DNA from: Convivina intestini
Lineage (GTDB): Bacteria; Bacillota; Bacilli; Lactobacillales; Lactobacillaceae
NCBI RefSeq assembly: GCF_003096575.1
Contig: NZ_QEKT01000007.1
Coordinates: 1-64,000, forward strand
Reading direction: 5' to 3'
Length of the DNA stretch: 64,000 nucleotides
Under the pieces are notes generated by a model that saw only the letters and a list, made by a program, of their open reading frames with translations, made no database searches and was not told the DNA's origin. Positions 1-64,000 of the stretch are shown one piece after another. Position 1 is the first letter of the stretch. Each line of letters opens with the position of its first letter. The position numbers and the translations under genes were made by a program.

Positions 1-60
1 GCTGGTTAGAGCACTGTGTTGATAACGCAGGGGTCACAGGTTCGAGTCCTGTCAGGCCCA
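1..60 (+). tRNA. tRNA-Ile(GAU), 5' end cut off by the window edge
   Basis: The anticodon arm is seen as CTGTG / TTGATAA / CGCAG, which places GAT at the anticodon and gives isoleucine. The T arm has the usual GTTCGAGTC-type loop, and the 3' acceptor strand CAGGCCC is followed by discriminator A at base 60. The next bases are TGA, so the 3' CCA is not encoded. The first part of the acceptor stem and D arm lie outside the window. Confidence 0.93.
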
Positions 61-64
61 TGAC

Positions 65-91
65 AAGGGAGAGGGAGACCTCTTCCTTTTT
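65..91 (+). terminator. Rho-independent terminator after tRNA-Ile
   Basis: Arms AAGGGAGAGG (65-74) and CCTCTTCCTT (79-88) pair with one G-U and a GAGA loop, and T residues follow. It separates the tRNA transcription unit from the serS leader. Confidence 0.8.
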
Positions 92-124
92 GTTTATTTC
101 TAAGTTTTTATATGCTATCATTAA

Positions 125-351
125 GTCATATGTTGCTTACCATAAGTAAACCACCGCAGAAAGACATTGTTTGATGTGAAATGTCGGGTTGAAATTCCAG
201 TAAGTTCTAGTTGATGCTAATTACATCCGGTGGCACCGTTATCTGTTTGAATGAGAGCTATGTTTTTTAACATGGAAAACGGGTGGTACCGCGGAATAGC
301 GTTTTTCGTCCCGATTTGTAGGTAGCTACAATTGGATGAAAACGCTTTTTG
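125..351 (+). promoter_or_regulatory. T-box riboswitch leader of serS
   Basis: The diagnostic T-box sequence GGGTGGTACCGCG sits at about 281-293. An antiterminator can form from AAAACG (276-281) and CGTTTT (300-305). The competing terminator pairs about 298-311 with 334-346 and runs into a T tract (346-350). Stem I is outlined by CCACCG and CGGTGG about 70 bases apart, with a kink-turn-like AGAAAGAC. T-box leaders read uncharged tRNA and allow transcription of the synthetase gene when charging is low; here that would be tRNA-Ser. The specifier codon could not be placed with certainty. A possible extended -10 (TGCTATCAT, 113-121) lies just upstream. Confidence 0.93.
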
Positions 352-377
352 TTTACTTAAATATTTTGGAGGATGTT

Positions 378-1694
378 ATGTTAGATATTCGTTATTTGAG
401 AAAAAATACAGATGAAGCTCGAGCTCGTTTGGTTGATCGTGGTGTAGAAGCAGAGACATTGGATCGTTTATTGGCGTTAGATCAACAGCGACGGGAAACA
501 ATTGCTGAAGTTGAGACATTAAAGGCTCAGCGAAATGAAGTGTCAGATAAAATTGCCTTTGCTAAACGTCAAAAAGAAGATGCCAGTCAAGCTATTGCAG
601 AAATGCAGACAGTCGGCTCTAAAATTAAGGAATTAGATGCTCAACGAGCTACTTTGGAGCAGGGCGTAGAAGATATTGCGGCTCACTTGCCTAATTTGGC
701 GGCTAAAGAAGTACCAGTTGGTCCTGATGAAAGCGCTAATGTGGAACAACGACGTTGGCAACCTGATGCGGCTAGTTATTCTAAGCGTCCCCAGGCTTTG
801 CAAGCTGCACCTGAATGGTTAAAGCCTCATTTTGAGATCGGTGAAAATCTGGGTATTTTAGATTTTGAGCGTGGTGCTAAAGTATCGGGGGCACGTTTCT
901 TGTATTACATTGGTGATGGAGCTCGCCTCGAACGTGCAGTGTATAATTTTATGTTGGATGAGCATCGCAAAGAAGGATACACCGAGATGATTACCCCCAT
1001 TGTGGTTAATAATACTGCAATGTTTGGAACGGGCCAGTATCCAAAGTTTGTTGATGATGCTTATCGAGTTGAAGGTTTGGAACAAACCTATATTCCAACT
1101 GCCGAAGTACCATTAACTAATTATTTTTCTGGCGAAACAATTCCAGCCGAGGATTTGCCAATTAAATTTACGGCTCTTTCACCATCTTTCCGTAAAGAAG
1201 CTGGAGCAGCAGGACGTGATACACGTGGTTTGATTCGTTTGCACCAATTTAACAAAGTTGAAATGGTTAAGTTTACAAAACCAGAACAGTCATACGATGA
1301 ACTAGAGAAAATGACTGCAAATGCAGAAAATATATTGCAAAAGCTAGAAATTCCCTATCATGTAATCATGTTATCAACAGGGGATATGGGATTTTCAGCA
1401 ACTAAAACTTATGATGTTGAAGTGTGGATGCCAGCACAGAATGTTTACCGAGAAATTTCTTCGGTTTCAAATACTGAAGATTTCCAAGCCCGGCGAATGC
1501 ACATTACCTATCGAGATGAACAAGACAAGCTGCAGTTAGTGCACACTTTAAACGGTTCAGGTTTGGCTGTTGGCCGAACAGTAGCAGCCATATTAGAAAA
1601 CTATCAAAACGAAGATGGTAGCGTCACTATTCCAACGGTTTTGCGTCCTTATATGGGTGGACAAGAAGTGTTAGCGGCTACGCCTCATTTTTAA
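378..1694 (+). CDS. serS: Seryl-tRNA synthetase
   Basis: This cytosolic class II aminoacyl-tRNA synthetase charges tRNA-Ser (and tRNA-Sec where present) with serine. The protein has 438 residues, the family norm. It starts [10 protein letters not shown], followed by a long charged coiled-coil arm (residues about 30-100) that grips the tRNA-Ser variable arm. The class II motif 2 region [14 protein letters not shown] and motif 3 [17 protein letters not shown] are both present. The ATG at 378 is chosen because GGAGG lies 6 bases upstream. The in-frame ATG at 336 lies inside the T-box terminator and has no binding site. The gene is monocistronic, between the T-box leader and a terminator. Confidence 0.97.
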
Positions 1695-1705
1695 TAACAA
1701 TGAAG

Positions 1706-1740
1706 AAGACTTGTAATATATATTTTTCAGGTCTTTTTTG
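1706..1740 (+). terminator. Terminator after serS
   Basis: AAGACTTG (1706-1713) pairs with CAGGTCTT (1728-1735), with one G-U pair, and is followed by a T run. Confidence 0.7.
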
Positions 1741-1830
1741 TTATAATTATATTTAGTTTACCGTCACGGTTTGTTATTGATTTTAGTATGAAGGGAGTGC
1801 CTTTGCGAATAAGTGAAGGCATCAAAAAAT

Positions 1831-4242
1831 ATGGCTAATCCAGTACGTAAGTTAGTTGATAATTCTAAACGACAACTTAAAAAAGTAGAAGCAATAACTG
1901 AGAAAGTGGAAAGCTACGCCGACGCTATGTCTGCATTATCTGATAAAGATTTGCAAGCAAAAACGGCTGAGTTTAAGCAGACTATTAAAAATGCCACTGA
2001 AGGTATTAAAGATGATCGAGCCTACAATAAAGCTTTAGCAGATGTTTTAGATCAATTATTGCCAGAAGCTTTTGCGGTAGCGCGTGAAGCAGCTAAACGG
2101 GTACTAGGCCTTTATCCTTTCCACGTTCAAATTATGGGCGCAGTGGTTTTGCACGGTGGAAACTTAGCCGAAATGAAGACCGGAGAAGGTAAAACCTTGA
2201 CAGCCACAATGGCGGTCTATCTTAATGCCCTCCCAGGACGTGGTGTTCATGTTGTTACAGTTAACGATTATTTGTCTCGCCGAGATGCAGAGCTGATGGG
2301 CGAGCTTTACAATTGGTTAGGTCTAACTGTTGGGGTTAACGTTGGAGATGATGCGCCAGAAGATAAGCGTAAGGCTTATGATGCTGATATCACCTATTCA
2401 ACCAACTTTAACATTGGTTTTGATTATCTACGTGATAACATGGTTAGTCGTGCTGAAGATCGTATCATGCAGCGTGGCTTGAATTTTGCGCTAATTGATG
2501 AGGCTGATTCAATTTTAATTGATACGGCACGAACACCTTTGATTATTTCAGGACCGGGATCAGGGATTTCACCACTTTATCAGCAAGCTGATCGCTTCGT
2601 TAAAACTTTACAACGCGATGAAGATTTTAAGGTTGATGAAGAAGGTAAAAATACGCTTTTGACTGAAGAGGGTATTAAAAACGCAGAGGTGTTTTTTAAT
2701 TTGGATAACCTATACGGACCCAAAGACACTGCCCTAACCCATCACATCGACCAAGCTTTACGAGCTAATTTTAATTACTTACGTGATAAGGATTACGTTC
2801 TTCAAGAAGGTGAGGTCAAGTTGATTGATCAATCTACTGGCCGTATTTCAGATGGTACTCGTCTTTCTGATGGATTGCACCAAGCTATTGAAGCTAAAGA
2901 AGGTCTGCAAGTTCAAGAAGAAAATAAGTCGATGGCACAAATTACCTATCAAAATTTGTTCCGTATGTATCGTAAACTTTCGGGTATGACTGGTACTGCT
3001 AAGACTGAAGAAGAAGAGTTACGCGAAATCTATAATATGGACGTCGTAGAGATACCAACTAACAAGCCAATTCAACGTTTGGACCGTCCTGATTTACTTT
3101 ATCCATCGTTAAAGTCGAAATTTAATGCAGTTGTAAAAATGGTATCCGAACTCCACGCTAAGGGGCAGCCAGTGCTACTGGGAACCGGATCGGTCGAGTC
3201 ATCGGAGTTAGTTTCTAAGTTATTAACAGCACATCACATTCCACATAATGTTTTGAATGCCAAGAATAACGCTAAGGAAGCTGAAATTATTGCTAACGCG
3301 GGACAGCGTGGCGCGGTAACTGTTGCAACCAACATGGCCGGCCGTGGTACTGATATTAAGTTGGGACCGGGCGTTGATGAACTTGGCGGTCTAGCTGTGA
3401 TTGCCACTGAGCGACATGAATCTCGTCGAATTGACAATCAGTTGCGTGGTCGTGCCGGCCGTCAAGGAGACCACGGATTTTCACAATTCTTCCTGTCTCT
3501 GCAAGATGATTTAATGATTCGTTTTGGTGCAGAGCGAGTACGTTTGCTGTTAGAGCGGATGAACATGGACGAAGAAGATACAGTAATTACGCACCGATGG
3601 ATTACTCGCTCGGTTGAATCAGCTCAAAAGCGTGTTGAAGGAAATAACTATGACACACGTAAAAATGTTCTACAATATGATGATGTCGTTCGTGAACAAC
3701 GAGAGCTAATTTATCAGGAACGTGACCAAGTGCTTGATGAAAAAGACTCCTTGGATGATGTATTTATGCCAATGGTTAGGCGTACGATTGACCGGGTTGT
3801 GGATGCACAGACTCCGGGTAATGACTCTAGTAAGTGGGATTTGGATGAAATTTCTAACTTCATTAGTGATGCATTATCAGTTAGTGGTGAAGGACTTGCT
3901 CGATTGAATAATCTTTCCCGTCAAGAGATTAAGGATAAGTTATTTGCAATCGCTCAACAGAATTTTGCTGATAAAAAGAAACAGCTTTATGAGCCAGGAC
4001 AAATGTTAGCTTTTGAACGGATTGTTATTTTACGTTCAGCAGATCAACATTGGACTGATCATATTGATTCCTTAGACCGTTTACGTCAAGGAGTAGGTTT
4101 GCGTGGTTATGGTCAATTAAATCCACTGATTGAATATCAGCGCGAAGCCTTTGATAATTTCAATAAGATGATTGCTGATATTGAATATGATGCAACGCGG
4201 ACTTTCATGAAATCTGAAATTCGTCATAATATATCTGCGTAA
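1831..4242 (+). CDS. secA: Preprotein translocase ATPase SecA
   Basis: SecA is the motor that drives unfolded preproteins through SecYEG. The 803-residue protein shows Walker A ([11 protein letters not shown]), the DEAD-type Walker B ([11 protein letters not shown]), the GTGSVESSE region of the second RecA domain and the motif [10 protein letters not shown]. The C-terminus stops at SEIRHNISA, so the cysteine-rich SEC-C zinc tail found in many SecA proteins is absent, as in several lactobacilli. The start MANPVRKLV (ATG 1831) matches the family. A GTG at 1813 with a better placed GGGAG would add six residues and cannot be excluded. The hibernation factor gene (hpf) that precedes secA in many relatives is not here. 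Confidence 0.96.
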
Positions 4243-4249
4243 GTTGATG

Positions 4250-4271
4250 AGCGAACTTCGGTTCGCTTTTC
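4250..4271 (+). terminator. Hairpin terminator between secA and prfB
   Basis: GCGAAC and GTTCGC pair around a TTCG tetraloop (4251-4266) and are followed by TTTTCTT. It suggests partial or complete termination before prfB, although the two genes are only 48 bases apart. Confidence 0.65.
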
Positions 4272-4290
4272 TTATGAGGAGAGGATAAGT

Positions 4291-5409
4291 ATGGAATTAG
4301 TTGATGCCAAACGAGCTTTGGAAGAGATAACAACAAATATTGATCATTTTAGAGAATCATTAGATTTAGAAGCATTAACTGAAGAAATCGCTGATTATGA
4401 GAACCAGATGACGATTCCTAGTTTTTGGGATGATCATGAGGCTGCTCAAAAAGTAATTGATGCTAACAATGTTTTAAAAACACGTCGCGATTCTTTTTTA
4501 CATCTAGTTAACCAATCTGAGGAATTAGAAGTTTTAATTGAAATGCTTTCAGAAGATGCTAATGACGCTGAAATGATGGAAGAACTTAGTGCCGGAATTG
4601 AGAAAGCACAAAAGGATATTGAAGCCTATAATCTTGAACAATTATTAACTGGCGAATATGATGCTAACAACGCTATTTTGGAAATCCATCCTGGATCAGG
4701 TGGAACCGAGTCAACTGATTGGGGTGCTAACCTTTACCGAATGTATACACGATGGGCCCAGCAACATGATTTTAAAGTGGATGTTTTAAACTATAATCCC
4801 GGTGATGAGGCAGGAATTGATAGTGCAACCATTAAAATTAGTGGACATAATGCCTTTGGATTTTTACGTAGTGAAAAGGGTGTTCATCGTTTTGTTCGTA
4901 TTTCACCGTTTGATAGTGCTGGTCGGCGGCACACTAGTTTTGTCAGCATTGATGTGATGCCTGAATTAGATGATTCCATCGAAATTGATGTTCGAGATGA
5001 AGATATTAAAATGGATGTTTTCCGTTCTGGTGGAGCTGGGGGGCAAAACGTCAATAAGGTTTCAACTGGGGTACGTTTAACCCATGAACCAACTGGTATT
5101 GTGGTTGCTTCCACTGTGGAGCGAACGCAATATGGAAACCGTGACTATGCTATGCGACTATTAAAGGCTAAGCTTTATCAGTTAGAGTTGGAAAAACAAG
5201 AGGCCGAACGAGCTGCAATTAGTGGCGAAAAATTGGAAAATGGTTGGGGATCACAGATTCGTTCTTATGTGCTCCATCCTTATCAAATGGTAAAAGATCA
5301 TCGGACTGGATTTGAAACTAATCAGCCTCAAACTGTTTTAGATGGGGATCTTGATCCTTTTATTAATGCCTATTTACAGTGGCAGCTATCATTAAAGAAC
5401 CCAGATTAA
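4291..5409 (+). CDS. prfB: Peptide chain release factor 2, encoded without programmed frameshift
   Basis: RF2 releases nascent chains at UGA and UAA codons. The 372-residue product carries the SPF anticodon-like motif ([12 protein letters not shown]) and the GGQ catalytic loop ([15 protein letters not shown]). In most bacteria the gene has an in-frame UGA near codon 25, bypassed by +1 frameshifting as autoregulation. Here codons 24-25 are TTA-GAT (4360-4365), giving [10 protein letters not shown] in one continuous frame, and the upstream AGGGGG-like stimulator is absent. The ribosome binding site GAGGAGAGG precedes ATG 4291. The frequent downstream partners ftsE-ftsX are not present. Confidence 0.97.
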
Positions 5410-5412
5410 TAT

Positions 5413-5442
5413 AAAAAGTCGAAACATTTGTTTCGACTTTTT
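5413..5442. terminator. Terminator after prfB
   Basis: A perfect 12-bp inverted repeat (AAAAAGTCGAAA / TTTCGACTTTTT) has a six-base loop and built-in A and T tracts, so it could work in both directions. Confidence 0.88.
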
Positions 5443-5455
5443 GCTTGGTATAATT

Positions 5456-5483
5456 TTGATAAAAACAGTCTATGCGGTATAAT
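5456..5483 (+). promoter_or_regulatory. Promoter of clpC
   Basis: TTGATA (5456-5461) and TATAAT (5478-5483) are separated by 16 bases, 47 bases before the clpC start. No clear CtsR heptad repeat (GGTCAAA type) was found around it. Confidence 0.7.
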
Positions 5484-5530
5484 ATATTCCAACATTTCTC
5501 GTTGGATGCCTAACTTTAAGGAGGCAATAC

Positions 5531-7996
5531 ATGGATAATGATTTTACGACCAGTGCACAGAATGTATTGATTTTAGCGCAAGAACAGGCACAGCATTTTA
5601 AGCATCAAGCAGTGGGCACTGAGCATCTACTATTGGCTTTAGCTATTGAAAAAGATGGTTTAGCTAGCAGTGTTTTAACTCAATTTGATATCCAAGCTGA
5701 TGATATTCGGGAAGAAATTGAACATTTTACTGGATATGGCTTAACTGAACACTATGAACCAGGTACCTATTTACCATATTCACCCAAAGCAGCTGAAATT
5801 CTTCGCTTAGCCAACGAACAAGCGCAGCTTTTAGGACAAAATCAAGTAGGAACAGAGCATATATTGTTAGCTTTATTACAAGATAGTAATGTGCTATCTT
5901 CTCGTATTTTGTTAGCATTGGACGCTAATTTAAAAGAGATAAATCGCGTTATTTTACGAAAATTAGGTGTAACCGATTTACGTAAACAAATGAAGCAACA
6001 AAAAGAGCGTAATAAGGAACAAATTGGCACACCAACGCTAGATCAATTATCTCGTGATTTAACCCATATTGCTAAAGAAGGTGGTTTAGACCCAGTCATC
6101 GGCCGAGACCAAGAAGTCCGACGAGTGATTCAAGTCTTATCTCGACGAACTAAAAATAACCCTGTTTTAGTGGGGGAACCTGGTGTTGGGAAAACAGCTA
6201 TTGCGGAAGGGTTAGCACAAAAAATAGTTGATCAAGCCGTACCGGATAACTTGAAAAATAAGCGGTTAATGGCCTTGGATATGGGGTCATTAGTTGCGGG
6301 TACTAAGTATCGTGGTGAATTTGAAAATCGTCTAAAGCAAATTTTACAAGAAATTGAGCGCGATGGACAAGTGATAGTTTTCATTGATGAATTACACACA
6401 CTAATTGGTGCCGGCGGTGCTGAAGGGGCCATTGATGCAGCTAATATCTTAAAACCGGCCTTGGCACGTGGAGAACTGCAACTTTTGGGGGCAACAACCT
6501 TTGATGAATATCAAAAATATGTGGAAACTGATGCAGCGTTAGAACGGCGTTTTGCTCAAGTAGTAGTCAAAGAGCCATCAATAGATGAAGCCACTGAAAT
6601 TTTAATGGGCTTGCGTGTTCAATTTGAAAAATATCATCAGGTGGCGATTAGCCCAGAAGCGGTTAAAAGTGCAGTGACATTGTCTGCTCGTTATATTACT
6701 GGTCGGTTTTTACCAGATAAGGCAATTGATTTAATGGATGAAGCTGCTGCACGAGTTCGATTGGAAGCTATTGATCGCACTACGCCACTAATGAAAAAAC
6801 AAGCTGAATTGAAAAAGATTCAACTAGCTAAAGAAGCAGCTTTGGCAGCCATTGATTTTGAACAGGCAGCTCAGTTAAGACAAGAAGAAATCACTTTGCG
6901 TCAAAAAATTAACAAGGCACAACACCGTCTGGCCAAAAAGGATAGTCAAATTGATCAATACAATCTCACTGTCAATGGAGAGGATATTGCTCAGGTCGTT
7001 GCCCAACAAACCGGTGTACCGGTTACACAATTAGAAAAGAATGAACAACAACGTTTAATTAACTTGGAACAAGTTTTAGGCCAACGTGTAGTTGGGCAGC
7101 ATGATGCTGTGTCTGCTGTAGCACGAGCCATTCGGCGAGCCCGTTCAGGTTTGAAAGATCCGCAGCGCCCGATTGGGAATTTCATGTTTTTGGGACCAAC
7201 TGGGGTTGGAAAAACTGAGTTGGCTAAGGCTTTGGCTGAATCAATGTTTGGTAGTGAGAATAACCTAATTCGGGTTGATATGTCGGAATATCAGGAACGT
7301 TATTCTGCTAGTCGATTGATTGGTGCTGCGCCAGGATACGTTGGTTATGATGAGGGCGGCCAATTGACTGAGCAGGTTCGTAAACAGCCATATTCAGTTA
7401 TTTTATTAGATGAAGTAGAAAAAGCTCACCCAGATATTTTTAATTTAATGTTACAGGTTTTTGATGATGGATTTTTGACAGATTCTAAAGGTCGTAAAGT
7501 CGATTTTAGGAACACAATTATTATTATGACCTCTAATTTGGGCGCAACTCGATTGCGTGACGAAAAATCAGTTGGTTTTGGCGCTCGTGACCTTTCTACT
7601 GATCACGAAGCAATTGCTAGCAAAATTCGAGAGACGTTAAAGGAAACGTTCCGTCCTGAATTTATTAATCGACTAGATGAGGTTATTATTTTTAATCCAC
7701 TAACTGAAAATGAATTACATCAGATTGTTAAATTAATGAGTAAGGATATTTTAGACCGAATCACTGAGCGAGGAATTCGCGTTAAAATGACGTCAGCTGC
7801 TATCGATGCGGTTGCTAAAGCTGGATTCGATCCAGAATACGGTGCTCGGCCAATTCGTAGAGTTTTGCAATCAACTGTAGAAGACCAGTTGAGCGAAGCG
7901 CTCCTAGCGGGTAAGATTACGACTGAAGATTCTGTTACCATTGGTGCTAAGAATGGCAAAATTAAGTTAACTATAAAACCACTAGTTAAAGTTTAA
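5531..7996 (+). CDS. clpC: ATP-dependent Clp protease ATP-binding subunit, ClpC type
   Basis: This Hsp100 unfoldase feeds substrates to ClpP or disaggregates proteins. The 821 residues contain two Clp N-repeats (1-150, each with [10 protein letters not shown]-like motifs), AAA1 with GEPGVGKTA (about 214), a short middle region with a UVR-like segment ([13 protein letters not shown], about 445) and AAA2 with [10 protein letters not shown] (about 554). The UVR-type M domain points to ClpC rather than ClpB or ClpE. The usual ctsR-mcsA-mcsB partners are absent, so adaptor dependence is unknown. AAGGAGG lies 8 bases before ATG 5531. The gene appears monocistronic. Confidence 0.93.
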
Positions 7997-8002
7997 AGAA
8001 GT

Positions 8003-8028
8003 AAGGAGCTGATATGGCTCCTTTTTTT
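8003..8028. terminator. Terminator after clpC, shared with the convergent gene
   Basis: AAGGAGC (8003-8009) pairs with GGCTCCTT (8015-8022) and a T run follows. The facing gene ends at 8027, so the element sits between convergent units. Confidence 0.82.
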
Positions 8029-8677
8029 ATGTAAATAATTTGATGATAAGCCAACTAAATGATAAAAAAGGAATAAATGCTATTCTAGGCTGATGAGGTA
8101 TTTTAAAAAAGAAAAAGAAAGCTAATCCAGTAGCTAATAATATGGCCCAGGCGAATTGAATATAGCTTAAATCTAATAGTAATAAAATTAAAATAGGATA
8201 ATCGCCACTCCCTAGTGCCTTTCGATATACAATTAACCACCAGCTCAGCAGACTAATGCTAATTAGTAAATAAAAAGAAACACAGTTATATTTTTGAATA
8301 TAAAGTAGTAAGTTAATTGGCCAAAGATAATTACTGTGAGCCTGCTGTTGGTATAGATCTTCAATAGTTAAAAAGAGCAAAGCCAAGCAAATAATAAAAG
8401 TAAACCACTGACCCCAAAAATGATATAAGATCATGGTGCCTATTCCTTCGTAAATAGCAAAACGCAGCCCAAATTTAAAATGACAGTAGCGGCATCGCCC
8501 ATGCAGTAATAAAGCCGATATAACTGGTATTAAGTCCAAAGCCTTTAATTGGTGATAGCAGTTAAAACAATAGGAACGTTTAGTCCATAAAGAGACTCCT
8601 TGATTACTACGATCGACTAAACATAGCAGAGTCGAAATTAGAATGGCTGAACAACAGAAAATTAAAATATTTTGCAT
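8027..8677 (-). CDS. comC: Prepilin peptidase (A24 family), ComC-like
   Basis: This membrane aspartyl protease would cleave and N-methylate the leader of competence pseudopilins. The 216-residue protein is almost entirely hydrophobic (about 6-7 membrane segments). It has the paired CxxC motifs of the cytoplasmic loop (YCFNC and CRYC, residues about 36-65) and two candidate catalytic aspartates, in LTIEDLYQQ and in the GSGDYP (GxGD) motif. The very start is shorter than the usual FLNVVIYRLP-type N-terminus. No comG genes are in the window, so the link to competence rests on family knowledge. Confidence 0.85.
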   Translation of the reverse strand: MQNILIFCCSAILISTLLCLVDRSNQGVSLWTKRSYCFNCYHQLKALDLIPVISALLLHGRCRYCHFKFGLRFAIYEGIGTMILYHFWGQWFTFIICLALLFLTIEDLYQQQAHSNYLWPINLLLYIQKYNCVSFYLLISISLLSWWLIVYRKALGSGDYPILILLLLDLSYIQFAWAILLATGLAFFFFFKIPHQPRIAFIPFLSFSWLIIKLFT

Positions 8678-8732
8678 ACTGAATTAGACGAAAGAGCTGC
8701 ACAAATTTTATAAAGTAAATTGGCTAAGAACC

Positions 8733-8760
8733 TTGACTTAGATAATATTTCTGCTATTAT
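8733..8760 (+). promoter_or_regulatory. Promoter of the str cluster
   Basis: TTGACT (8733-8738) and TATTAT (8755-8760) are separated by 16 bases. The predicted transcript has a leader of about 155 bases before rpsL. Confidence 0.75.
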
Positions 8761-8764
8761 ATTT

Positions 8765-8905
8765 GTCGTGCTTTTAAGTAATCTGTTCTGTGACCTAGTC
8801 ACAGTGTGCTAAACGGCGCTGTAAAGGCAATTTCAAACAGATTCCCGTCGGGCACTTTTGTTTAATAGCAAAAATGGCACGCCTGGAACTGTGTCAAACA
8901 AATTT
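8765..8905 (+). promoter_or_regulatory. Structured mRNA leader of rpsL-rpsG
   Basis: A long-range stem AATCTGTT (8780-8787) / AACAGATT (8836-8843) encloses a perfect hairpin CTGTGA-CCTAG-TCACAG (8788-8804) and a second arm. GTGC and GCAC elements flank the whole. It resembles an autoregulatory ribosomal-protein leader, but no known family could be assigned by eye. Confidence 0.6.
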
Positions 8906-8920
8906 TAAGGAGATAGTAGG

Positions 8921-9334
8921 ATGCCTACAATTAACCAATTGGTTCGTAAGTCACGTAAGTCCCAAGTGACTAAGTCTAAGTCACCAGCTTTGAACTTCGG
9001 CTACAACTCAATGAAGAAAAAAGCCACTAACAACGTTTCACCTCAGAAGCGCGGAGTTGCTACTCGTGTGGGGACTATGACCCCTAAGAAGCCTAACTCG
9101 GCTTTGCGTAAGTACGCTCGTGTACGTTTGTCAAACTTATACGAAGTTACTGCTTATATTCCTGGTATCGGACATAACTTGCAAGAACACTCGGTTGTTT
9201 TGATTCGTGGTGGCCGTGTTAAGGATTTGCCTGGTGTGCGTTATCACGTTATCCGTGGTGCATTAGATACTGCCGGTGTTGATGGCCGAATGACTTCCCG
9301 TTCAAAGTACGGAACTAAGGCCCCTAAGAAGTAA
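8921..9334 (+). CDS. rpsL: 30S ribosomal protein S12
   Basis: S12 lies at the decoding centre and affects accuracy. The 137-residue protein has the conserved [11 protein letters not shown] loop and [13 protein letters not shown], whose lysines (K43 and K88 in E. coli numbering) are the wild-type residues at the streptomycin-resistance sites. The segment reads [12 protein letters not shown] where YTTTP is more common. AAGGAGA precedes ATG 8921. Codon use is strongly biased (CGT, AAG), marking high expression. It is the first gene of rpsL-rpsG-fusA, with 17 bases to rpsG. Confidence 0.98.
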
Positions 9335-9351
9335 GAAGGAGAGACTGACTC

Positions 9352-9822
9352 ATGCCACGTAAAGGTTATACTAAGCGTCAGGAAGTTCTACCTGACCCAA
9401 TTTACAATTCAAAGTTAGTTTCACGTTTGATCAACAAGTTGATGATCGATGGAAAGCGTGGAACTGCTTCAACTATCTTGTATGATGCTTTTGATCGTAT
9501 CAAGGAAACTACTGGTAATGATCCACTAGAAGTTTTCCAACAGGCGATGGAAAATATCATGCCAGTATTGGAAGTTAAGGCTCGCCGTGTTGGTGGATCT
9601 AACTACCAGGTGCCAATCGAAGTACGTCCTGATCGTCGTACAACTTTGGGATTGCGTTGGTTGGTTAACTATGCTCGTTTGCGTAACGAACATACAATGG
9701 ACGAACGTTTGGCCAAGGAAATTATTGATGCTGCCAATGATACTGGTGCATCAGTTAAGAAGCGTGAAGACACTCATAAGATGGCTGAAGCCAACCGTGC
9801 CTTTGCTCACTATCGTTGGTAA
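9352..9822 (+). CDS. rpsG: 30S ribosomal protein S7
   Basis: S7 nucleates assembly of the 30S head and contacts E-site tRNA. The 156-residue protein has family-typical length and ends FAHYRW. The N-terminal [16 protein letters not shown] and the [14 protein letters not shown] segment are characteristic. It follows rpsL by 17 bases with AGAAGGAGAG as binding site. In E. coli S7 is the repressor of the str operon, and a similar role here would fit the structured rpsG-fusA gap, but this is inference. Confidence 0.98.
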
Positions 9823-9893
9823 AATTCTAGCATTGTTAGACCATAGGTTTAGCATAGCTAACATTTATCACAGATATTTATTACTACAGCTAA

Positions 9894-9919
9894 AGCGCGC
9901 ATAACTTGTGTCGCTTTTT
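9894..9919 (+). terminator. Possible attenuator between rpsG and fusA
   Basis: AGCG-CGCA pairs with TTGTG-CGCT around a short loop, with one bulged T (9894-9915), followed by TTTTT. The 132-base gap also holds GTTAG/CTAAC repeats upstream. It could lower fusA expression relative to rpsL-rpsG. Confidence 0.4.
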
Positions 9920-9954
9920 GTTGCAAGTAGAACAGAATCAGGAGAAAACTCACA

Positions 9955-12066
9955 ATGGTAAAGCGTGAATACCCACTTGATCGTACTCGTAATATTGGAA
10001 TCATGGCCCACATTGATGCGGGTAAGACCACTACTACAGAACGTATCTTGTACTATACTGGTAAGATTCACAAGATTGGTGAAACCCATGACGGTGCTTC
10101 ACAAATGGATTTCATGGACCAGGAAAAGGAACGTGGAATTACGATCCAGTCAGCCGCTACTACAGCGGTTTGGCGTGGATTCTTTGACCAGTATGAACAT
10201 GCTCCATACCGTGTTAACATCATTGATACCCCAGGTCACGTGGACTTCACTATTGAAGTTGAACGTGCTTTGCGTGTTTTGGATGGTGCCGTAGCGGTTT
10301 TGGATGGTGCTGCCGGTGTTGAACCACAGACTGAAACAGTTTGGCGTCAAGCAACTACTTATAATGTTCCTCGTATTGTTTTTGTTAACAAGATGGATAA
10401 GTTGGGGGCCGACTTTGCAATGTCTGTTGCCTCAATGCACGAACGTTTGCAAGTTAATGCCGAAGCTATCCAATGGCCAATTGGTGCCGAAGATGACTTC
10501 GAAGGTGTGATTGACTTAGTTAGTCAAAAGGCTTACTATCCAACTGATGAACTTGGTTCAAATTGGGAAGCACGTGAAATTCCGGCTGAATACCAAGATT
10601 TGGTTGTTGAACGTCGTGAAACATTGGTTGAAGCAGTTGCTGATGTCGATGAAGAATTGATGAATAAGTACCTTGAAGGTGAAGAGATTTCAATCGATGA
10701 ATTAAAAGCAGCTATTCGTCGTGCTACTTTGAACCTTGAATTCTATCCTGTATTGGCTGGTTCAGCTTATAAGGATAAGGGTGTTCAAATGATGTTGGAT
10801 GCCGTGGTTGACTATCTTCCAGGACCTCTAGAAGTACGTCCATATGTTGCCACTGATCCTAAGACTGATGAAGAAGTTGACTTGATTGCCGATGATAACA
10901 AGCCTTTCGCGGCTTTGGCCTTTAAGATCATGACTGATCCATTCGTTGGTCGTTTGACATTTATGCGTGTGTATACTGGAACATTGAAGTCAGGATCATA
11001 CGTACAAAATACTTCATCAGATAACCGTGAACGTGTTGGTCGTTTGCTACAAATGCACGCCACTTCACGAACTGAAATCGAAGAAGTGTTCTCTGGTGAC
11101 ATCGCCGCAGCTATTGGTTTGAAGAACACTACTACTGGTGATTCTTTGACTGATGTTGATCATCCACTCGTATTGGAGTCAATGGAATTCCCTGACCCAG
11201 TTATTGAATTGGCCATTGAACCTAAGACTAAGGCTGACCAAGATAAGTTAGCTAATGCTTTGCAAAAGTTGGCTGAAGAAGATCCTTCATTCCGTGCCAC
11301 TACTAACCCTGAAACTGGTGATACTTTGATTGCTGGAATGGGTGAATTGCAGTTGGATATTATGGTTGACCGTATGCGCCGTGAATTCAACGTTGAAGCT
11401 ACTGTTGGTGCTCCTCAGGTTGCTTATCGTGAAGCCTTTACTAAGACTGTTCAAGCGCGTGGATTCTTCAAGCGTCAGTCTGGTGGTAAGGGACAGTATG
11501 GTGATGTTTGGATTGAATTCTCACCAAATGACGAAGGTGCTGGATTCGAATTCGAAGATGCTATCGTTGGTGGTGTTGTTCCTCGTGAATACATTCCATC
11601 TGTTGAAGCTGGTTTGAAGGATGCTATGCAGGCTGGTCCATTGGCTGGATTCCCATTGGTTGACTTGAAGGCCAAGTTGTACGATGGATCTTATCACGAT
11701 GTCGATTCTTCTGAAGCTGCCTTTAAGATTGCTGCTTCATTAGCTTTGCGTGAAGCTGCTAAGACTGCTGGTGCAGTTATCTTGGAGCCAATCATGGCGG
11801 TTGATATCGTTGTACCTGAAGACAACCTTGGGGATGTTATGGGTCACGTTTCTGCTCGTCGTGGATTAATTGAAGGTCAAGAAAACCGTGGACCAGTGCT
11901 TGCTGTTAAGGCACAGGTGCCTTTGTCAGAAATGTTCGGTTATGCAACTACCTTGCGTTCAGCTACGCAGGGTCGTGGAACATTCCAGATGGTCTTTGAT
12001 CACTATCAAGCCGTTCCTAAGAATGTGCAAGAAGAAATTATTAAGGCACAAGGTAAGGAAGCTTAA
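9955..12066 (+). CDS. fusA: Translation elongation factor G
   Basis: EF-G is the GTPase that drives ribosomal translocation and, with RRF, recycling. The 703-residue protein has G1 [12 protein letters not shown] (residues 17-28), the switch II region DTPGHVDFT and the [10 protein letters not shown] specificity motif. All five domains are implied by length. AGGAGAAA precedes ATG 9955. tuf, often next in this cluster, is absent here and potABCD follows after a terminator. Confidence 0.98.
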
Positions 12067-12082
12067 TCCTATCTATTTGCCT

Positions 12083-12116
12083 AAAAAGAGTGCTACTTTA
12101 GTAGCGCTCTTTTTTG
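12083..12116 (+). terminator. Terminator after fusA
   Basis: GAGTGCTAC and GTAGCGCTC pair around a TTTA loop (12088-12109) with flanking A and T tracts. Confidence 0.88.
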
Positions 12117-12186
12117 TTGGAGACTATAATTAAAAGGTTAAGTTATTGTAGAATTGAAGAACTAAAAATTTGAGGTTGGGAATGTA

Positions 12187-13278
12187 ATGGAAAATAAAGA
12201 ACCAATTATTGAATTTCAACAGGTAGATTTATCTTTTGGTAGTACTAAGGTTTTAAATAAGATTGATTTAGCACTGGATGCGGGTAAGTTTTATACTTTG
12301 TTAGGTCCATCTGGCTCTGGTAAGTCAACGATTTTGAAATTAATTTCGGGACAACTCCAAGCAGACAGTGGTGAAATTTTATTTGAAGGACAACGTATTA
12401 ATCATCTGCCAGCTGAAAAACGTCGCGTTAATACAGTTTTTCAAAATTATGCGCTTTTTCCTAATATGAATGTCTTTGATAACGTTGCCTTTGGACCTAA
12501 ATTAAAGGGATTAGGCAAAGATGAAATTCGGCATAAAGTGGAAACTATGTTATCACTGGTCAAGTTAGCAGATTTTAGTGATCGGGAAATAAATGAGCTA
12601 TCAGGTGGACAACAACAGCGAGTTGCGATTGCGCGAGCCTTGGCTAATGATCCCGAAGTCCTATTACTCGATGAACCTTTATCAGCGTTGGATTATAAAC
12701 TGCGAAAAGATATGCAGCAGGAGTTGCGGACCATTCAAAAGCGCTTAGGGATTACTTTTGTATTTGTTACGCACGATCAAGAAGAAGCTTTAGCTATGTC
12801 GGACTGGATTTTTGTGATGAATGATGGTGTTATTCAACAAAATGGTACGCCAGAAGATATTTATGATGAACCAATTAACCATTTTGTGGCTGATTTTATC
12901 GGTGAAAGTAATATTGTTAAAGGTATTATGAAAAGTGACTATTTGGTACATTTTGTCGGGAAAGACTTCATCAATGTCGATGCAGGAATGCGTCCGGAAG
13001 AACGGGTTGAAGTGGTAATTCGTCCAGAAGATCTTGACTTAACCACTATTGAAAACGGGAAACTAGTGGTAACGATTGAAGATCAGTCTTTTCGAGGTGA
13101 TTTTTATGAAATTACTGCTCAAGACGATGATGGCAATCAATGGCAGATTCAAGCAACTAATTCAGCAACAATCGGGGAACGAGTGGGCCTAACTTTCGAT
13201 CCAGAAGATATCCATATTATGCGCTTTAACGAATCTGAAAATGATTTTGATGCTCGTTTAGAACGTTACGAGGAGTAA
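12187..13278 (+). CDS. potA: Spermidine/putrescine ABC transporter, ATPase
   Basis: PotA energises polyamine import at the cytoplasmic face. The 363 residues hold Walker [10 protein letters not shown] (about 40), the [15 protein letters not shown] signature, Walker [13 protein letters not shown], the H-loop FVTHDQEEA and a C-terminal TOBE-type regulatory domain (about 235-345). It opens a four-gene operon, with only four bases before potB. The binding site GAGGTTGGG before ATG 12187 is of moderate strength. Substrate assignment rests on the gene order potABCD. Confidence 0.94.
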
Positions 13279-13282
13279 ATTT

Positions 13283-14092
13283 ATGTTAGTTGATAAAAAC
13301 AAATTTAGCTTTACTCGCCTAACTTTTTATAGTACCTATGGTCTGTGGTTATTGCTTTTTGTAATCATCCCGTTAATGTTGCTACTGTGGCAGTCCTTGA
13401 TTGGGTCTGATGGCCATTTAACATTACAAAATTACCAAACATTTTTTGCTAGTGGAACTTATTTAACGATGGCCTTTAATTCAGTTTGGTATGCCTTTAT
13501 TATCACTGCTGTGACCTTACTGATTAGTTATCCAGCTGCCTACGTAATTAATAGCCTTAAATACAAACAGCTCTGGTTATTATTGATAATATTACCTACC
13601 TGGATTAACTTGCTGCTAAAAACATATGCCTTTATTGGTATTTTAGCCAAAACGGGTCCAATCAATCAGCTGGCTGAAGGCTTGGGACTAGGGACACATC
13701 AATTATTGTTTTCTGATTGGAGTTTTATTATTGTTGCGGCTTACATTGAAATTCCCTTTATGATTTTGCCGATTTTTAATTCGTTGACTGATATTGATCC
13801 TGTCTTAGAACAGGCCAGTCGAGATTTAGGTGCTAATCGTTGGCAAACGCTAAAAAATGTTATTTGGCCACTTTCATTACCGGGCGTAAAATCCGGTATT
13901 CAAGCTGTTTTTATTCCGAGCCTTTCCTTGTTTATGGTGACACGCTTGATTGGCGGGAATCGGGTTATTACCTTAGGAACAGCCATTGAGCAACATTTCT
14001 TAGTTACTCAAAATTGGCAGTTTGGTTCGACAATTGGCGTAGTCTTGATCATCGCCATGGTGATCACAATGTTACTAACTAGAGACAAGTGA
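13283..14092 (+). CDS. potB: Spermidine/putrescine ABC transporter, permease B
   Basis: This is one of two membrane subunits of the polyamine importer. The 269-residue protein has about six hydrophobic segments. It carries the EAA coupling motif (EQASRDLGANRWQTLKNVIW) that docks onto PotA. GAGGAG precedes ATG 13283. It follows potA by four bases and precedes potC by 11. Confidence 0.93.
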   Translation: MLVDKNKFSFTRLTFYSTYGLWLLLFVIIPLMLLLWQSLIGSDGHLTLQNYQTFFASGTYLTMAFNSVWYAFIITAVTLLISYPAAYVINSLKYKQLWLLLIILPTWINLLLKTYAFIGILAKTGPINQLAEGLGLGTHQLLFSDWSFIIVAAYIEIPFMILPIFNSLTDIDPVLEQASRDLGANRWQTLKNVIWPLSLPGVKSGIQAVFIPSLSLFMVTRLIGGNRVITLGTAIEQHFLVTQNWQFGSTIGVVLIIAMVITMLLTRDK

Positions 14093-14103
14093 GGTAGAAA
14101 ATA

Positions 14104-14925
14104 TTGAAAAATAAAACTGCTCATTTATACCTGATATTCCTATTTGCTTTGCTGTATGCGCCGATTTTCTTTTTAGTTTTGTATTCTTTTAATGCGGGTA
14201 CAACTATGCAGGGTTGGCAAGGTTTCACCTGGAGTCATTACCAAGAATTATTTAGTGATTATCACTTGATCGAAATTGTTTTAGATACTTTGGTATTAGC
14301 CTTATTATCTGCCTTAATTGCGACCACAGTTGGAACAGTTGGCGCGTTATTGATTAATCGTCAAAAAAACCGGATTTGGAAAAATACCCTGTTGTCATTA
14401 AATAATGTTTTGCTAGTTTCACCCGATGTTATTATTGGCGCTTCTTTGTTAATTTTATTTACGGTTTGTGGATTTTCATTAGGATTTATCTCTACTTTAT
14501 TTGCCCACATTGCGTTTAGTATTCCAATTGTGGTGCTAATGATTTTGCCCAGATTACAGGAAATGAGTCATAGCCTAATTGACGCCGCTAAAGATTTAGG
14601 AGCTAATGATCAACAAGTGTTATCACAAGTAACATTGCCATATATCTCGCCTGGTATTTTAGCTGGATTCTTTATGGCCTTTACTTATTCTTTGGATGAT
14701 TTTGCCGTAACTTTTTTCGTAACTGGGAATGGTTTTACTACACTATCAGTGGAAATATATTCACGAGCTCGTCAGGGAGTTAGTTTAGAAATTAATGCTT
14801 TATCCACAATTATGTTTTTAGTTTCTATAATTTTAGTTCTTTTTTATTACCTCATTAATCAACGGGCTAATCGTCAACGTAAAAACAAACTAACTAAGAT
14901 GGTCCTACCGGGAGAAAGGGAATAA
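14104..14925 (+). CDS. potC: Spermidine/putrescine ABC transporter, permease C
   Basis: This is the second permease subunit, 273 residues with about six membrane segments and the EAA motif DAAKDLGANDQQVLSQVTLP. The start is TTG at 14104 (TTG-AAA-AAT-AAA), supported by GAGGTAG 7 bases upstream, and no better start is available. The stop is one base before the potD ATG, indicating translational coupling. Confidence 0.92.
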   Translation: MKNKTAHLYLIFLFALLYAPIFFLVLYSFNAGTTMQGWQGFTWSHYQELFSDYHLIEIVLDTLVLALLSALIATTVGTVGALLINRQKNRIWKNTLLSLNNVLLVSPDVIIGASLLILFTVCGFSLGFISTLFAHIAFSIPIVVLMILPRLQEMSHSLIDAAKDLGANDQQVLSQVTLPYISPGILAGFFMAFTYSLDDFAVTFFVTGNGFTTLSVEIYSRARQGVSLEINALSTIMFLVSIILVLFYYLINQRANRQRKNKLTKMVLPGERE

Positions 14926-14926
14926 G

Positions 14927-16006
14927 ATGCGGAAATTATTAACCGGAGGGGCAATTATCATTGCGGTGATTTTAGCTTTAGTTGGTTTAAAGACCTATCT
15001 AGTTCAGGCCCAAGACAATCAACAACATTCCGACAAAGTATTAGATTTCTATAATTGGGGTGACTATATTGATCCTGATTTATTAGTGAAATTCACTAAA
15101 GAAACTGGCTACCAGGTTAATTACAATACTTTTGACTCCAATGAAGCGATGTTTACAAAAATTAAACAAGGTGGGACTTCTTACGATTTAACCGTGCCAT
15201 CTGACTACACGGTTAATAAAATGATTCAGGCTAATCTTTTGGAACCGTTGGATTACAGTCGGTTAGTGGGGATGGACAACTATTATCCGCGTTTGCTGAA
15301 TCAAACATTTGATCCGCACAACCGTTATTCGATACCTTATTTTTGGGGAACATTAGGGATTTTATATAATAAAAAGGTCGTTTCAACTAGTTCTGTAGCT
15401 CATTGGAATAATTTATGGGACTCAAAATTTAAAGATCAAATTCTATTGGTTGATTCTGCTCGCGATATTTTGGGGATGACTTTAATTTCCCAAGATAAGT
15501 CAATGAATGATCGTTCTACAGCCGATTTAGCAGCAGCTCAGGGTAAATTAACTTCTTTGATGCCTAATGTAAAGGCTATTGTGGCCGATGAATTAAAAAT
15601 GTACATGGCCCAAGGAGAAGCTAATATTGGAATTACCTACTCTGGAGAGGCTGCTCAGGCCATGGCTAAAAATCCAGATTTAGCTTATCAAGTGCCTAGT
15701 GAAGGCTCAAATGAGTGGTTTGATAATTTTGTAATTCCCCGTAATGCCCGGCACAAAGATGCGGCCTATGCTTTCATTAATTTTATGAATCAACCTCAAA
15801 ATGCTGCGCAGAATGCAAAATATATTGGTTACGCAACGCCTAATCAAAGGGCATATGAATTGCTACCACAATCGGTTCAGAATAATCGTCAATTTTATCC
15901 GAGTCAGGTTACTTTAGATAAATTGGAAGTTTATCAAAATTTGGGGCAAAAATGGACCGAAAAATATAATGATGCTTTCTTAGAATTTAAAATGACTAAA
16001 CGTTAA
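14927..16006 (+). CDS. potD: Spermidine/putrescine-binding protein
   Basis: PotD is the extracellular receptor of the polyamine importer. The 359-residue protein begins with a hydrophobic segment (residues 7-23) after MRK. It lacks a lipobox cysteine, so it is probably held by an uncleaved N-terminal anchor or released by signal peptidase I rather than lipid-anchored. The mature part starts near the YNWGDYIDPDLL motif typical of PotD/PotF, with the polyamine-binding fold to the C-terminus. It is the last gene of the operon and is followed by a strong terminator. Confidence 0.93.
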   Translation: MRKLLTGGAIIIAVILALVGLKTYLVQAQDNQQHSDKVLDFYNWGDYIDPDLLVKFTKETGYQVNYNTFDSNEAMFTKIKQGGTSYDLTVPSDYTVNKMIQANLLEPLDYSRLVGMDNYYPRLLNQTFDPHNRYSIPYFWGTLGILYNKKVVSTSSVAHWNNLWDSKFKDQILLVDSARDILGMTLISQDKSMNDRSTADLAAAQGKLTSLMPNVKAIVADELKMYMAQGEANIGITYSGEAAQAMAKNPDLAYQVPSEGSNEWFDNFVIPRNARHKDAAYAFINFMNQPQNAAQNAKYIGYATPNQRAYELLPQSVQNNRQFYPSQVTLDKLEVYQNLGQKWTEKYNDAFLEFKMTKR

Positions 16007-16025
16007 AAATAAATATTTATAGTAG

Positions 16026-16051
16026 AAAACCCTTGTACAGCAAGGGTTTTT
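16026..16051. terminator. Terminator after potD
   Basis: AAAACCCTTG (16026-16035) and CAAGGGTTTT (16041-16050) form a perfect 10-bp stem with a five-base loop and T tail. Confidence 0.9.
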
Positions 16052-16061
16052 CTGATACTAT
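16033..16061 (+). promoter_or_regulatory. Promoter of the S10 operon, overlapping the potD terminator
   Basis: TTGTAC (16033-16038), 17 bases, then TACTAT (16056-16061) with an extended TG at 16053-16054. The -35 element lies inside the terminator hairpin of the preceding operon. Confidence 0.6.
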
Positions 16062-16067
16062 AGTCAG

Positions 16068-16215
16068 GTACGCCTTTCAGGTGTATAGATAATAACCACC
16101 TGAAAAGACTGGTGTATCAACGTTTAGCGATGATGATTAAGGTTGCGACACGCGCGGCCGCGTTGCCATGGGCGCGCAAACACAAGCAAGTGTTGTCGGT
16201 TTTTGATCGGAGTTA
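16068..16215 (+). promoter_or_regulatory. Structured leader of the S10 operon
   Basis: The first hairpin pairs GTACGCC (16068-16074) with GGTGTAT (16111-16117) and, inside it, TTTCAGGTG (16075-16083) with CACCTGAAA (16097-16105). A second, very GC-rich domain (about 16144-16200) contains CGACAC/GTGTTG and nested GCGCG/CGCGC pairing. The strong GC content is unlike the rest of the region. This is consistent with an autoregulatory ribosomal-protein leader; the ligand is not known from sequence. Confidence 0.65.
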
Positions 16216-16247
16216 GCTGATTTACGAAATCAACGAGGAGGCATAAA

Positions 16248-16556
16248 ATGGCACAAAAGAAGATTCGTATCCGCTTGAAGGCATACGAACACCGCATTTT
16301 AGACCAATCAGCAGATAAGATTGTTGAGACGGCTAAGCGCACAGGTGCAGAAATCGCTGGCCCAATTCCATTGCCAACGGAACGCACTTTGTACACGGTG
16401 TTAAGTTCACCGCACAAGTATAAGGATGCCCGTGAGCAGTTCGAAATGCGAACTCACAAGCGGTTGATCGACATTGTGAACCCTACTGACAAGACAGTTG
16501 ACGCATTGCGTAAACTTGAATTGCCATCAGGTGTTGCAATTGAAATTAAGTTGTAA
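16248..16556 (+). CDS. rpsJ: 30S ribosomal protein S10
   Basis: S10 is a 30S head protein and, as NusE, a partner of NusB/NusG in antitermination. The 102 residues begin [20 protein letters not shown] and include the [16 protein letters not shown] loop, all typical. GAGGAGG precedes ATG 16248. It is the first gene of the S10-spc-alpha superoperon. Confidence 0.98.
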
Positions 16557-16599
16557 TTAAATACATTGCCTCTGAGCAATGAAGTTAAGGAGAATAGTC

Positions 16600-17283
16600 A
16601 TGACTAAAGGTATCTTAGGCCGCAAAGTCGGTATGACTCAGGTTTTTACTGAATCTGGCGAATTGATTGCCGTGACTGCTGTTGAAGCAACGCCAAACGT
16701 TGTTTTGCAGGTTAAGACTGCTGAAACCGATGGGTATAACGCAGTTCAGTTGGGTTATCAAGATAAGCGCGAGGTTTTGTCAAACAAACCTGAACAAGGC
16801 CATGTTGCAAAAGCAAACACAGCCCCTAAGCGCTACATTCGTGAAGTCCGTGATGCGGAAGGCGAATATAACGTTGGGGATCAAGTCGCAGTCGACACAT
16901 TCCAAGCGGGTGATTACGTCGATGTCACTGGCATCACAAAGGGACATGGCTTCCAGGGCGCAATTAAGCGTTTGGGACAGTCTCGTGGACCAATGAGCCA
17001 CGGTTCTCGTTACCACCGTCGTCCTGGTTCAATGGGTGCTATTATTAACCGGGTATTTAAGGGTAAGTTGTTGCCTGGTCGTATGGGTAACCATAAGCGT
17101 ACAATGCAAAATGTTGCCATTGTTCACGTTGATGTGGAAAACAACCTCTTACTGCTTAAGGGTAATGTACCTGGGGCTAATAAGTCACTTTTGACAATTA
17201 AGTCAACTGTTAAAGTTAATGCAAAACATCCTGAAATCAAGATGGCTGGCGCAAAGCCTGCCGCTGTTTCAGAAGAAGCTTAA
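16600..17283 (+). CDS. rplC: 50S ribosomal protein L3
   Basis: L3 starts 50S assembly and reaches towards the peptidyl-transferase centre. The protein has 227 residues from [19 protein letters not shown] 16600 is chosen because AAGGAG is 7 bases upstream. An upstream in-frame TTG at 16579 gives a non-family extension. The [22 protein letters not shown] region is the conserved extended loop. It lies 43 bases after rpsJ. Confidence 0.97.
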
Positions 17284-17311
17284 AAATATATAGAAAGGAG
17301 AACAATCAATC

Positions 17312-17935
17312 ATGACTAAAGTTGCTGTATTAAAGCAAGATGGCAGTCAAGCAGCAGAATTGGAATTAAATGATGCTGTCTTCGCCATCGAACCAAACAA
17401 CGCGGTTATTACTGATGCGGTTTTGATGCAACGTGCTTCAATGCGTCAGGGTACTCATGCCGTTAAGAATCGTTCAGCCGTTTCTGGTGGTGGTAAGAAG
17501 CCATGGAAACAAAAGGGAACAGGTCGCGCTCGTCAAGGGTCTATCCGTTCACCTCAGTGGCGCGGTGGAGGAATTGTTTTCGGACCTACTCCTCGCTCAT
17601 ACGCTTACCGTATTAACCGTAAGGCTTATCAATTAGCTTTACGTTCAGTGTTATCACAAAAGGTTGCTGAAGGTAAGTTAGTGGTTGTTGATTCATTGGC
17701 TTTCAACCAACCTAAGACACAAGATTTTAAAAAGGTTATGGATAACCTATCTGTTGATTCAAAGGTATTGGTTCTTGTAGACAACGATAACGAAAATGCT
17801 ATCTTGTCTGGTCGTAACCTTGCTAATGTTCAAATCATGCATGCTGATGGAATTAACGTTCTTGATGTTGTTAATGCGGATAAGCTGGTGGTTGTTCAAT
17901 CAGCTCTCGAAGAAATCCAAGGAGGTCTTGCCTAA
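17312..17935 (+). CDS. rplD: 50S ribosomal protein L4
   Basis: L4 binds 23S rRNA domain I and lines the exit tunnel. In E. coli it also represses its operon. The 207-residue protein has the tunnel loop [30 protein letters not shown] precedes ATG 17312. Its stop codon overlaps the rplW start by one base (TAATG), so the two are translationally coupled. Confidence 0.97.
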
Positions 17936-18222
17936 TGGATGCACGTGATATTATTCGCCGCCCGATCATTACAGAGGCTTCTATGGCTCAAACTGAAAAC
18001 AAGCGTTATGTGTTTGAAGTTGACACTCGGGCCACAAAGCCTGAAATTAAAAAGGCAATTGAGCAAATCTTTGACGTGCAGGTTTCTGGTTTAAACACTG
18101 CAAATGTACGTGGTAAGAAAAAGCGTCAGGGACGTTATGTTGGCTACACTCGTAAGCTTAAGAAAGCTACTGTTACGCTGGCTGCTGATTCCAAAGATAT
18201 TGAAATCTTTAACGAAGGTTAA
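17935..18222 (+). CDS. rplW: 50S ribosomal protein L23
   Basis: L23 sits at the tunnel exit and is the docking site for trigger factor and SRP. The 95-residue length is normal. It starts [16 protein letters not shown] and shows the basic [21 protein letters not shown] loop. The ATG overlaps the rplD stop, and AAGGAGG lies within the end of rplD. Confidence 0.97.
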
Positions 18223-18245
18223 TTTTAAAATAGGAGGATAAGACA

Positions 18246-19082
18246 TTGGCTATTAAGAAGTATAAGCCAACCTCTAACGGTCGTCGTAATATGACTTCTT
18301 CAGATTTTTCTGAAATCACAAAAACGACCCCCGAAAAGAGTTTGTTGGTTAAAAAGTCAAAAACTGGTGCCCGTAACTCATCTGGCCGTATGACTGTTCG
18401 TCATCATGCCGGTGGACACAAGAAGGCTTATCGTATCATCGACTTTAAGCGTATCAAGGATGATAAGTCAGCAACGGTAAAGGCTATTGAGTACGATCCA
18501 AACCGTACTGCTAACATTGCTTTGCTGGGCTATGAAGATGGTATTAAAGCTTACATCTTGGCCCCTAAGGGTCTTAAGGTGGGCGACAAGGTTCATTCTG
18601 GACCAGACGCTGATATTAAGGTTGGTAACGCATTGCCATTGAACGCTATTCCTGAAGGAACTTTGATTCACAATATTGAATTGAAGAACGGTAAGGGTGG
18701 TCAATTGGCGCGTTCTGCTGGTGCTTCAGCACAAATTTTGGGACGTGATGGTAAGTATACTATCGTTCGTTTGACTTCTGGTGAAGTACGTTTGGTTTTG
18801 TCAACTAACCGTGCAACTATTGGTGAAGTTGGAAATGCTGAACATTCATTAATTAACTGGGGTAAGGCTGGTCGTAACCGTTGGCGTGGTAAGCGTCCAC
18901 ACGTTCGTGGATCAGTTATGAACCCTAACGATCACCCACACGGTGGTGGTGAAGGAAAGGCTCCAGTTGGTTTGCCGAGTCCGCTTTCTCCATGGGGTAA
19001 GAAGACTGTTGGTAAGAAGACTCGCGACAAGAAGAAGAGCTCAACTAAGTTCATTATTCGTGGTCGTAAGAAGAGTAAGTAA
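18246..19082 (+). CDS. rplB: 50S ribosomal protein L2 (TTG start)
   Basis: L2 is needed for subunit joining and peptidyl-transferase activity. The 278 residues include the family start [17 protein letters not shown] and the C-terminal [17 protein letters not shown] with the functional histidine. The start codon is TTG (18246), 8 bases after AGGAGG, and the family N-terminus aligns exactly. A rare start codon is unusual for so highly expressed a gene. Confidence 0.97.
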
Positions 19083-19099
19083 GGGAAAGGAGACAAATA

Positions 19100-19375
19100 A
19101 TGGCTCGTAGTTTAAAAAAGGGACCATTTGCGGACCCGCACTTGCTTAAGAAAATCGAAGCGCAGGCTGACAACGAAAAGAAGTCAGTGATCAAGACTTG
19201 GTCACGCCGTTCAACGATTTTCCCAAGTTTTATCGGATTTACCATTGCTGTTTATGATGGTCGCAAGCACGTTCCAGTTTATGTACAAGACGATATGGTT
19301 GGGCATAAGCTTGGTGAGTTTGTACCAACTCGTACGTTCAAGGGACACAAGAACGACGATAAAAAGACTAAGTAA
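19100..19375 (+). CDS. rpsS: 30S ribosomal protein S19
   Basis: S19 is a 30S head protein near the A-site finger bridge. The 91-residue sequence starts [18 protein letters not shown] and contains the conserved [13 protein letters not shown] and [16 protein letters not shown] motifs. AAAGGAGA precedes ATG 19100. It lies 17 bases after rplB. Confidence 0.98.
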
Positions 19376-19389
19376 GGAGGAAATGAAAA

Positions 19390-19746
19390 ATGGCTGAACA
19401 AGTTACATCAGCGCGCTCAACTGCCAAGATTGTTCGTGTAGCCCCTCGTAAGGCTCGCCTAGTTCTTGACACTATCCGCCGCAAGAATGTGAATGAAGCA
19501 TTTGCAATTTTGAAGTTCCTACCTAATCATTCTTCTGAAGATGTTTATAAGGTTTTGAACTCAGCAGTTGCCAACGCTGAAAATAATTTTTCACTTGACC
19601 GTGAAGACTTAATCGTTAAAGAAGCCTTTGCCAATGAAGGACCTACGTTGAAGCGTTTCCGTCCTCGTGCAAAGGGTTCTGCTTCACCTATTAACAAGCG
19701 CACAAGTCACATCACGATTGTGGTTGCTGAGAAGGAGGAAAAGTAA
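19390..19746 (+). CDS. rplV: 50S ribosomal protein L22
   Basis: L22 contacts all 23S domains, and its beta-hairpin lines the exit tunnel near the macrolide site. The 118 residues have typical length. The tunnel loop lies in the [19 protein letters not shown] segment. AAGGAGG precedes ATG 19390. The stop codon overlaps the rpsC ATG (TAATG). Confidence 0.97.
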
Positions 19747-20417
19747 TGGGTCAAAAGATTAACCCAACTGGATTCCGTGTCGGTGTCATTCGCGACTGGG
19801 ATGCCAAATGGTTTGCTGACAAGGCTGATTTCTCTAAGCAACTTCTTGAAGATTTGCGTATTCGTAAGTATATCGAAAAGAACTTGGCTGATGCGTCAGT
19901 TGATCGTGTTGAAATTGAACGTAGTACAAAGTCACGTATTGATATTGTGATTCACACTGCTAAGCCAGGAATGGTTATTGGTAAGGGTGGTTCTGAAGTT
20001 GAAAAGCTTCGTACACAATTGTCAAAGTTGACTGATAAGGATGACCGCGGTCGTTCAAAGCGTGTTTTCATCAACATTATTGAAATCAAGAAGCCTGATT
20101 TGAGTGCTCACTTGGTTGGACAACAAGTTGTTGGTGATTTGGAGCGTCGTATTGCTTTCCGTCGCGCTATGCGTGGTGCAATCCAACGTGCTACTCGTGC
20201 CGGTGCTAAAGGAATTAAGATTGTTGTTTCAGGACGTTTGAACGGAGCTGATATTGCTCGTATCGAACAGTACACTGAAGGAACTGTTCCTTTGCATACT
20301 TTACGTGCCGACATCGACTATTCATGGGATGAAGCAAAGACTGCTTACGGTAATTTGGGTATTAAGACTTGGATTTACCGTGGTGATGTATTGCCTAAGA
20401 AGAAAAATAACAAGTAA
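19746..20417 (+). CDS. rpsC: 30S ribosomal protein S3
   Basis: S3 lies at the mRNA entry channel and takes part in helicase action on mRNA. The 223-residue protein has an N-terminal KH domain with the [11 protein letters not shown] (GxxG) loop and the S3 C-terminal domain. GGAGGAAAAGTAATGG at the rplV stop supplies the binding site and shows coupling. Confidence 0.98.
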
Positions 20418-20431
20418 GGAGGGAAGCAAAC

Positions 20432-20845
20432 ATGTTAGTACCAAAGCGTGTTAAGTTCCGTCGTGTACACCGTGGCCACATGCGTGGTGAGGCTAAGGGT
20501 GGTAAGACGGTTGCTTTTGGCGAATACGGCTTGCAAGCAACTACTTCAAGTTGGATTACCAATCGTCAAATTGAAGCTGCCCGTATTGCAATGACCCGTT
20601 ATATGAAGCGTGGTGGTAAGGTTTGGATTAAGATCTTCCCTCACAAGTCATATACATCAAAAGGTGTTGGAGTTCGAATGGGTAATGGTAAGGGTGCGCC
20701 TGAAGGATGGGTTGCCCCAGTTAAGCGTGGAAAGGTAATGTTTGAGGTTGGTGGCGTTTCAAAGCCAGTTGCCGTTGAAGCATTGCGTTTAGCACAATAC
20801 AAGTTGCCTGTACGTACAAAGATTATTGCTCGGGAGGCTGAATAA
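20432..20845 (+). CDS. rplP: 50S ribosomal protein L16
   Basis: L16 sits near the A-site tRNA elbow. The 137-residue protein starts [17 protein letters not shown] and has the conserved GMGKGAP-like [13 protein letters not shown] loop. AAGGAGGG precedes ATG 20432. The stop overlaps the rpmC start (TAATG). Confidence 0.97.
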
Positions 20846-21051
20846 TGGCTAAAGCAAATGAATTAAAAGCTTTGTCACTTGCGGATTTGCAAAAGCGCGA
20901 AGCCGAATTCAAGGAAGAATTGTTCAACCTTCGTTTTCAATTGGCTACTGGTCAATTAGAGAACACGGCCCGTATTTCAAAGGTTCGTAAGGACATTGCA
21001 CGAGTTAAGACTGTAATTCGTGCGCAACAGTTAGCAGAAGCTAACAAGTAA
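20845..21051 (+). CDS. rpmC: 50S ribosomal protein L29
   Basis: L29 is a small helical protein beside L23 at the tunnel exit. The 68 residues show the family pattern [18 protein letters not shown] and the [13 protein letters not shown] helix. It is translationally coupled to rplP by an overlapping start. Confidence 0.96.
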
Positions 21052-21072
21052 GACGAAAGGAAGAAGCTGAAA

Positions 21073-21339
21073 ATGAGTGAAGAACGTAATGCTCGTAAGG
21101 TTTACCGTGGCCGTGTTGTCTCTGACAAGATGGACAAGACTATTACTGTAGCTGTTGACACTTATGTCAACCACCCAGTTTACGGTAAGCGTGTTCGCTA
21201 CACAAAGAAGTTCAAGGCCCATGATGGAAACAACGTTGCCAAGCAAGGCGACATTGTTCAAATTATGGAAACTCGTCCTTTGTCTGCAACTAAGCACTTC
21301 CGTTTGGTTAAGGTTATCGAAGAATCTGTTATTCTTTAA
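21073..21339 (+). CDS. rpsQ: 30S ribosomal protein S17
   Basis: S17 is a primary 16S-binding OB-fold protein. The 88 residues begin [21 protein letters not shown] and carry the [21 protein letters not shown] signature. It lies 21 bases after rpmC with GAAAGGAAG upstream. Confidence 0.97.
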
Positions 21340-21387
21340 TAATAACTACCAATCGTCGTAATTAATTGCTAACAAGGAGGATGAACC

Positions 21388-21756
21388 ATGATTCAACAAG
21401 AGAGTCGTTTAAAAGTGGCCGATAACTCTGGCGCACGTGAAATCTTGACGATTAAAGTGCTCGGTGGTTCTGGTCGTAAGTTTGCTGGCATTGGTGACAT
21501 GATTGTTGCAACTGTTAAGCAGGCTATGCCTGGTGGTAACGTTAAGAAGGGTGATGTTGTTAAGGCTGTTATCGTACGAACTGTTTCGGACGTTCGTCGT
21601 GCAGACGGTTCATACATCAACTTTGATGAAAACGCTGCTGTTATCGTTAAGGATGACAAGTCACCAGTAGGTACGCGTATCTTTGGTCCTGTTGCACGTG
21701 AATTGCGTGACAACAACTACATGCGTATTGTTTCATTGGCACCAGAAGTGCTCTAA
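21388..21756 (+). CDS. rplN: 50S ribosomal protein L14
   Basis: L14 forms an intersubunit bridge and is the target of RsfS silencing. The 122-residue protein starts [19 protein letters not shown] and has typical motifs such as [22 protein letters not shown] precedes ATG 21388. Confidence 0.98.
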
Positions 21757-21780
21757 TACTGACAAGGAGGAGAGCCTATC

Positions 21781-22089
21781 ATGTTTGTTAAAACAGGTGA
21801 TAAGGTTCGCGTCATTGCCGGCAAGGACAAGGGTAAGGAAGGAACAGTTACTAAGACTGTTGCTGCCAAGGACCGTGTTGTTGTCGAAGGCGTGAACATC
21901 GTTAAAAAGCATCAAAAGCCTTCTAACGAATATCCACAGGGTGGTGTTATCGATATCGAAGCACCTATCCATGTATCTAACGTGCAATTGCTTGATCCAT
22001 CAACTAATGAGCCTACTCGGGTGGCATTTAAGATTGAAGATGGCAAGAAGGTACGTGTTTCAAAGAAGTCTGGTAACGTACTAGGCTAA
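21781..22089 (+). CDS. rplX: 50S ribosomal protein L24
   Basis: L24 is a KOW-fold assembly initiator of the 50S. The 102 residues contain the KOW motif [18 protein letters not shown] near the N-terminus and [22 protein letters not shown] precedes ATG 21781. Confidence 0.97.
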
Positions 22090-22113
22090 TAGTCGAAAGG
22101 TGAAATCATTTTC

Positions 22114-22656
22114 ATGGCAACTACTTTAAAAGAAAAATATGTTAATGAAGTTCAACCTGCTCTAATCAAAAAGTTTGAGTTTACTTCACCAATGCAAGCT
22201 CCCAAGGTTGAGAAGATTGTCTTAAACATGGGTGTTGGTGATGCTGTTTCTAACTCAAAGAACTTAGATGAAGCGGTTGAAGAATTGAAGTTAATCGCTG
22301 GTCAACAACCAGTAATTACACGAGCAAAGAAGTCAATCGCCGGATTCCGTTTGCGTGAAGGTATGGCAATTGGAACTAAGGTTACTTTGCGTGGACAGCG
22401 TATGTACGACTTCTTAGATAAGTTGATTAACATTTCTCTACCACGTGTTCGTGATTTTCACGGTGTTTCATCAAAGGCCTTTGATGGCCGTGGAAACTAC
22501 ACATTAGGTATTCGGGAACAATTGATTTTCCCTGAAATTGACTTTGACCAAGTTAACCGTGTTCGCGGTTTGGACATTGTTATTGTTACAACAGCTGAAA
22601 ATGACGAACAAGGTCATGAGTTGTTGGCACAAATGGGAATGCCTTTTGCAAAGTAA
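22114..22656 (+). CDS. rplE: 50S ribosomal protein L5
   Basis: L5 binds 5S rRNA and P-site tRNA. The 180-residue protein is of normal length with [11 protein letters not shown] and the [17 protein letters not shown] motif. CGAAAGGTG precedes ATG 22114. The next gene in almost all firmicutes is rpsN, but here a 126-base non-coding hairpin region follows before rpsH. Confidence 0.97.
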
Positions 22657-22663
22657 GTATTTA

Positions 22664-22757
22664 AAAAATGCAGTCGCTCATCGAGTGACGCGTTTTTAAC
22701 TGTTTAGGACTTTAGGGTCTTAAATAGTTAAGAGCGTGTCAATTGTTGACCACGTTC
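22664..22757 (+). promoter_or_regulatory. Three-hairpin spacer in place of rpsN, first hairpin terminator-like
   Basis: Hairpin 1 (22664-22697) pairs AAAAATGC and GTCGCTC with GAGTGAC and GCGTTTTT, with one bulged A and a three-base loop. It ends in a T tract like the other terminators here. Hairpin 2 (22698-22729) pairs AACTGTTTAGGAC with GTCTTAAATAGTT. Hairpin 3 (22732-22757) pairs GAGCGTG-TCAA with TTGA-CACGTTC. No reading frame long enough for S14 exists in the gap. It may attenuate or process the mRNA before rpsH. Confidence 0.65.
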
Positions 22758-22782
22758 AAAAATAATAGGAGGATATCGATAG

Positions 22783-23181
22783 ATGTCTATGACTGATCCA
22801 ATTGCCGATTTTTTGACTCGTATTCGTAACGCTAACCTAGCGCGTCACGCTTCAGTTGAAATTCCAGCATCTAACATTAAGAAGAGTATCGCCGAAATCT
22901 TGAAAAACGAAGGTTTCATCCGCGACGTAGAATACATTGATGACAGCAAGCAAGGTGTTATCCGCGTATTCTTGAAGTACGGTGAAAACCAAGAACGCGT
23001 TATTACAGGAATTCAGCGTATTTCAAAGCCAGGTTTGCGTAAGTATGCCAAGGCTGAGGAATTGCCAAAGGTCTTGAACGGTTTGGGAATCGCTATCTTA
23101 TCTACATCAAATGGTGTGATTACTGATAAAGATGCCCGTGCTAAGCAAGTCGGTGGCGAAGTGCTGGCTTACGTTTGGTAA
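22783..23181 (+). CDS. rpsH: 30S ribosomal protein S8
   Basis: S8 binds the central domain of 16S rRNA and, in E. coli, represses the spc operon by binding mRNA near rplE. The 132-residue protein starts [18 protein letters not shown] and ends with the GGEVLAYVW tail. AGGAGG lies 9 bases before ATG 22783. Confidence 0.97.
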
Positions 23182-23205
23182 TATATCTAAGAAAGGAGAC
23201 TTACC

Positions 23206-23742
23206 ATGAGCCGTATTGGAAATAAAGTAATTACACTTCCTGCTGATGTGACTGTTTCACAGGAAGGCCAATTAGTAACAGTTAAGGGACCTAAGGGTGA
23301 ATTGTCACGCGAAATCGTTCCTTCCATTACTATGCATATTGATGGCGACAAAGTATCTTTCACTCGTGAAAGTGATGACAGCAAGCACCGCGCTTTGCAC
23401 GGTACTACTACTGCCAACTTTGCAAACATGGTTACTGGTGTAACTGAAGGATTTTCTAAGACTTTGAAGATGGTCGGTGTTGGTTACCGTGCTTCTAAGT
23501 CAGGTTCAAAGTTGACTTTGAGTGTTGGTTATTCACACCCTGTTGATTTTGAAGATCGTGAAGATTTAACTGTTGAAGTGCCTGATGCCTTGACTATCAA
23601 GATTTCTGGTATTTCAAAGCAACGCGTTGGTGATTTTGCTGCCGAAGTTCGCGCTGTTCGTCCTCCAGAACCCTATAAGGGTAAGGGAATTCGTTACGAG
23701 AACGAAGTTGTTCGTCGTAAGGAAGGTAAGACTGGTAAGTAA
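23206..23742 (+). CDS. rplF: 50S ribosomal protein L6
   Basis: L6 binds near the sarcin-ricin loop. The 178-residue protein has two homologous domains and the C-terminal signature [29 protein letters not shown] precedes ATG 23206. A 72-base AT-rich gap separates it from rplR. Confidence 0.97.
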
Positions 23743-23814
23743 TCTACTCTTATCAGCAGTTATATTTTTTAACAATTTTAATACTTTTATTGAAGAGAAA
23801 AGGAAAGCACAGCT

Positions 23815-24168
23815 ATGATTTCAAAACCAGATAAAAATAAGCTCCGCTTAAAGCGCCACAAGCGTGTCCGCGGTAAAATTTCTGGTACTGCTGCTCGCCC
23901 ACGTTTGAACGTTTTTCGTTCTAATGTTAACATCTACGCTCAATTAATTGATGACGTAGCGGGTGTAACGCTAGCAAGTGCCTCATCACAAAGTGCCGAT
24001 GTTACTGGTACAAAAACTGAACAAGCCGTTAAAGTCGGTGAATTAATTGCTAAACACGCTCAAGCAGCTAACATTGAAGAAGTTGTTTTTGATCGTGGTG
24101 GTTACGTTTATCATGGTCGTGTAAAGGCTTTGGCCGATGCAGCCCGTGAAAACGGATTGAAGTTCTAA
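23815..24168 (+). CDS. rplR: 50S ribosomal protein L18
   Basis: L18 anchors 5S rRNA to the central protuberance. The 117 residues begin with a basic tail ([21 protein letters not shown]) and contain [21 protein letters not shown] near the C-terminus, as in the family. AAAAGGAAAG precedes ATG 23815. Confidence 0.97.
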
Positions 24169-24186
24169 GGAAAGGAGGAATATAAA

Positions 24187-24693
24187 ATGGTTGAATTCGT
24201 TAGTCCTAATTCAGTTGGTGAATTAGAAGAAAACGTTGTTGCTATTAACCGTGTTACCAAGGTTGTTAAGGGTGGACGTCGTTTGCGTTTTGCTGCCTTA
24301 GTTGTTGTTGGTGATAAGCAAGGACACGTTGGTTTTGGAACTGGTAAAGCTCAAGAAGTTCCTGAAGCAATCCGTAAGGGTGTTGAAGATGCTAAGCGTA
24401 ATCTTATAACTGTGCCAATGGTTGGTACAACTATTCCTCACGATATTATTGGTGAATGGAGTGGTGGTAAGATTCTAGTTAAGCCTGCCAAGGAAGGTGC
24501 TGGTGTTGCTGCCGGTGGTTCTACTCGTTCTGTTATGGAATTGGCTGGAATTAACGATGTGACTGCTAAGTCTCTTGGATCTTCTACTCCAGTTAACGTT
24601 GTGCGCGCAACATTTGACGCTTTGTCAAAGCTTAAGAGTGCTGATGAAGTTTCTAAGATGCGTGGAGTTTCACTAGAACACTTAGCTGAATAA
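24187..24693 (+). CDS. rpsE: 30S ribosomal protein S5
   Basis: S5 lies at the mRNA entry and affects fidelity. The 168-residue protein has [18 protein letters not shown] and the [14 protein letters not shown] region. AAAGGAGG precedes ATG 24187. It lies 18 bases after rplR and 11 before rpmD. Confidence 0.97.
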
Positions 24694-24704
24694 GGAGCGA
24701 TAAT

Positions 24705-24887
24705 ATGGCTGATTTAAAAATCACTTTGATTAAGAGTGCGGCTCATCGCTTACCCAAGCAACGTGCCATTGTTAAGTCTCTTGGACTTAACCGTGTGTCT
24801 AGTTCAGTGGTGAAGCCTAATAACGAAGCGATCCGTGGCGCTATTTTCCACATTGCTCACCTTGTGAGTGTTGAAGAAGTAAAGTAA
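24705..24887 (+). CDS. rpmD: 50S ribosomal protein L30
   Basis: L30 is a small 50S protein of 60 residues, the normal bacterial size. It starts [15 protein letters not shown] and includes [28 protein letters not shown] precedes ATG 24705. Confidence 0.96.
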
Positions 24888-24911
24888 AAAATAAAAAGGA
24901 GGGACCAAAAG

Positions 24912-25346
24912 ATGAATTTGAATGAATTACAGCCAGCAGCTGGTTCACGTCAAGTACGCAACCGCGTAGGTCGTGGTACTTCATCCGGAAACGGTAAAAC
25001 CGCTGGACGTGGTCAAAAGGGTCAAAAGGCTCGTGGAAAGACACGTTTGGGGTTTGAAGGTGGACAGATGCCTTTGTACCGTCGTATTCCAAAGCGTGGG
25101 TTCACAAACATTTCTCGTAAAGAGTTTGCTATCGTGAACTTGGAAAAGTTAAATACTTTTGATGATGGTACTGAAGTTACTCCAACTTTGCTAATTGAAT
25201 CAGGTTTGGTAAAGAACGCAAAATCTGGAGTTAAGATTCTTGGCGAAGGTAAGATTGAAAAGAAGTTGACTGTCAAGGCTAATAAGTTCTCTAAAGCGGC
25301 AGTTGAAGCAATCCAACAAGCTGGTGGCTCAACCGAGGTGATTTAA
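24912..25346 (+). CDS. rplO: 50S ribosomal protein L15
   Basis: L15 is a late-assembly 50S protein. The 144 residues have the glycine- and arginine-rich N-terminus ([20 protein letters not shown]) and the [18 protein letters not shown] core. AAGGAGGG precedes ATG 24912. The stop TAA shares its last base with the secY ATG. Confidence 0.97.
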
Positions 25347-26647
25347 TGCTTAGCACGTTATTTAATGCAGTACGTGAGAAAGACATTCGGAAGAAATTGG
25401 GCTGGACTATTCTAATTCTTTTTGTTTATCGAATTGGAATTCATATCACAGTGCCCGGTGTTAATCCGGCCGCTATGAATTCGATGGCTAGCAATGGGCT
25501 TTTGAATATTCTAAACATTTTTTCTGGTGGTGGACTACTGAACTTCTCGTTATTTGCAATGGGAGTTTCGCCGTATGTTACTGCACAGATTGTTGTGCAA
25601 CTTTTGCAATTAGATATCGTGCCTCGCTTTGTTGAATGGAGTAAGCAAGGGGAAGTTGGTCGACGAAAGTTGAATAATGCAACGCGTTGGTTAACCATTG
25701 TGTTTGCTTTTCTGCAGTCAATCGGTATTACAGCCGGATTTAATTCCCTTTCCGCTTATGGATTAGTTAAGCAGACGAATAATGTTATGTCCTTTGTTAT
25801 TATTGGGGCAATTATGACCATAGGTACATTCTTTGCTGTTTGGTTGGGGGAAATGATTACTGAAAAAGGTTTAGGTAATGGTGTTTCCATGATTATCTTT
25901 GCTGGTATTATTTCTCAAATTCCCGATGGTCTTTATGAAATTTATAAAGAGAATGTCCTACAGGCTGGAAGTCAAAGTGATTTGATTACTGGTTGGGTAT
26001 TTACCGCAGTGATTATCGCTGCCATTATTTTGGTTGTTGGTATAACGACTTGGTTCTATGAAGCAACTCGTCGGTTGCAAATACAATATACTAGGTCGGC
26101 TGCTTCTTATGGAAGCGAAGCCTATCTACCACTTAAATTAAATGTTTCTGGAGTTATTCCAGTTATCTTTGCTTCATCATTTATTAGTACACCACAGACA
26201 ATTTTGTTTGCCTTTCAAGATAAGTTTGGAACTGCGCAGTGGTATAAGGTGCTTCAGCAAGTCTTTAGCATGACGACTGTTTCAGGTGCCATTTTCTATA
26301 CAGTATTGATTATCATCTTTACTTATTTTTATGCTTTTGTTCAGGTTAATCCTGAAAAATTGGCAGAAAATCTTCAAAAGCAAGGGGCTTACATTGTCAA
26401 TGTGCGCCCTGGCTTAGAGACGCAAAAGTTCATCACGGCGATGCTTCTGCACCTAAGTTTTGTAGGAGCGTTGTTCCTTGGTTTTGTGGCATTGGTTCCT
26501 TTAATTGCCTCAGATGTTTGGGGCTTAAACGAAAAAATTGGATTGGGTGGTACCAGTTTGCTAATTACAATCGGGGTTACACTTGATTTAATTCGACAAA
26601 TTGAAGGTCTGATTCAAAAGAAGAATTATGTAGGATTTATTCAATAA
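25346..26647 (+). CDS. secY: Preprotein translocase channel subunit SecY
   Basis: SecY is the pore of the Sec translocon and the partner of SecA encoded earlier in the window. The 433-residue protein has about ten membrane segments. Conserved marks are GVSPYVTAQIVVQLL in helix 2 and GLGNGVSMIIFAGI. The ATG overlaps the rplO stop, so the two are coupled. It lies 26 bases before adk. Confidence 0.97.
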   Translation: MLSTLFNAVREKDIRKKLGWTILILFVYRIGIHITVPGVNPAAMNSMASNGLLNILNIFSGGGLLNFSLFAMGVSPYVTAQIVVQLLQLDIVPRFVEWSKQGEVGRRKLNNATRWLTIVFAFLQSIGITAGFNSLSAYGLVKQTNNVMSFVIIGAIMTIGTFFAVWLGEMITEKGLGNGVSMIIFAGIISQIPDGLYEIYKENVLQAGSQSDLITGWVFTAVIIAAIILVVGITTWFYEATRRLQIQYTRSAASYGSEAYLPLKLNVSGVIPVIFASSFISTPQTILFAFQDKFGTAQWYKVLQQVFSMTTVSGAIFYTVLIIIFTYFYAFVQVNPEKLAENLQKQGAYIVNVRPGLETQKFITAMLLHLSFVGALFLGFVALVPLIASDVWGLNEKIGLGGTSLLITIGVTLDLIRQIEGLIQKKNYVGFIQ

Positions 26648-26673
26648 CTTTTTAGCTTAATAGGAGGCTATTA

Positions 26674-27240
26674 ATGGCTATGAATTTAATTCTCTTGGGT
26701 TTGCCTGGTGCAGGTAAAGGAACCCAAGGTGATTTAATTGTCAAAGATTATCCCGTTGTTCATATCAGTACAGGTGATATTTTCCGTGCTAACTTAGCTC
26801 AGAATACCGAGTTAGGTGAGCAAGCGCGTTCGTATATGGACGCTGGAAATTTGGTTCCTGATGAAATAACAAGTGCTATGGTTGCTGATCGACTAGGTCA
26901 AGCAGATGTTCAAGAGCACGGTTTCATGCTTGATGGGTATCCTCGTAATGAGGACCAGGCACGTTTCTTAGATCAGTACTTACAAGAGCATGGTACCAGT
27001 GTGTCAGCTACTCTTTATTTTGAAGTTTCAGATGACATTTTGCGCCAACGCTTGTTGGGTCGTGGTCGTGCTGATGATACTCCTGAAATCATCGATAATC
27101 GTTTGGCTGTTAATAAGGCTGCTAATTTACCATTAGTTGACTATTACCAAGCTGAAGGTGTTTTACACACTATCAACGGTAATGGTGATTTAGATGGTAT
27201 TTATCAGTCAGTTAAAGAAATCCTAGATGCTTTAGCATAG
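26674..27240 (+). CDS. adk: Adenylate kinase, short-LID form
   Basis: Adenylate kinase interconverts ATP + AMP and 2 ADP. The 188-residue protein has the P-loop [10 protein letters not shown] and the AMP-binding [10 protein letters not shown]. The LID reads [20 protein letters not shown], so the zinc-binding four-cysteine LID insertion of most firmicute enzymes (about 215 residues) is missing. AGGAGG precedes ATG 26674. A second Met two codons later is also possible. It follows secY in the usual order. Confidence 0.96.
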
Positions 27241-27250
27241 GCTAAGTTTC

Positions 27251-27279
27251 TTGATAAATGTTAATAATTCTGATATAAT
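27251..27279 (+). promoter_or_regulatory. Promoter of infA-rpmJ-rpsM-rpsK-rpoA-rplQ
   Basis: TTGATA (27251-27256), 17 bases, TATAAT (27274-27279) with an extended TG at 27271-27272. It is among the strongest promoter matches in the window and allows the alpha genes to be transcribed independently of the S10/spc genes. Confidence 0.85.
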
Positions 27280-27330
27280 TCGATAGGTTATGCACTTATC
27301 GATTATGTCGTTTACTTGGAGGTAACGTGC

Positions 27331-27546
27331 GTGGCTAATGATGTCATTGAAATTGAGGGTAAAATCAAAGAGACGATGCCCAATGCAATGTTTCAAGTTG
27401 AACTTGAAAATGGGGCGGTAATTTTAGCTCATGTTTCTGGTAAGATTCGTAAGAATTTTATTCGTATTTTGCCCGGAGACCGTGTTACAGTGGAGATGTC
27501 GCCTTACGATCTAACTAAGGGTCGTATTACTTACCGTTTCCGTTAA
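27331..27546 (+). CDS. infA: Translation initiation factor IF-1 (GTG start)
   Basis: IF-1 occupies the A site during initiation. The protein has 71 residues with the OB-fold motif [27 protein letters not shown] at 27331 gives [10 protein letters not shown], matching the family, and GGAGG lies 8 bases upstream. An upstream in-frame start at 27316 would precede the binding site. It is the first gene behind the promoter at 27251. Confidence 0.96.
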
Positions 27547-27596
27547 TCTAAACGGGGCGGTCTAATAATCAGTTAACCGAATAGGAGGAATAGATT

Positions 27597-27716
27597 ATGA
27601 AGGTACGTCCATCAGTTAAAAAAATGTGTGATGCTTGCCGTGTTATCAAGCGTAACGGCCGGACAATGATTATTTGCCCTGCAAACGCCAAGCATAAGCA
27701 ACGTGCTGGTAAGTAA
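27597..27716 (+). CDS. rpmJ: 50S ribosomal protein L36, zinc-binding form
   Basis: This is a 39-residue protein starting [21 protein letters not shown]11, C14, C27 and H33 form the C3H zinc ribbon, so it is the C+ type that needs zinc. AGGAGG lies 8 bases before ATG 27597. The stop codon is inside a perfect inverted repeat. Confidence 0.96.
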
Positions 27717-27726
27717 ACTTACCAGC
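27705..27726 (+). repeat. Inverted repeat over the rpmJ stop codon
   Basis: GCTGGTAAGT (27705-27714) and ACTTACCAGC (27717-27726) form a perfect 10-bp palindrome that includes the end of rpmJ. No T run follows, so it is not a classical terminator. It may protect or process the mRNA. Confidence 0.6.
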
Positions 27727-27793
27727 TTCATTAATATTGATTGAAATTAAACATAAATGTTATTTTCAAAATACAACAAGGAGGTAAATTGTT

Positions 27794-28165
27794 ATGGCTC
27801 GTATTGAAGGTATTGATTTGCCACGTGACAAGCGTATTGTCATCGGCTTAACATACATCTACGGAATCGGTAATTCAACTGCACAAAAGATTTTGGCAGA
27901 AGCTAAGGTTTCAGAAGACGTGCGCGTACGTGATTTAAGCATTGATCAAGAAGATGCTATCCGTAATGCTATCGGTGAAATGAACTTGCAGTTGGAAGGT
28001 GATTTGCGTCGTAAGGTGTCACTTGACATCAAGGGATTGCAAGAAATCGCCGCTTACCGTGGTATTCGTCACCGTAAGGGATTGCCCGTTCGTGGACAAC
28101 ACACGAAGAACAACGCCCGTACTCGTAAAGGCCCAGCTACAGCAATTGCTGGTAAGAAGAAGTAA
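27794..28165 (+). CDS. rpsM: 30S ribosomal protein S13
   Basis: S13 contacts the P-site tRNA and forms bridges to the 50S. The 123-residue protein starts [19 protein letters not shown] and has [25 protein letters not shown] near its end. AAGGAGG precedes ATG 27794. The stop codon lies in a perfect 9-bp hairpin, and 182 non-coding bases precede rpsK. Confidence 0.97.
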
Positions 28166-28177
28166 AGATTACTTCTT
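28157..28177 (+). repeat. Hairpin over the rpsM stop codon
   Basis: AAGAAGTAA (28157-28165) and TTACTTCTT (28169-28177) are perfectly complementary with a three-base loop. The stop codon is the last part of the left arm. Confidence 0.6.
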
Positions 28178-28347
28178 TAGCAGTACTCGTTTTTGGAGAA
28201 TAGCATTTGTAGGGAAGGTCTAACTTTCGTTATAAGCGTTGTATCCTAATCGATGCCGCACATGATTATCACAACCTTAGTTGTGTAATGTTGGTTATTT
28301 AATTAGCCCGAGAAATTATAAAAAGTATTGAAAAGGAGGCAAATATT
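28178..28347 (+). other. Long non-coding spacer inside the alpha operon
   Basis: The rpsM-rpsK gap is much longer than its neighbours. It holds a perfect 6-bp hairpin CACAAC-CTTA-GTTGTG (28270-28285) and GG..TT / AA..CC repeats around it. No reading frame with a ribosome binding site was found. The end (AAAAGGAGG) is the binding site of rpsK. Its function is unknown; a protein-binding leader is possible. Confidence 0.4.
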
Positions 28348-28734
28348 ATGGCAGGTCGCACAACGCGTAAGCGTCGAGTGAAGAAGAATATTGAAACTGG
28401 CGTGGCTCATATCCATGCTACTTTCAACAATACCATCGTCATGATTACTGATGCTCAAGGTAATGCTGTTGCATGGTCATCAGCTGGTGCATTAGGCTTT
28501 AAGGGAAGTCGTAAGTCAACTCCCTTTGCTGCTCAAATGGCAGCTGAAGCTGCAGCCAAGGGCGCTATGGAAATGAACATGCGCTCAGTTGCAGTTACTG
28601 TTAAGGGCCCTGGCTCTGGTCGTGAATCAGCAATTCGTGCTTTGGCAGCAGCTGGTCTGGAAGTTACATCTATTAAGGATGTTACCCCAGTTCCCCATAA
28701 CGGATCACGTCCACCAAAGCGTCGTCGTGTTTAA
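28348..28734 (+). CDS. rpsK: 30S ribosomal protein S11
   Basis: S11 forms the platform near the E-site mRNA. The 128 residues contain [22 protein letters not shown] and end with [13 protein letters not shown], both strongly conserved. AAGGAGG precedes ATG 28348. Confidence 0.98.
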
Positions 28735-28781
28735 TTGAATTTCATTGCTTCTGCTTTGAAAGAGGGGGTACGAATTTACTG

Positions 28782-29726
28782 ATGATTGAATTTGAAAAGC
28801 CAAAAATTCATCCCATTGAAGAGGATGCCAGCTATGGCCGTTTTGTCATAGAACCCCTTGAACGTGGTTATGGTACGACACTAGGAAATTCCTTGCGTCG
28901 AGTAATGCTATCATCGCTTCCTGGTGTGGCAATCAACACTGTTCAAATTGATGGTGTCGTTCATGAATTTTCAACTGTAGATGGTGTTGTTGAAGATGTG
29001 ACACAATTAATTTTGAACCTTAAAAAAGTTGTTTTGGCAACTGATTCAGAAGAAGAACACAGTCTAGAAATTGACGTTCAAGGTCCATTGGATGTCACAG
29101 CTGCTGATTTGCAAGGCAGTGCAGATATTGAGGTGCTTAACCCAGATTTGCATATTGCTACATTAGCTTCTGGCAAGTTACTGCATATGACAGTTACTGC
29201 TGTAAAGGGTCGTGGATATTCTTCTGCCGATGAAAATAAGAATTTGCGTGAAGAAATGCCAATTGGTGTTTTGACAGTCGATTCTATTTATACGCCAATT
29301 GATCGCGTTAATTACCATGTAGAAAACACTCGTGTGGGTTCTCGTGATGATTATGATAAGTTGACGATGGAAGTTTGGACAAACGGTTCAATCACACCTA
29401 GTGACGCTTTAAGTTTAGGTTCAAAGGTTTTGACTGAACACTTAAATTTGTTTATGGACATTTCACCTGTAGCTTCTGAAGCTAGTGTAATGGTGGAATC
29501 AGAACCTGTTGTTGCTAGTTCAACCGATTCAGCACCAATTGAAGATTTGGATTTATCAGTTCGTTCATACAATTGTCTGAAAAGAGCTGGTATCAATACC
29601 ATTGTTGAATTAACTGATCGAACTGAAGATGATATGATGAAGGTTCGTAACTTGGGTCGTAAGTCATTAGACGAAATTCAAGAAAAGTTAACTGATATGG
29701 GATTGGGTTTCCGTAAAGAAGATTAA
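28782..29726 (+). CDS. rpoA: RNA polymerase alpha subunit
   Basis: Alpha dimerises to seed RNA polymerase assembly, and its C-terminal domain binds UP elements and activators. The 314-residue protein has the N-terminal domain with [20 protein letters not shown] and the C-terminal domain with [17 protein letters not shown] and [20 protein letters not shown] precedes ATG 28782. It lies between rpsK and rplQ as in nearly all firmicutes. Confidence 0.98.
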
Positions 29727-29764
29727 TTGATCTTTTAAAATATTTGGAAAAGGAGGATTCACTG

Positions 29765-30148
29765 ATGGGATACCGTAAGTTAGGCCGTACATCTTCTCAG
29801 CGTAAGGCAATGTTACGTGATTTGACTACTGATTTGCTAATCAATGGTCGTATTACTACAACTGAAGCACGCGCTAAGGAAGTACGTAAGACTGCTGACA
29901 AAATGATTACCCTTGGTAAGCATGGAGATTTGTCTTCACGTCGTAAGGCAGCTGCCTTTGTTCGTAACGAAATCGCTGACGTCAAGGAAAATGATGGTGA
30001 CATTAAGGTTCAAACTGTCTTGCAAAAGTTGTTTGATGATGTTGCTCCTCGTTTCTCAGAACGAAATGGTGGTTACACACGCATTCTAAAGACTGTTCAA
30101 CGCCGTGGTGATGCGGCTCAAATGGTTATTTTGGAGCTTGTTGATTAA
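29765..30148 (+). CDS. rplQ: 50S ribosomal protein L17
   Basis: L17 lies near the tunnel exit. The protein has 127 residues from [21 protein letters not shown] 29765 is chosen because AGGAGG is 8 bases upstream. The in-frame upstream ATG at 29744 has no binding site. It ends the superoperon and is followed by a very strong terminator. Confidence 0.97.
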
Positions 30149-30156
30149 TATGTATT

Positions 30157-30192
30157 AAAAACCCTGTTACTTGTAAGTAACAGGGTTTTTTT
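30157..30192. terminator. Terminator ending the ribosomal protein superoperon
   Basis: ACCCTGTTACTT (30161-30172) and AAGTAACAGGGT (30175-30186) form a perfect 12-bp stem with A and T tracts. The convergent polyprenyl synthase gene ends at 30194, so it serves both directions. Confidence 0.92.
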
Positions 30193-30193
30193 G

Positions 30194-31213
30194 TTAGCTT
30201 TGGCGTTCTATTAGTTTATTGACTAATCGCTGGAGGTTTTGTTGTAAGGCTGGTGCCGGTAATCTCTCGATAAGATCGTTCAAATCTTGCTGATACTTAT
30301 ATAATAAATCTTCCAGACGTTCCATGGCTGATGTGGCCATAATTAATTCCTGCAGTTCATCTAGTTGTGGATCGCTGATATCATCACGTAAGTTCAACAG
30401 GTCTAAGATGGGTTTACGATATTGTTCGTCTTCGAGACTAAACAGTACAGGAGCAGTATATATACCATTACGAATATCTTGATTTTTGGGCTTACCAAGC
30501 ATATTTGAGTTAGCATTATTACTGAAATCCAGATAGTCATCAAACAGCTGAAATGAAATTCCTAATTTACGACCAAATTCCTTGACCAATTCGTTGACTG
30601 TATTTGAAGCATCCCTAGTCCCCGAATGAATACCGTAAAACATTGCGAGTTGGAAAAGTGCACTGGTTTTACCATCCATTTGTTGGACATAGTTTTCAAA
30701 AGTGTTTGCTGTATTATAGCGATTTTGTTTTTGGTATAATTCGCCAAAGAGAATCCGTTGAATACTGTGGATAACCTGAGTGTTTAGATTAGGTTTATTA
30801 ACTTGACTAATTAAAGAAAACATACCAGTTAATAGATAATCACCAGCGTACACGGCAGTATCTTTGCCAAAAGCGCTCTGAATACTAGCACTACCCCGAC
30901 GTAATTTAGATTCGTCGATAATATCATCGTGGATAAGTGTAGCCAAATGCAAGAGTTCTACACTGGCAGCCATTTTAATGGCTTGCTGGTGGCTATTCTG
31001 GTCTGGTTCAACACTTAATTCAGTAAAGAATAACGTTAGAGCTGGCCGTAGTAGTTTACCAGCGGATAGCTGGCTACGAATAGCTTGGTCAATTTCTGAA
31101 AAATTGATTTCCCAGCTGTCGTTAATTACAGTGATTACTTCGTTTAATTCGGTTTTTAATGTGGGAAAATCATCCCAAATTGAGGATAGGGTAAAGTCGT
31201 TGGGCATTGCCAT
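30194..31213 (-). CDS. Polyprenyl diphosphate synthase (trans-isoprenyl)
   Basis: This enzyme chain-elongates isoprenyl diphosphates with IPP. The 339-residue protein has the two aspartate-rich motifs, LIHDDIIDES (first) and QLFDDYLDFS (second), plus GKLLRPAL near the N-terminus. Product length cannot be read by eye; HepT/IspB-type enzymes supply the side chain of (demethyl)menaquinone, which would fit the neighbouring NADH dehydrogenase. The ATG at 31213 has only a weak upstream AAGAAAG. A terminator separates it from ndh, so it may have its own promoter. Confidence 0.9.
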   Translation of the reverse strand: MAMPNDFTLSSIWDDFPTLKTELNEVITVINDSWEINFSEIDQAIRSQLSAGKLLRPALTLFFTELSVEPDQNSHQQAIKMAASVELLHLATLIHDDIIDESKLRRGSASIQSAFGKDTAVYAGDYLLTGMFSLISQVNKPNLNTQVIHSIQRILFGELYQKQNRYNTANTFENYVQQMDGKTSALFQLAMFYGIHSGTRDASNTVNELVKEFGRKLGISFQLFDDYLDFSNNANSNMLGKPKNQDIRNGIYTAPVLFSLEDEQYRKPILDLLNLRDDISDPQLDELQELIMATSAMERLEDLLYKYQQDLNDLIERLPAPALQQNLQRLVNKLIERQS

Positions 31214-31244
31214 ATCATACTTTCTTACTTAATTTATTATGTAC

Positions 31245-31276
31245 AAAAGGGTCTGGATAAAAATCCACACCCTTTT
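31245..31276 (-). terminator. Terminator between ndh and the polyprenyl synthase gene
   Basis: AAAAGGGTCTGGAT (31245-31258) pairs with ATCCACACCCTTTT (31263-31276) with one mismatch. On the minus strand it follows the ndh stop. Confidence 0.8.
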
Positions 31277-31284
31277 ATTATACG

Positions 31285-32961
31285 CTACTTATCAAGATCA
31301 TCGTATTGCGATTTACTTTGACCATACCAAGCTTTACCAAAAATCTTTTGAAGCAGTGGTACAGCGAAGAAATCTACACCAAATCCACGACCAGAACCGT
31401 TCATGACGGCTAGACTACCAAAGATGATAAAGAGTTGAGAAATATCAAATCCATTAAAAATCCAGGCAGCCAGGGCCAAAAGAATTGAAAGAATACCGGC
31501 CGACCAAGTAAAGAGACCAATTAACAAACCAGCCCCGGCAATGATTTCCAGGAAGCTAGCTAGTCCACCTTGCCAGTAGAAGTTGCCCAAATGACCTAGG
31601 CTTTCTACCGCAGCTAAAATCCAAAATACACCTAAGAAAATTCGAAGTGGTGTTGCCCAGAGTACATTCCCTTGGCGTGAAATTGTACCACGGAAAGGAT
31701 TACGACCGTTGGCTGTCCGGAAGAATTCATCGAGCATGTAGTGGAAGATTGAATAACCAGAACGAATTTGAGAGTAGAAGTAAAGGTTGATGCCATGCTT
31801 AGCCAAGCTAGCAAAGAAACCAGAGAAGTTCCAGTTTTTCATTAGAGAGGCTACTGTATAGTGCGAACCAATGGAAACGGCATAACCATGATATTTAACC
31901 AAGTCAGCGAAAGTTTTGGCATCAGCGACCAAACCAAGGTCATTTAAGATATTGTTGCTGGCAGTCTTAGCGGCATTTTCAGCACCTTCAACTGTTTGTG
32001 GTACGGGGCCAGTCTTTTCGTCCACATAGGAAATCGTATCACCAGCTGCGTAAATATCCTTGTTAACCTGTTCATCGTCGTTGATGGCGTGCATGTAGTC
32101 ATCGACTTCAATTCGACCACCACGGCCAGTTTTAAAGCCCCAGTCAGCAACCGCTGACTTAGCTTTAACCCCAGCAGTCCAAATTAAGGACTTAGTTGGT
32201 AGCGTACTACCATCATCAAAGATAACACCGTTTTCATCGACGCCCGTCACCTTTGAATTCATGCGCAAATCAACACCGTTGTTAACCATGTACTGGTAGG
32301 CTTTGTCTGCTAGGCGACGGTCACTTAGCATCCGTAAAATCGCATCCCCAGCTTCTAACAAAACTAACTTGATTTCACTTTCATCAAGCTTGTAGGTTTG
32401 AGCAAGAACTTTACGTTGATCAATAAATTCACCCATTAATTCAGCACCGGTAAATCCAGAACCAACAACTGCAATGGTTAACAGTTGTTCACGGCGCTTA
32501 GGATCTGATTCGGCCGCTCCTTGAGCAACAATATTTTCAATTTGTTGGCGAATACGTAGCGATTCTTCCATCGACCAGAGCTCAAAACCAAACTCTTTAA
32601 CGCCGGGTGTACCAAAGTCATTGGATTGTCCCCCAACTGAAATGATTAACTTTTCATAAGGGAGGGTACCGCGTGTTGTCGTGATAGTTTTATTGTCTTT
32701 GTCAATAGACTCAACTTCAGCAGTTACTAACTCAACATTAGTATCATGAGCAAAAAGATGTTCTAAATCTTCTTGGACGTGTCCAGGCATAACCCGTTGA
32801 GCAGCTACTTCGTGTAACTCCGTCATATAGGTCATGTAGGAGTGCTTATCAATTAAGATAATGTTGTAATCTTTTTTAGCTCGGAGCTTCTTAGCTAGTT
32901 TTTTAGTAGCAAAAACACCACCAAAACCGGCTCCGACGACTATGATATTTTTTTTCGTCAT
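31285..32961 (-). CDS. ndh: Type II NADH dehydrogenase with C-terminal DoxX-like membrane domain
   Basis: This single-subunit flavoprotein would pass electrons from NADH to quinone without pumping protons. The 558-residue protein has the FAD-binding VVGAGFGGVFATKKL at the start, a second dinucleotide fold VVGSGFTGAELMGEF (about 165) and the quinone-side motif GPVPQTVEGAENAAKTA. The last part (about 437-535) adds about four hydrophobic segments resembling DoxX/TQO membrane proteins, which plain NDH-2 (about 400-450 residues) lacks. ATG 32961 is used because AAGGGAAAG precedes it. An upstream in-frame start at 33030 has no binding site. Confidence 0.9.
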   Translation of the reverse strand: MTKKNIIVVGAGFGGVFATKKLAKKLRAKKDYNIILIDKHSYMTYMTELHEVAAQRVMPGHVQEDLEHLFAHDTNVELVTAEVESIDKDNKTITTTRGTLPYEKLIISVGGQSNDFGTPGVKEFGFELWSMEESLRIRQQIENIVAQGAAESDPKRREQLLTIAVVGSGFTGAELMGEFIDQRKVLAQTYKLDESEIKLVLLEAGDAILRMLSDRRLADKAYQYMVNNGVDLRMNSKVTGVDENGVIFDDGSTLPTKSLIWTAGVKAKSAVADWGFKTGRGGRIEVDDYMHAINDDEQVNKDIYAAGDTISYVDEKTGPVPQTVEGAENAAKTASNNILNDLGLVADAKTFADLVKYHGYAVSIGSHYTVASLMKNWNFSGFFASLAKHGINLYFYSQIRSGYSIFHYMLDEFFRTANGRNPFRGTISRQGNVLWATPLRIFLGVFWILAAVESLGHLGNFYWQGGLASFLEIIAGAGLLIGLFTWSAGILSILLALAAWIFNGFDISQLFIIFGSLAVMNGSGRGFGVDFFAVPLLQKIFGKAWYGQSKSQYDDLDK

Positions 32962-33115
32962 ATCTTTCCCTTGTGAAATATTATTTTTTAGTACATAACT
33001 CAATTTATAATTATAATCCCAATAGACCATTTTTTGAACCGTTATTAGGTGATAAGTTTGTGAAAACTGAAAACTGGACTGATAGTTAGTGAGAAAGTCA
33101 TGGTTATTTTAATTA

Positions 33116-33124
33116 TGATAAAAT
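33116..33124 (+). promoter_or_regulatory. Extended -10 promoter directly before ecfA1
   Basis: TGATAAAAT (TG-n-TAAAAT) ends at 33124. The ATG of ecfA1 is at 33133, so transcription would begin at or within about three bases of the start codon. No good -35 was found. Confidence 0.5.
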
Positions 33125-33132
33125 AGCCTTTA

Positions 33133-33954
33133 ATGGAAAAAGCAATTACAATTAAAAATTTAAAATATCAATATGATCAAAACCAGCCCTTATTCGATGG
33201 ATTGAACCTGAATATTGAGCAGGGACAATGGGTAGCTTTGGTTGGTCACAATGGTTCTGGGAAGTCGACTTTAGCTAAGTTGATTTTAGGCTTATTAGTA
33301 GCCGATGAAGGTGAGATTGCAGTTCTGGGTCAGACTTTATCAGAGGATTCCGTGGATGAAATTCGGAGTCAAATCGGTATGGTTTTTCAAAATCCAGATA
33401 ATCAATTTGTGGGGGCAACCGTTGCTGATGATGTTGCCTTTGGATTAGAAAACTTAGAGGTTCCTAGTGAAGCAATGCCGGCTAAAATTCAGGCTGCTTT
33501 AGAAGTGGTCGGCATGGAAGAATTTACTGATCGTGAACCGCATCATCTTTCTGGTGGACAAAAACAACGGGTGGCCTTGGCCAGTGTCTTGGCCCTGGAA
33601 CCTAAGATTATTATTTTGGATGAGGCGACGGCCATGTTAGATCCTGATGGGCGACAAATGGTTCAAGCTACTTTAAAAAAATTAAAGCAGTTATATGGAT
33701 CAGAGTTGACCTTAATTACGATTACCCATGATATGGATGAAGCCAGTTTAGCTGATCGAGTGGTGGTTGTTAATGATGGTCAGTTAGTCATGGACGGGCA
33801 ACCTAATCAAGTGTTTGCACAAGGAGCTACTCTAGCTAAAATTGGGTTGGAGCTACCCTTTAGTATGCAGTTGATTCAACGATTAGACCCACGTCCACAA
33901 AATTATATGAACCAGCAGGAGTTGTTAGCATGGCTATCACCTTTGAACAAGTAA
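33133..33954 (+). CDS. ecfA1: ECF transporter ATPase EcfA1, probably leaderless
   Basis: EcfA1 is one of two ATPases of the energy-coupling-factor module that serves many vitamin and metal S-components. The 273-residue protein has Walker A GHNGSGKST, Q-loop FQNPDNQFVG, signature LSGGQKQRVALA and Walker B IIILDEATAMLD. An in-frame TAG sits at 33124-33126, so ATG 33133 is the first possible start, and no ribosome binding site fits in the six bases between. The end overlaps ecfA2 by 25 bases. Confidence 0.95.
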   Translation: MEKAITIKNLKYQYDQNQPLFDGLNLNIEQGQWVALVGHNGSGKSTLAKLILGLLVADEGEIAVLGQTLSEDSVDEIRSQIGMVFQNPDNQFVGATVADDVAFGLENLEVPSEAMPAKIQAALEVVGMEEFTDREPHHLSGGQKQRVALASVLALEPKIIILDEATAMLDPDGRQMVQATLKKLKQLYGSELTLITITHDMDEASLADRVVVVNDGQLVMDGQPNQVFAQGATLAKIGLELPFSMQLIQRLDPRPQNYMNQQELLAWLSPLNK

Positions 33955-34787
33955 ATTTTAGTTATGGCCAGGGTAGTTTAGCTCAGCCAATTTTAAAAGA
34001 CATTTCAACGACAATTCCATCTGGAAAAATAACCGCCATCATTGGACAAACTGGTTCGGGTAAATCGACCCTAGTTCAGCATATTAACGGTTTATTGAAA
34101 CCTACTAACGGAAAAGTGATAGTCAATGACTTTGAGTTAAGCTCACAGACAAAAGAAAAGCAATTAACAGCCTTGCGGGCACAAGTAGGGATGGTTTTTC
34201 AATTTCCTGAAAGTCAACTTTTTGCTAACACAGTGCTAGAAGATGTCATGTATGGTCCTTTAAACTTTGGAAAAGACCGTTTGGCTGCCAAGGAAGCGGC
34301 TCAAGCAGCTTTAACTATGGTTGGTTTGCCCAGTCAACACTGGGATAAGTCTCCCTTTGCCCTCTCTGGGGGACAGATGCGTCGAGTAGCGATTGCCGGG
34401 ACCTTAGCCTTGAATCCGCCAATTATCGTTTTAGATGAGCCCGCAGCTGGTTTAGATCCTTTAGGACAGGCTGAATTAGTTGAGCTGATGCTTGGTTTAA
34501 AAAAGCAAGGTAAGACGGTAGTATTGATTTCACATCAAATGGATCAGGTGATGGCGGTCGCAGATTGGACTTTAGTCATGCACCAGGGGCAAGTTGTTGC
34601 TGCTGAAAGTCCGAAAACATTGTTTAATCGGCCCTTATCTTGGTTTAAAGAGGTACATTTGGATTTGCCCACGGCCGGTCAGTTTGCCCAGCAATTGGTG
34701 GCGCAAGGATGGCAATTTAAAGAACGGCCATTGACGCTTGAACAGCTGGCTCAAGCCATTAATCAGGAGGTTGCAATCCATGAATAG
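33930..34787 (+). CDS. ecfA2: ECF transporter ATPase EcfA2
   Basis: This second ATPase of the shared ECF module is 285 residues long. Walker A is GQTGSGKST, the Q-loop FQFPESQLF, the signature [14 protein letters not shown] and Walker [19 protein letters not shown] lies 8 bases before ATG 33930 inside ecfA1. The reading frames overlap at both ends (25 bases with ecfA1, 8 with ecfT), a tightly coupled operon. Confidence 0.95.
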
Positions 34788-35583
34788 TATCGTGATTGGC
34801 CGTTATCTTCCTGGCAACAGTTGGATTCATCGATTGGATCCACGGACGAAAATTATCTTAACTTTTGTCTATATTATGATTTTACTGTTTGCTAACAGCT
34901 GGGGGACCTATTTAGTTGCGTCGATTTTTTTAGTAGGTGTGATTTATCTGACCAAGCAGCCATTAAATCTGTATTGGCAGGGGATTAAACCGATTTTATG
35001 GTTAATTCTCTTTACCGTTATTTTGCAAATTTTCTTTACGGGTGGGCAGCCAGTTTTGTGGCAGTGGCAATTTATTAAGGTTACACAACCGGGTTTTATT
35101 AATGCTATTTATGTAGTGATTCGCTTTGTCCTGATTATTTTAATGTCGACGATTATGACTTTGACGACACCACCAACTAGTATTGCTTCAGCACTGGAAT
35201 CATTACTTGGGCCTTTAAAAAAGTTGAGAGTACCAGTTGCTGAATTGGCCTTAATGTTGTCAATTGCCTTACGATTTGTACCCTTGTTAATGGATGAGAC
35301 GCAAAAAATTATGAATGCGCAAAAATCCCGGGGGATGAGTTTTTCCACTGGTGGGCCGATTAAGCGGGCTAAGGCAGTCGTGCCGTTATTGGTACCACTT
35401 TTTGTTGGAGCCTTACAACGGGCCTTAGACTTGGCTAATGCCATGGAAGTACGTGGCTTTAAAGATGCTGATCATCGCACTCGGTATCGGGTTTTAGCCT
35501 ATCATCGAGCTGATTATGTCAGTGGTTTAGTGATGGTACTGTTTATTATTGTTTTTAGTTTAATTAATTTAATGGGTTGGTAA
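34780..35583 (+). CDS. ecfT: ECF transporter transmembrane subunit EcfT
   Basis: EcfT links the two ATPases to exchangeable substrate-binding S-components. The protein has 267 residues, starting [24 protein letters not shown]. Several membrane segments and the coupling motifs around [11 protein letters not shown] and [16 protein letters not shown] (the ARG-type motifs) are seen. ATG 34780 is chosen for AGGAGG 9 bases upstream. An in-frame start at 34738 lies deep inside ecfA2. No S-component gene is nearby, so this is a group II module. Confidence 0.95.
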
Positions 35584-35593
35584 GGAGTAAGAA

Positions 35594-36361
35594 ATGCCAC
35601 GTTATCGAGCAGTTGTTGCCTATGATGGCTCCGGCTTTGCCGGCTTCCAAGTGCAAAGTAAACGCGGAGTAGAGCGTGAACGTACGGTTCAAGGCGAATT
35701 AATTAAAGCCGTTAATCAAATGGGAAAAAACCCGCAACCAGCCATCAAGGTAGTCGGGGCATCAAGAACGGATACTGGCGTCCATGCCTTTGGCCAGGTT
35801 ATTCATTTTGATTTACCTTTTGATATTCCAGCTGAGGGTGTTCGTAAGGGCCTGAATACCATTTTGCCCCGTGACATTTTAATTAAAGAAGTTTTGCTAG
35901 TGCCAGACGACTTTCATGCTCGTTTTAGTAGTCACTCTAAGCGCTATTTTTACCGCGTGTCAACTCAGGATTATGTTGATCCCTTTAAACGGGTTTACAC
36001 GGGTCATTTCCATTGGCAGCTAGATGCCAAACGGATTGAAGAAGCGTTACCCGATTTAATAGGCGAGCACGATTTTGCCTCCTTTGCTGCTTCCGGTAAT
36101 GAAACGGCGACAACCGTGCGGACGATTACTCGAGCAGATGTAATCGTTAAAGCCGATGAACAGGAATTAGTTTTTATTTTTGAAGGAAATGCCTTTTTAT
36201 ATAATCAAATCCGAATCATGGTGGGTGTGCTCTTAGAAATTGGTACTGGTCGTCGGCCGGTACATGATATTGTGCGTTTGATTGAGGTTAAAGATCGTGA
36301 ACAAGCCCGTTATACTGCTCCAGCTGCTGGTTTATACTTGGACGAAATAGCGTATAATTAA
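35594..36361 (+). CDS. truA: tRNA pseudouridine(38-40) synthase
   Basis: TruA converts U38-U40 in the anticodon stem to pseudouridine. The 255-residue protein has the catalytic aspartate in GASRTDTGVHAFGQV and the RRYFYRV-like SKRYFYRVST segment. AAGGAG precedes ATG 35594, 10 bases after ecfT, so it is in the same operon. Confidence 0.95.
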   Translation: MPRYRAVVAYDGSGFAGFQVQSKRGVERERTVQGELIKAVNQMGKNPQPAIKVVGASRTDTGVHAFGQVIHFDLPFDIPAEGVRKGLNTILPRDILIKEVLLVPDDFHARFSSHSKRYFYRVSTQDYVDPFKRVYTGHFHWQLDAKRIEEALPDLIGEHDFASFAASGNETATTVRTITRADVIVKADEQELVFIFEGNAFLYNQIRIMVGVLLEIGTGRRPVHDIVRLIEVKDREQARYTAPAAGLYLDEIAYN

Positions 36362-36383
36362 TATCAAATGGAGGTTATTACTG

Positions 36384-36791
36384 ATGACATTATTTGAAGA
36401 GTATATGCAAGCAGCTAAAGGTTTGGTTGTTATTTCAACGGCTGTTGATGGCCAGCCCAGTTCACGCTTAATGGGCTTTGCCCCAGATCCCCAGCAACCG
36501 AATGTTTGGTATCTGGTAAGTCAGCCCGATGCCACTAAGGTAAAGGAACTGGCCCAAAATGAACGAGTTGCGATTTTGACTTTATTAAATGAAAACGGTG
36601 CTCGGATTGAGTCTAATCAGGCTACGATGACGCGTTCTGATAAACAGTGGTCCGAGGTGGCTAGTTACTTTAAGGCCCCAATCTTTTCTAAGATGCATCC
36701 CCATCCAGAAGAAGAGGTATTGTACCAATTAACGATTCATTCGGCCCGGTTGGCTTCTTATGCCGGTAATGAAAATGTCACCTTTGATTAG
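36384..36791 (+). CDS. Pyridoxamine 5'-phosphate oxidase-fold protein
   Basis: This is a 135-residue protein with the split-barrel flavin-binding pattern: SSRLMGFAPDP (strand with conserved R), WYLVSQPDATKVKELAQNERVAIL, and a short C-terminal part. Such small PNPOx-like proteins bind FMN, F420 or haem. The substrate here is unknown, and the protein is too short to be a true PdxH. It follows truA by 22 bases with AATGGAGG upstream, and precedes the rplM promoter. Confidence 0.75.
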   Translation: MTLFEEYMQAAKGLVVISTAVDGQPSSRLMGFAPDPQQPNVWYLVSQPDATKVKELAQNERVAILTLLNENGARIESNQATMTRSDKQWSEVASYFKAPIFSKMHPHPEEEVLYQLTIHSARLASYAGNENVTFD

Positions 36792-36811
36792 TAAAATTTA
36801 GGTGTAAAACA

Positions 36812-36840
36812 TTGACATAACTACCTGGTTTGGGTAGAAT
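36812..36840 (+). promoter_or_regulatory. Promoter of rplM-rpsI
   Basis: A perfect TTGACA (36812-36817), 17 bases, then TAGAAT (36835-36840). It drives the leader and rplM-rpsI apart from the ecf-truA operon. Confidence 0.88.
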
Positions 36841-36851
36841 GAGAAACGGTA

Positions 36852-36924
36852 TTGTTTACCTCACGATAAGCCCCGGAAACTTATTGTAATTATCTTGGTA
36901 AGGAACGACCAAGTCTGTAAACAA
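36852..36924 (+). promoter_or_regulatory. L13-type ribosomal protein leader
   Basis: An outer stem TTGTTTAC (36852-36859) / GTAAACAA (36917-36924) encloses two hairpins, CGATAAG/CTTATTG (36864-36886) and CTTGG/CCAAG (36894-36913). Position and shape match the L13 leader family known upstream of rplM in firmicutes, thought to mediate autoregulation by L13. Confidence 0.82.
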
Positions 36925-36943
36925 GAAATTAAAGGAGCGCACT

Positions 36944-37387
36944 ATGCGTACAACATTTTTAGCCAAGCCAGGCGAAATCGAAAAAAAGTGGTACATCATT
37001 GATGCCAAAGACGTCGTAATGGGACGTTTGTCAACGGTTGTTGCCTCAATCTTACGTGGTAAGAACAAGCCAACTTTCACACCAAACGTTGATATGGGTG
37101 ACAATGTTATCATCATCAATGCTAGCGAAGTAAAGTTGACTGGTAAGAAAGCCACTGACAAGATTTATTACCATCACTCAAACCACCCAGGTGGTTTGAA
37201 GGAACGGACTGCCGGTGACTACCGTCAGAAAGATCCTGAAAAGCTCTTGGAACTTTCAATCAAGGGTATGTTGCCTAAGAACACTTTGGGACGCGCACAA
37301 GGTTTGAACTTGCACGTGTATGCCGGTGCTGATCACAAGCATGCTGCACAAAACCCTGAAGTACTTGACATCGACAAGTTAATCTAA
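36944..37387 (+). CDS. rplM: 50S ribosomal protein L13
   Basis: L13 is an early-assembly 50S protein. The 147-residue sequence has [21 protein letters not shown] and [14 protein letters not shown] as conserved marks. AAAGGAG precedes ATG 36944. It is cotranscribed with rpsI, 17 bases downstream. Confidence 0.98.
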
Positions 37388-37404
37388 GAAAGGAGAATCT
37401 AAAT

Positions 37405-37800
37405 ATGACTGCAACAGTACAATATGCCGGAACAGGTCGTCGTAAGAACTCAGTTGCCCGGGTACGTTTGGTACCAGGAACTGGTGCAATTACTATGAAC
37501 GGTAAGTCCATCGAAGATTACATCCCTTTCCCTAACTTGCGTGAAGTTGTTTTGCAACCATTCAACGCTACGGAAACATTGGGTAACTACGATGTATTCG
37601 TTAACGTTAATGGTGGTGGTTTCTCAGGTCAAGCAGGTGCAACTCGTCACGGTATCGCCCGTGCCTTGTTGGTTGTTGATCCTGACTTCCGCTCAGCTTT
37701 GAAGGCTGCTGGTCTTTTGACACGTGACTCACGTATGAAGGAACGTAAGAAGCCAGGTCTTAAGAAAGCCCGTAAGGCATCACAATTCTCAAAGCGTTAA
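37405..37800 (+). CDS. rpsI: 30S ribosomal protein S9
   Basis: S9 touches P-site tRNA through its C-terminal tail. The 131-residue protein contains [19 protein letters not shown] and [19 protein letters not shown], and ends [12 protein letters not shown] with the functional final arginine. AAAGGAG precedes ATG 37405. The 3' end of rpsI is a known insertion point for integrative elements in other firmicutes. Confidence 0.98.
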
Positions 37801-37819
37801 TATTATTATTTTCGTTTTT

Positions 37820-37852
37820 AAAACCACCAACTGTAAAGTCGGTGGTTTTTTT
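37820..37852 (+). terminator. Terminator after rpsI
   Basis: AAAACCACC (37820-37828) pairs with GGTGGTTTT (37841-37849). The inner bases extend the stem with one mismatch, and more T residues follow. Confidence 0.85.
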
Positions 37853-37884
37853 ATGTTTATTAAATTATATTGGAAACTATTTAT

Positions 37885-37893
37885 TGTTAAAAT
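37885..37893 (+). promoter_or_regulatory. Possible extended -10 promoter of the NTPase gene
   Basis: TG-T-TAAAAT lies 39 bases before the start codon. The -35 region (TTATAT) is poor, suggesting weak or regulated expression. Confidence 0.4.
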
Positions 37894-37931
37894 AGAACTT
37901 ATATTTAAAAAGACTAATAGGGAGTTGATAC

Positions 37932-40871
37932 ATGAAAAAAAAGTTAAAAGCTTTAGTACCAGATACTAATCTTTCTGATAGTAATTATGCGCTTTATTGT
38001 AGCTATTTGGATGATGCACTAGCAGATAAAAGAGTTAATAATATTGCTCTAATGGGGAAGTATGGTAGTGGAAAATCTTCTATTATTGGAACATATTTTA
38101 ATGTAGAAAATCAAGGAAAAAATTTAAGTTTCATTAAAAAGTTGTTTAACTGCTCAGTGTTAACGGAGAAAAATAGTTCAAAACGTACAGGTAAAGATTC
38201 TAGAATTTTAAGAGTTAGTTTTGCAACATTTTCGAGTCAACAAAATATTGATTCGAAGTTAGAGGTTGATAAACAAACTACTGTTAGTGATAGTGAAATA
38301 TTTGCTAATATAATTAATCAAATAATTTATCAAATTAAGCCTAAAAAAATTCCATTGACTAAATTTAAAATTAAAAGGCCATTGGAAATAAAAATTAAAT
38401 TAAGTGCTTGTGTAGAAGTGCTATTAATTATTTTATGGTTATTAAAACCAAAAAACATGGATATACCTTTTTTAAAAAACATAGATGTAATTCGATATTT
38501 ACCAATCTTGATTGCTATTTTAGGAAGCGTTATATTGTGGAATGTGTTGTCTAGAATTGAATTTAGTAAATTAAAAATATCCTGGAAGGGTAATGAAACA
38601 GAAATTAATCTCCTACAGGATAAATTATTTGAAAAATATATAGCTGAGATTTTATATCTTTTCGAAAACACTGATAAAACAATTTTGGTAATAGAAGATT
38701 TGGATAGGTTTGATGATTTAAGAGTTTTTGAAAAATTAAGAGAGCTTAATACAAAATTGAATTTAGCAGGGGATAAACATTGGCGTTTTATTTATCTGCT
38801 GAAAGATGAAATGTTCAAAAATTCCAAAGAACGTGTTAAATTTTTTGATGTAATTATTCCAGTGATTCCTTTCATGACAAGTAATAATTCTTTTGATAAA
38901 TTATCACAATTGTTTAGCAATCGTAGTAAGGTACTATTAAGTATATTGAGCGGATACATTGATGATTATCGAGTGTTATTGAATATTTACAATGAATATT
39001 CTGTGTATCTTGATATTTTAGATAGTAATGATAGATTACAATTCAGTAGAGATGACAAAGATCAATTATTGGCGTTAATCGCTTATAAAAATTTTAATCC
39101 AAAAGGATTTGAAGATCTCCAAAATGGGCAAGGCGTCTTGGGAAATTTAATAAAATCTTCTTTGGAAGATTTGAATAAGAAGATTAATGATTATGGGAAT
39201 CAGTGGGATTTCAATGCTCTTGAGGGAGATGGAAGCCCAGAAGAGAGAGAGCAAAATGAAGAATTAGAGCAAAAAATTCAAGAAGGAAAAAAGAAATTAC
39301 AAAATTTTCATTTGTCTAGTATAAAAGGGTACTCGGAAACTTTACAGAAAGAAAATGATAATATTTTATGTGCATTAATTGATAGTGATATTATTAAACT
39401 AAATTACAGAGATATTATTAATCAATTTTATGGTGATGATTCAACATTAAAATTTATAAGAAACTTATATTCACCAGTAAATAACACTAATAATCAAATG
39501 TTGCGTTTATATCAATTAGATGAGCTATTGGATCGATTAGAGGACAATGATTATAGGAGGCCACAGATATTAAATCTTGATTTAGCTAAGTGGTTAAAGC
39601 TCAATGACCTGAATCATTTTCAAATGTTAGTTCAAACTGCAATTGATGATAATAGCGGATTTAAGGAAAAATTACTTAATGATGACCCTACAATGTATGA
39701 AAATATTATAGCAGGTGAAGAAGTACAGTTTGATGTAACTAAATTACAACCGATTAAAGTATTAGATATTATTCTAAATAATCGTTACAAAAATAATGAA
39801 AAAAATAGGCAGCAACTTAAGGAATGGTTAAAATCACTAGTTAATGTTGGATCAGCAGAGAGCCTTATAAATATTTTGAAGTCAAAAAATGTTTATGACG
39901 AAATTAAGCCAATTGTTATTGACGTATTGCCAGTTCCCATAAAAGACATTAGGATATTCGATTTAAAAATTCAGGAATATTTAGTTAAGGAAAAGAAGAT
40001 AGAAAATTCTTTTACAAATATAATCAACTATTATGAAAATGTAGGTGATAAATTAGATGAGAATTTAATTGGGTTTATAAATCAATACCACAACGTTGAT
40101 TTTAATTTCTCTGGTGAGGACTACAACACAGGACGTATTATTAATTTTTTGAATGACACACTAAGAAACGCTAAGTTATCTTACGTAGCATTTCAGAACA
40201 TTTGGATGAAATGTCCAATTAGTAATTTTGTTATTAGTAATTCAGAACAAATAGAAAATACAAGTAATGAACGTATTCAATTTTTAGTGGAAATTGGACG
40301 AGTAACAATAGATGTTGGAATTATTAAATTAATTGATTCAAAAGGCATTACAGTTTTTGACCATAGAAAGGATAGTTTTAGTAGCTATCTTAAAGATAGC
40401 GATAACGTTTTTGATACTGGGGTTCATGATATTGGTAGTTTGTTCAGCTATGAGAATAAAATACTAATTAATAACATAAAACGGGTTATTTATGAGAATG
40501 AAATTTCTATTAAAAATCAGGAGTTACTTATTGAATTACTTATCGTGGACAGTGAATGGAATAATAAAATTTTTGTTGATAACTTGTCAATACTTTCAGT
40601 ACAACAAGTGATTAATTATGCGAATAGTAACGATAAGAGTTTGAATGGTAGCCAGAATACAACAAAAAATAAAATTGGAGATAAAATATTTTCTATTATT
40701 AATGAGAATAATAGAAGACGTACAGGTTTTAGTTTTGTCAATAATTACGAAATGAAGAAATTACTTGAGTGGCTTCAAACAAAAGCTGATTTTGATAATT
40801 TTAAAATAGATAATCATGGGAGATTAAAGCCAGTAGGATTTAAGAACTCAAAAAAAATTAACACTAAATAA
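37932..40871 (+). CDS. Large KAP/YobI-type P-loop NTPase with two membrane segments
   Basis: The 979-residue protein has Walker A GKYGSGKSS (42-50), two hydrophobic segments inside the NTPase domain (about 157-172 and 187-206) and Walker B ILVIEDLDRF (251-260), followed by FIYLLKDEMF and a FFDVIIPVIPF segment. Membrane helices inserted between Walker A and an IEDLDR-type Walker B are the hallmark of the KAP family and of YobI-like NTPases. A charged, probably coiled stretch lies near 435-460, and the remaining C-terminus looks like a helical repeat region. The gene is far more AT-rich than its neighbours and uses AGA and ATA codons freely, which points to horizontal transfer. It stands alone between rpsI and xpt. 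A role in defence is possible (PifA is a KAP protein) but unproven. Confidence 0.72.
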   Translation: MKKKLKALVPDTNLSDSNYALYCSYLDDALADKRVNNIALMGKYGSGKSSIIGTYFNVENQGKNLSFIKKLFNCSVLTEKNSSKRTGKDSRILRVSFATFSSQQNIDSKLEVDKQTTVSDSEIFANIINQIIYQIKPKKIPLTKFKIKRPLEIKIKLSACVEVLLIILWLLKPKNMDIPFLKNIDVIRYLPILIAILGSVILWNVLSRIEFSKLKISWKGNETEINLLQDKLFEKYIAEILYLFENTDKTILVIEDLDRFDDLRVFEKLRELNTKLNLAGDKHWRFIYLLKDEMFKNSKERVKFFDVIIPVIPFMTSNNSFDKLSQLFSNRSKVLLSILSGYIDDYRVLLNIYNEYSVYLDILDSNDRLQFSRDDKDQLLALIAYKNFNPKGFEDLQNGQGVLGNLIKSSLEDLNKKINDYGNQWDFNALEGDGSPEEREQNEELEQKIQEGKKKLQNFHLSSIKGYSETLQKENDNILCALIDSDIIKLNYRDIINQFYGDDSTLKFIRNLYSPVNNTNNQMLRLYQLDELLDRLEDNDYRRPQILNLDLAKWLKLNDLNHFQMLVQTAIDDNSGFKEKLLNDDPTMYENIIAGEEVQFDVTKLQPIKVLDIILNNRYKNNEKNRQQLKEWLKSLVNVGSAESLINILKSKNVYDEIKPIVIDVLPVPIKDIRIFDLKIQEYLVKEKKIENSFTNIINYYENVGDKLDENLIGFINQYHNVDFNFSGEDYNTGRIINFLNDTLRNAKLSYVAFQNIWMKCPISNFVISNSEQIENTSNERIQFLVEIGRVTIDVGIIKLIDSKGITVFDHRKDSFSSYLKDSDNVFDTGVHDIGSLFSYENKILINNIKRVIYENEISIKNQELLIELLIVDSEWNNKIFVDNLSILSVQQVINYANSNDKSLNGSQNTTKNKIGDKIFSIINENNRRRTGFSFVNNYEMKKLLEWLQTKADFDNFKIDNHGRLKPVGFKNSKKINTK

Positions 40872-40970
40872 GCTATTTTGTACTCAAAAGAAGTTGAATT
40901 GAACTTTAAATATTCTTTAATACAAGGATGGTTTCGATATTAACCATATTTACTAGTAGTAAGATACAGT

Positions 40971-42835
<1,865 letters not shown>

Positions 42836-42846
42836 GATTTTCCTCC

Positions 42847-42966
42847 AAAAAAATAGCGCTATCCCTCGCTGGGACAGCACTAAGCCACTAGTGTCCGTTG
42901 CGATAGTCGCACATTTAGGCGTGCGGTAGAAACTTGGTTACCATTTTTAACCGATTATATCTGCAA
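42847..42966 (-). promoter_or_regulatory. Purine (guanine-class) riboswitch with terminator
   Basis: On the minus strand the aptamer has TATAATC, a P2 hairpin GGTTA-loop-TAACC with an AAAATGG loop, the core AGTTTCTACC, a P3 hairpin GCAC-loop-GTGC with a CCTAAAT-type loop and the J3/1 GACTAT. The discriminating base (position 74) is C, the guanine/hypoxanthine class. The expression platform is a terminator pairing TAGTGCTGTCCC with GGGATAGCGCTA (42849-42882), followed by a T run. Purine binding would stop transcription of pbuX-xpt. Confidence 0.92.
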
Positions 42967-42977
42967 ACTATGTTTCC

Positions 42978-43006
42978 AGTGTAGCAGGAATGGCATCAGT
43001 TAACAA
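42978..43006 (-). promoter_or_regulatory. Promoter of the pbuX-xpt operon
   Basis: On the minus strand TTGTTA (43006-43001), 17 bases, TACACT (42983-42978) with an extended TG. It lies directly upstream of the riboswitch aptamer. Confidence 0.65.
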
Positions 43007-43076
43007 CGAACAAATCGATATATTTTTTATGGTATATTTATAAAACACGAACAAAAGGATAGTTTGAGTAAATAAT

Positions 43077-43784
43077 ATGACACGTTTAAAACAAATATTA
43101 ATTTTTATCAGCTTTTTTATCTGGGATATTCTTGTTTCCGGTCTGATTCAAGTTTCCGTTTTACCACGCTTCTCAGTACTGCAGCGGATGGGACTTTTAA
43201 CGGTTGGCTTGATTGGATCGTTACTCTATGTTTGGGTGATTATTCGGGTCATTAAAGTCCGTCAGCCTGATTTTTCAATCTTACCGATTAATTTCAAAAA
43301 CTTTCAAAAGGCCTGGTGGTTAATCCGTATGTGGTTAGTCTGCTTACTAGGTTTGGTCGTCTGTGGTATGATTCGGGTTACTCTGTTAGGCAGCAAAGGG
43401 GCGGTTTCAGCTAACCAAGAAGGCATTACTGAATTGATAACTTCTTCTGGAACTTATTCCTTACTGGCCATGCTCTTTGGTATTATTATTTTGGCACCTA
43501 TTATGGAAGAATTGCTTTTTCGAGGTCTGCTATTAGATTACTTTGATAGCCAGAAAAATTGGTGGTATGGGCCCTTGCTTTCGGCCTTTCTTTTTGGCCT
43601 AGCCCATGTGATTTTAACTAAATGGCAGACATCAACCTTGTTGGATCTACTGACCTATGCTACTTTGGGTTTGGTATTAGCCTTTGTTTATAAGAAAACG
43701 GGTCGGATTAGTAATAGTATGGCCGTCCACTTTATGCAAAATCTTTTTTCAGCCGTACCCTTTATCTTGATGGCACTACGTTAA
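43077..43784 (+). CDS. CPBP (CAAX/Abi) family intramembrane metalloprotease
   Basis: This 235-residue membrane protein has about six or seven hydrophobic segments. Family motifs are EELLFRGLLL (glutamate pair plus arginine), FGLAHVILT (histidine) and the final HFMQN. In lactic acid bacteria such proteins are linked to bacteriocin self-immunity or peptide processing, but no bacteriocin gene is near. The ribosome binding site is weak. It is monocistronic, with a terminator after. Confidence 0.85.
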   Translation: MTRLKQILIFISFFIWDILVSGLIQVSVLPRFSVLQRMGLLTVGLIGSLLYVWVIIRVIKVRQPDFSILPINFKNFQKAWWLIRMWLVCLLGLVVCGMIRVTLLGSKGAVSANQEGITELITSSGTYSLLAMLFGIIILAPIMEELLFRGLLLDYFDSQKNWWYGPLLSAFLFGLAHVILTKWQTSTLLDLLTYATLGLVLAFVYKKTGRISNSMAVHFMQNLFSAVPFILMALR

Positions 43785-43796
43785 ATTATACTTATG

Positions 43797-43830
43797 AAAC
43801 ATGTAACAATCTTTGTTTACATGTTTTTTT
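43797..43830 (+). terminator. Terminator after the CPBP gene
   Basis: AAACATGTAA (43797-43806) and TTACATGTTT (43817-43826) form a perfect 10-bp stem with T tail. Confidence 0.85.
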
Positions 43831-43875
43831 ATTGCCTGCAGTTAAGATTTTTTTAAAAGTGAATAAAATATTAAA

Positions 43876-43889
43876 TGTAAGCGATTTCA
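43876..43889 (+). promoter_or_regulatory. Catabolite response element (cre) before the sugar transporter
   Basis: TGTAAGCGATTTCA fits the CcpA operator consensus TGNAANCGNWNNCA at all fixed positions. It lies 9 bases upstream of the -35 box, a place compatible with activation as well as repression. Confidence 0.78.
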
Positions 43890-43898
43890 TTTTGCTTA

Positions 43899-43976
43899 TT
43901 GCAATTAAAAATAAGCTGAGTTATATTGAAAAAAGCCTAGAGCTCTGATGAAATTTAATTCAGGGGAGAGTCTAGC
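43899..43976 (+). promoter_or_regulatory. Promoter and 5' hairpin of the sugar transporter gene
   Basis: TTGCAA (43899-43904), 17 bases, TATATT (43922-43927). The transcript would begin with a hairpin formed by CTAGA..CTCTGA (43937-43948) and TCAG..AGAGTCTAG (43960-43975). The rest of the leader has a CGAATTCG palindrome. Confidence 0.6.
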
Positions 43977-44015
43977 AGGAGTCGAATTCGGCTAATATTT
44001 TTATAGGAGTTTGCT

Positions 44016-45371
44016 ATGCGAGCAAATGTTATTTTTATCTTTATCTTTGGTGCCCTTGGCGGCCTTTTATTTGGTTTTGATACCGGTATCATTTCTGGAG
44101 CGTCGCCCCTAATTGAAGGCGATTTCCAATTATCAGTTGAACAAACGGGCTTTATTACCTCATCGGTTTTGATTGGTTCAACGATTGGTGCCTTTACCAT
44201 TGGGCCTTTATCAGATCGATTTGGTCGTAAGAAATTATTAATTGTCTCATCTTGGTTTTTTATTGCTGGATCATTATTAACGGCTTTTGCCAATGGTTTT
44301 GCCACGATGGTGATTGCTCGAATTGTTTTAGGTTTGGCAGTTGGAGCAGCCTCGGCCTTAACACCAGCTTACTTAGCTGAATTGGCACCAGCCAAACATC
44401 GTGGTTCTTTGGGTACGATGTTCCAGTTGATGATTACTGCTGGTATTTTGTTAGCTTATGTTTCTAACTTGGCCTTTTTGGGACACAACCTCTTGGGTGT
44501 TCGTGATTGGCGTTGGATGCTGGCGTCAGCTTTAATTCCAGCAGTCTTACTTTTTATCGGTGGACTAGTTTTGCCAGAATCCCCTCGTTATTTGTTTGCT
44601 AGAGGAGAAGAAACGGCAGCTCGAAAAGTCTTGGAACGGTTACGTCAAGATGCTCCTCAAGATATTGATGTTGAATTAAAAGAAATGGGCGAAATTCAAA
44701 AACAACCTAAGGGTGGTTTAAAAGATCTTTTCACCATTGCTCGTCCAGCTGTGATTGTTGCAATTGGAATTATGTTTTTACAACAGTTAGTTGGTATTAA
44801 TTCTGTTATTTATTTCTTACCACAAGTTTTTATTAAAGGATTTGGTTTTGATGCCGGTCAGGCCATTTGGATTTCAGTTGGTATTGGAATCGTTAACTTT
44901 GTGGTAACAATCCTGGCTACGATGATTATGGATAGTTTTGATCGTAAGGCCTTGTTGATGTTTGGATCAGTTGTCATGACTGTGTCTTTGGGCGTCCTAA
45001 CTATTTTGAACTATACCGTGAGTGTAAAAATCGCTGCGATTCCAACGATGCTGTTGATTGCAACTTATATCTTTGGTTTCGCTATTTCATGGGGACCGAT
45101 TGCTTGGTTGTTAATTGGGGAAATATTCCCGGTATCAGTCCGTGGTATTGGTTCGTCCATTGGATCAGCAGCTAATTGGATTGGAAACTTTGTTGTTTCT
45201 CAGTTCTTCCTAGTTTTGCTGGCTACTTTTCATAACAATGTTGGTGGACCTTTTGGTATCTTTGCGCTCTTTGCCTTCATCTCGATTTTCTTCGTTAAGT
45301 ATTTAGTACCTGAAACGCGGGGCAAGTCATTGGAAGAAATTGAGATGGAGTTGCGTGAAAAGCAGTCTTAA
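44016..45371 (+). CDS. Sugar:H+ symporter (MFS sugar porter family)
   Basis: The 451-residue protein has 12 predicted membrane segments and the sugar porter signatures: DRFGRKK (after helix 2), PESPRYL (after helix 6), QQLVGINSVIYFLP (helix 7) and PETRGKSLEE at the C-terminus. Likely substrates are pentoses or hexoses such as xylose, arabinose or galactose, which sequence alone cannot settle. A cre site upstream links it to carbon catabolite control. AGGAG precedes ATG 44016. Confidence 0.92.
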   Translation: MRANVIFIFIFGALGGLLFGFDTGIISGASPLIEGDFQLSVEQTGFITSSVLIGSTIGAFTIGPLSDRFGRKKLLIVSSWFFIAGSLLTAFANGFATMVIARIVLGLAVGAASALTPAYLAELAPAKHRGSLGTMFQLMITAGILLAYVSNLAFLGHNLLGVRDWRWMLASALIPAVLLFIGGLVLPESPRYLFARGEETAARKVLERLRQDAPQDIDVELKEMGEIQKQPKGGLKDLFTIARPAVIVAIGIMFLQQLVGINSVIYFLPQVFIKGFGFDAGQAIWISVGIGIVNFVVTILATMIMDSFDRKALLMFGSVVMTVSLGVLTILNYTVSVKIAAIPTMLLIATYIFGFAISWGPIAWLLIGEIFPVSVRGIGSSIGSAANWIGNFVVSQFFLVLLATFHNNVGGPFGIFALFAFISIFFVKYLVPETRGKSLEEIEMELREKQS

Positions 45372-45378
45372 TTTTTCA

Positions 45379-45402
45379 GGGCCGATTTTTCGGCCTTTTT
45401 TA
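45379..45402 (+). terminator. Terminator after the sugar transporter gene
   Basis: GGCCG (45380-45384) and CGGCC (45391-45395) with a short loop, followed by a T run. Confidence 0.82.
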
Positions 45403-45446
45403 TTGCATTAATATTTAAAAATACCTATCATATTGGGGAATAGATT

Positions 45447-45455
45447 TGTTACAAT
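45447..45455 (+). promoter_or_regulatory. Extended -10 promoter of the PASTA protein gene
   Basis: TG-T-TACAAT at 45447-45455. No -35 hexamer at standard distance. Confidence 0.45.
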
Positions 45456-45496
45456 GGGTGGCATGTTTAAATTCATTTTATTGAGGAGGTAATGGC

Positions 45497-45961
45497 TTGT
45501 CTAAGAATAAATTCGTCGAATCTTTAGAGAAAGTAACAGTTGGGGTAATGAGTCCAGCTGTATTAGAAAAAGTAGCACAGACTGTTAATTCAGAAGTTGC
45601 TAAGCGTAAAAACTATATTAAAATTCCCAATGTAAAGGGATTATCACCGCAAGAAGCTGGTAAAATTTTAGAAAGTTATGGTTTTGAATATTCTAGTTCG
45701 TTAACTGTGCCAGGTTCGCGTTTGGCCAATAAAAACGCTGATCAAATTATTACCATTCGTCCTCATTCAGGCCTAGTTGTTAGTCCTGACACCCATATTA
45801 AGTTATATTATGCCGATGAACAGATTATTGAACGTAGTAAAGAAATTGAAGTAGAAGAAGAGGAAGCCAAGCAACGCCATCATCAACAACGGGAAGCAGT
45901 TGCTAAAGAAGTTAACGGTTTTTCGAAAAAAATATTAAAAAAATTACCATTTAAAAAGTAA
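45497..45961 (+). CDS. Small PASTA-domain protein without signal or membrane segment
   Basis: The 154-residue protein has one PASTA-like domain (about 40-107: IKIPNVKGLSPQEAGKILE ... IITIRPHSGLVVSPDTHIKLYYA). A charged, glutamate-rich helix follows, with a lysine-rich end. PASTA domains normally sit outside the cell on PrkC kinases and PBP2x and sense peptidoglycan, so a version with no export signal is odd. The start is TTG 45497, seven bases after GAGGAGG; the ATG at 45492 is in another frame and stops early. Function unknown. Confidence 0.75.
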   Translation: MSKNKFVESLEKVTVGVMSPAVLEKVAQTVNSEVAKRKNYIKIPNVKGLSPQEAGKILESYGFEYSSSLTVPGSRLANKNADQIITIRPHSGLVVSPDTHIKLYYADEQIIERSKEIEVEEEEAKQRHHQQREAVAKEVNGFSKKILKKLPFKK

Positions 45962-45985
45962 AATCAACTGCGGTTGATTTTTTTA
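45960..45985 (+). terminator. Terminator after the PASTA protein gene
   Basis: AAAATCAAC and GTTGATTTT pair around TGCG and are followed by T residues. The left arm overlaps the stop codon. Confidence 0.82.
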
Positions 45986-46058
45986 TTTTCACTTTTTTAC
46001 TACCTCAGTGAAGTAAATTAGGAGTGCGTGGTTCCTCCGGTCAATTTTAAATGAATTA

Positions 46059-46081
46059 TGATATACTTGAAAGGTATATCA
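46059..46081 (+). promoter_or_regulatory. Extended -10 promoter overlapped by an inverted repeat
   Basis: TGATATAC (46059-46066) and GTATATCA (46074-46081) are perfect arms with a seven-base spacer. TG-A-TATACT (46059-46067), an extended -10 box, lies in the left arm, so the repeat could be an operator or a 5' hairpin for the next gene. Confidence 0.45.
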
Positions 46082-46150
46082 GATTGGGAAGAATGTATGT
46101 AATTAGTATTCAACACTGTTATCTATTATCATTTGAGAGGGAGTTTAGAT

Positions 46151-46873
46151 GTGGCTGATTTATTAGTTCACTGGATTTTATATATTAGCTTAACTTTAAT
46201 TGCGTTAGAAGTTATTTATGCTTTCTTCCGTAGACAAGCATCGGCAAAACCAGCACGGGTTCGTTACCGCTACGGATTACTGATTGCCATTGTTTTGACC
46301 ACTATACTATTGATTTTAAATCAATTTGTTCAAAGCATGAGCCAAAGCATCTTATGGTTAGGTTATTTTAGTTTGTTTATTTCTTTGATTCAGATTGCAA
46401 CAGCTTTTCTGGGCAAACGGGGCCTTAAGCCTTCTAATTTTCAAAAGTTTTTACGGATTGCTTCAGTGGGGATGATTTTTATGACACCAATTCTATTGTT
46501 GTCAGATAATATAAAGGCCACCACGACTAACCAAAATTCAAAAGAAGAGCAATCTGATTCAACGACTAGTTCTAAAAAATCGACTGCTAAAAAAAGTAGT
46601 AGTAAGGCTAGTTCTAAAACAGCCAGCTCGGATCAAAAGGGAAAATCCCAGAACTCTGATAGTAATCAAGCCAGTACAAATGCTGGTGTTACTGGCGCAG
46701 GACAAGGAACTGCTAATGTTGCCGGAAGTGGTTCATTAGGTGGTAATAGTAGTCAGATTCCAAGTTACTACGGTGGCCCAGCAGCTAAGCAAAATCATAT
46801 TAATGGCACCATGAGTAATGATAATAAAGCCAATGATTTACCCGCTACTGGCGTAACTACTAATAACAATTAA
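46151..46873 (+). CDS. Membrane protein with Ser/Thr/Lys-rich tail ending in LPATG
   Basis: The protein has 240 residues from GTG 46151, chosen because AGAGGGAG lies seven bases upstream. The N-terminal half has four likely membrane segments. The second half is low-complexity (SDSTTSSKKSTAKKSSSKASS and similar) and glycine/asparagine-rich. The C-terminus reads NDLPATGVTTNNN: an LPxTG-like motif with no hydrophobic tail or positive end, so it cannot be a classical sortase signal. No homologous function is recognised. Confidence 0.65.
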   Translation: MADLLVHWILYISLTLIALEVIYAFFRRQASAKPARVRYRYGLLIAIVLTTILLILNQFVQSMSQSILWLGYFSLFISLIQIATAFLGKRGLKPSNFQKFLRIASVGMIFMTPILLLSDNIKATTTNQNSKEEQSDSTTSSKKSTAKKSSSKASSKTASSDQKGKSQNSDSNQASTNAGVTGAGQGTANVAGSGSLGGNSSQIPSYYGGPAAKQNHINGTMSNDNKANDLPATGVTTNNN

Positions 46874-46929
46874 TTAAAGACCTAGTAAAATTAGGCACTT
46901 AGAATAAAATTTATTTGGAGATGGTAAAC

Positions 46930-48231
46930 ATGAGTAATAGTTCAGATTTTTCACCTTTTATTGCAGACTCGACTAGTGCACAAGAATCAACATTCATGAG
47001 TCAATCGACATCTGAAAAAGAATCAACAGTTAGTGTCATTAGCCAATCAAATGCAGCTAGTATGATTTCATCCCTGTCTTTGTCTTCTTCAATTTCACAA
47101 GCAGAAGAAGAAAGTCAAATGCGCAGTGTGGAAACATCAGTTTCTGATAGTGTTTCAACATTAAATAGCCAGTTAGTGGAAGATTCGGTTAGTGTTTCGA
47201 ATTCCAATGCAGCCAGTGAATCGGCTTCACATAACTATTCAACGTCTAATAAGGAATACTTATCACGTTTGCAGTCTGATATGGGATCGCAATCTCTAAG
47301 TACCGAAGCGCGATGGTCAGAATTACAGTCAACTTCAGTCGCAATTTCTGAATCTAACTTGCAGAGTATGGTTGAGTCTGAGCAAAGTTTGGAATCACGT
47401 TCGGACAGTGCAGTTCGTTCAACCTTCTTCTCACAATCACATTCTAATGAAGCTTCTCTTTGGACTAGTCAGTTGAATTCAAGTGTTCAAAGTACTTCAA
47501 CTTCAGATTCACTAATTTACTCGTTGTCAACAAGTAGTTCTGATTCTGGTTCAACCAGTGCCTATAACTCCATTAGTAACTCGAATGCTAGTGTACGTAG
47601 TACTTCTGAGTCCTTGTCACAACTTAATTCTGAATCAGTACTCCATTCTGAGATGGAGATGCGTAATTTTTACGCAACCGCTGGAGCTCGCTTTGAACCC
47701 CGTTCAGAAAGTACAATTTTTCGAATAAATGAGAGCCAATCAACACTTACTTCAACATCGGAAAGTGAATCGGCTGCTCAGTCAACTAAGGCGCAAGAAT
47801 CAGAATCATTGAAGCTTTCAAATTCCGATAGTCTATCAATGCTGATTTCTGAAAACTTAACTTCAATTCGGACATCACGCGCGGTTTCTAATTCAGTCTC
47901 AGAATCTGAAAGTGTTTCACTATCATCATCAGATAGTACTGCCTCAATGAGCACGTCACAGGCTAATAGTGAATCAGCAGCTTCTATGGATGAAGAGCAG
48001 TCAGCCTCAGAATCTCTTTCTACCTTCAACAGTAGCTATCACAGTATTTCCCTAGAAGAGTCACAGTCACATGCTGGTTCAATGGGGGGACAACATTCTG
48101 AGAGTGAAGCTCAAAACTCAGAAAGTACAAAGGAAGAGTCAAATAACGATAGTGACGAAGCGGACGATAAGAAAAAGCGTCCCCGTCGTGGTGCTAAGTT
48201 AATGGAATATTTTGGTGTCGACCAAGATTAA
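46930..48231 (+). CDS. Serine-rich protein without export signal
   Basis: The 433-residue protein is about one-third serine by eye, with glutamate, alanine, asparagine and glutamine, in irregular S-x-S patterns. Serine is written with both TCN and AGY codons, so it is not a young DNA repeat. There is no signal peptide, no KxYKxGKxW leader and no LPxTG anchor. One non-repetitive island lies at about 245-265 (EMRNFYATAGARFEPRSEST), and the end is basic then acidic (KKKRPRRGAKLMEYFGVDQD). The start ATG 46930 has GGAG nine bases upstream. Function unknown. Confidence 0.65.
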   Translation: MSNSSDFSPFIADSTSAQESTFMSQSTSEKESTVSVISQSNAASMISSLSLSSSISQAEEESQMRSVETSVSDSVSTLNSQLVEDSVSVSNSNAASESASHNYSTSNKEYLSRLQSDMGSQSLSTEARWSELQSTSVAISESNLQSMVESEQSLESRSDSAVRSTFFSQSHSNEASLWTSQLNSSVQSTSTSDSLIYSLSTSSSDSGSTSAYNSISNSNASVRSTSESLSQLNSESVLHSEMEMRNFYATAGARFEPRSESTIFRINESQSTLTSTSESESAAQSTKAQESESLKLSNSDSLSMLISENLTSIRTSRAVSNSVSESESVSLSSSDSTASMSTSQANSESAASMDEEQSASESLSTFNSSYHSISLEESQSHAGSMGGQHSESEAQNSESTKEESNNDSDEADDKKKRPRRGAKLMEYFGVDQD

Positions 48232-48235
48232 TGTA

Positions 48236-48270
48236 AAAAAATCAGTTCATGCAAAATGAGCTGATTTTTG
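48236..48270 (+). terminator. Terminator after the serine-rich protein gene
   Basis: AAAAATCAGTTCAT and ATGAGCTGATTTTT pair with one G-U pair and a short loop. Confidence 0.85.
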
Positions 48271-48302
48271 TTTAGTTAAAATTTATATTGGAGAACATGC
48301 AG

Positions 48303-48839
48303 ATGGAAATTCGTGAAGGTGATTTACTTTTTGTGCGAAGCGGTCATAAAAAATTAGATCAAATGATTGCGCAAAGTACAGGTCAGAATAGTTATATTCA
48401 CGTTGCCCTTGTGACTAAGATTAAACCAGAAGTACGGGTCATCCATGCCAGTATGCCAGCTGGCTGTTTAGCAGAGACCTTGACTGACTTTCTGGTGAAA
48501 AGGCAAGGCTTAGTTGATCTGTATCGGATTAATGCCCCGAAAAATGATATTTGCCGGGCGATTGGTAGGGCACAAGAGAATTTAAATCGGCCTTATAATT
48601 ATAGTTTTTTACCAGGTGATGAAGGACTCTATTGCTCAGAACTGATTACCGAAGCCTTTGACGGGCAAAATATTTTTGAATTAAATCTACTTGAGTTTGG
48701 TGGACCCCAAGAACAGGAATATTGGACGAAATACTATGCCAAGTTGGGAATGGATTTACCGCAAGGAGTCTATGGGAGCAGTCCTAATTCTTTAGTGAAA
48801 AGTTCTCAACTCAATTTTATCGGCGAATTGTCGGATTGA
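48303..48839 (+). CDS. YiiX/YebB-like permuted papain-fold amidase
   Basis: This 178-residue protein resembles NlpC/P60-related hydrolases of the YiiX type. The N-terminal MEIREGDLLFVRSG is followed by histidine 33 (SYIHVALVT) and cysteine 111 (GLYCSELITEAFDG), the expected order for a circularly permuted Cys-His pair. No signal peptide is present. Such enzymes act on amide bonds of peptides, peptidoglycan fragments or lipids, and the substrate here is unknown. ATG 48303 is nine bases after GGAG; TTG 48288 and ATG 48297 are less well placed. The tail meets the convergent tetR gene directly. Confidence 0.8.
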   Translation: MEIREGDLLFVRSGHKKLDQMIAQSTGQNSYIHVALVTKIKPEVRVIHASMPAGCLAETLTDFLVKRQGLVDLYRINAPKNDICRAIGRAQENLNRPYNYSFLPGDEGLYCSELITEAFDGQNIFELNLLEFGGPQEQEYWTKYYAKLGMDLPQGVYGSSPNSLVKSSQLNFIGELSD

Positions 48840-49346
48840 TTAATCAGTTGGAAAGCGCTTAGTGCGAATAATTTCATCTAAAATACGATAGCCTTCGGCT
48901 GTATCATAGGGGTGTTTACGCTGTTGGTTCCAAATGCTGACCACATAGATTTCGCCGAGCGTCCAAATAAATTCGGGATCATCAGATAATTTGAACAGGT
49001 GTTTGAACACGGCTGTATCAAAGATTTTTTTGAATTCGGTATCCTGGAGTTGAAAATCTAAAATATCAATATATTGATTCATCTGGAGATCTTGCAGGAT
49101 TGAAAATGGCGAAGCTTTAAATGTATCTAAGTCAACGTGTTCAAAAAATTGTTTAAAGGTAACTGATAAGATAGCATTCATCAGGTCATATTTATCATGG
49201 AAATGGCGATAAAAGGTGTTGCGATTGATGTCGGCAATATCACAAATTTGTTTGATACTTAATTTAGAAAAAGGAACCGTTTGTAGAATTTTCATAGTGA
49301 CACTGGTGATATGTTGGTACATTAATTGTGATCGTTTAGTTGGCAT
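48840..49346 (-). CDS. TetR/AcrR family transcriptional regulator
   Basis: The 168-residue protein has an N-terminal helix-turn-helix (FSKLSIKQICDIADINRNTFYRHFHDKYDL, shown here in part by SIKQICDIADINRNTFYRHF). The C-terminal ligand domain is not conserved enough to name a ligand. It is divergent from an RND exporter gene, and a palindromic operator lies between, so it is probably the local repressor. Confidence 0.88.
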   Translation of the reverse strand: MPTKRSQLMYQHITSVTMKILQTVPFSKLSIKQICDIADINRNTFYRHFHDKYDLMNAILSVTFKQFFEHVDLDTFKASPFSILQDLQMNQYIDILDFQLQDTEFKKIFDTAVFKHLFKLSDDPEFIWTLGEIYVVSIWNQQRKHPYDTAEGYRILDEIIRTKRFPTD

Positions 49347-49372
49347 TTATTTACCTATACATTTTTGGGAAT

Positions 49373-49391
49373 CTGTCTACTTTATAGACAG
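49373..49391. promoter_or_regulatory. Palindromic operator candidate between tetR and the exporter gene
   Basis: CTGTCTA (49373-49379) and TAGACAG (49385-49391) are perfect inverted arms with a five-base centre. On the minus strand TATACT (49395-49390) touches the right arm and may be the -10 of tetR, fitting autorepression. Confidence 0.65.
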
Positions 49392-49408
49392 TATACCATT
49401 TTTATCTC

Positions 49409-49437
49409 TTTACCCAGCTAAAACACCCTAGTAGAAT
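49409..49437 (+). promoter_or_regulatory. Candidate promoter of the MMPL exporter gene
   Basis: TTTACC (49409-49414), 17 bases, TAGAAT (49432-49437). It lies downstream of the palindrome. Confidence 0.5.
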
Positions 49438-49474
49438 AACCCACAGTTACTTTTATATATAGGAGGAGCAAACG

Positions 49475-51751
49475 ATGCTCAAACGGTTAGGAAAATGGAT
49501 TTATCATAATAAATTCAAAACCCTATTGGCATGGCTAGTGCTACTAGTTGCATTTGTCTGGGGTGCAGTTGGTATGGGATCACATTTCGTCACTAATCTG
49601 TCGATTTCTGGGATTCCCTCCACTGAGATTCAATCAACTTTGGAAAAAGAATTTGATTTAAATCCAAATAGCGGAACCTTGAAAGTAGTTATTCAGCATA
49701 AGGATGGCGATGGCGTTAATAGTGACGAAATCAAAAACCAAGTTGCTCAAGCTACGCAAAAGGCTCAGGATAAATATGGGTCAGATATTAAGTCAATTTC
49801 TAATCCTTATGAATCCGGCATTATTAGTGAAGATAAAACGACTACTTATGTGGACGTGACCTTTAAACAAAGTGGTCAAAACGTTCCTTACACATTAGTT
49901 AATAATGTTCGTAAGATTTTTGATGATAAAGTTAAGGATAAAGGCACGACCTTAGCCTATACTGGTTCAGCTCGAGTAACGCCAATGGATTTGGGTGGTA
50001 CATCAGAAATTATTGGTGTAACCATTGCCTTTATCTTACTGTTGATTCTCTTTAGGTCCTTTGTGACTGCTGGTATGCCAATTGTTAGTGCCTTAGTTGG
50101 TTTGGGTAGTGGTGTCTTACTGATTACGATTGGGACAAATTTCTTTGATTTAGCTAACGTTGGTGAAACTTTGGCAGTTATGCTGAGTTTGGCAGTTGGT
50201 ATCGACTATGCCTTATTCATTTTGAACCGGTATAAAACTGATTTGGCTGATACCGATGGTGATCAAGCCGAAGCCTTGGGTCGGGCCCTACAAGAGGCTG
50301 GTAAGTCAGTGATCTTTGCTGGTGTGACAGTTATTATTGCGGTATGTGGTTTGAGCCTCTTGGGCATTGACTTCGTCTCAGCGATGGGATTTGCCGCAGC
50401 TGTGGGTGTATTCTTTGCCCTCATTTCGGCTTTGACCTTCCTACCAGCTATGATTAGTTGGGCTCAGAAGTTTATTAAGCCTAATACAAAAACAGTCGAT
50501 GAAATGGCTGCTAATCCAAGTAAGGCAACTTCATTTTTGGTTAAGCATCCTTGGACAGTTGTAATCGTTGGGGTGGCCGTTCTACTTGGATTGGCTGTAC
50601 CCGCTGGACATATGCGGATGGGCATGCCATATAATGGTTCCTTACCTGAAAATCGTACTGAACGTCAAGCTTATGACATTATTTCAGATAAGTTTGGTGA
50701 AGGAGTTAACTCACCTTTGATTGCCGTGGTGGAATTAGATAAAACCGCTGATGATGAAGAGAGTTTGGCTAAGATTGCTGATCATCTAAATGGCTTTGAT
50801 GGGGCTAAAACAATGCTACCAATGGTTGATCAGGCTAAGGCCCAAGCCTTAAAGACTCAGTTAACGCAACAGATGCAACAACAGGCCATGGCTCAAGCTC
50901 AGGCAACTGGCCAAATGCCTACTGATCAGCAAAAGGCCGAAGCTGCTGCTAAGATTAAGGCAACTATTTTACAGCAAGCATCAAAGCCTTATAAAGTAAG
51001 TGCTGATGGTAAGTATGCCATGATGGTTGTGATTCCTAAGAAGGGTTCAGAATCTGAGCAAACTGAAAAGTTAGCTAATCAGATTAAGGATTACTCTAAG
51101 ACCACTGAAAGCAAGTACCATGCTAAGATCACTTTGACGGGTGTTAGTGCTGTGAACCTGGATATCACTGATAAACTTAACCGGGCGACCCCAGTATTTG
51201 CCGGTATTATCATTGGTTTGGCATTCATCTTATTGATGTTAGTATTCCGCTCATTTATCATTCCTTTGATTGCAATGGCTGGTTTTGGTATTTCCCTCTT
51301 AGCTTCATTTGGTTTCACTACCTTGGTAATGCAAGACGGCTTCATGAAAGGCTTCTTTGGTATTAGTAAGGGCGCACCATTGATTTCATTCTTACCGGTG
51401 GTCGTAATTGGTATTTTGTTCGGTTTGGCGATGGACTATGAAGTCTTTATGGTTTCTCGTGCTCGGGAGGAATACTTGAAGACCGGTGATAATAGCCGTG
51501 CTGTGATTGTGGCCCTACAAGATAGTGGTCCAATCGTTATTACCGCAGCTTTGATTATGATTGCGGTCTTTGGTAGTTTTGCCTTGAATCCTGATCCAAC
51601 TATTAAGTCAATGGGACTAGCATTATCCTTTGGTGTTCTCTTCGATGCCTTCATTGTGCGGTTGATGATTGTGCCATCCATGATCCAAATTTTTGGTAAG
51701 TGGAATTGGGCTTTCCCGGGCAATAAGCGGAATTGGATTTCTGAAAAATAA
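49475..51751 (+). CDS. MMPL/RND-family membrane exporter
   Basis: The 758-residue protein has the two-fold repeated RND layout. One N-terminal helix (about 16-35) and an extracellular domain are followed by a six-helix bundle with SLAVGIDYALFILNRY (about 238-253). The second half has the same pattern with GLAMDYEVFMVSRAREEY (about 650-668). A glutamine/alanine-rich extracellular insert (about 455-495) is seen. MMPL proteins export lipids, siderophores or drugs, and in firmicutes YdfJ/YdgH-type members are regulator-linked. Substrate unknown. AGGAGGAG precedes ATG 49475. Confidence 0.9.
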   Translation: MLKRLGKWIYHNKFKTLLAWLVLLVAFVWGAVGMGSHFVTNLSISGIPSTEIQSTLEKEFDLNPNSGTLKVVIQHKDGDGVNSDEIKNQVAQATQKAQDKYGSDIKSISNPYESGIISEDKTTTYVDVTFKQSGQNVPYTLVNNVRKIFDDKVKDKGTTLAYTGSARVTPMDLGGTSEIIGVTIAFILLLILFRSFVTAGMPIVSALVGLGSGVLLITIGTNFFDLANVGETLAVMLSLAVGIDYALFILNRYKTDLADTDGDQAEALGRALQEAGKSVIFAGVTVIIAVCGLSLLGIDFVSAMGFAAAVGVFFALISALTFLPAMISWAQKFIKPNTKTVDEMAANPSKATSFLVKHPWTVVIVGVAVLLGLAVPAGHMRMGMPYNGSLPENRTERQAYDIISDKFGEGVNSPLIAVVELDKTADDEESLAKIADHLNGFDGAKTMLPMVDQAKAQALKTQLTQQMQQQAMAQAQATGQMPTDQQKAEAAAKIKATILQQASKPYKVSADGKYAMMVVIPKKGSESEQTEKLANQIKDYSKTTESKYHAKITLTGVSAVNLDITDKLNRATPVFAGIIIGLAFILLMLVFRSFIIPLIAMAGFGISLLASFGFTTLVMQDGFMKGFFGISKGAPLISFLPVVVIGILFGLAMDYEVFMVSRAREEYLKTGDNSRAVIVALQDSGPIVITAALIMIAVFGSFALNPDPTIKSMGLALSFGVLFDAFIVRLMIVPSMIQIFGKWNWAFPGNKRNWISEK

Positions 51752-51766
51752 ATATCAGCATAACAG

Positions 51767-51796
51767 GCACAGCATCGATTGATGTTGTGCTTTTTG
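51767..51796 (+). terminator. Terminator after the MMPL exporter gene
   Basis: GCACAGCATC and GATGTTGTGC pair around GATT (51767-51790) and TTTTT follows. Confidence 0.85.
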
Positions 51797-51874
51797 TTAT
51801 GAAGAGGTGTTTTTAAAATGCCTATCTTATGCTATTCTTAAGAAGATTAAATTGCGATGGGGTAGAGATTTATT

Positions 51875-53665
51875 ATGAAAACATTACGATATTTATGGCG
51901 TGGCAATAGCGCCTTTTACAAAAACTGGTGGCAATATGCGATTTTAGTGGTAGTTGTGCAAGCCGTCATCAAGCACCTATTTATTCCACTTTATACGTTA
52001 GCTTTGGAAGTTATTTTAGCTGTTTTTCGCATTAATTACATTTCTTATAATAATTTAGGTGTACTACTGAAATATGGCGGATTACCGCTGATACTGATTG
52101 TAATCTTAGCGATATTGATGCTACTAACGGCCTATCTTCAATTTGCCTTTATGTTGACTAGTATCTATCGGATTTCTAGTGGTAAAGGGTTGGAATTATT
52201 GGCTGCTGGTCGGGCTGCCTGGAATAGTTTACGCTCATCTTCATTACCGGGCATTGTTCTTTTCTTGCTATATGTAGCTCTGGTATTACCAACTTCTTCT
52301 TCTTTTTTCACATCAAGTTTACTTAAAAAAGTAGTCATTCCAGACTTTATTTTAGAATTTTTATCTCAAAATATATATTATGCGATAGCTATTTTTGTTG
52401 GCTTTTTAGTTTTAACTTACTTCTCGATTCGATTAGTACGCGTGTTGCCATTGATGTTAGATAATGATTACGGTTTTAAGGAAGCACTTCATACTAGTTG
52501 GAGCGAAACCAAAGGTCACTTTATCCGCTATGTCATCCGGGTGGCAATTATTGCGGCATTAACTGTGATTAGCATTACCTTGGCCAAATTGGCTGGGGTT
52601 GCTTTGCAGGAAATGTTTGATGTTCATTGGAAGCATTTGGCCTTTGCCTCGGGTATTTTCTTAACCTTTTCAGTTGAGATTATTGAAGTATTATTAAAAA
52701 TATTTGAAACAATCTTATTAGCCTTTATTATTATTTTTCCAAATGCAATTCCACTTAAAAAGAGCCCTACTATCTGGGCTACTTTCCGACGCCAGAAGCG
52801 GGCCAAGGTGGTTTTTGGTACTAGTATTACCATTTTTGCCGCAGTCTTAGTTCTGTTTAATATTTCTTATCTAGTTGGTTCCTTTGGTAGCGCCAAGACC
52901 ATGTTAACGATTTCTCATCGAGGAGTTGACGCTGGTAACGGTGTTCAAAATACTTTACCAGCCTTAGAAAGGACCGCTAAGGTTAAACCAGATTATGTCG
53001 AGATGGACTTGCACGAAACCAAAGATCATCAGTTTGTTGTCATGCATGATGAGAATTTAAAGGCCTTAACGGGCGTTGATCGGATTCCTCATGATATGAC
53101 TTTGGCTGAGATTACCAAGTTGACAGCCCATGAAAATGGTCAAGAGGCTCGGGTGGTTAGTTTTGATGATTATTTAGCAACGGCGGAACGATTGAATCAA
53201 AAACTTTTGGTTGAAATTAAGACAACTAAATATGATAGTCCGCAGTTAATGGATAACTTTAAAAAGAAGTATAGTAAACGCTTGATGCAAGATCATGACA
53301 TGATTCATTCTTTAGATTATCGTGTTATTTCTAAATCAGAAGAACTAATGCCGAAAATACCGGCTAGCTTTATTTTGCCGTATACTTTAATCTTGCCCAA
53401 TACGAATGCTAATTTGTATACTTTGGAAGAAACCACTTTGAATCAAAAAATTGTGGATGAAGCTCATAATCATAATCAGCGGGTGTTAGCTTGGACGATT
53501 AATGAGGAAAGCGACATGCAACAAATGGTGTTCTTGAACACAGATGGTATTATTACTGATAATCTAACTACCTTAAAAGAAGTTCTAAAAGATCAAAATG
53601 ATAATCCATCGTATGCCAAAAGGATGTCGCAGCTGTTAGATGTTAATTGGCAATCAGCCTTTTAA
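51875..53665 (+). CDS. Membrane-anchored glycerophosphodiester phosphodiesterase
   Basis: The 596-residue protein has an N-terminal membrane domain of about eight hydrophobic segments (1-330), of the GPDPase_memb type. A C-terminal catalytic TIM barrel follows, with SHRGVDAGNGVQNTLPAL (catalytic HR), YVEMDLHETKD (metal-binding E and D) and VVMHDENL. It would cleave glycerophosphodiesters or trim the glycerol phosphate of lipoteichoic acid at the outer surface. GGGGTAGAG precedes ATG 51875. Confidence 0.9.
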   Translation: MKTLRYLWRGNSAFYKNWWQYAILVVVVQAVIKHLFIPLYTLALEVILAVFRINYISYNNLGVLLKYGGLPLILIVILAILMLLTAYLQFAFMLTSIYRISSGKGLELLAAGRAAWNSLRSSSLPGIVLFLLYVALVLPTSSSFFTSSLLKKVVIPDFILEFLSQNIYYAIAIFVGFLVLTYFSIRLVRVLPLMLDNDYGFKEALHTSWSETKGHFIRYVIRVAIIAALTVISITLAKLAGVALQEMFDVHWKHLAFASGIFLTFSVEIIEVLLKIFETILLAFIIIFPNAIPLKKSPTIWATFRRQKRAKVVFGTSITIFAAVLVLFNISYLVGSFGSAKTMLTISHRGVDAGNGVQNTLPALERTAKVKPDYVEMDLHETKDHQFVVMHDENLKALTGVDRIPHDMTLAEITKLTAHENGQEARVVSFDDYLATAERLNQKLLVEIKTTKYDSPQLMDNFKKKYSKRLMQDHDMIHSLDYRVISKSEELMPKIPASFILPYTLILPNTNANLYTLEETTLNQKIVDEAHNHNQRVLAWTINEESDMQQMVFLNTDGIITDNLTTLKEVLKDQNDNPSYAKRMSQLLDVNWQSAF

Positions 53666-53672
53666 ATTTATT

Positions 53673-53706
53673 AACACTAGTGTAGAAACTAGTGTTTTTT
53701 TGTTTT
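53673..53706 (+). terminator. Terminator after the phosphodiesterase gene
   Basis: AACACTAG (53673-53680) and CTAGTGTT (53689-53696) pair perfectly and are followed by a T run. Confidence 0.85.
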
Positions 53707-53734
53707 TTTATAAAAAATAGGTAAGATATAAGTT

Positions 53735-55087
53735 ATGAAATTAAGTGATAAATTAACATTAGCAATTATGATTGTAGGTTCATTTCTAGGTGTCTTTAGT
53801 TCCACTTTAATGAACATCGCCCTACCAAATTTAATGACTGCTTTTCATATATCAGTTTCCCAGGTCCAATGGGTGACGACTGGTTATATGCTAATATCGG
53901 CCTTGGTTATTCCAGCTAGTTCTTATCTCATTAAAAAATATTCGATGCGCAATTTATATCTGAGCTTTGCGACGATATTTTTATTAGGATCAATTTTAGG
54001 GGCTTTAGCGCCAACTTTTTGGTTAGTTGTTGTCGGTCGTATGATTCAAGCTCTAGGCGCCGGCGTACTGTTTCCATTGGTGATGGTTGCTGGTTTGAAA
54101 TATGCCCCTAAAGAACATCGGGGCATGGTTATGGGCGTAGTGGGCATGGTCTTTAATTTTGCGCCCATTATTGGCCCAAGTATTGCTGGTATTATTCTAA
54201 ATGTGGCTTCTTGGCGTTATCTTTTTATTGTATTGATTCCTGTTATTGCAACAACAATTATAGCTGCTGGGGTAGTATTGCCCAAGGAACAAATGCAAGG
54301 GGATGAACATCTAAATTATCGGGGATTAGGACTGCTGTCGCTTAGTTTAACCGCAATTTTGATTGGTCTATCTAATATCGGTACGATGACTTTTATTTCT
54401 TGGCCGGTCCTGGGCAATCTACTGGGTGGAATTATGGTTGGTTTACTATTTTTACACTATCAAGAATGCAGTGCCAATCCGGTGATTGATTTACAAATTT
54501 TTAAAGATCGGCAATTTAATTTAGCTAATAGCATTAATTTTTTGTTAACTTCAACTATGTTTAGTAATACGATTATTTTGACACTCTTGATTCAAGGCGT
54601 TATGAAACAAAATCCACTGGTTTCAGCCTGGGTAATCTTGCCAGGAGCCTTATTAACAGGAGTATTGTCGCCACTTTCTGGCCGCTGGTTTGACCGTTAT
54701 TCCATTAAAAGGTTAACTTTAATTGGATTAAGTTTAGATATTTTGGGTACGATTTTGCAACTTAATGTAGAGCTAAAGTTTGCCTTTTGGATTTTATTGG
54801 GGGCCCAACTCATTCGCCAATTAGGTTTGGTAATGGTCTTAATTCCGATTCAAACGCAGGCGGTTAAAACATTATCACCCCGCTTAATTCCAGATGCTAT
54901 TCCGGCTTATAGTATGTTTCGTCAGATTGCTAGTTCAGTTGGAACAGCAATTATCGTGGGAATTATGTCGATTGCTGCTTCGGTGGTTGGTACTGAGGCT
55001 GGCGAAGTAGCAGGTATTCGAGTTGGATTTGCCATTTCTTTAGGAATGATTATTATAGCCTTAGGTCTTTCACGGCGATTAAAATAG
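53735..55087 (+). CDS. MFS multidrug exporter, DHA2-type
   Basis: The 450-residue protein has about 12-14 membrane segments. It shows the DHA2 pattern near the start (STLMNIALPNLMTAF), QWVTTGYMLISALVIP, and motif C-like GVVGMVFNFAPIIGPSIAG in helix 5. It is probably a drug or metabolite exporter; the substrate cannot be read. The ribosome binding site is weak (AGGTAAG). It stands alone, 49 bases from the terminator above. Confidence 0.85.
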   Translation: MKLSDKLTLAIMIVGSFLGVFSSTLMNIALPNLMTAFHISVSQVQWVTTGYMLISALVIPASSYLIKKYSMRNLYLSFATIFLLGSILGALAPTFWLVVVGRMIQALGAGVLFPLVMVAGLKYAPKEHRGMVMGVVGMVFNFAPIIGPSIAGIILNVASWRYLFIVLIPVIATTIIAAGVVLPKEQMQGDEHLNYRGLGLLSLSLTAILIGLSNIGTMTFISWPVLGNLLGGIMVGLLFLHYQECSANPVIDLQIFKDRQFNLANSINFLLTSTMFSNTIILTLLIQGVMKQNPLVSAWVILPGALLTGVLSPLSGRWFDRYSIKRLTLIGLSLDILGTILQLNVELKFAFWILLGAQLIRQLGLVMVLIPIQTQAVKTLSPRLIPDAIPAYSMFRQIASSVGTAIIVGIMSIAASVVGTEAGEVAGIRVGFAISLGMIIIALGLSRRLK

Positions 55088-55151
55088 TTTGGACGAAATG
55101 ATTGATTATTAATTTGTAAATTGTTATAATATAAAAGTTGTTTGAGACAAC

Positions 55152-55234
55152 GGGAGTGTAGCGAAGTCTGGCTAAACGCGACGGACTGTAACTCCGTTCC
55201 TTCGGGTTCGTAGGTTCGAATCCTACCGCTCCCA
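55152..55234 (+). tRNA. tRNA-Tyr(GUA)
   Basis: A class II tRNA with acceptor GGGAGTG/CGCTCCC, anticodon stem-loop ACGGA-CTGTAAC-TCCGT (anticodon GTA) and a long variable arm with CCTTCGGG. Discriminator A is at 55234 and the 3' CCA is not encoded. Confidence 0.96.
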
Positions 55235-55268
55235 TACCGTGTCATAGCTAACGGTTATAAATAGCTAT

Positions 55269-55340
55269 TGCCCCTTGGCCAAGTGGTAAGGCAGAGGTTT
55301 TTGGTACCTCCATGCGCTGGTTCGATCCCAGCAGGGGCAA
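55269..55340 (+). tRNA. tRNA-Gln(UUG)
   Basis: Acceptor TGCCCCT/AGGGGCA, anticodon stem-loop GAGGT-TTTTGGT-ACCTC with anticodon TTG, and a normal T arm. Discriminator A is at 55340, with no encoded CCA. It lies 34 bases after tRNA-Tyr, probably cotranscribed. Confidence 0.96.
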
Positions 55341-55349
55341 TCAGATGAG

Positions 55350-55375
55350 ACAGTCAGTGATGGCTGTTTTTTTGT
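55350..55375 (+). terminator. Terminator after the tRNA pair
   Basis: ACAGTC pairs with GGCTGT (with a G-U pair) around a six-base loop, followed by seven T residues. Confidence 0.6.
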
Positions 55376-55380
55376 ACATA

Positions 55381-55412
55381 AAAACCGATCCATTGCGGAT
55401 CGGTTCTTTTTA
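55381..55412. terminator. Terminator of hflX (minus strand)
   Basis: AACCGATCC (55383-55391) and GGATCGGTT (55397-55405) pair perfectly, with A and T tracts on both sides. It sits at the end of hflX and could also stop tRNA read-through. Confidence 0.85.
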
Positions 55413-56696
55413 AATTTGGTAGGCTTGGTATTTAGTCAACTCTTGTGGTGAAAGTACTAATTCAATAACTGTACCTTCTTCGGTATAGTCTTCCTGTAAG
55501 AAAACGTGTTCACTACTCAAAGTAGCAACTAGTTTATTTTCACTAAAAGGAATCTTTAATGTAACTGGTTGACTATCGGCAAAAATATTTTGCTCAATCA
55601 GTTGAATTAATTCGTCTTGCGATTTTAAGTCCAAGGCTGAAATGGTAATCGCATTTTCGCCATCCACTGTGGGATAGGGTAAGTCGGTTTGATCGGCCTT
55701 ATTGAAAACGGTAATCATTGGTCGATCGGTGACCCCGATTGATTGAAGGGTTTCTTCCGTCGTTTTCATCATTTGCTGATAATTGGGGTCAGAAACATCA
55801 ACCACTTGTAATAATAAATCTGCCTGGCCGGCGGCTTCCAAAGTCGATTGAAAGGCAGCAACTAAGTTGTGGGGGAGTTTAGAAACAAAACCAACCGTAT
55901 CACTTAGTAGGAGCTGGCGCTTATCAGCTAAGGTTAACTTACGAACAGTAGTATTTAAAGTGGCAAAGAGCATATTCTTTTCAAAGACTTGTTTGGTGGT
56001 GTCGTTAACTGCACCTACGCCAAAACGTTCTAATAGACGATTCATCACGGTTGATTTACCGGCATTAGTATAGCCAACTAAGGCGACAGTTGGTAGCTGA
56101 CTAGCTTGACGCTGGGCGGTACGGGTATCTTCGTCTTTGATTAGTTCAGCAAGTTCCTGCCTGATATGAACCATTTCACTGGTGATACGGCGGCGAGATT
56201 GTTCTAGCTTAGTTTCACCAGATCCACGGCTGGTAAACCCAGCACCACCCGCACCAGTTTGCTGATCAAGACTGACCGACATACTAGTCCGTAAACGTGG
56301 TAGTTGATATTGTAAACGAGCAAGCTGGACTTGGAGTTTAGCAACCTTAGTTTGGGCTCGTTGGGCAAAAATATCTAAAATTAAACCAGTCCGGTCAACG
56401 ACTGTAGCATCAGTTAATTTTTCTAAGTTACGAATTTGGGAAGGGGAAAGTTCATCGTTTACAACGATTAAATCAACTTCATAGCTTTGAACGGCTTGCC
56501 CTAGTTCTTCGACCTTACCCTTACCAAAATAAGTTGCGGGGTTAGGTCGGTCTAGTTTTTGTAAGAATGTTTCAACTGGCTGGAGATTGTTTGCTTCAGC
56601 TAAATTAGCTAATTCGGCCAACTCATAATCAATATCTTGATCTTGCTGACCTTGTAGACCGGCTAGTAAAACCGGACGGAGTGTATTATCTGTCAT
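55410..56696 (-). CDS. hflX: Ribosome-associated GTPase HflX
   Basis: HflX splits or rescues stalled ribosomes under heat or antibiotic stress. The 428-residue protein has the HflX N-domain (ATYFGKGKVEELG), a helical linker with GSGETKLEQSRRRI, and the G domain with G1 GYTNAGKST, G3 DTVGFVSKLP and G4 NKAD. AAGGTAG precedes the ATG at 56696. The histidine phosphatase gene lies 16 bases upstream, so the two form an operon. Confidence 0.96.
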   Translation of the reverse strand: MTDNTLRPVLLAGLQGQQDQDIDYELAELANLAEANNLQPVETFLQKLDRPNPATYFGKGKVEELGQAVQSYEVDLIVVNDELSPSQIRNLEKLTDATVVDRTGLILDIFAQRAQTKVAKLQVQLARLQYQLPRLRTSMSVSLDQQTGAGGAGFTSRGSGETKLEQSRRRITSEMVHIRQELAELIKDEDTRTAQRQASQLPTVALVGYTNAGKSTVMNRLLERFGVGAVNDTTKQVFEKNMLFATLNTTVRKLTLADKRQLLLSDTVGFVSKLPHNLVAAFQSTLEAAGQADLLLQVVDVSDPNYQQMMKTTEETLQSIGVTDRPMITVFNKADQTDLPYPTVDGENAITISALDLKSQDELIQLIEQNIFADSQPVTLKIPFSENKLVATLSSEHVFLQEDYTEEGTVIELVLSPQELTKYQAYQI

Positions 56697-56712
56697 TTAG
56701 ACTACCTTTTTC

Positions 56713-57378
56713 TTAAAAATAAGTTTCAGTATCATTGAAGGAAATTACTTCAGCTGTGGTATCGGTTAATGATAGTTGCATCACGGCTCCGTTTTTGACT
56801 GAGTTCAGGGCTAGGTCACTGCGACCAAACATATCGGCAATGGCTCGGATGGTCGTACCATGAGCCACTACTAATATTTGGTCGCCATCTTGATGGGCTT
56901 GACGCAGTAATTCAAAGCCGTGCTGGACCCGATCATAGAAGTGTTGATAATTTTCAGCTAATTGATAAGGGTCATGGTTGTGGAACAAGTCCATGACAGC
57001 CTGCATGCCAATGCCCGCTACCATGGCGCTATAGTCACTATAAATCGGCTTAACAAAGCCATTCAAATAGGTAACTGTAACTTGAGAATCAATTCCTTCA
57101 AAGGAGCCAAAATTTTCTTCACGAAAATCGGGTAATTGGACCGGTTCTTTAGGGGATTTGGCTTGGTTTTCGGCTAAAATAAAGCGGGCCGTGTGGATAG
57201 CTCGTGTTAAATCGGAGGAGTAGGCGCCATCAAAAGCGATTTTTGCTAAACGTTGCCCAGCTTGATGAGCATCTTGAATACCCTTGGTTGTTAGAGGGGC
57301 ATCCGAATGTCCTTGAAAGCGACGTGTCAAATTAAAATAGGTTTCACCGTGGCGGACCATGTAAATAGTAATTGCCAT
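56713..57378 (-). CDS. Histidine phosphatase family protein (phosphoglycerate mutase-like)
   Basis: The 221-residue protein has the catalytic RHG motif (MVRHGETYFNLTRRFQG) at the start and the second histidine in VVAHGTTIRAI. The family covers cofactor-dependent phosphoglycerate mutases and broad phosphatases. The short divergent sequence and context favour a phosphatase, but the substrate is unknown. AAAGGGA precedes the start. Confidence 0.88.
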   Translation of the reverse strand: MAITIYMVRHGETYFNLTRRFQGHSDAPLTTKGIQDAHQAGQRLAKIAFDGAYSSDLTRAIHTARFILAENQAKSPKEPVQLPDFREENFGSFEGIDSQVTVTYLNGFVKPIYSDYSAMVAGIGMQAVMDLFHNHDPYQLAENYQHFYDRVQHGFELLRQAHQDGDQILVVAHGTTIRAIADMFGRSDLALNSVKNGAVMQLSLTDTTAEVISFNDTETYF

Positions 57379-57442
57379 AAAGTATAGTTCCCTTTCATCG
57401 TATAAGTCTTTTTCTCTAGTTTATCATTATTTGAGAGCACAT

Positions 57443-57468
57443 AAAAAGCTCACCATGATGGGCGAGCT
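57443..57468 (-). terminator. Terminator after the CNNM/CorC gene
   Basis: On the minus strand AGCTCGCCC and the complementary TGGTGAGCT (57448-57468) pair, and TTTTT follows (57447-57443 read on the minus strand). Confidence 0.75.
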
Positions 57469-57475
57469 AGATAGA

Positions 57476-58894
57476 TTAATCTTTTTGAGAATTTGAATTA
57501 GATGTATTAGGAGAACTGGTAGCACTTTCTGACGATTCTTCATCATGATCGTAAATACCATTACTATTAACATCTTGGAAAGGTTTAGGAAGTTCCTTGA
57601 CGGCAAATTCAGGGATAAAGGCGTTATCATAGTCCAAAGCCATAATCTGGAAATTAGCAATTTGCATGGTATCACCAGTCCTAAAGTCTGGATCTTTTTT
57701 CAACACATAACCGGTTAAAGTAACCGCTTCATCGTCATCTAATTCTTTAACGTTGGTATTAAAGTAGCGTTGGAAATCGTATAGGGTCGTCTTACCAGAT
57801 ACCTTATAGCGATGATCACCAAGTTTTTCGATGTATTCGTCGGATTGATCATCCATTTCGTCTCGAACACTACCAAATAACTCTTCATAGATATCTTTGT
57901 CGGTAATGATTCCGGCTGTTCCACCATATTCATCAACTACAACGGCGATGGGAGAGCGCTTCATAATCATTTCATCCATTACGTCGTGTAAATCCATATT
58001 TTCTGGCACGGCGGGGATGTCACGCATAATTTTAGCGATTGGCTCATTGCCACTAATCCGACCTTGGCGAACTAAATCATAGTTGAAGACATAGCCTAGA
58101 ACCTTATCTTTATCATTATCAGCTACAACCGGAAAACGTGAATGGCGCTTTTGAAGATAAAGATCAACTCCTTGGTTAATTGTATCTTTGACGTCGATAA
58201 CATCCATTGATGTTCGATCAATCATAATATCAACGGCGACTTTATCGTTCATTTCAAAGGCACGTTGCATGAAGGTTAAATCTTCGTCATCTAATTCACC
58301 GGCTTCAGCAGCATTTCTTGATAGGGATAAAATCTCAGTTTGAGAGTAGATATCGTGATCGTTATCGACTTGGAAGCCGAGTAAACGAGTAACAGCATTT
58401 GAAAGATGGTCTAATATCCAAATCAGCGGAAAAAGGGCGATATGGAAGAAACGTACCGGACGAACAATTAACAAAAGAACTTTAATGGGTTCTTCAATAG
58501 CGATGTTTTTAGGTACTAAGTCAGTAAATACGGCGTGAATCACTGTAAAGATGACAATCGCAGCTACAGAAGCGACTGCGTGAGCGTACTCGCTAGGAAT
58601 AATATGTGATGATAAGATTAAATTAGCAACGGTTTCTTCACCGACCCAACCTAAGATCAGACTAGTTAAAGTAATACCAACCTGGGCGGTCGAAAGATAT
58701 TCCGTTAGATGCTCCACCATATGAATCGCTTGACTGATTTTTTTTGATGGGGTTGTACGATCTTCTTGCATTGCTTGTAAAGCGCTCAATCGTACTTTGA
58801 CTAATGAATACTCAGTTAGGGTAAACAAGATAGCCAATAATAAGACAAATAAGATGATAATAAAATTGGTCATCATCGAGGGGCCAGAGTCCAA
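57476..58894 (-). CDS. CNNM/CorC-type membrane protein with CBS domains (hemolysin family)
   Basis: The 472-residue protein has an N-terminal DUF21/CNNM membrane domain (about three or four helices, 1-180). A CBS pair follows (about 215-335, with MIDRTSMDVIDVKDT and VVDEYGGTAGIITDKDI), then a C-terminal CorC_HlyC domain and an acidic, serine-rich tail. Relatives take part in magnesium export or homeostasis. The start is TTG 58894, eight bases after AAGAGG; the ATG-ATG pair six codons later has no binding site. Confidence 0.9.
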   Translation of the reverse strand: MDSGPSMMTNFIIILFVLLLAILFTLTEYSLVKVRLSALQAMQEDRTTPSKKISQAIHMVEHLTEYLSTAQVGITLTSLILGWVGEETVANLILSSHIIPSEYAHAVASVAAIVIFTVIHAVFTDLVPKNIAIEEPIKVLLLIVRPVRFFHIALFPLIWILDHLSNAVTRLLGFQVDNDHDIYSQTEILSLSRNAAEAGELDDEDLTFMQRAFEMNDKVAVDIMIDRTSMDVIDVKDTINQGVDLYLQKRHSRFPVVADNDKDKVLGYVFNYDLVRQGRISGNEPIAKIMRDIPAVPENMDLHDVMDEMIMKRSPIAVVVDEYGGTAGIITDKDIYEELFGSVRDEMDDQSDEYIEKLGDHRYKVSGKTTLYDFQRYFNTNVKELDDDEAVTLTGYVLKKDPDFRTGDTMQIANFQIMALDYDNAFIPEFAVKELPKPFQDVNSNGIYDHDEESSESATSSPNTSNSNSQKD

Positions 58895-58945
58895 AAGAAA
58901 TACCTCTTTCCTTAGATAGTAAAAATAAATGTTACACTAGGGCAT

Positions 58946-58964
58946 ATTATAACAAATTTCACCA
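58946..58964 (-). promoter_or_regulatory. Promoter of the CNNM/CorC gene
   Basis: On the minus strand TG-T-TATAAT (58954-58946) is an extended -10. The -35 (TTACCA) is weak. It lies about 52 bases before the start codon. Confidence 0.55.
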
Positions 58965-59080
58965 AGATTGGTAAAAATTAGCCCACTGAAAAATGAGTAA
59001 AATTTTGTTTTATTAATATTAATTTAGTAAAGCTATTGTTGTCGGGCTTTGATGGGAACAAATGTTTGAGAGGCTAAATT

Positions 59081-59114
59081 TTGACCTTGAAGTATCAAGG
59101 TAAATAGGTAAACT
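59081..59114 (+). promoter_or_regulatory. Promoter region of the nrd operon with inverted repeat
   Basis: TTGACC (59081-59086) and TTGAAG (59087-59092) are candidate -35 boxes, with TAGGTA or TAAACT as -10. The perfect repeat ACCTTGA-AGTA-TCAAGGT (59084-59101) overlaps them and may be an operator. No pair of NrdR boxes (ACACWATATAT type) was seen. The rest of the 279-base gap (58895-59173) holds no gene. Confidence 0.4.
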
Positions 59115-59173
59115 AGTAGATAGCTTTTCCAATGGAAAAATGCAAATTAAAAAAATTAAAGGAGGTCGTTACT

Positions 59174-59401
59174 ATGTTAGCCGTGACTGTTTATACTAAA
59201 AATAATTGTGTGCAATGTAAGATGACAAAGAAATTTTTAGATCAAAAGGGTATTGAGTATCAAGAAATCAACATTTCCCAAGAGACCCAATACATAGATC
59301 GATTGCGTGAAAAAGGTTTCCGTCAGACTCCAGTGGTCATGAGCGGAGAATTGAATTTCAGCGGCTTCCGTCCAAGTGAGTTAGAAAAAATTCAAGCTTA
59401 A
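59174..59401 (+). CDS. nrdH: Glutaredoxin-like protein NrdH
   Basis: NrdH supplies electrons to the class Ib ribonucleotide reductase, using thioredoxin reductase. The protein has 75 residues from MLAVTVYTKNNCVQCKMTKK, with the redox CVQC motif and the C-terminal FSGFRPSEL. ATG 59174 is eight bases after AAAGGAGG; an upstream in-frame ATG at 59132 has no binding site. It is the first gene of nrdHEIF. Confidence 0.96.
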   Translation: MLAVTVYTKNNCVQCKMTKKFLDQKGIEYQEINISQETQYIDRLREKGFRQTPVVMSGELNFSGFRPSELEKIQA

Positions 59402-59437
59402 CGGATTTTAGTGCCATATAACTAGAGTGGAGCATGT

Positions 59438-61609
59438 ATGTCTTTAAAAAATATTAATATCGACGAAGTTACTTATTTTGATTTAAATAATCAATTAAAC
59501 ATTCCTCAAGATGGTCGTATTCAGTTGGATAAAGATCAAGAAGCTCTTGAGGCTTTTTTAAGCGAAAATGTAAATCCTAATTTAAAGCACTTTGACTCAG
59601 TGGCAGAACGTTTTGAATGGATGATTGATAATCAGTTTTTGGAACGAGATTTTATTGAGAAGTATGATATGGCCTTCATCGAAAAGCTATACGACTTCCT
59701 GGAAAAACAAAATTTTCAGTTTGGCTCCTTTATGTCAGCTTTTAAATTTTATAATCAGTATGCGCTTAAAACGAATGATGGTGCCTATTATGTAGAGCGG
59801 TATTTGGATCGGATTGCTGCTAATTCACTATTTTATGCGGATGGTGATGAGCAGTTGGCCCTTAATATCGCCAATGAAATGGTACATCAACGTTATCAAC
59901 CGGCCACGCCTTCCTTTTTAAATGCTGGGCGTGCCCGTCGCGGAGAGTTGGTTTCGTGCTTTGTTTTACAATCATCAGATGATATGAATTCAATCGGCCG
60001 AGTGGTTAACTCAGCTTTGCAACTTTCTAAGATGGGTGGCGGGGTTGGTATTAACCTTTCCAATGTCCGTGAAGCCGGTGCCCCGGTCATGGAGATTGAT
60101 AACGCTGCCGGTGGAATTGTTCCCATCATGAAGTTATTGGAAGATTCATTTACCTTTTCATCCCAGGTAGGTGCCAGACAAGGTGCTGGTGTTGTTTATC
60201 TTTCTATTTTCCACCCTGATTTGCTGACTTTTTTGGCTACCAAAAAAGAAAATGCTGATGAAAAAGTCCGGGTTAAAACCCTCTCTTTGGGTTTGACAAT
60301 CCCTGATAAATTTTATGAGTTAGTAAAAAATAATCAAATGATGGCTTTGTTTAGCCCAGCTGATGTTGAAGCAGAATATGGCGTGCCATTTAATTACGTT
60401 GATCTGACTGTCGAATATGACAACATGGTGGCTAATCCTAAAATTAATAAGCGCATGGTTTCAGCCCGGATGGTCGAAGAAGAAATATCTAAACTGCAAC
60501 AGGAATCTGGTTATCCTTATGTGATTAATCTAGATACAGTTAATCGAGCTAACCCAATTGCTGGTAAGGTCGTTTCATCTAACCTTTGTTCTGAAATTCT
60601 GCAAATTCAGGCGCCTTCTAAAATTAATGATGAGCAACAATATACGCAATTAGGAGAAGACATTAGTTGTAACCTAGGGTCAATTAATATTGTTAACATG
60701 ATGAAAAGTCCTGACTTTGGGGCATCAGTCGAAGCAATGGTTCGGGCTTTAACGTACGTTTCGGATGCTTCTAATTTGAATGTTGTACCATCTGTAGAAT
60801 ATGGTAATCAATCTAATCATGCGATTGGTTTGGGTGCCATGGGCTTGGCAGCGTTCTTTGCTCAAAACAAGATGTTATATGGTGATCAAGAATCGTTAGA
60901 CTTTACCAATGTCTTCTTCATGATGCTTAATTTTTATTCATTAAAAGCATCAATGCATATTGCCCGTGAACGTCAACAAACCTTTAAGGACTTTGATAAG
61001 TCATCTTATGCTGATGGTTCGTATTTTGAGCGTTATATTAATAATAGTTATCAGCCTAAAACAACTAAGGTTGCTGAGCTTTTGCGTAATTTACCGGTAC
61101 CGAATCAAGATGATTGGTTGGCTTTGAGTAATAAAGTTCAAGAATACGGGCTTTACAACGCTTACCGGCATGCCATTGCACCAACTGGATCAATTTCGTA
61201 TGTCAATAATACGACAGCTTCCTTGCTTCCAATTGTTAATCGTGTCGAAGAGCGGCAAGAGGCAATGATTGGTAAAATTTATTATCCAGCTCCGGGTTTG
61301 AATAATGAAACCATGCCATACTTTATTTCGGCCTATGATACTGATATGCGTAAAGTTATCGATATTTATGCAGCAGCTCAAGAACATGTTGATCAGGGAA
61401 TGTCTTTGACCTTGTTTATGCGTTCTACTATTCCAACCGGCCTGTATGAATGGAAAGATGGGCGCACTAACAAGATGACGACTCGTGATTTGTCTATTCT
61501 TAGAAATTATGCTTTCCGAAAGGGAATTAAGTCGTTATACTATGTACGGACTTTCACTGATGACAATGAAGAATCTGGTGTAAATGAGTGTGAGAGTTGT
61601 TCGATTTAA
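59438..61609 (+). CDS. nrdE: Class Ib ribonucleotide reductase, alpha subunit
   Basis: NrdE reduces ribonucleoside diphosphates to deoxy forms. The 723-residue protein has the substrate-site cysteines (ELVSCFVLQ and the SSNLCSEILQI radical region), the GGVGINLSNVR loop and the C-terminal redox pair in NECESCSI that receives electrons from NrdH. It lacks the N-terminal ATP-cone of class Ia, as expected for NrdE. AGAGTGGAG precedes ATG 59438. Confidence 0.97.
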   Translation: MSLKNINIDEVTYFDLNNQLNIPQDGRIQLDKDQEALEAFLSENVNPNLKHFDSVAERFEWMIDNQFLERDFIEKYDMAFIEKLYDFLEKQNFQFGSFMSAFKFYNQYALKTNDGAYYVERYLDRIAANSLFYADGDEQLALNIANEMVHQRYQPATPSFLNAGRARRGELVSCFVLQSSDDMNSIGRVVNSALQLSKMGGGVGINLSNVREAGAPVMEIDNAAGGIVPIMKLLEDSFTFSSQVGARQGAGVVYLSIFHPDLLTFLATKKENADEKVRVKTLSLGLTIPDKFYELVKNNQMMALFSPADVEAEYGVPFNYVDLTVEYDNMVANPKINKRMVSARMVEEEISKLQQESGYPYVINLDTVNRANPIAGKVVSSNLCSEILQIQAPSKINDEQQYTQLGEDISCNLGSINIVNMMKSPDFGASVEAMVRALTYVSDASNLNVVPSVEYGNQSNHAIGLGAMGLAAFFAQNKMLYGDQESLDFTNVFFMMLNFYSLKASMHIARERQQTFKDFDKSSYADGSYFERYINNSYQPKTTKVAELLRNLPVPNQDDWLALSNKVQEYGLYNAYRHAIAPTGSISYVNNTTASLLPIVNRVEERQEAMIGKIYYPAPGLNNETMPYFISAYDTDMRKVIDIYAAAQEHVDQGMSLTLFMRSTIPTGLYEWKDGRTNKMTTRDLSILRNYAFRKGIKSLYYVRTFTDDNEESGVNECESCSI

Positions 61610-61627
61610 TTTTGAAAGGTTAATTAC

Positions 61628-62074
61628 ATGGTTGCCATTAATGTCCTATATGCTTCAATAGAAGGAAACACTCAATCGTTCATTAATAAACTGCGGGAAG
61701 TAAGTGAGGCAAACGGTGATATTTTAAATAGTAAACTGATTGGTGATGAAACCGAATTCGAACAAGTAACACAGCCTTTTGTAGCTATCGTACCAACCTA
61801 TTTAACCGGTGGGACAGGTACTGGACCAGAAGTAACTGAAATATTTACCAACGCCTTAGGCGATTATATTGATTTTTCGGATAATCGTAAGTTCTTGGTT
61901 GGTATTGTTGGTTCTGGTAATCGTAATTTCAACGTTCAATATATTTTAACTGCTAAACGGTATGCCCAAAAATATCAGGTACCGCTTTTAGCCGACTATG
62001 AGTTACGTGGAAGTCGTTTTGATGCTCAAAAGATTTATCAAAAAATTAAAACGATAGTAGGGGAGTCAAAATGA
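61628..62074 (+). CDS. nrdI: Flavodoxin-like NrdI
   Basis: NrdI supplies the oxidant that builds the dimanganese-tyrosyl radical of NrdF. The 148-residue protein has the FMN phosphate loop YASIEGNTQSFI, VPTYLTGGTGTGPEVT and the VGIVGSGNRNFN loop. GAAAGG precedes ATG 61628. Its end overlaps nrdF by four bases (ATGA). Confidence 0.95.
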   Translation: MVAINVLYASIEGNTQSFINKLREVSEANGDILNSKLIGDETEFEQVTQPFVAIVPTYLTGGTGTGPEVTEIFTNALGDYIDFSDNRKFLVGIVGSGNRNFNVQYILTAKRYAQKYQVPLLADYELRGSRFDAQKIYQKIKTIVGESK

Positions 62075-63039
62075 AACATATACAAGATGGTTCTTATGTA
62101 GCAATTAATTGGAATCATATTGAAGATGAACTAGATAAAGCAACCTGGGAAAAATTAACACAGCAATTTTGGTTAGACACCCGAATTCCAATTTCTAATG
62201 ATTTGAGAACTTGGCATGGAGAACTTTCGGCTGAAGAACGTGATGTTGTTAATCGGGTTTTTGGTGGTTTAACAACGCTGGATACTTTACAGTCACAAGA
62301 TGGTATGGCTGCTTTGCGCGCTGATGCTGTCAATCAAAAAGAAGAAGCGGTCTTAAATAATATTCAATTTATGGAGTCCGTGCATGCCAAGTCTTATTCT
62401 TCTATTTTTGAGACGTTAAACTATAAAGCTGAAATTGAAGAGATTTTTGATTGGGCTAACCATGATGAATTTTTACAGTTTAAGGCCAATCGAATTAATG
62501 ATATCTATCAAAAAGGTACGCCTTTACAAAAGAAGGTAGCTTCGGTGTTCTTAGAGACCTTCCTATTCTATTCTGGTTTTTATACACCCCTATATTACTT
62601 AGGTCATAACTTGATGAATAATGTGGCGGAAGTGATTAAGTTAATTTTGCGTGATGAGTCGGTTCATGGAACTTATATTGGTTATAAATTCCAAATTGGT
62701 TTTAATCGTTTGGATGAAGAACAGCAGGGAGAGCTACAAGAGTGGATGTATGACCTGCTGTATGAATTGTACGAAAATGAAGAAAAATATACGCATGAAT
62801 TATATGACGGATTAGGTTGGACAGAAGATGTACTAACTTTCTTGCGATATAATGCTAATAAGGCTTTAATGAATCTAGGACAAGAGCCACTCTTCCCAGA
62901 CGGAGCAGAGGATGTTAATCCGGTCGTTATGAATGGCATTTCAACTTCGACTGCCAATCATGATTTCTTCTCCGCAGTTGGAAATGGTTACTTGTTGGGT
63001 GAAGTTGAATCTATGAACGATGAAGATTATCAAATATAA
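62071..63039 (+). CDS. nrdF: Class Ib ribonucleotide reductase, beta subunit
   Basis: NrdF carries the metal-radical cofactor. The 322-residue protein has metal ligands in NIQFMESVHAKSYS and LILRDESVHGTYIG, and the radical-site region. Its length is normal for NrdF. ATG 62071 overlaps the nrdI stop, and GGGGAG lies just upstream. It is the last gene of the operon. Confidence 0.97.
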   Translation: MKHIQDGSYVAINWNHIEDELDKATWEKLTQQFWLDTRIPISNDLRTWHGELSAEERDVVNRVFGGLTTLDTLQSQDGMAALRADAVNQKEEAVLNNIQFMESVHAKSYSSIFETLNYKAEIEEIFDWANHDEFLQFKANRINDIYQKGTPLQKKVASVFLETFLFYSGFYTPLYYLGHNLMNNVAEVIKLILRDESVHGTYIGYKFQIGFNRLDEEQQGELQEWMYDLLYELYENEEKYTHELYDGLGWTEDVLTFLRYNANKALMNLGQEPLFPDGAEDVNPVVMNGISTSTANHDFFSAVGNGYLLGEVESMNDEDYQI

Positions 63040-63072
63040 AAAGAACGAGGATGATAAATCCTCGTTCTTTTT
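63038..63072. terminator. Bidirectional terminator between nrdF and the PAP2 gene
   Basis: A perfect 14-bp stem (AAAAAGAACGAGGA / TCCTCGTTCTTTTT) with a seven-base loop lies between two convergent genes. Confidence 0.93.
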
Positions 63073-63739
63073 ATATTTCTTCATGCTGGAACATTCGGAA
63101 ATTATTTTTAAGGTAGTTAGCCATTTTAGGATAACAGGCTGCAGCTAAAATTACCCAAGCATAGGCAAAGAATAAACCGGCCAGTACATCGGAAAGAAAA
63201 TGAGCACTAAGATACAGCCGTGATAACATCGTCATAAAGCCAACGGTAATGATTGCCCACTTAGCTAAGATTCTTGTAACAGCTGAAGATATGTTAGGCA
63301 TTACTAACAGGAACATGATGAAGATAACAACAAACGCTCCGAAAGTATGTTGACTGGGAAAGGAAGAACCACTATCCGTCAGCAGATGTCCCACAGGACG
63401 ATCACGGTTAACGAGCATCTTAATGATTCGCATTAACCCTTGTCCTAATAGCATGGTTGAGATGGTCCAGATTGCTGGAATTTTCAAATCAGCCAGTAGC
63501 AAGATAACTGCTAATATAATGACATAAATGATATCCATTGCTGGAGAACCAAGGAAGGTTGAAATAGCCATCATGATGTCCCCATAAGGAGTCTGGATTG
63601 TTGTCATGAATGCTCGAACAGCTTCGTCAATATTACCAGGAAATGGAAAGTTTGTTCCTATTAAGGCACCTAAAATAATAGCTAATAAAGCTACAAAGAC
63701 TGCCCGCCGTTTTTGTTTTGGTTGGACCGCGATAATCAT
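63071..63739 (-). CDS. PAP2-family membrane phosphatase
   Basis: The 222-residue protein has about six membrane segments and the three PAP2 motifs: KMLVNRDRP (KxxxxxxRP), SFPSQHTFGA (normally PSGH) and SRLYLSAHFLSDV (SRxxxxxHxxxD). Candidate substrates are undecaprenyl diphosphate, phosphatidic acid or phosphatidylglycerol phosphate. The glycine to glutamine change in motif 2 is unusual but leaves the histidine intact. It ends at the shared terminator with nrdF. Confidence 0.88.
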   Translation of the reverse strand: MIIAVQPKQKRRAVFVALLAIILGALIGTNFPFPGNIDEAVRAFMTTIQTPYGDIMMAISTFLGSPAMDIIYVIILAVILLLADLKIPAIWTISTMLLGQGLMRIIKMLVNRDRPVGHLLTDSGSSFPSQHTFGAFVVIFIMFLLVMPNISSAVTRILAKWAIITVGFMTMLSRLYLSAHFLSDVLAGLFFAYAWVILAAACYPKMANYLKNNFRMFQHEEI

Positions 63740-63822
63740 ATGTAAACTTCTCCAAGGCCGTAATCAATTTCTAGTATTTAGTATACCGATGAATTTAGTG
63801 CTAAACAAGTATATAGGTAAAT

Positions 63823-63847
63823 AAAAAACTAGCTTAGCAGCTAGTTT
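63823..63847 (-). terminator. Terminator after the small basic protein gene
   Basis: AACTAGCT (63827-63834) and AGCTAGTT (63839-63846) pair perfectly around a four-base loop. The T run lies on the minus strand side (63826-63823 read as T). Confidence 0.82.
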
Positions 63848-63848
63848 C

Positions 63849-63992
63849 TTACTTAGTATTAGGAATTTCTTCAACTTTACCCTTAGCCCATTGTTGTAAT
63901 TGGGCGATTGCGCTTTGGCGCTTCTTCTTTGCTGCGTTATGTCCGACCTTACGAGCACGGGCAAATGAATTAAGAGGCTTCTTTAATGCCAT
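63849..63992 (-). CDS. Very basic 47-residue protein, ribosomal-type codon use
   Basis: Translated from ATG 63992 to TAA 63849: it begins MALKKPLNSFARARKVG, continues with a Lys/Arg/Ala stretch (NAAKKKRQSAIAQLQQW) and ends GKVEEIPNTK. Codons are dominated by AAG, CGT and GCA/GCT, like the ribosomal protein genes in this window. A strong terminator follows directly. There is no cysteine, signal peptide or membrane segment. It may bind RNA, DNA or the ribosome, but no family is recognised. Only eight bases upstream are visible, so the ribosome binding site is out of view. Confidence 0.7.
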   Translation of the reverse strand: MALKKPLNSFARARKVGHNAAKKKRQSAIAQLQQWAKGKVEEIPNTK

Positions 63993-64000
63993 AATACACT

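Follow-up and report, generated by a model that had tools for sequence, protein, structure and literature searches.

The window analyzed here, 64,000 nucleotides from the start of contig NZ_QEKT01000007.1 of Convivina intestini, carries a single gene for a membrane NTPase in the gap between rpsI and xpt (Table 1). The open reading frame begins with an ATG codon and has a GGGAG ribosome-binding site 5′ of it; a scan for promoters and terminators returned nothing above shuffles. With a GC content of 27.1% (GC3 21%), the gene stands apart from its neighbors at 40-47% GC, and the lowest-GC 2.9-kb slice of the window falls on it (window mean 39.5%, SD 2.8%; lowest value elsewhere 36%). AGA and AGG account for 22 of its 36 arginine codons and ATA for 29 of its 104 isoleucine codons, all of them rare in the adjoining genes. 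An earlier note had remarked on this AT richness and free use of AGA and ATA, and the counts bear it out. The same note had described a Walker A motif, two membrane helices and a Walker B motif, which indeed follow one another in this order along the protein, and the nucleotide-binding motifs are conserved in alignments of relatives.

Table 1 Features of the rpsI-xpt locus and of the NTPase gene within it.
Feature	Position	Strand	Basis or remark
rpsI, left housekeeping flank	37405..37800	+	
Terminator-like hairpin (judged by eye) and T run following rpsI; left limit of the exchangeable segment	37820..37853	+	Common to the sister species (G001) up to about here; not listed by the terminator scan
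YobI/Tmn-family membrane NTPase gene	37932..40871	+	Intact ORF, 979 aa; PF20693 E 9.3e-84; PADLOC Tmn E 5.4e-37; GC 27%
Walker A GKYGSGKSS, residues 42-50	38055..38081	+	Sequence; conserved in three alignments of relatives
First membrane helix, residues 153-171, located between the two Walker motifs	38388..38444	+	Hydropathy 2.13; helix in structure model
Second membrane helix, residues 184-202	38481..38537	+	Hydropathy 2.12; helix in structure model
Walker B region ILVIEDLDRF, about residues 251-260	38682..38711	+	E255, D256, D258 and R259 invariant in two alignments of relatives
C-terminal region, about residues 410-979: helical repeats, terminal helix and beta-hairpin; proposed sensor	39160..40868	+	AF2 model; family-wide profile alignment
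AT-rich spacer leading up to the xpt stop; right limit of the exchangeable segment	40872..40970	.	G001 alignment picks up again a few bases at most from the xpt stop (40971)
xpt, right housekeeping flank	40971..41540	-	

Profile searches place the protein in the YobI-ATPase family. The PF20693 match covers residues 22-403 and positions 1-362 of the 363 in the profile, at 282.5 bits against a cut-off of 27; a control search for the family picks up Bacillus subtilis. The PADLOC model for the defence system Tmn also matches (125 bits), with its best stretch at profile positions 258-605 of 1273. The Pfam KAP_NTPase profile (PF07693), on the other hand, gave no match to the protein at E<=10. Of the KAP/YobI-like label in the earlier note, the YobI half is therefore retained, and YobI/Tmn is the precise name. 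What remains of KAP is an architectural resemblance: in KAP P-loop NTPases, too, membrane helices interrupt the stretch from Walker A to Walker B (here residues 153-202). The KAP group includes PifA, which excludes phage T7 and for which death by membrane depolarisation has been suggested (PMC8594841). NCBIfam holds no family for the protein and none for E. coli Tmn, PHROGs has no family for it, and searches of PDB sequences with the single sequence or a profile gave nothing meaningful.

The closest tested relative found is Tmn (PADLOC PDLC02220). An E. coli plasmid protein annotated as an anti-phage transmembrane ATPase (Tmn; WP_311202809.1, pHB42-2, locus L105) matches PF20693 at E 4.6e-104 and is 30% identical to the Convivina protein over residues 6-412 (BLASTP E 3e-42; hhalign 100%), so that the NTPase domains, each with two membrane helices inside, are homologous. 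Both are single-gene systems, Tmn too is carried on mobile DNA, and the common motifs include EDLDRF, KFFD, NI.NE and AYKN. Tmn is nevertheless a protein of 1273 aa from E. coli, whereas the 979-aa protein belongs to a Gram-positive host. Only the first ~410 residues align, the C-terminal ~840 residues of Tmn finding no counterpart, and the protein is therefore called Tmn-like rather than Tmn proper; in the tree it lies on a branch separate from that of Tmn, which is itself long.

Likeness over nearly the whole length is found instead with Firmicutes YobI-type ATPases of 1200-1300 aa (hhalign, 918 columns, E 1.4e-94). The earlier note had seen a long C-terminal region with no recognised domain. 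No named domain was found in residues 410-979, as it had said, but the region does align with the C-terminal part of these longer proteins, and so is a feature of the YobI family, with about 200-300 residues missing here. Together with five other Lactobacillaceae proteins of ~780-1020 aa, the protein forms one clade with support of 100/100, within which the alignment shows moderate conservation over the full length. It is thus a short-form Tmn/YobI protein, a form so far seen in Lactobacillaceae.

The genus sample consists of two genomes, one per species: the source genome and that of a sister species (G001). The NTPase gene is present in one of the two and absent from G001. The flanks are closely similar in the sister species, with rplM-rpsI 99% identical, xpt 95% identical in protein and nearby flanks at ~86-100%. 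The alignment ends behind the rpsI hairpin (~37850) and restarts beside the xpt stop at 40971. The corresponding gap in G001 (L095:6269-8830, G001:C6) encodes a DpnII endonuclease (PF04556, E 1.1e-61), an N6_N4 methylase (E 3.5e-56) and a D12-class adenine methylase (E 1.4e-60), which together make up a complete DpnII-type restriction-modification system. The NTPase gene was accordingly acquired after the two species diverged or close to that time, and presence and absence at this locus agree with the acquired status proposed earlier. A recent sweep through rplM-rpsI was considered for the 99% identity and set aside: a 7.4-kb stretch elsewhere, also starting with ribosomal-protein genes, is 98% identical, so that the value is not anomalous.

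The traces expected of an integrase or insertion sequence were sought at the junctions. In the window the two junctions share no direct repeat of at least 9 bp, in G001 a single 9-bp match was found, no inverted repeat extends beyond 9 bp, and no integrase was seen by eye among the ORFs neighboring the NTPase gene. An element placed at rpsI by a tyrosine integrase would be recognized by an integrase gene and a duplicated rpsI 3′ end or att site, and the locus shows no such combination. The earlier note had called the region behind rpsI a known insertion spot for mobile elements; integrative elements in the rpsI site are indeed on record in streptococci (PMC12479173), but the present junctions carry neither integrase nor att duplication. 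Because no junction duplication and no nearby integrase were found, we infer that the segments were exchanged by recombination through the flanks.

Homologues are patchily distributed, with a match in 14 of 377 good-quality genomes of the family and, at the level of the order, 21 of 295 genomes above the PF20693 cut-off. A genome scan with a single sequence recovered only two distant Flavobacteriaceae relatives. The relatives checked occupy loci other than rpsI-xpt. In G396 a type ISP restriction-modification enzyme overlaps the YobI-family gene by 4 nt; in G182 (L086:4932-15321, G182:C1) the surroundings of the YobI-family gene look like a defence island, with an MrcB_N-NOV_C protein, a NACHT NTPase and a protein resembling CAAX proteases. 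Two IS3-type transposase genes on opposite strands, with identical Pfam scores, flank the gene in G115 (L088:4051-10334, G115:C1), and a phage integrase adjoins it in G278. When the 108 ORFs lying closest to 27 family genes were compared with 108 control ORFs at arbitrary sites in the same genome set, 221 PADLOC families were matched near the family genes against 24 in the controls, which are not gene counts and overstate the contrast, as one protein can match many PADLOC models. The matches near family genes include type I and IIG restriction-modification, AbiD, AbiK, AbiO, Nhi and RmrA; many of those in the controls are helicase cross-hits. Scans of viral contigs found 18 distinct loci with a family match, two of which were examined (L106 with head and portal genes, L107 with an integrase), and 628 plasmid records have a match. 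An annotated phage collection gave no match, and a viral scan using one homologue gave no relatives. As observations on individual loci, the arrangement in G115 resembles a composite transposon, and in G371:C1 (L084:8654-9095) the YobI-family frame runs ~440 nt upstream of the first ATG, GTG or TTG, which may point to a lost or non-standard start or to a gene in decay.

These settings bear on what the gene does. A housekeeping or stress-related membrane NTPase of the host, AT-rich by chance, would fit the moderate full-length conservation in the Lactobacillaceae clade. Such a role is nonetheless very improbable for a gene that is missing from the sister species and from ~96% of family genomes, whose checked relatives sit at other loci, and whose base composition is foreign. 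Nor are the homologues tied to housekeeping genes, whereas a consistent housekeeping role was what the earlier note had said would refute the defence reading: around them lie defence genes (restriction-modification, Abi and others) as well as integrases, insertion sequences and genes of prophages, and the control loci lack such company. Since relatives occur on plasmids, in prophages and between insertion sequences, the gene might alternatively have plasmids or other mobile elements, rather than phages, as its chief target, or be selfish, addiction-type cargo. We regard this as improbable too: the gene is chromosomal and alone, no antitoxin-like partner ORF lies in the gap, and the tested relative Tmn blocks phages, namely T2, P1, phiVi and phiX in E. 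coli, by a mechanism that is unexplored (PMC11846954).

Because of its acquisition, the DpnII-type exchange in the sister species and the defence and mobile settings of its homologues, the reading of the NTPase gene as a defence gene is well supported and very likely correct. The earlier note's single-gene, membrane-tethered, acquired defence protein, put forward as attractive but unproven, gains further from the membership of Tmn in the same family. On the fuller reading, this member of the Tmn/YobI family is an acquired gene for anti-phage defence and occupies a small exchangeable rpsI-xpt defence slot; we consider this likely.

The structure of the protein was predicted with AlphaFold2. A first run on 5 sequences was unusable (pLDDT 47), and the model from 14 sequences is only moderate (mean pLDDT 64, pTM 0.35). 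Helices make up nearly the whole of its C-terminal part, for which confidence is highest at residues 640-810 (pLDDT mostly 75-89) and low in other parts, and the model ends in a terminal helix and beta-hairpin of modest confidence. Foldseek searches of PDB and BFVD gave no match at E<=0.001, and AAA+ matches came only from VIA realignment, in which the modeled NTPase core could be superposed on Orc5 (Z 14.4), Cdc6 (13.8), TnsC (13.6), BrxC (11.7-12.4), the STAND chain 6mfv (11.0) and RdrA 8hr8 (10.3). RdrA of RADAR and BrxC of BREX are STAND/AAA+ switches to which the core is alike in fold; the sequence identity of 7-12% is at the general AAA+ level, however, and the NTPase gene is without partner genes. 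The modeled fold would fit a putative STAND/AAA+-like switch. Since the model is only moderate, the reading of the C-terminal region as a sensor is weak.

By analogy with Tmn and PifA, the most likely mechanism would be that of a membrane-tethered switch, which senses through its helical C-terminal region and then exerts its effect at the membrane. The two helices inserted in the STAND/AAA+-like NTPase would tether the protein to the membrane, and the C-terminal helical repeats would detect an infection-associated product. Nucleotide exchange might then lead to assembly and to action at the membrane, either by depolarisation or by halting phage replication there, and the infection would be ended at the cell's expense or the phage stopped directly. 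Within this scheme the trigger and the division into sensor and effector are guesses.

A defence gene of this kind could instead work on DNA and not by killing through the membrane, its NTPase directly sensing or blocking phage DNA there as it enters or replicates, much as AAA+ relatives of the ORC/TnsC type handle DNA. The core of the model is closest to ORC, Cdc6, TnsC and BrxC among AAA+ proteins, although likeness of AAA+ fold is no proof of DNA binding, and the NSF and STAND chains score nearly as high. Tmn escape mutants map to nmad5, a phage DNA-modification gene, and yet deletion of nmad5 did not abolish sensitivity to Tmn (PMC11846954). The terminal helix and beta-hairpin could be wing-like, in a part of the model that is modest in confidence. 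Direct action on phage DNA seems rather unlikely, if worth weighing, and an effector step at the membrane is favored over it by a modest margin only.

The kind of protein described here is already known from Tmn and YobI; what is new is the short-form member and the slot, a gap between rpsI and xpt where the sister species has a DpnII restriction-modification system and which is therefore a candidate defence slot. Tmn is a tested defence protein of unexplored mechanism, and comparing it with a shorter single-gene relative, whose C-terminal region is conserved yet different, is a natural way to separate the sensing from the acting part. The exact exchange with the DpnII system suggests that housekeeping genes can enclose a defence slot without an integrase. 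We tentatively propose, accepting that this broader picture may well not hold, that the rpsI-xpt gap is an integrase-free defence slot in the genus, in which compact cassettes (a one-gene Tmn-like NTPase or a three-gene DpnII system) are swapped by homologous recombination via the conserved flanks, and that the short YobI proteins of the Lactobacillaceae clade form a defence family apart, with a sensor region of their own. If this is true, gaps between housekeeping genes are a place to seek new defence genes in lactic acid bacteria.

The post-rpsI position was also inspected in other genomes. G018, from a different genus, has directly after rpsI (L096:5485-10170, G018:C1) a 253-aa protein, a sigma-70-like protein that PADLOC matches to MzaA (E 1e-31) and a RecQ-like DEAD-box helicase of 1102 aa, for which the match is 'poss. 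alt. Cas3' (E 5e-134). G016 and G371 have ordinary-looking genes at this position. The set in G018 looks like another candidate defence operon. Elsewhere in the window, at 43750-45500, identity to the sister species falls to 77-85% over a sugar-transporter-like gene, against 87-96% on either side, and a local replacement there is possible.
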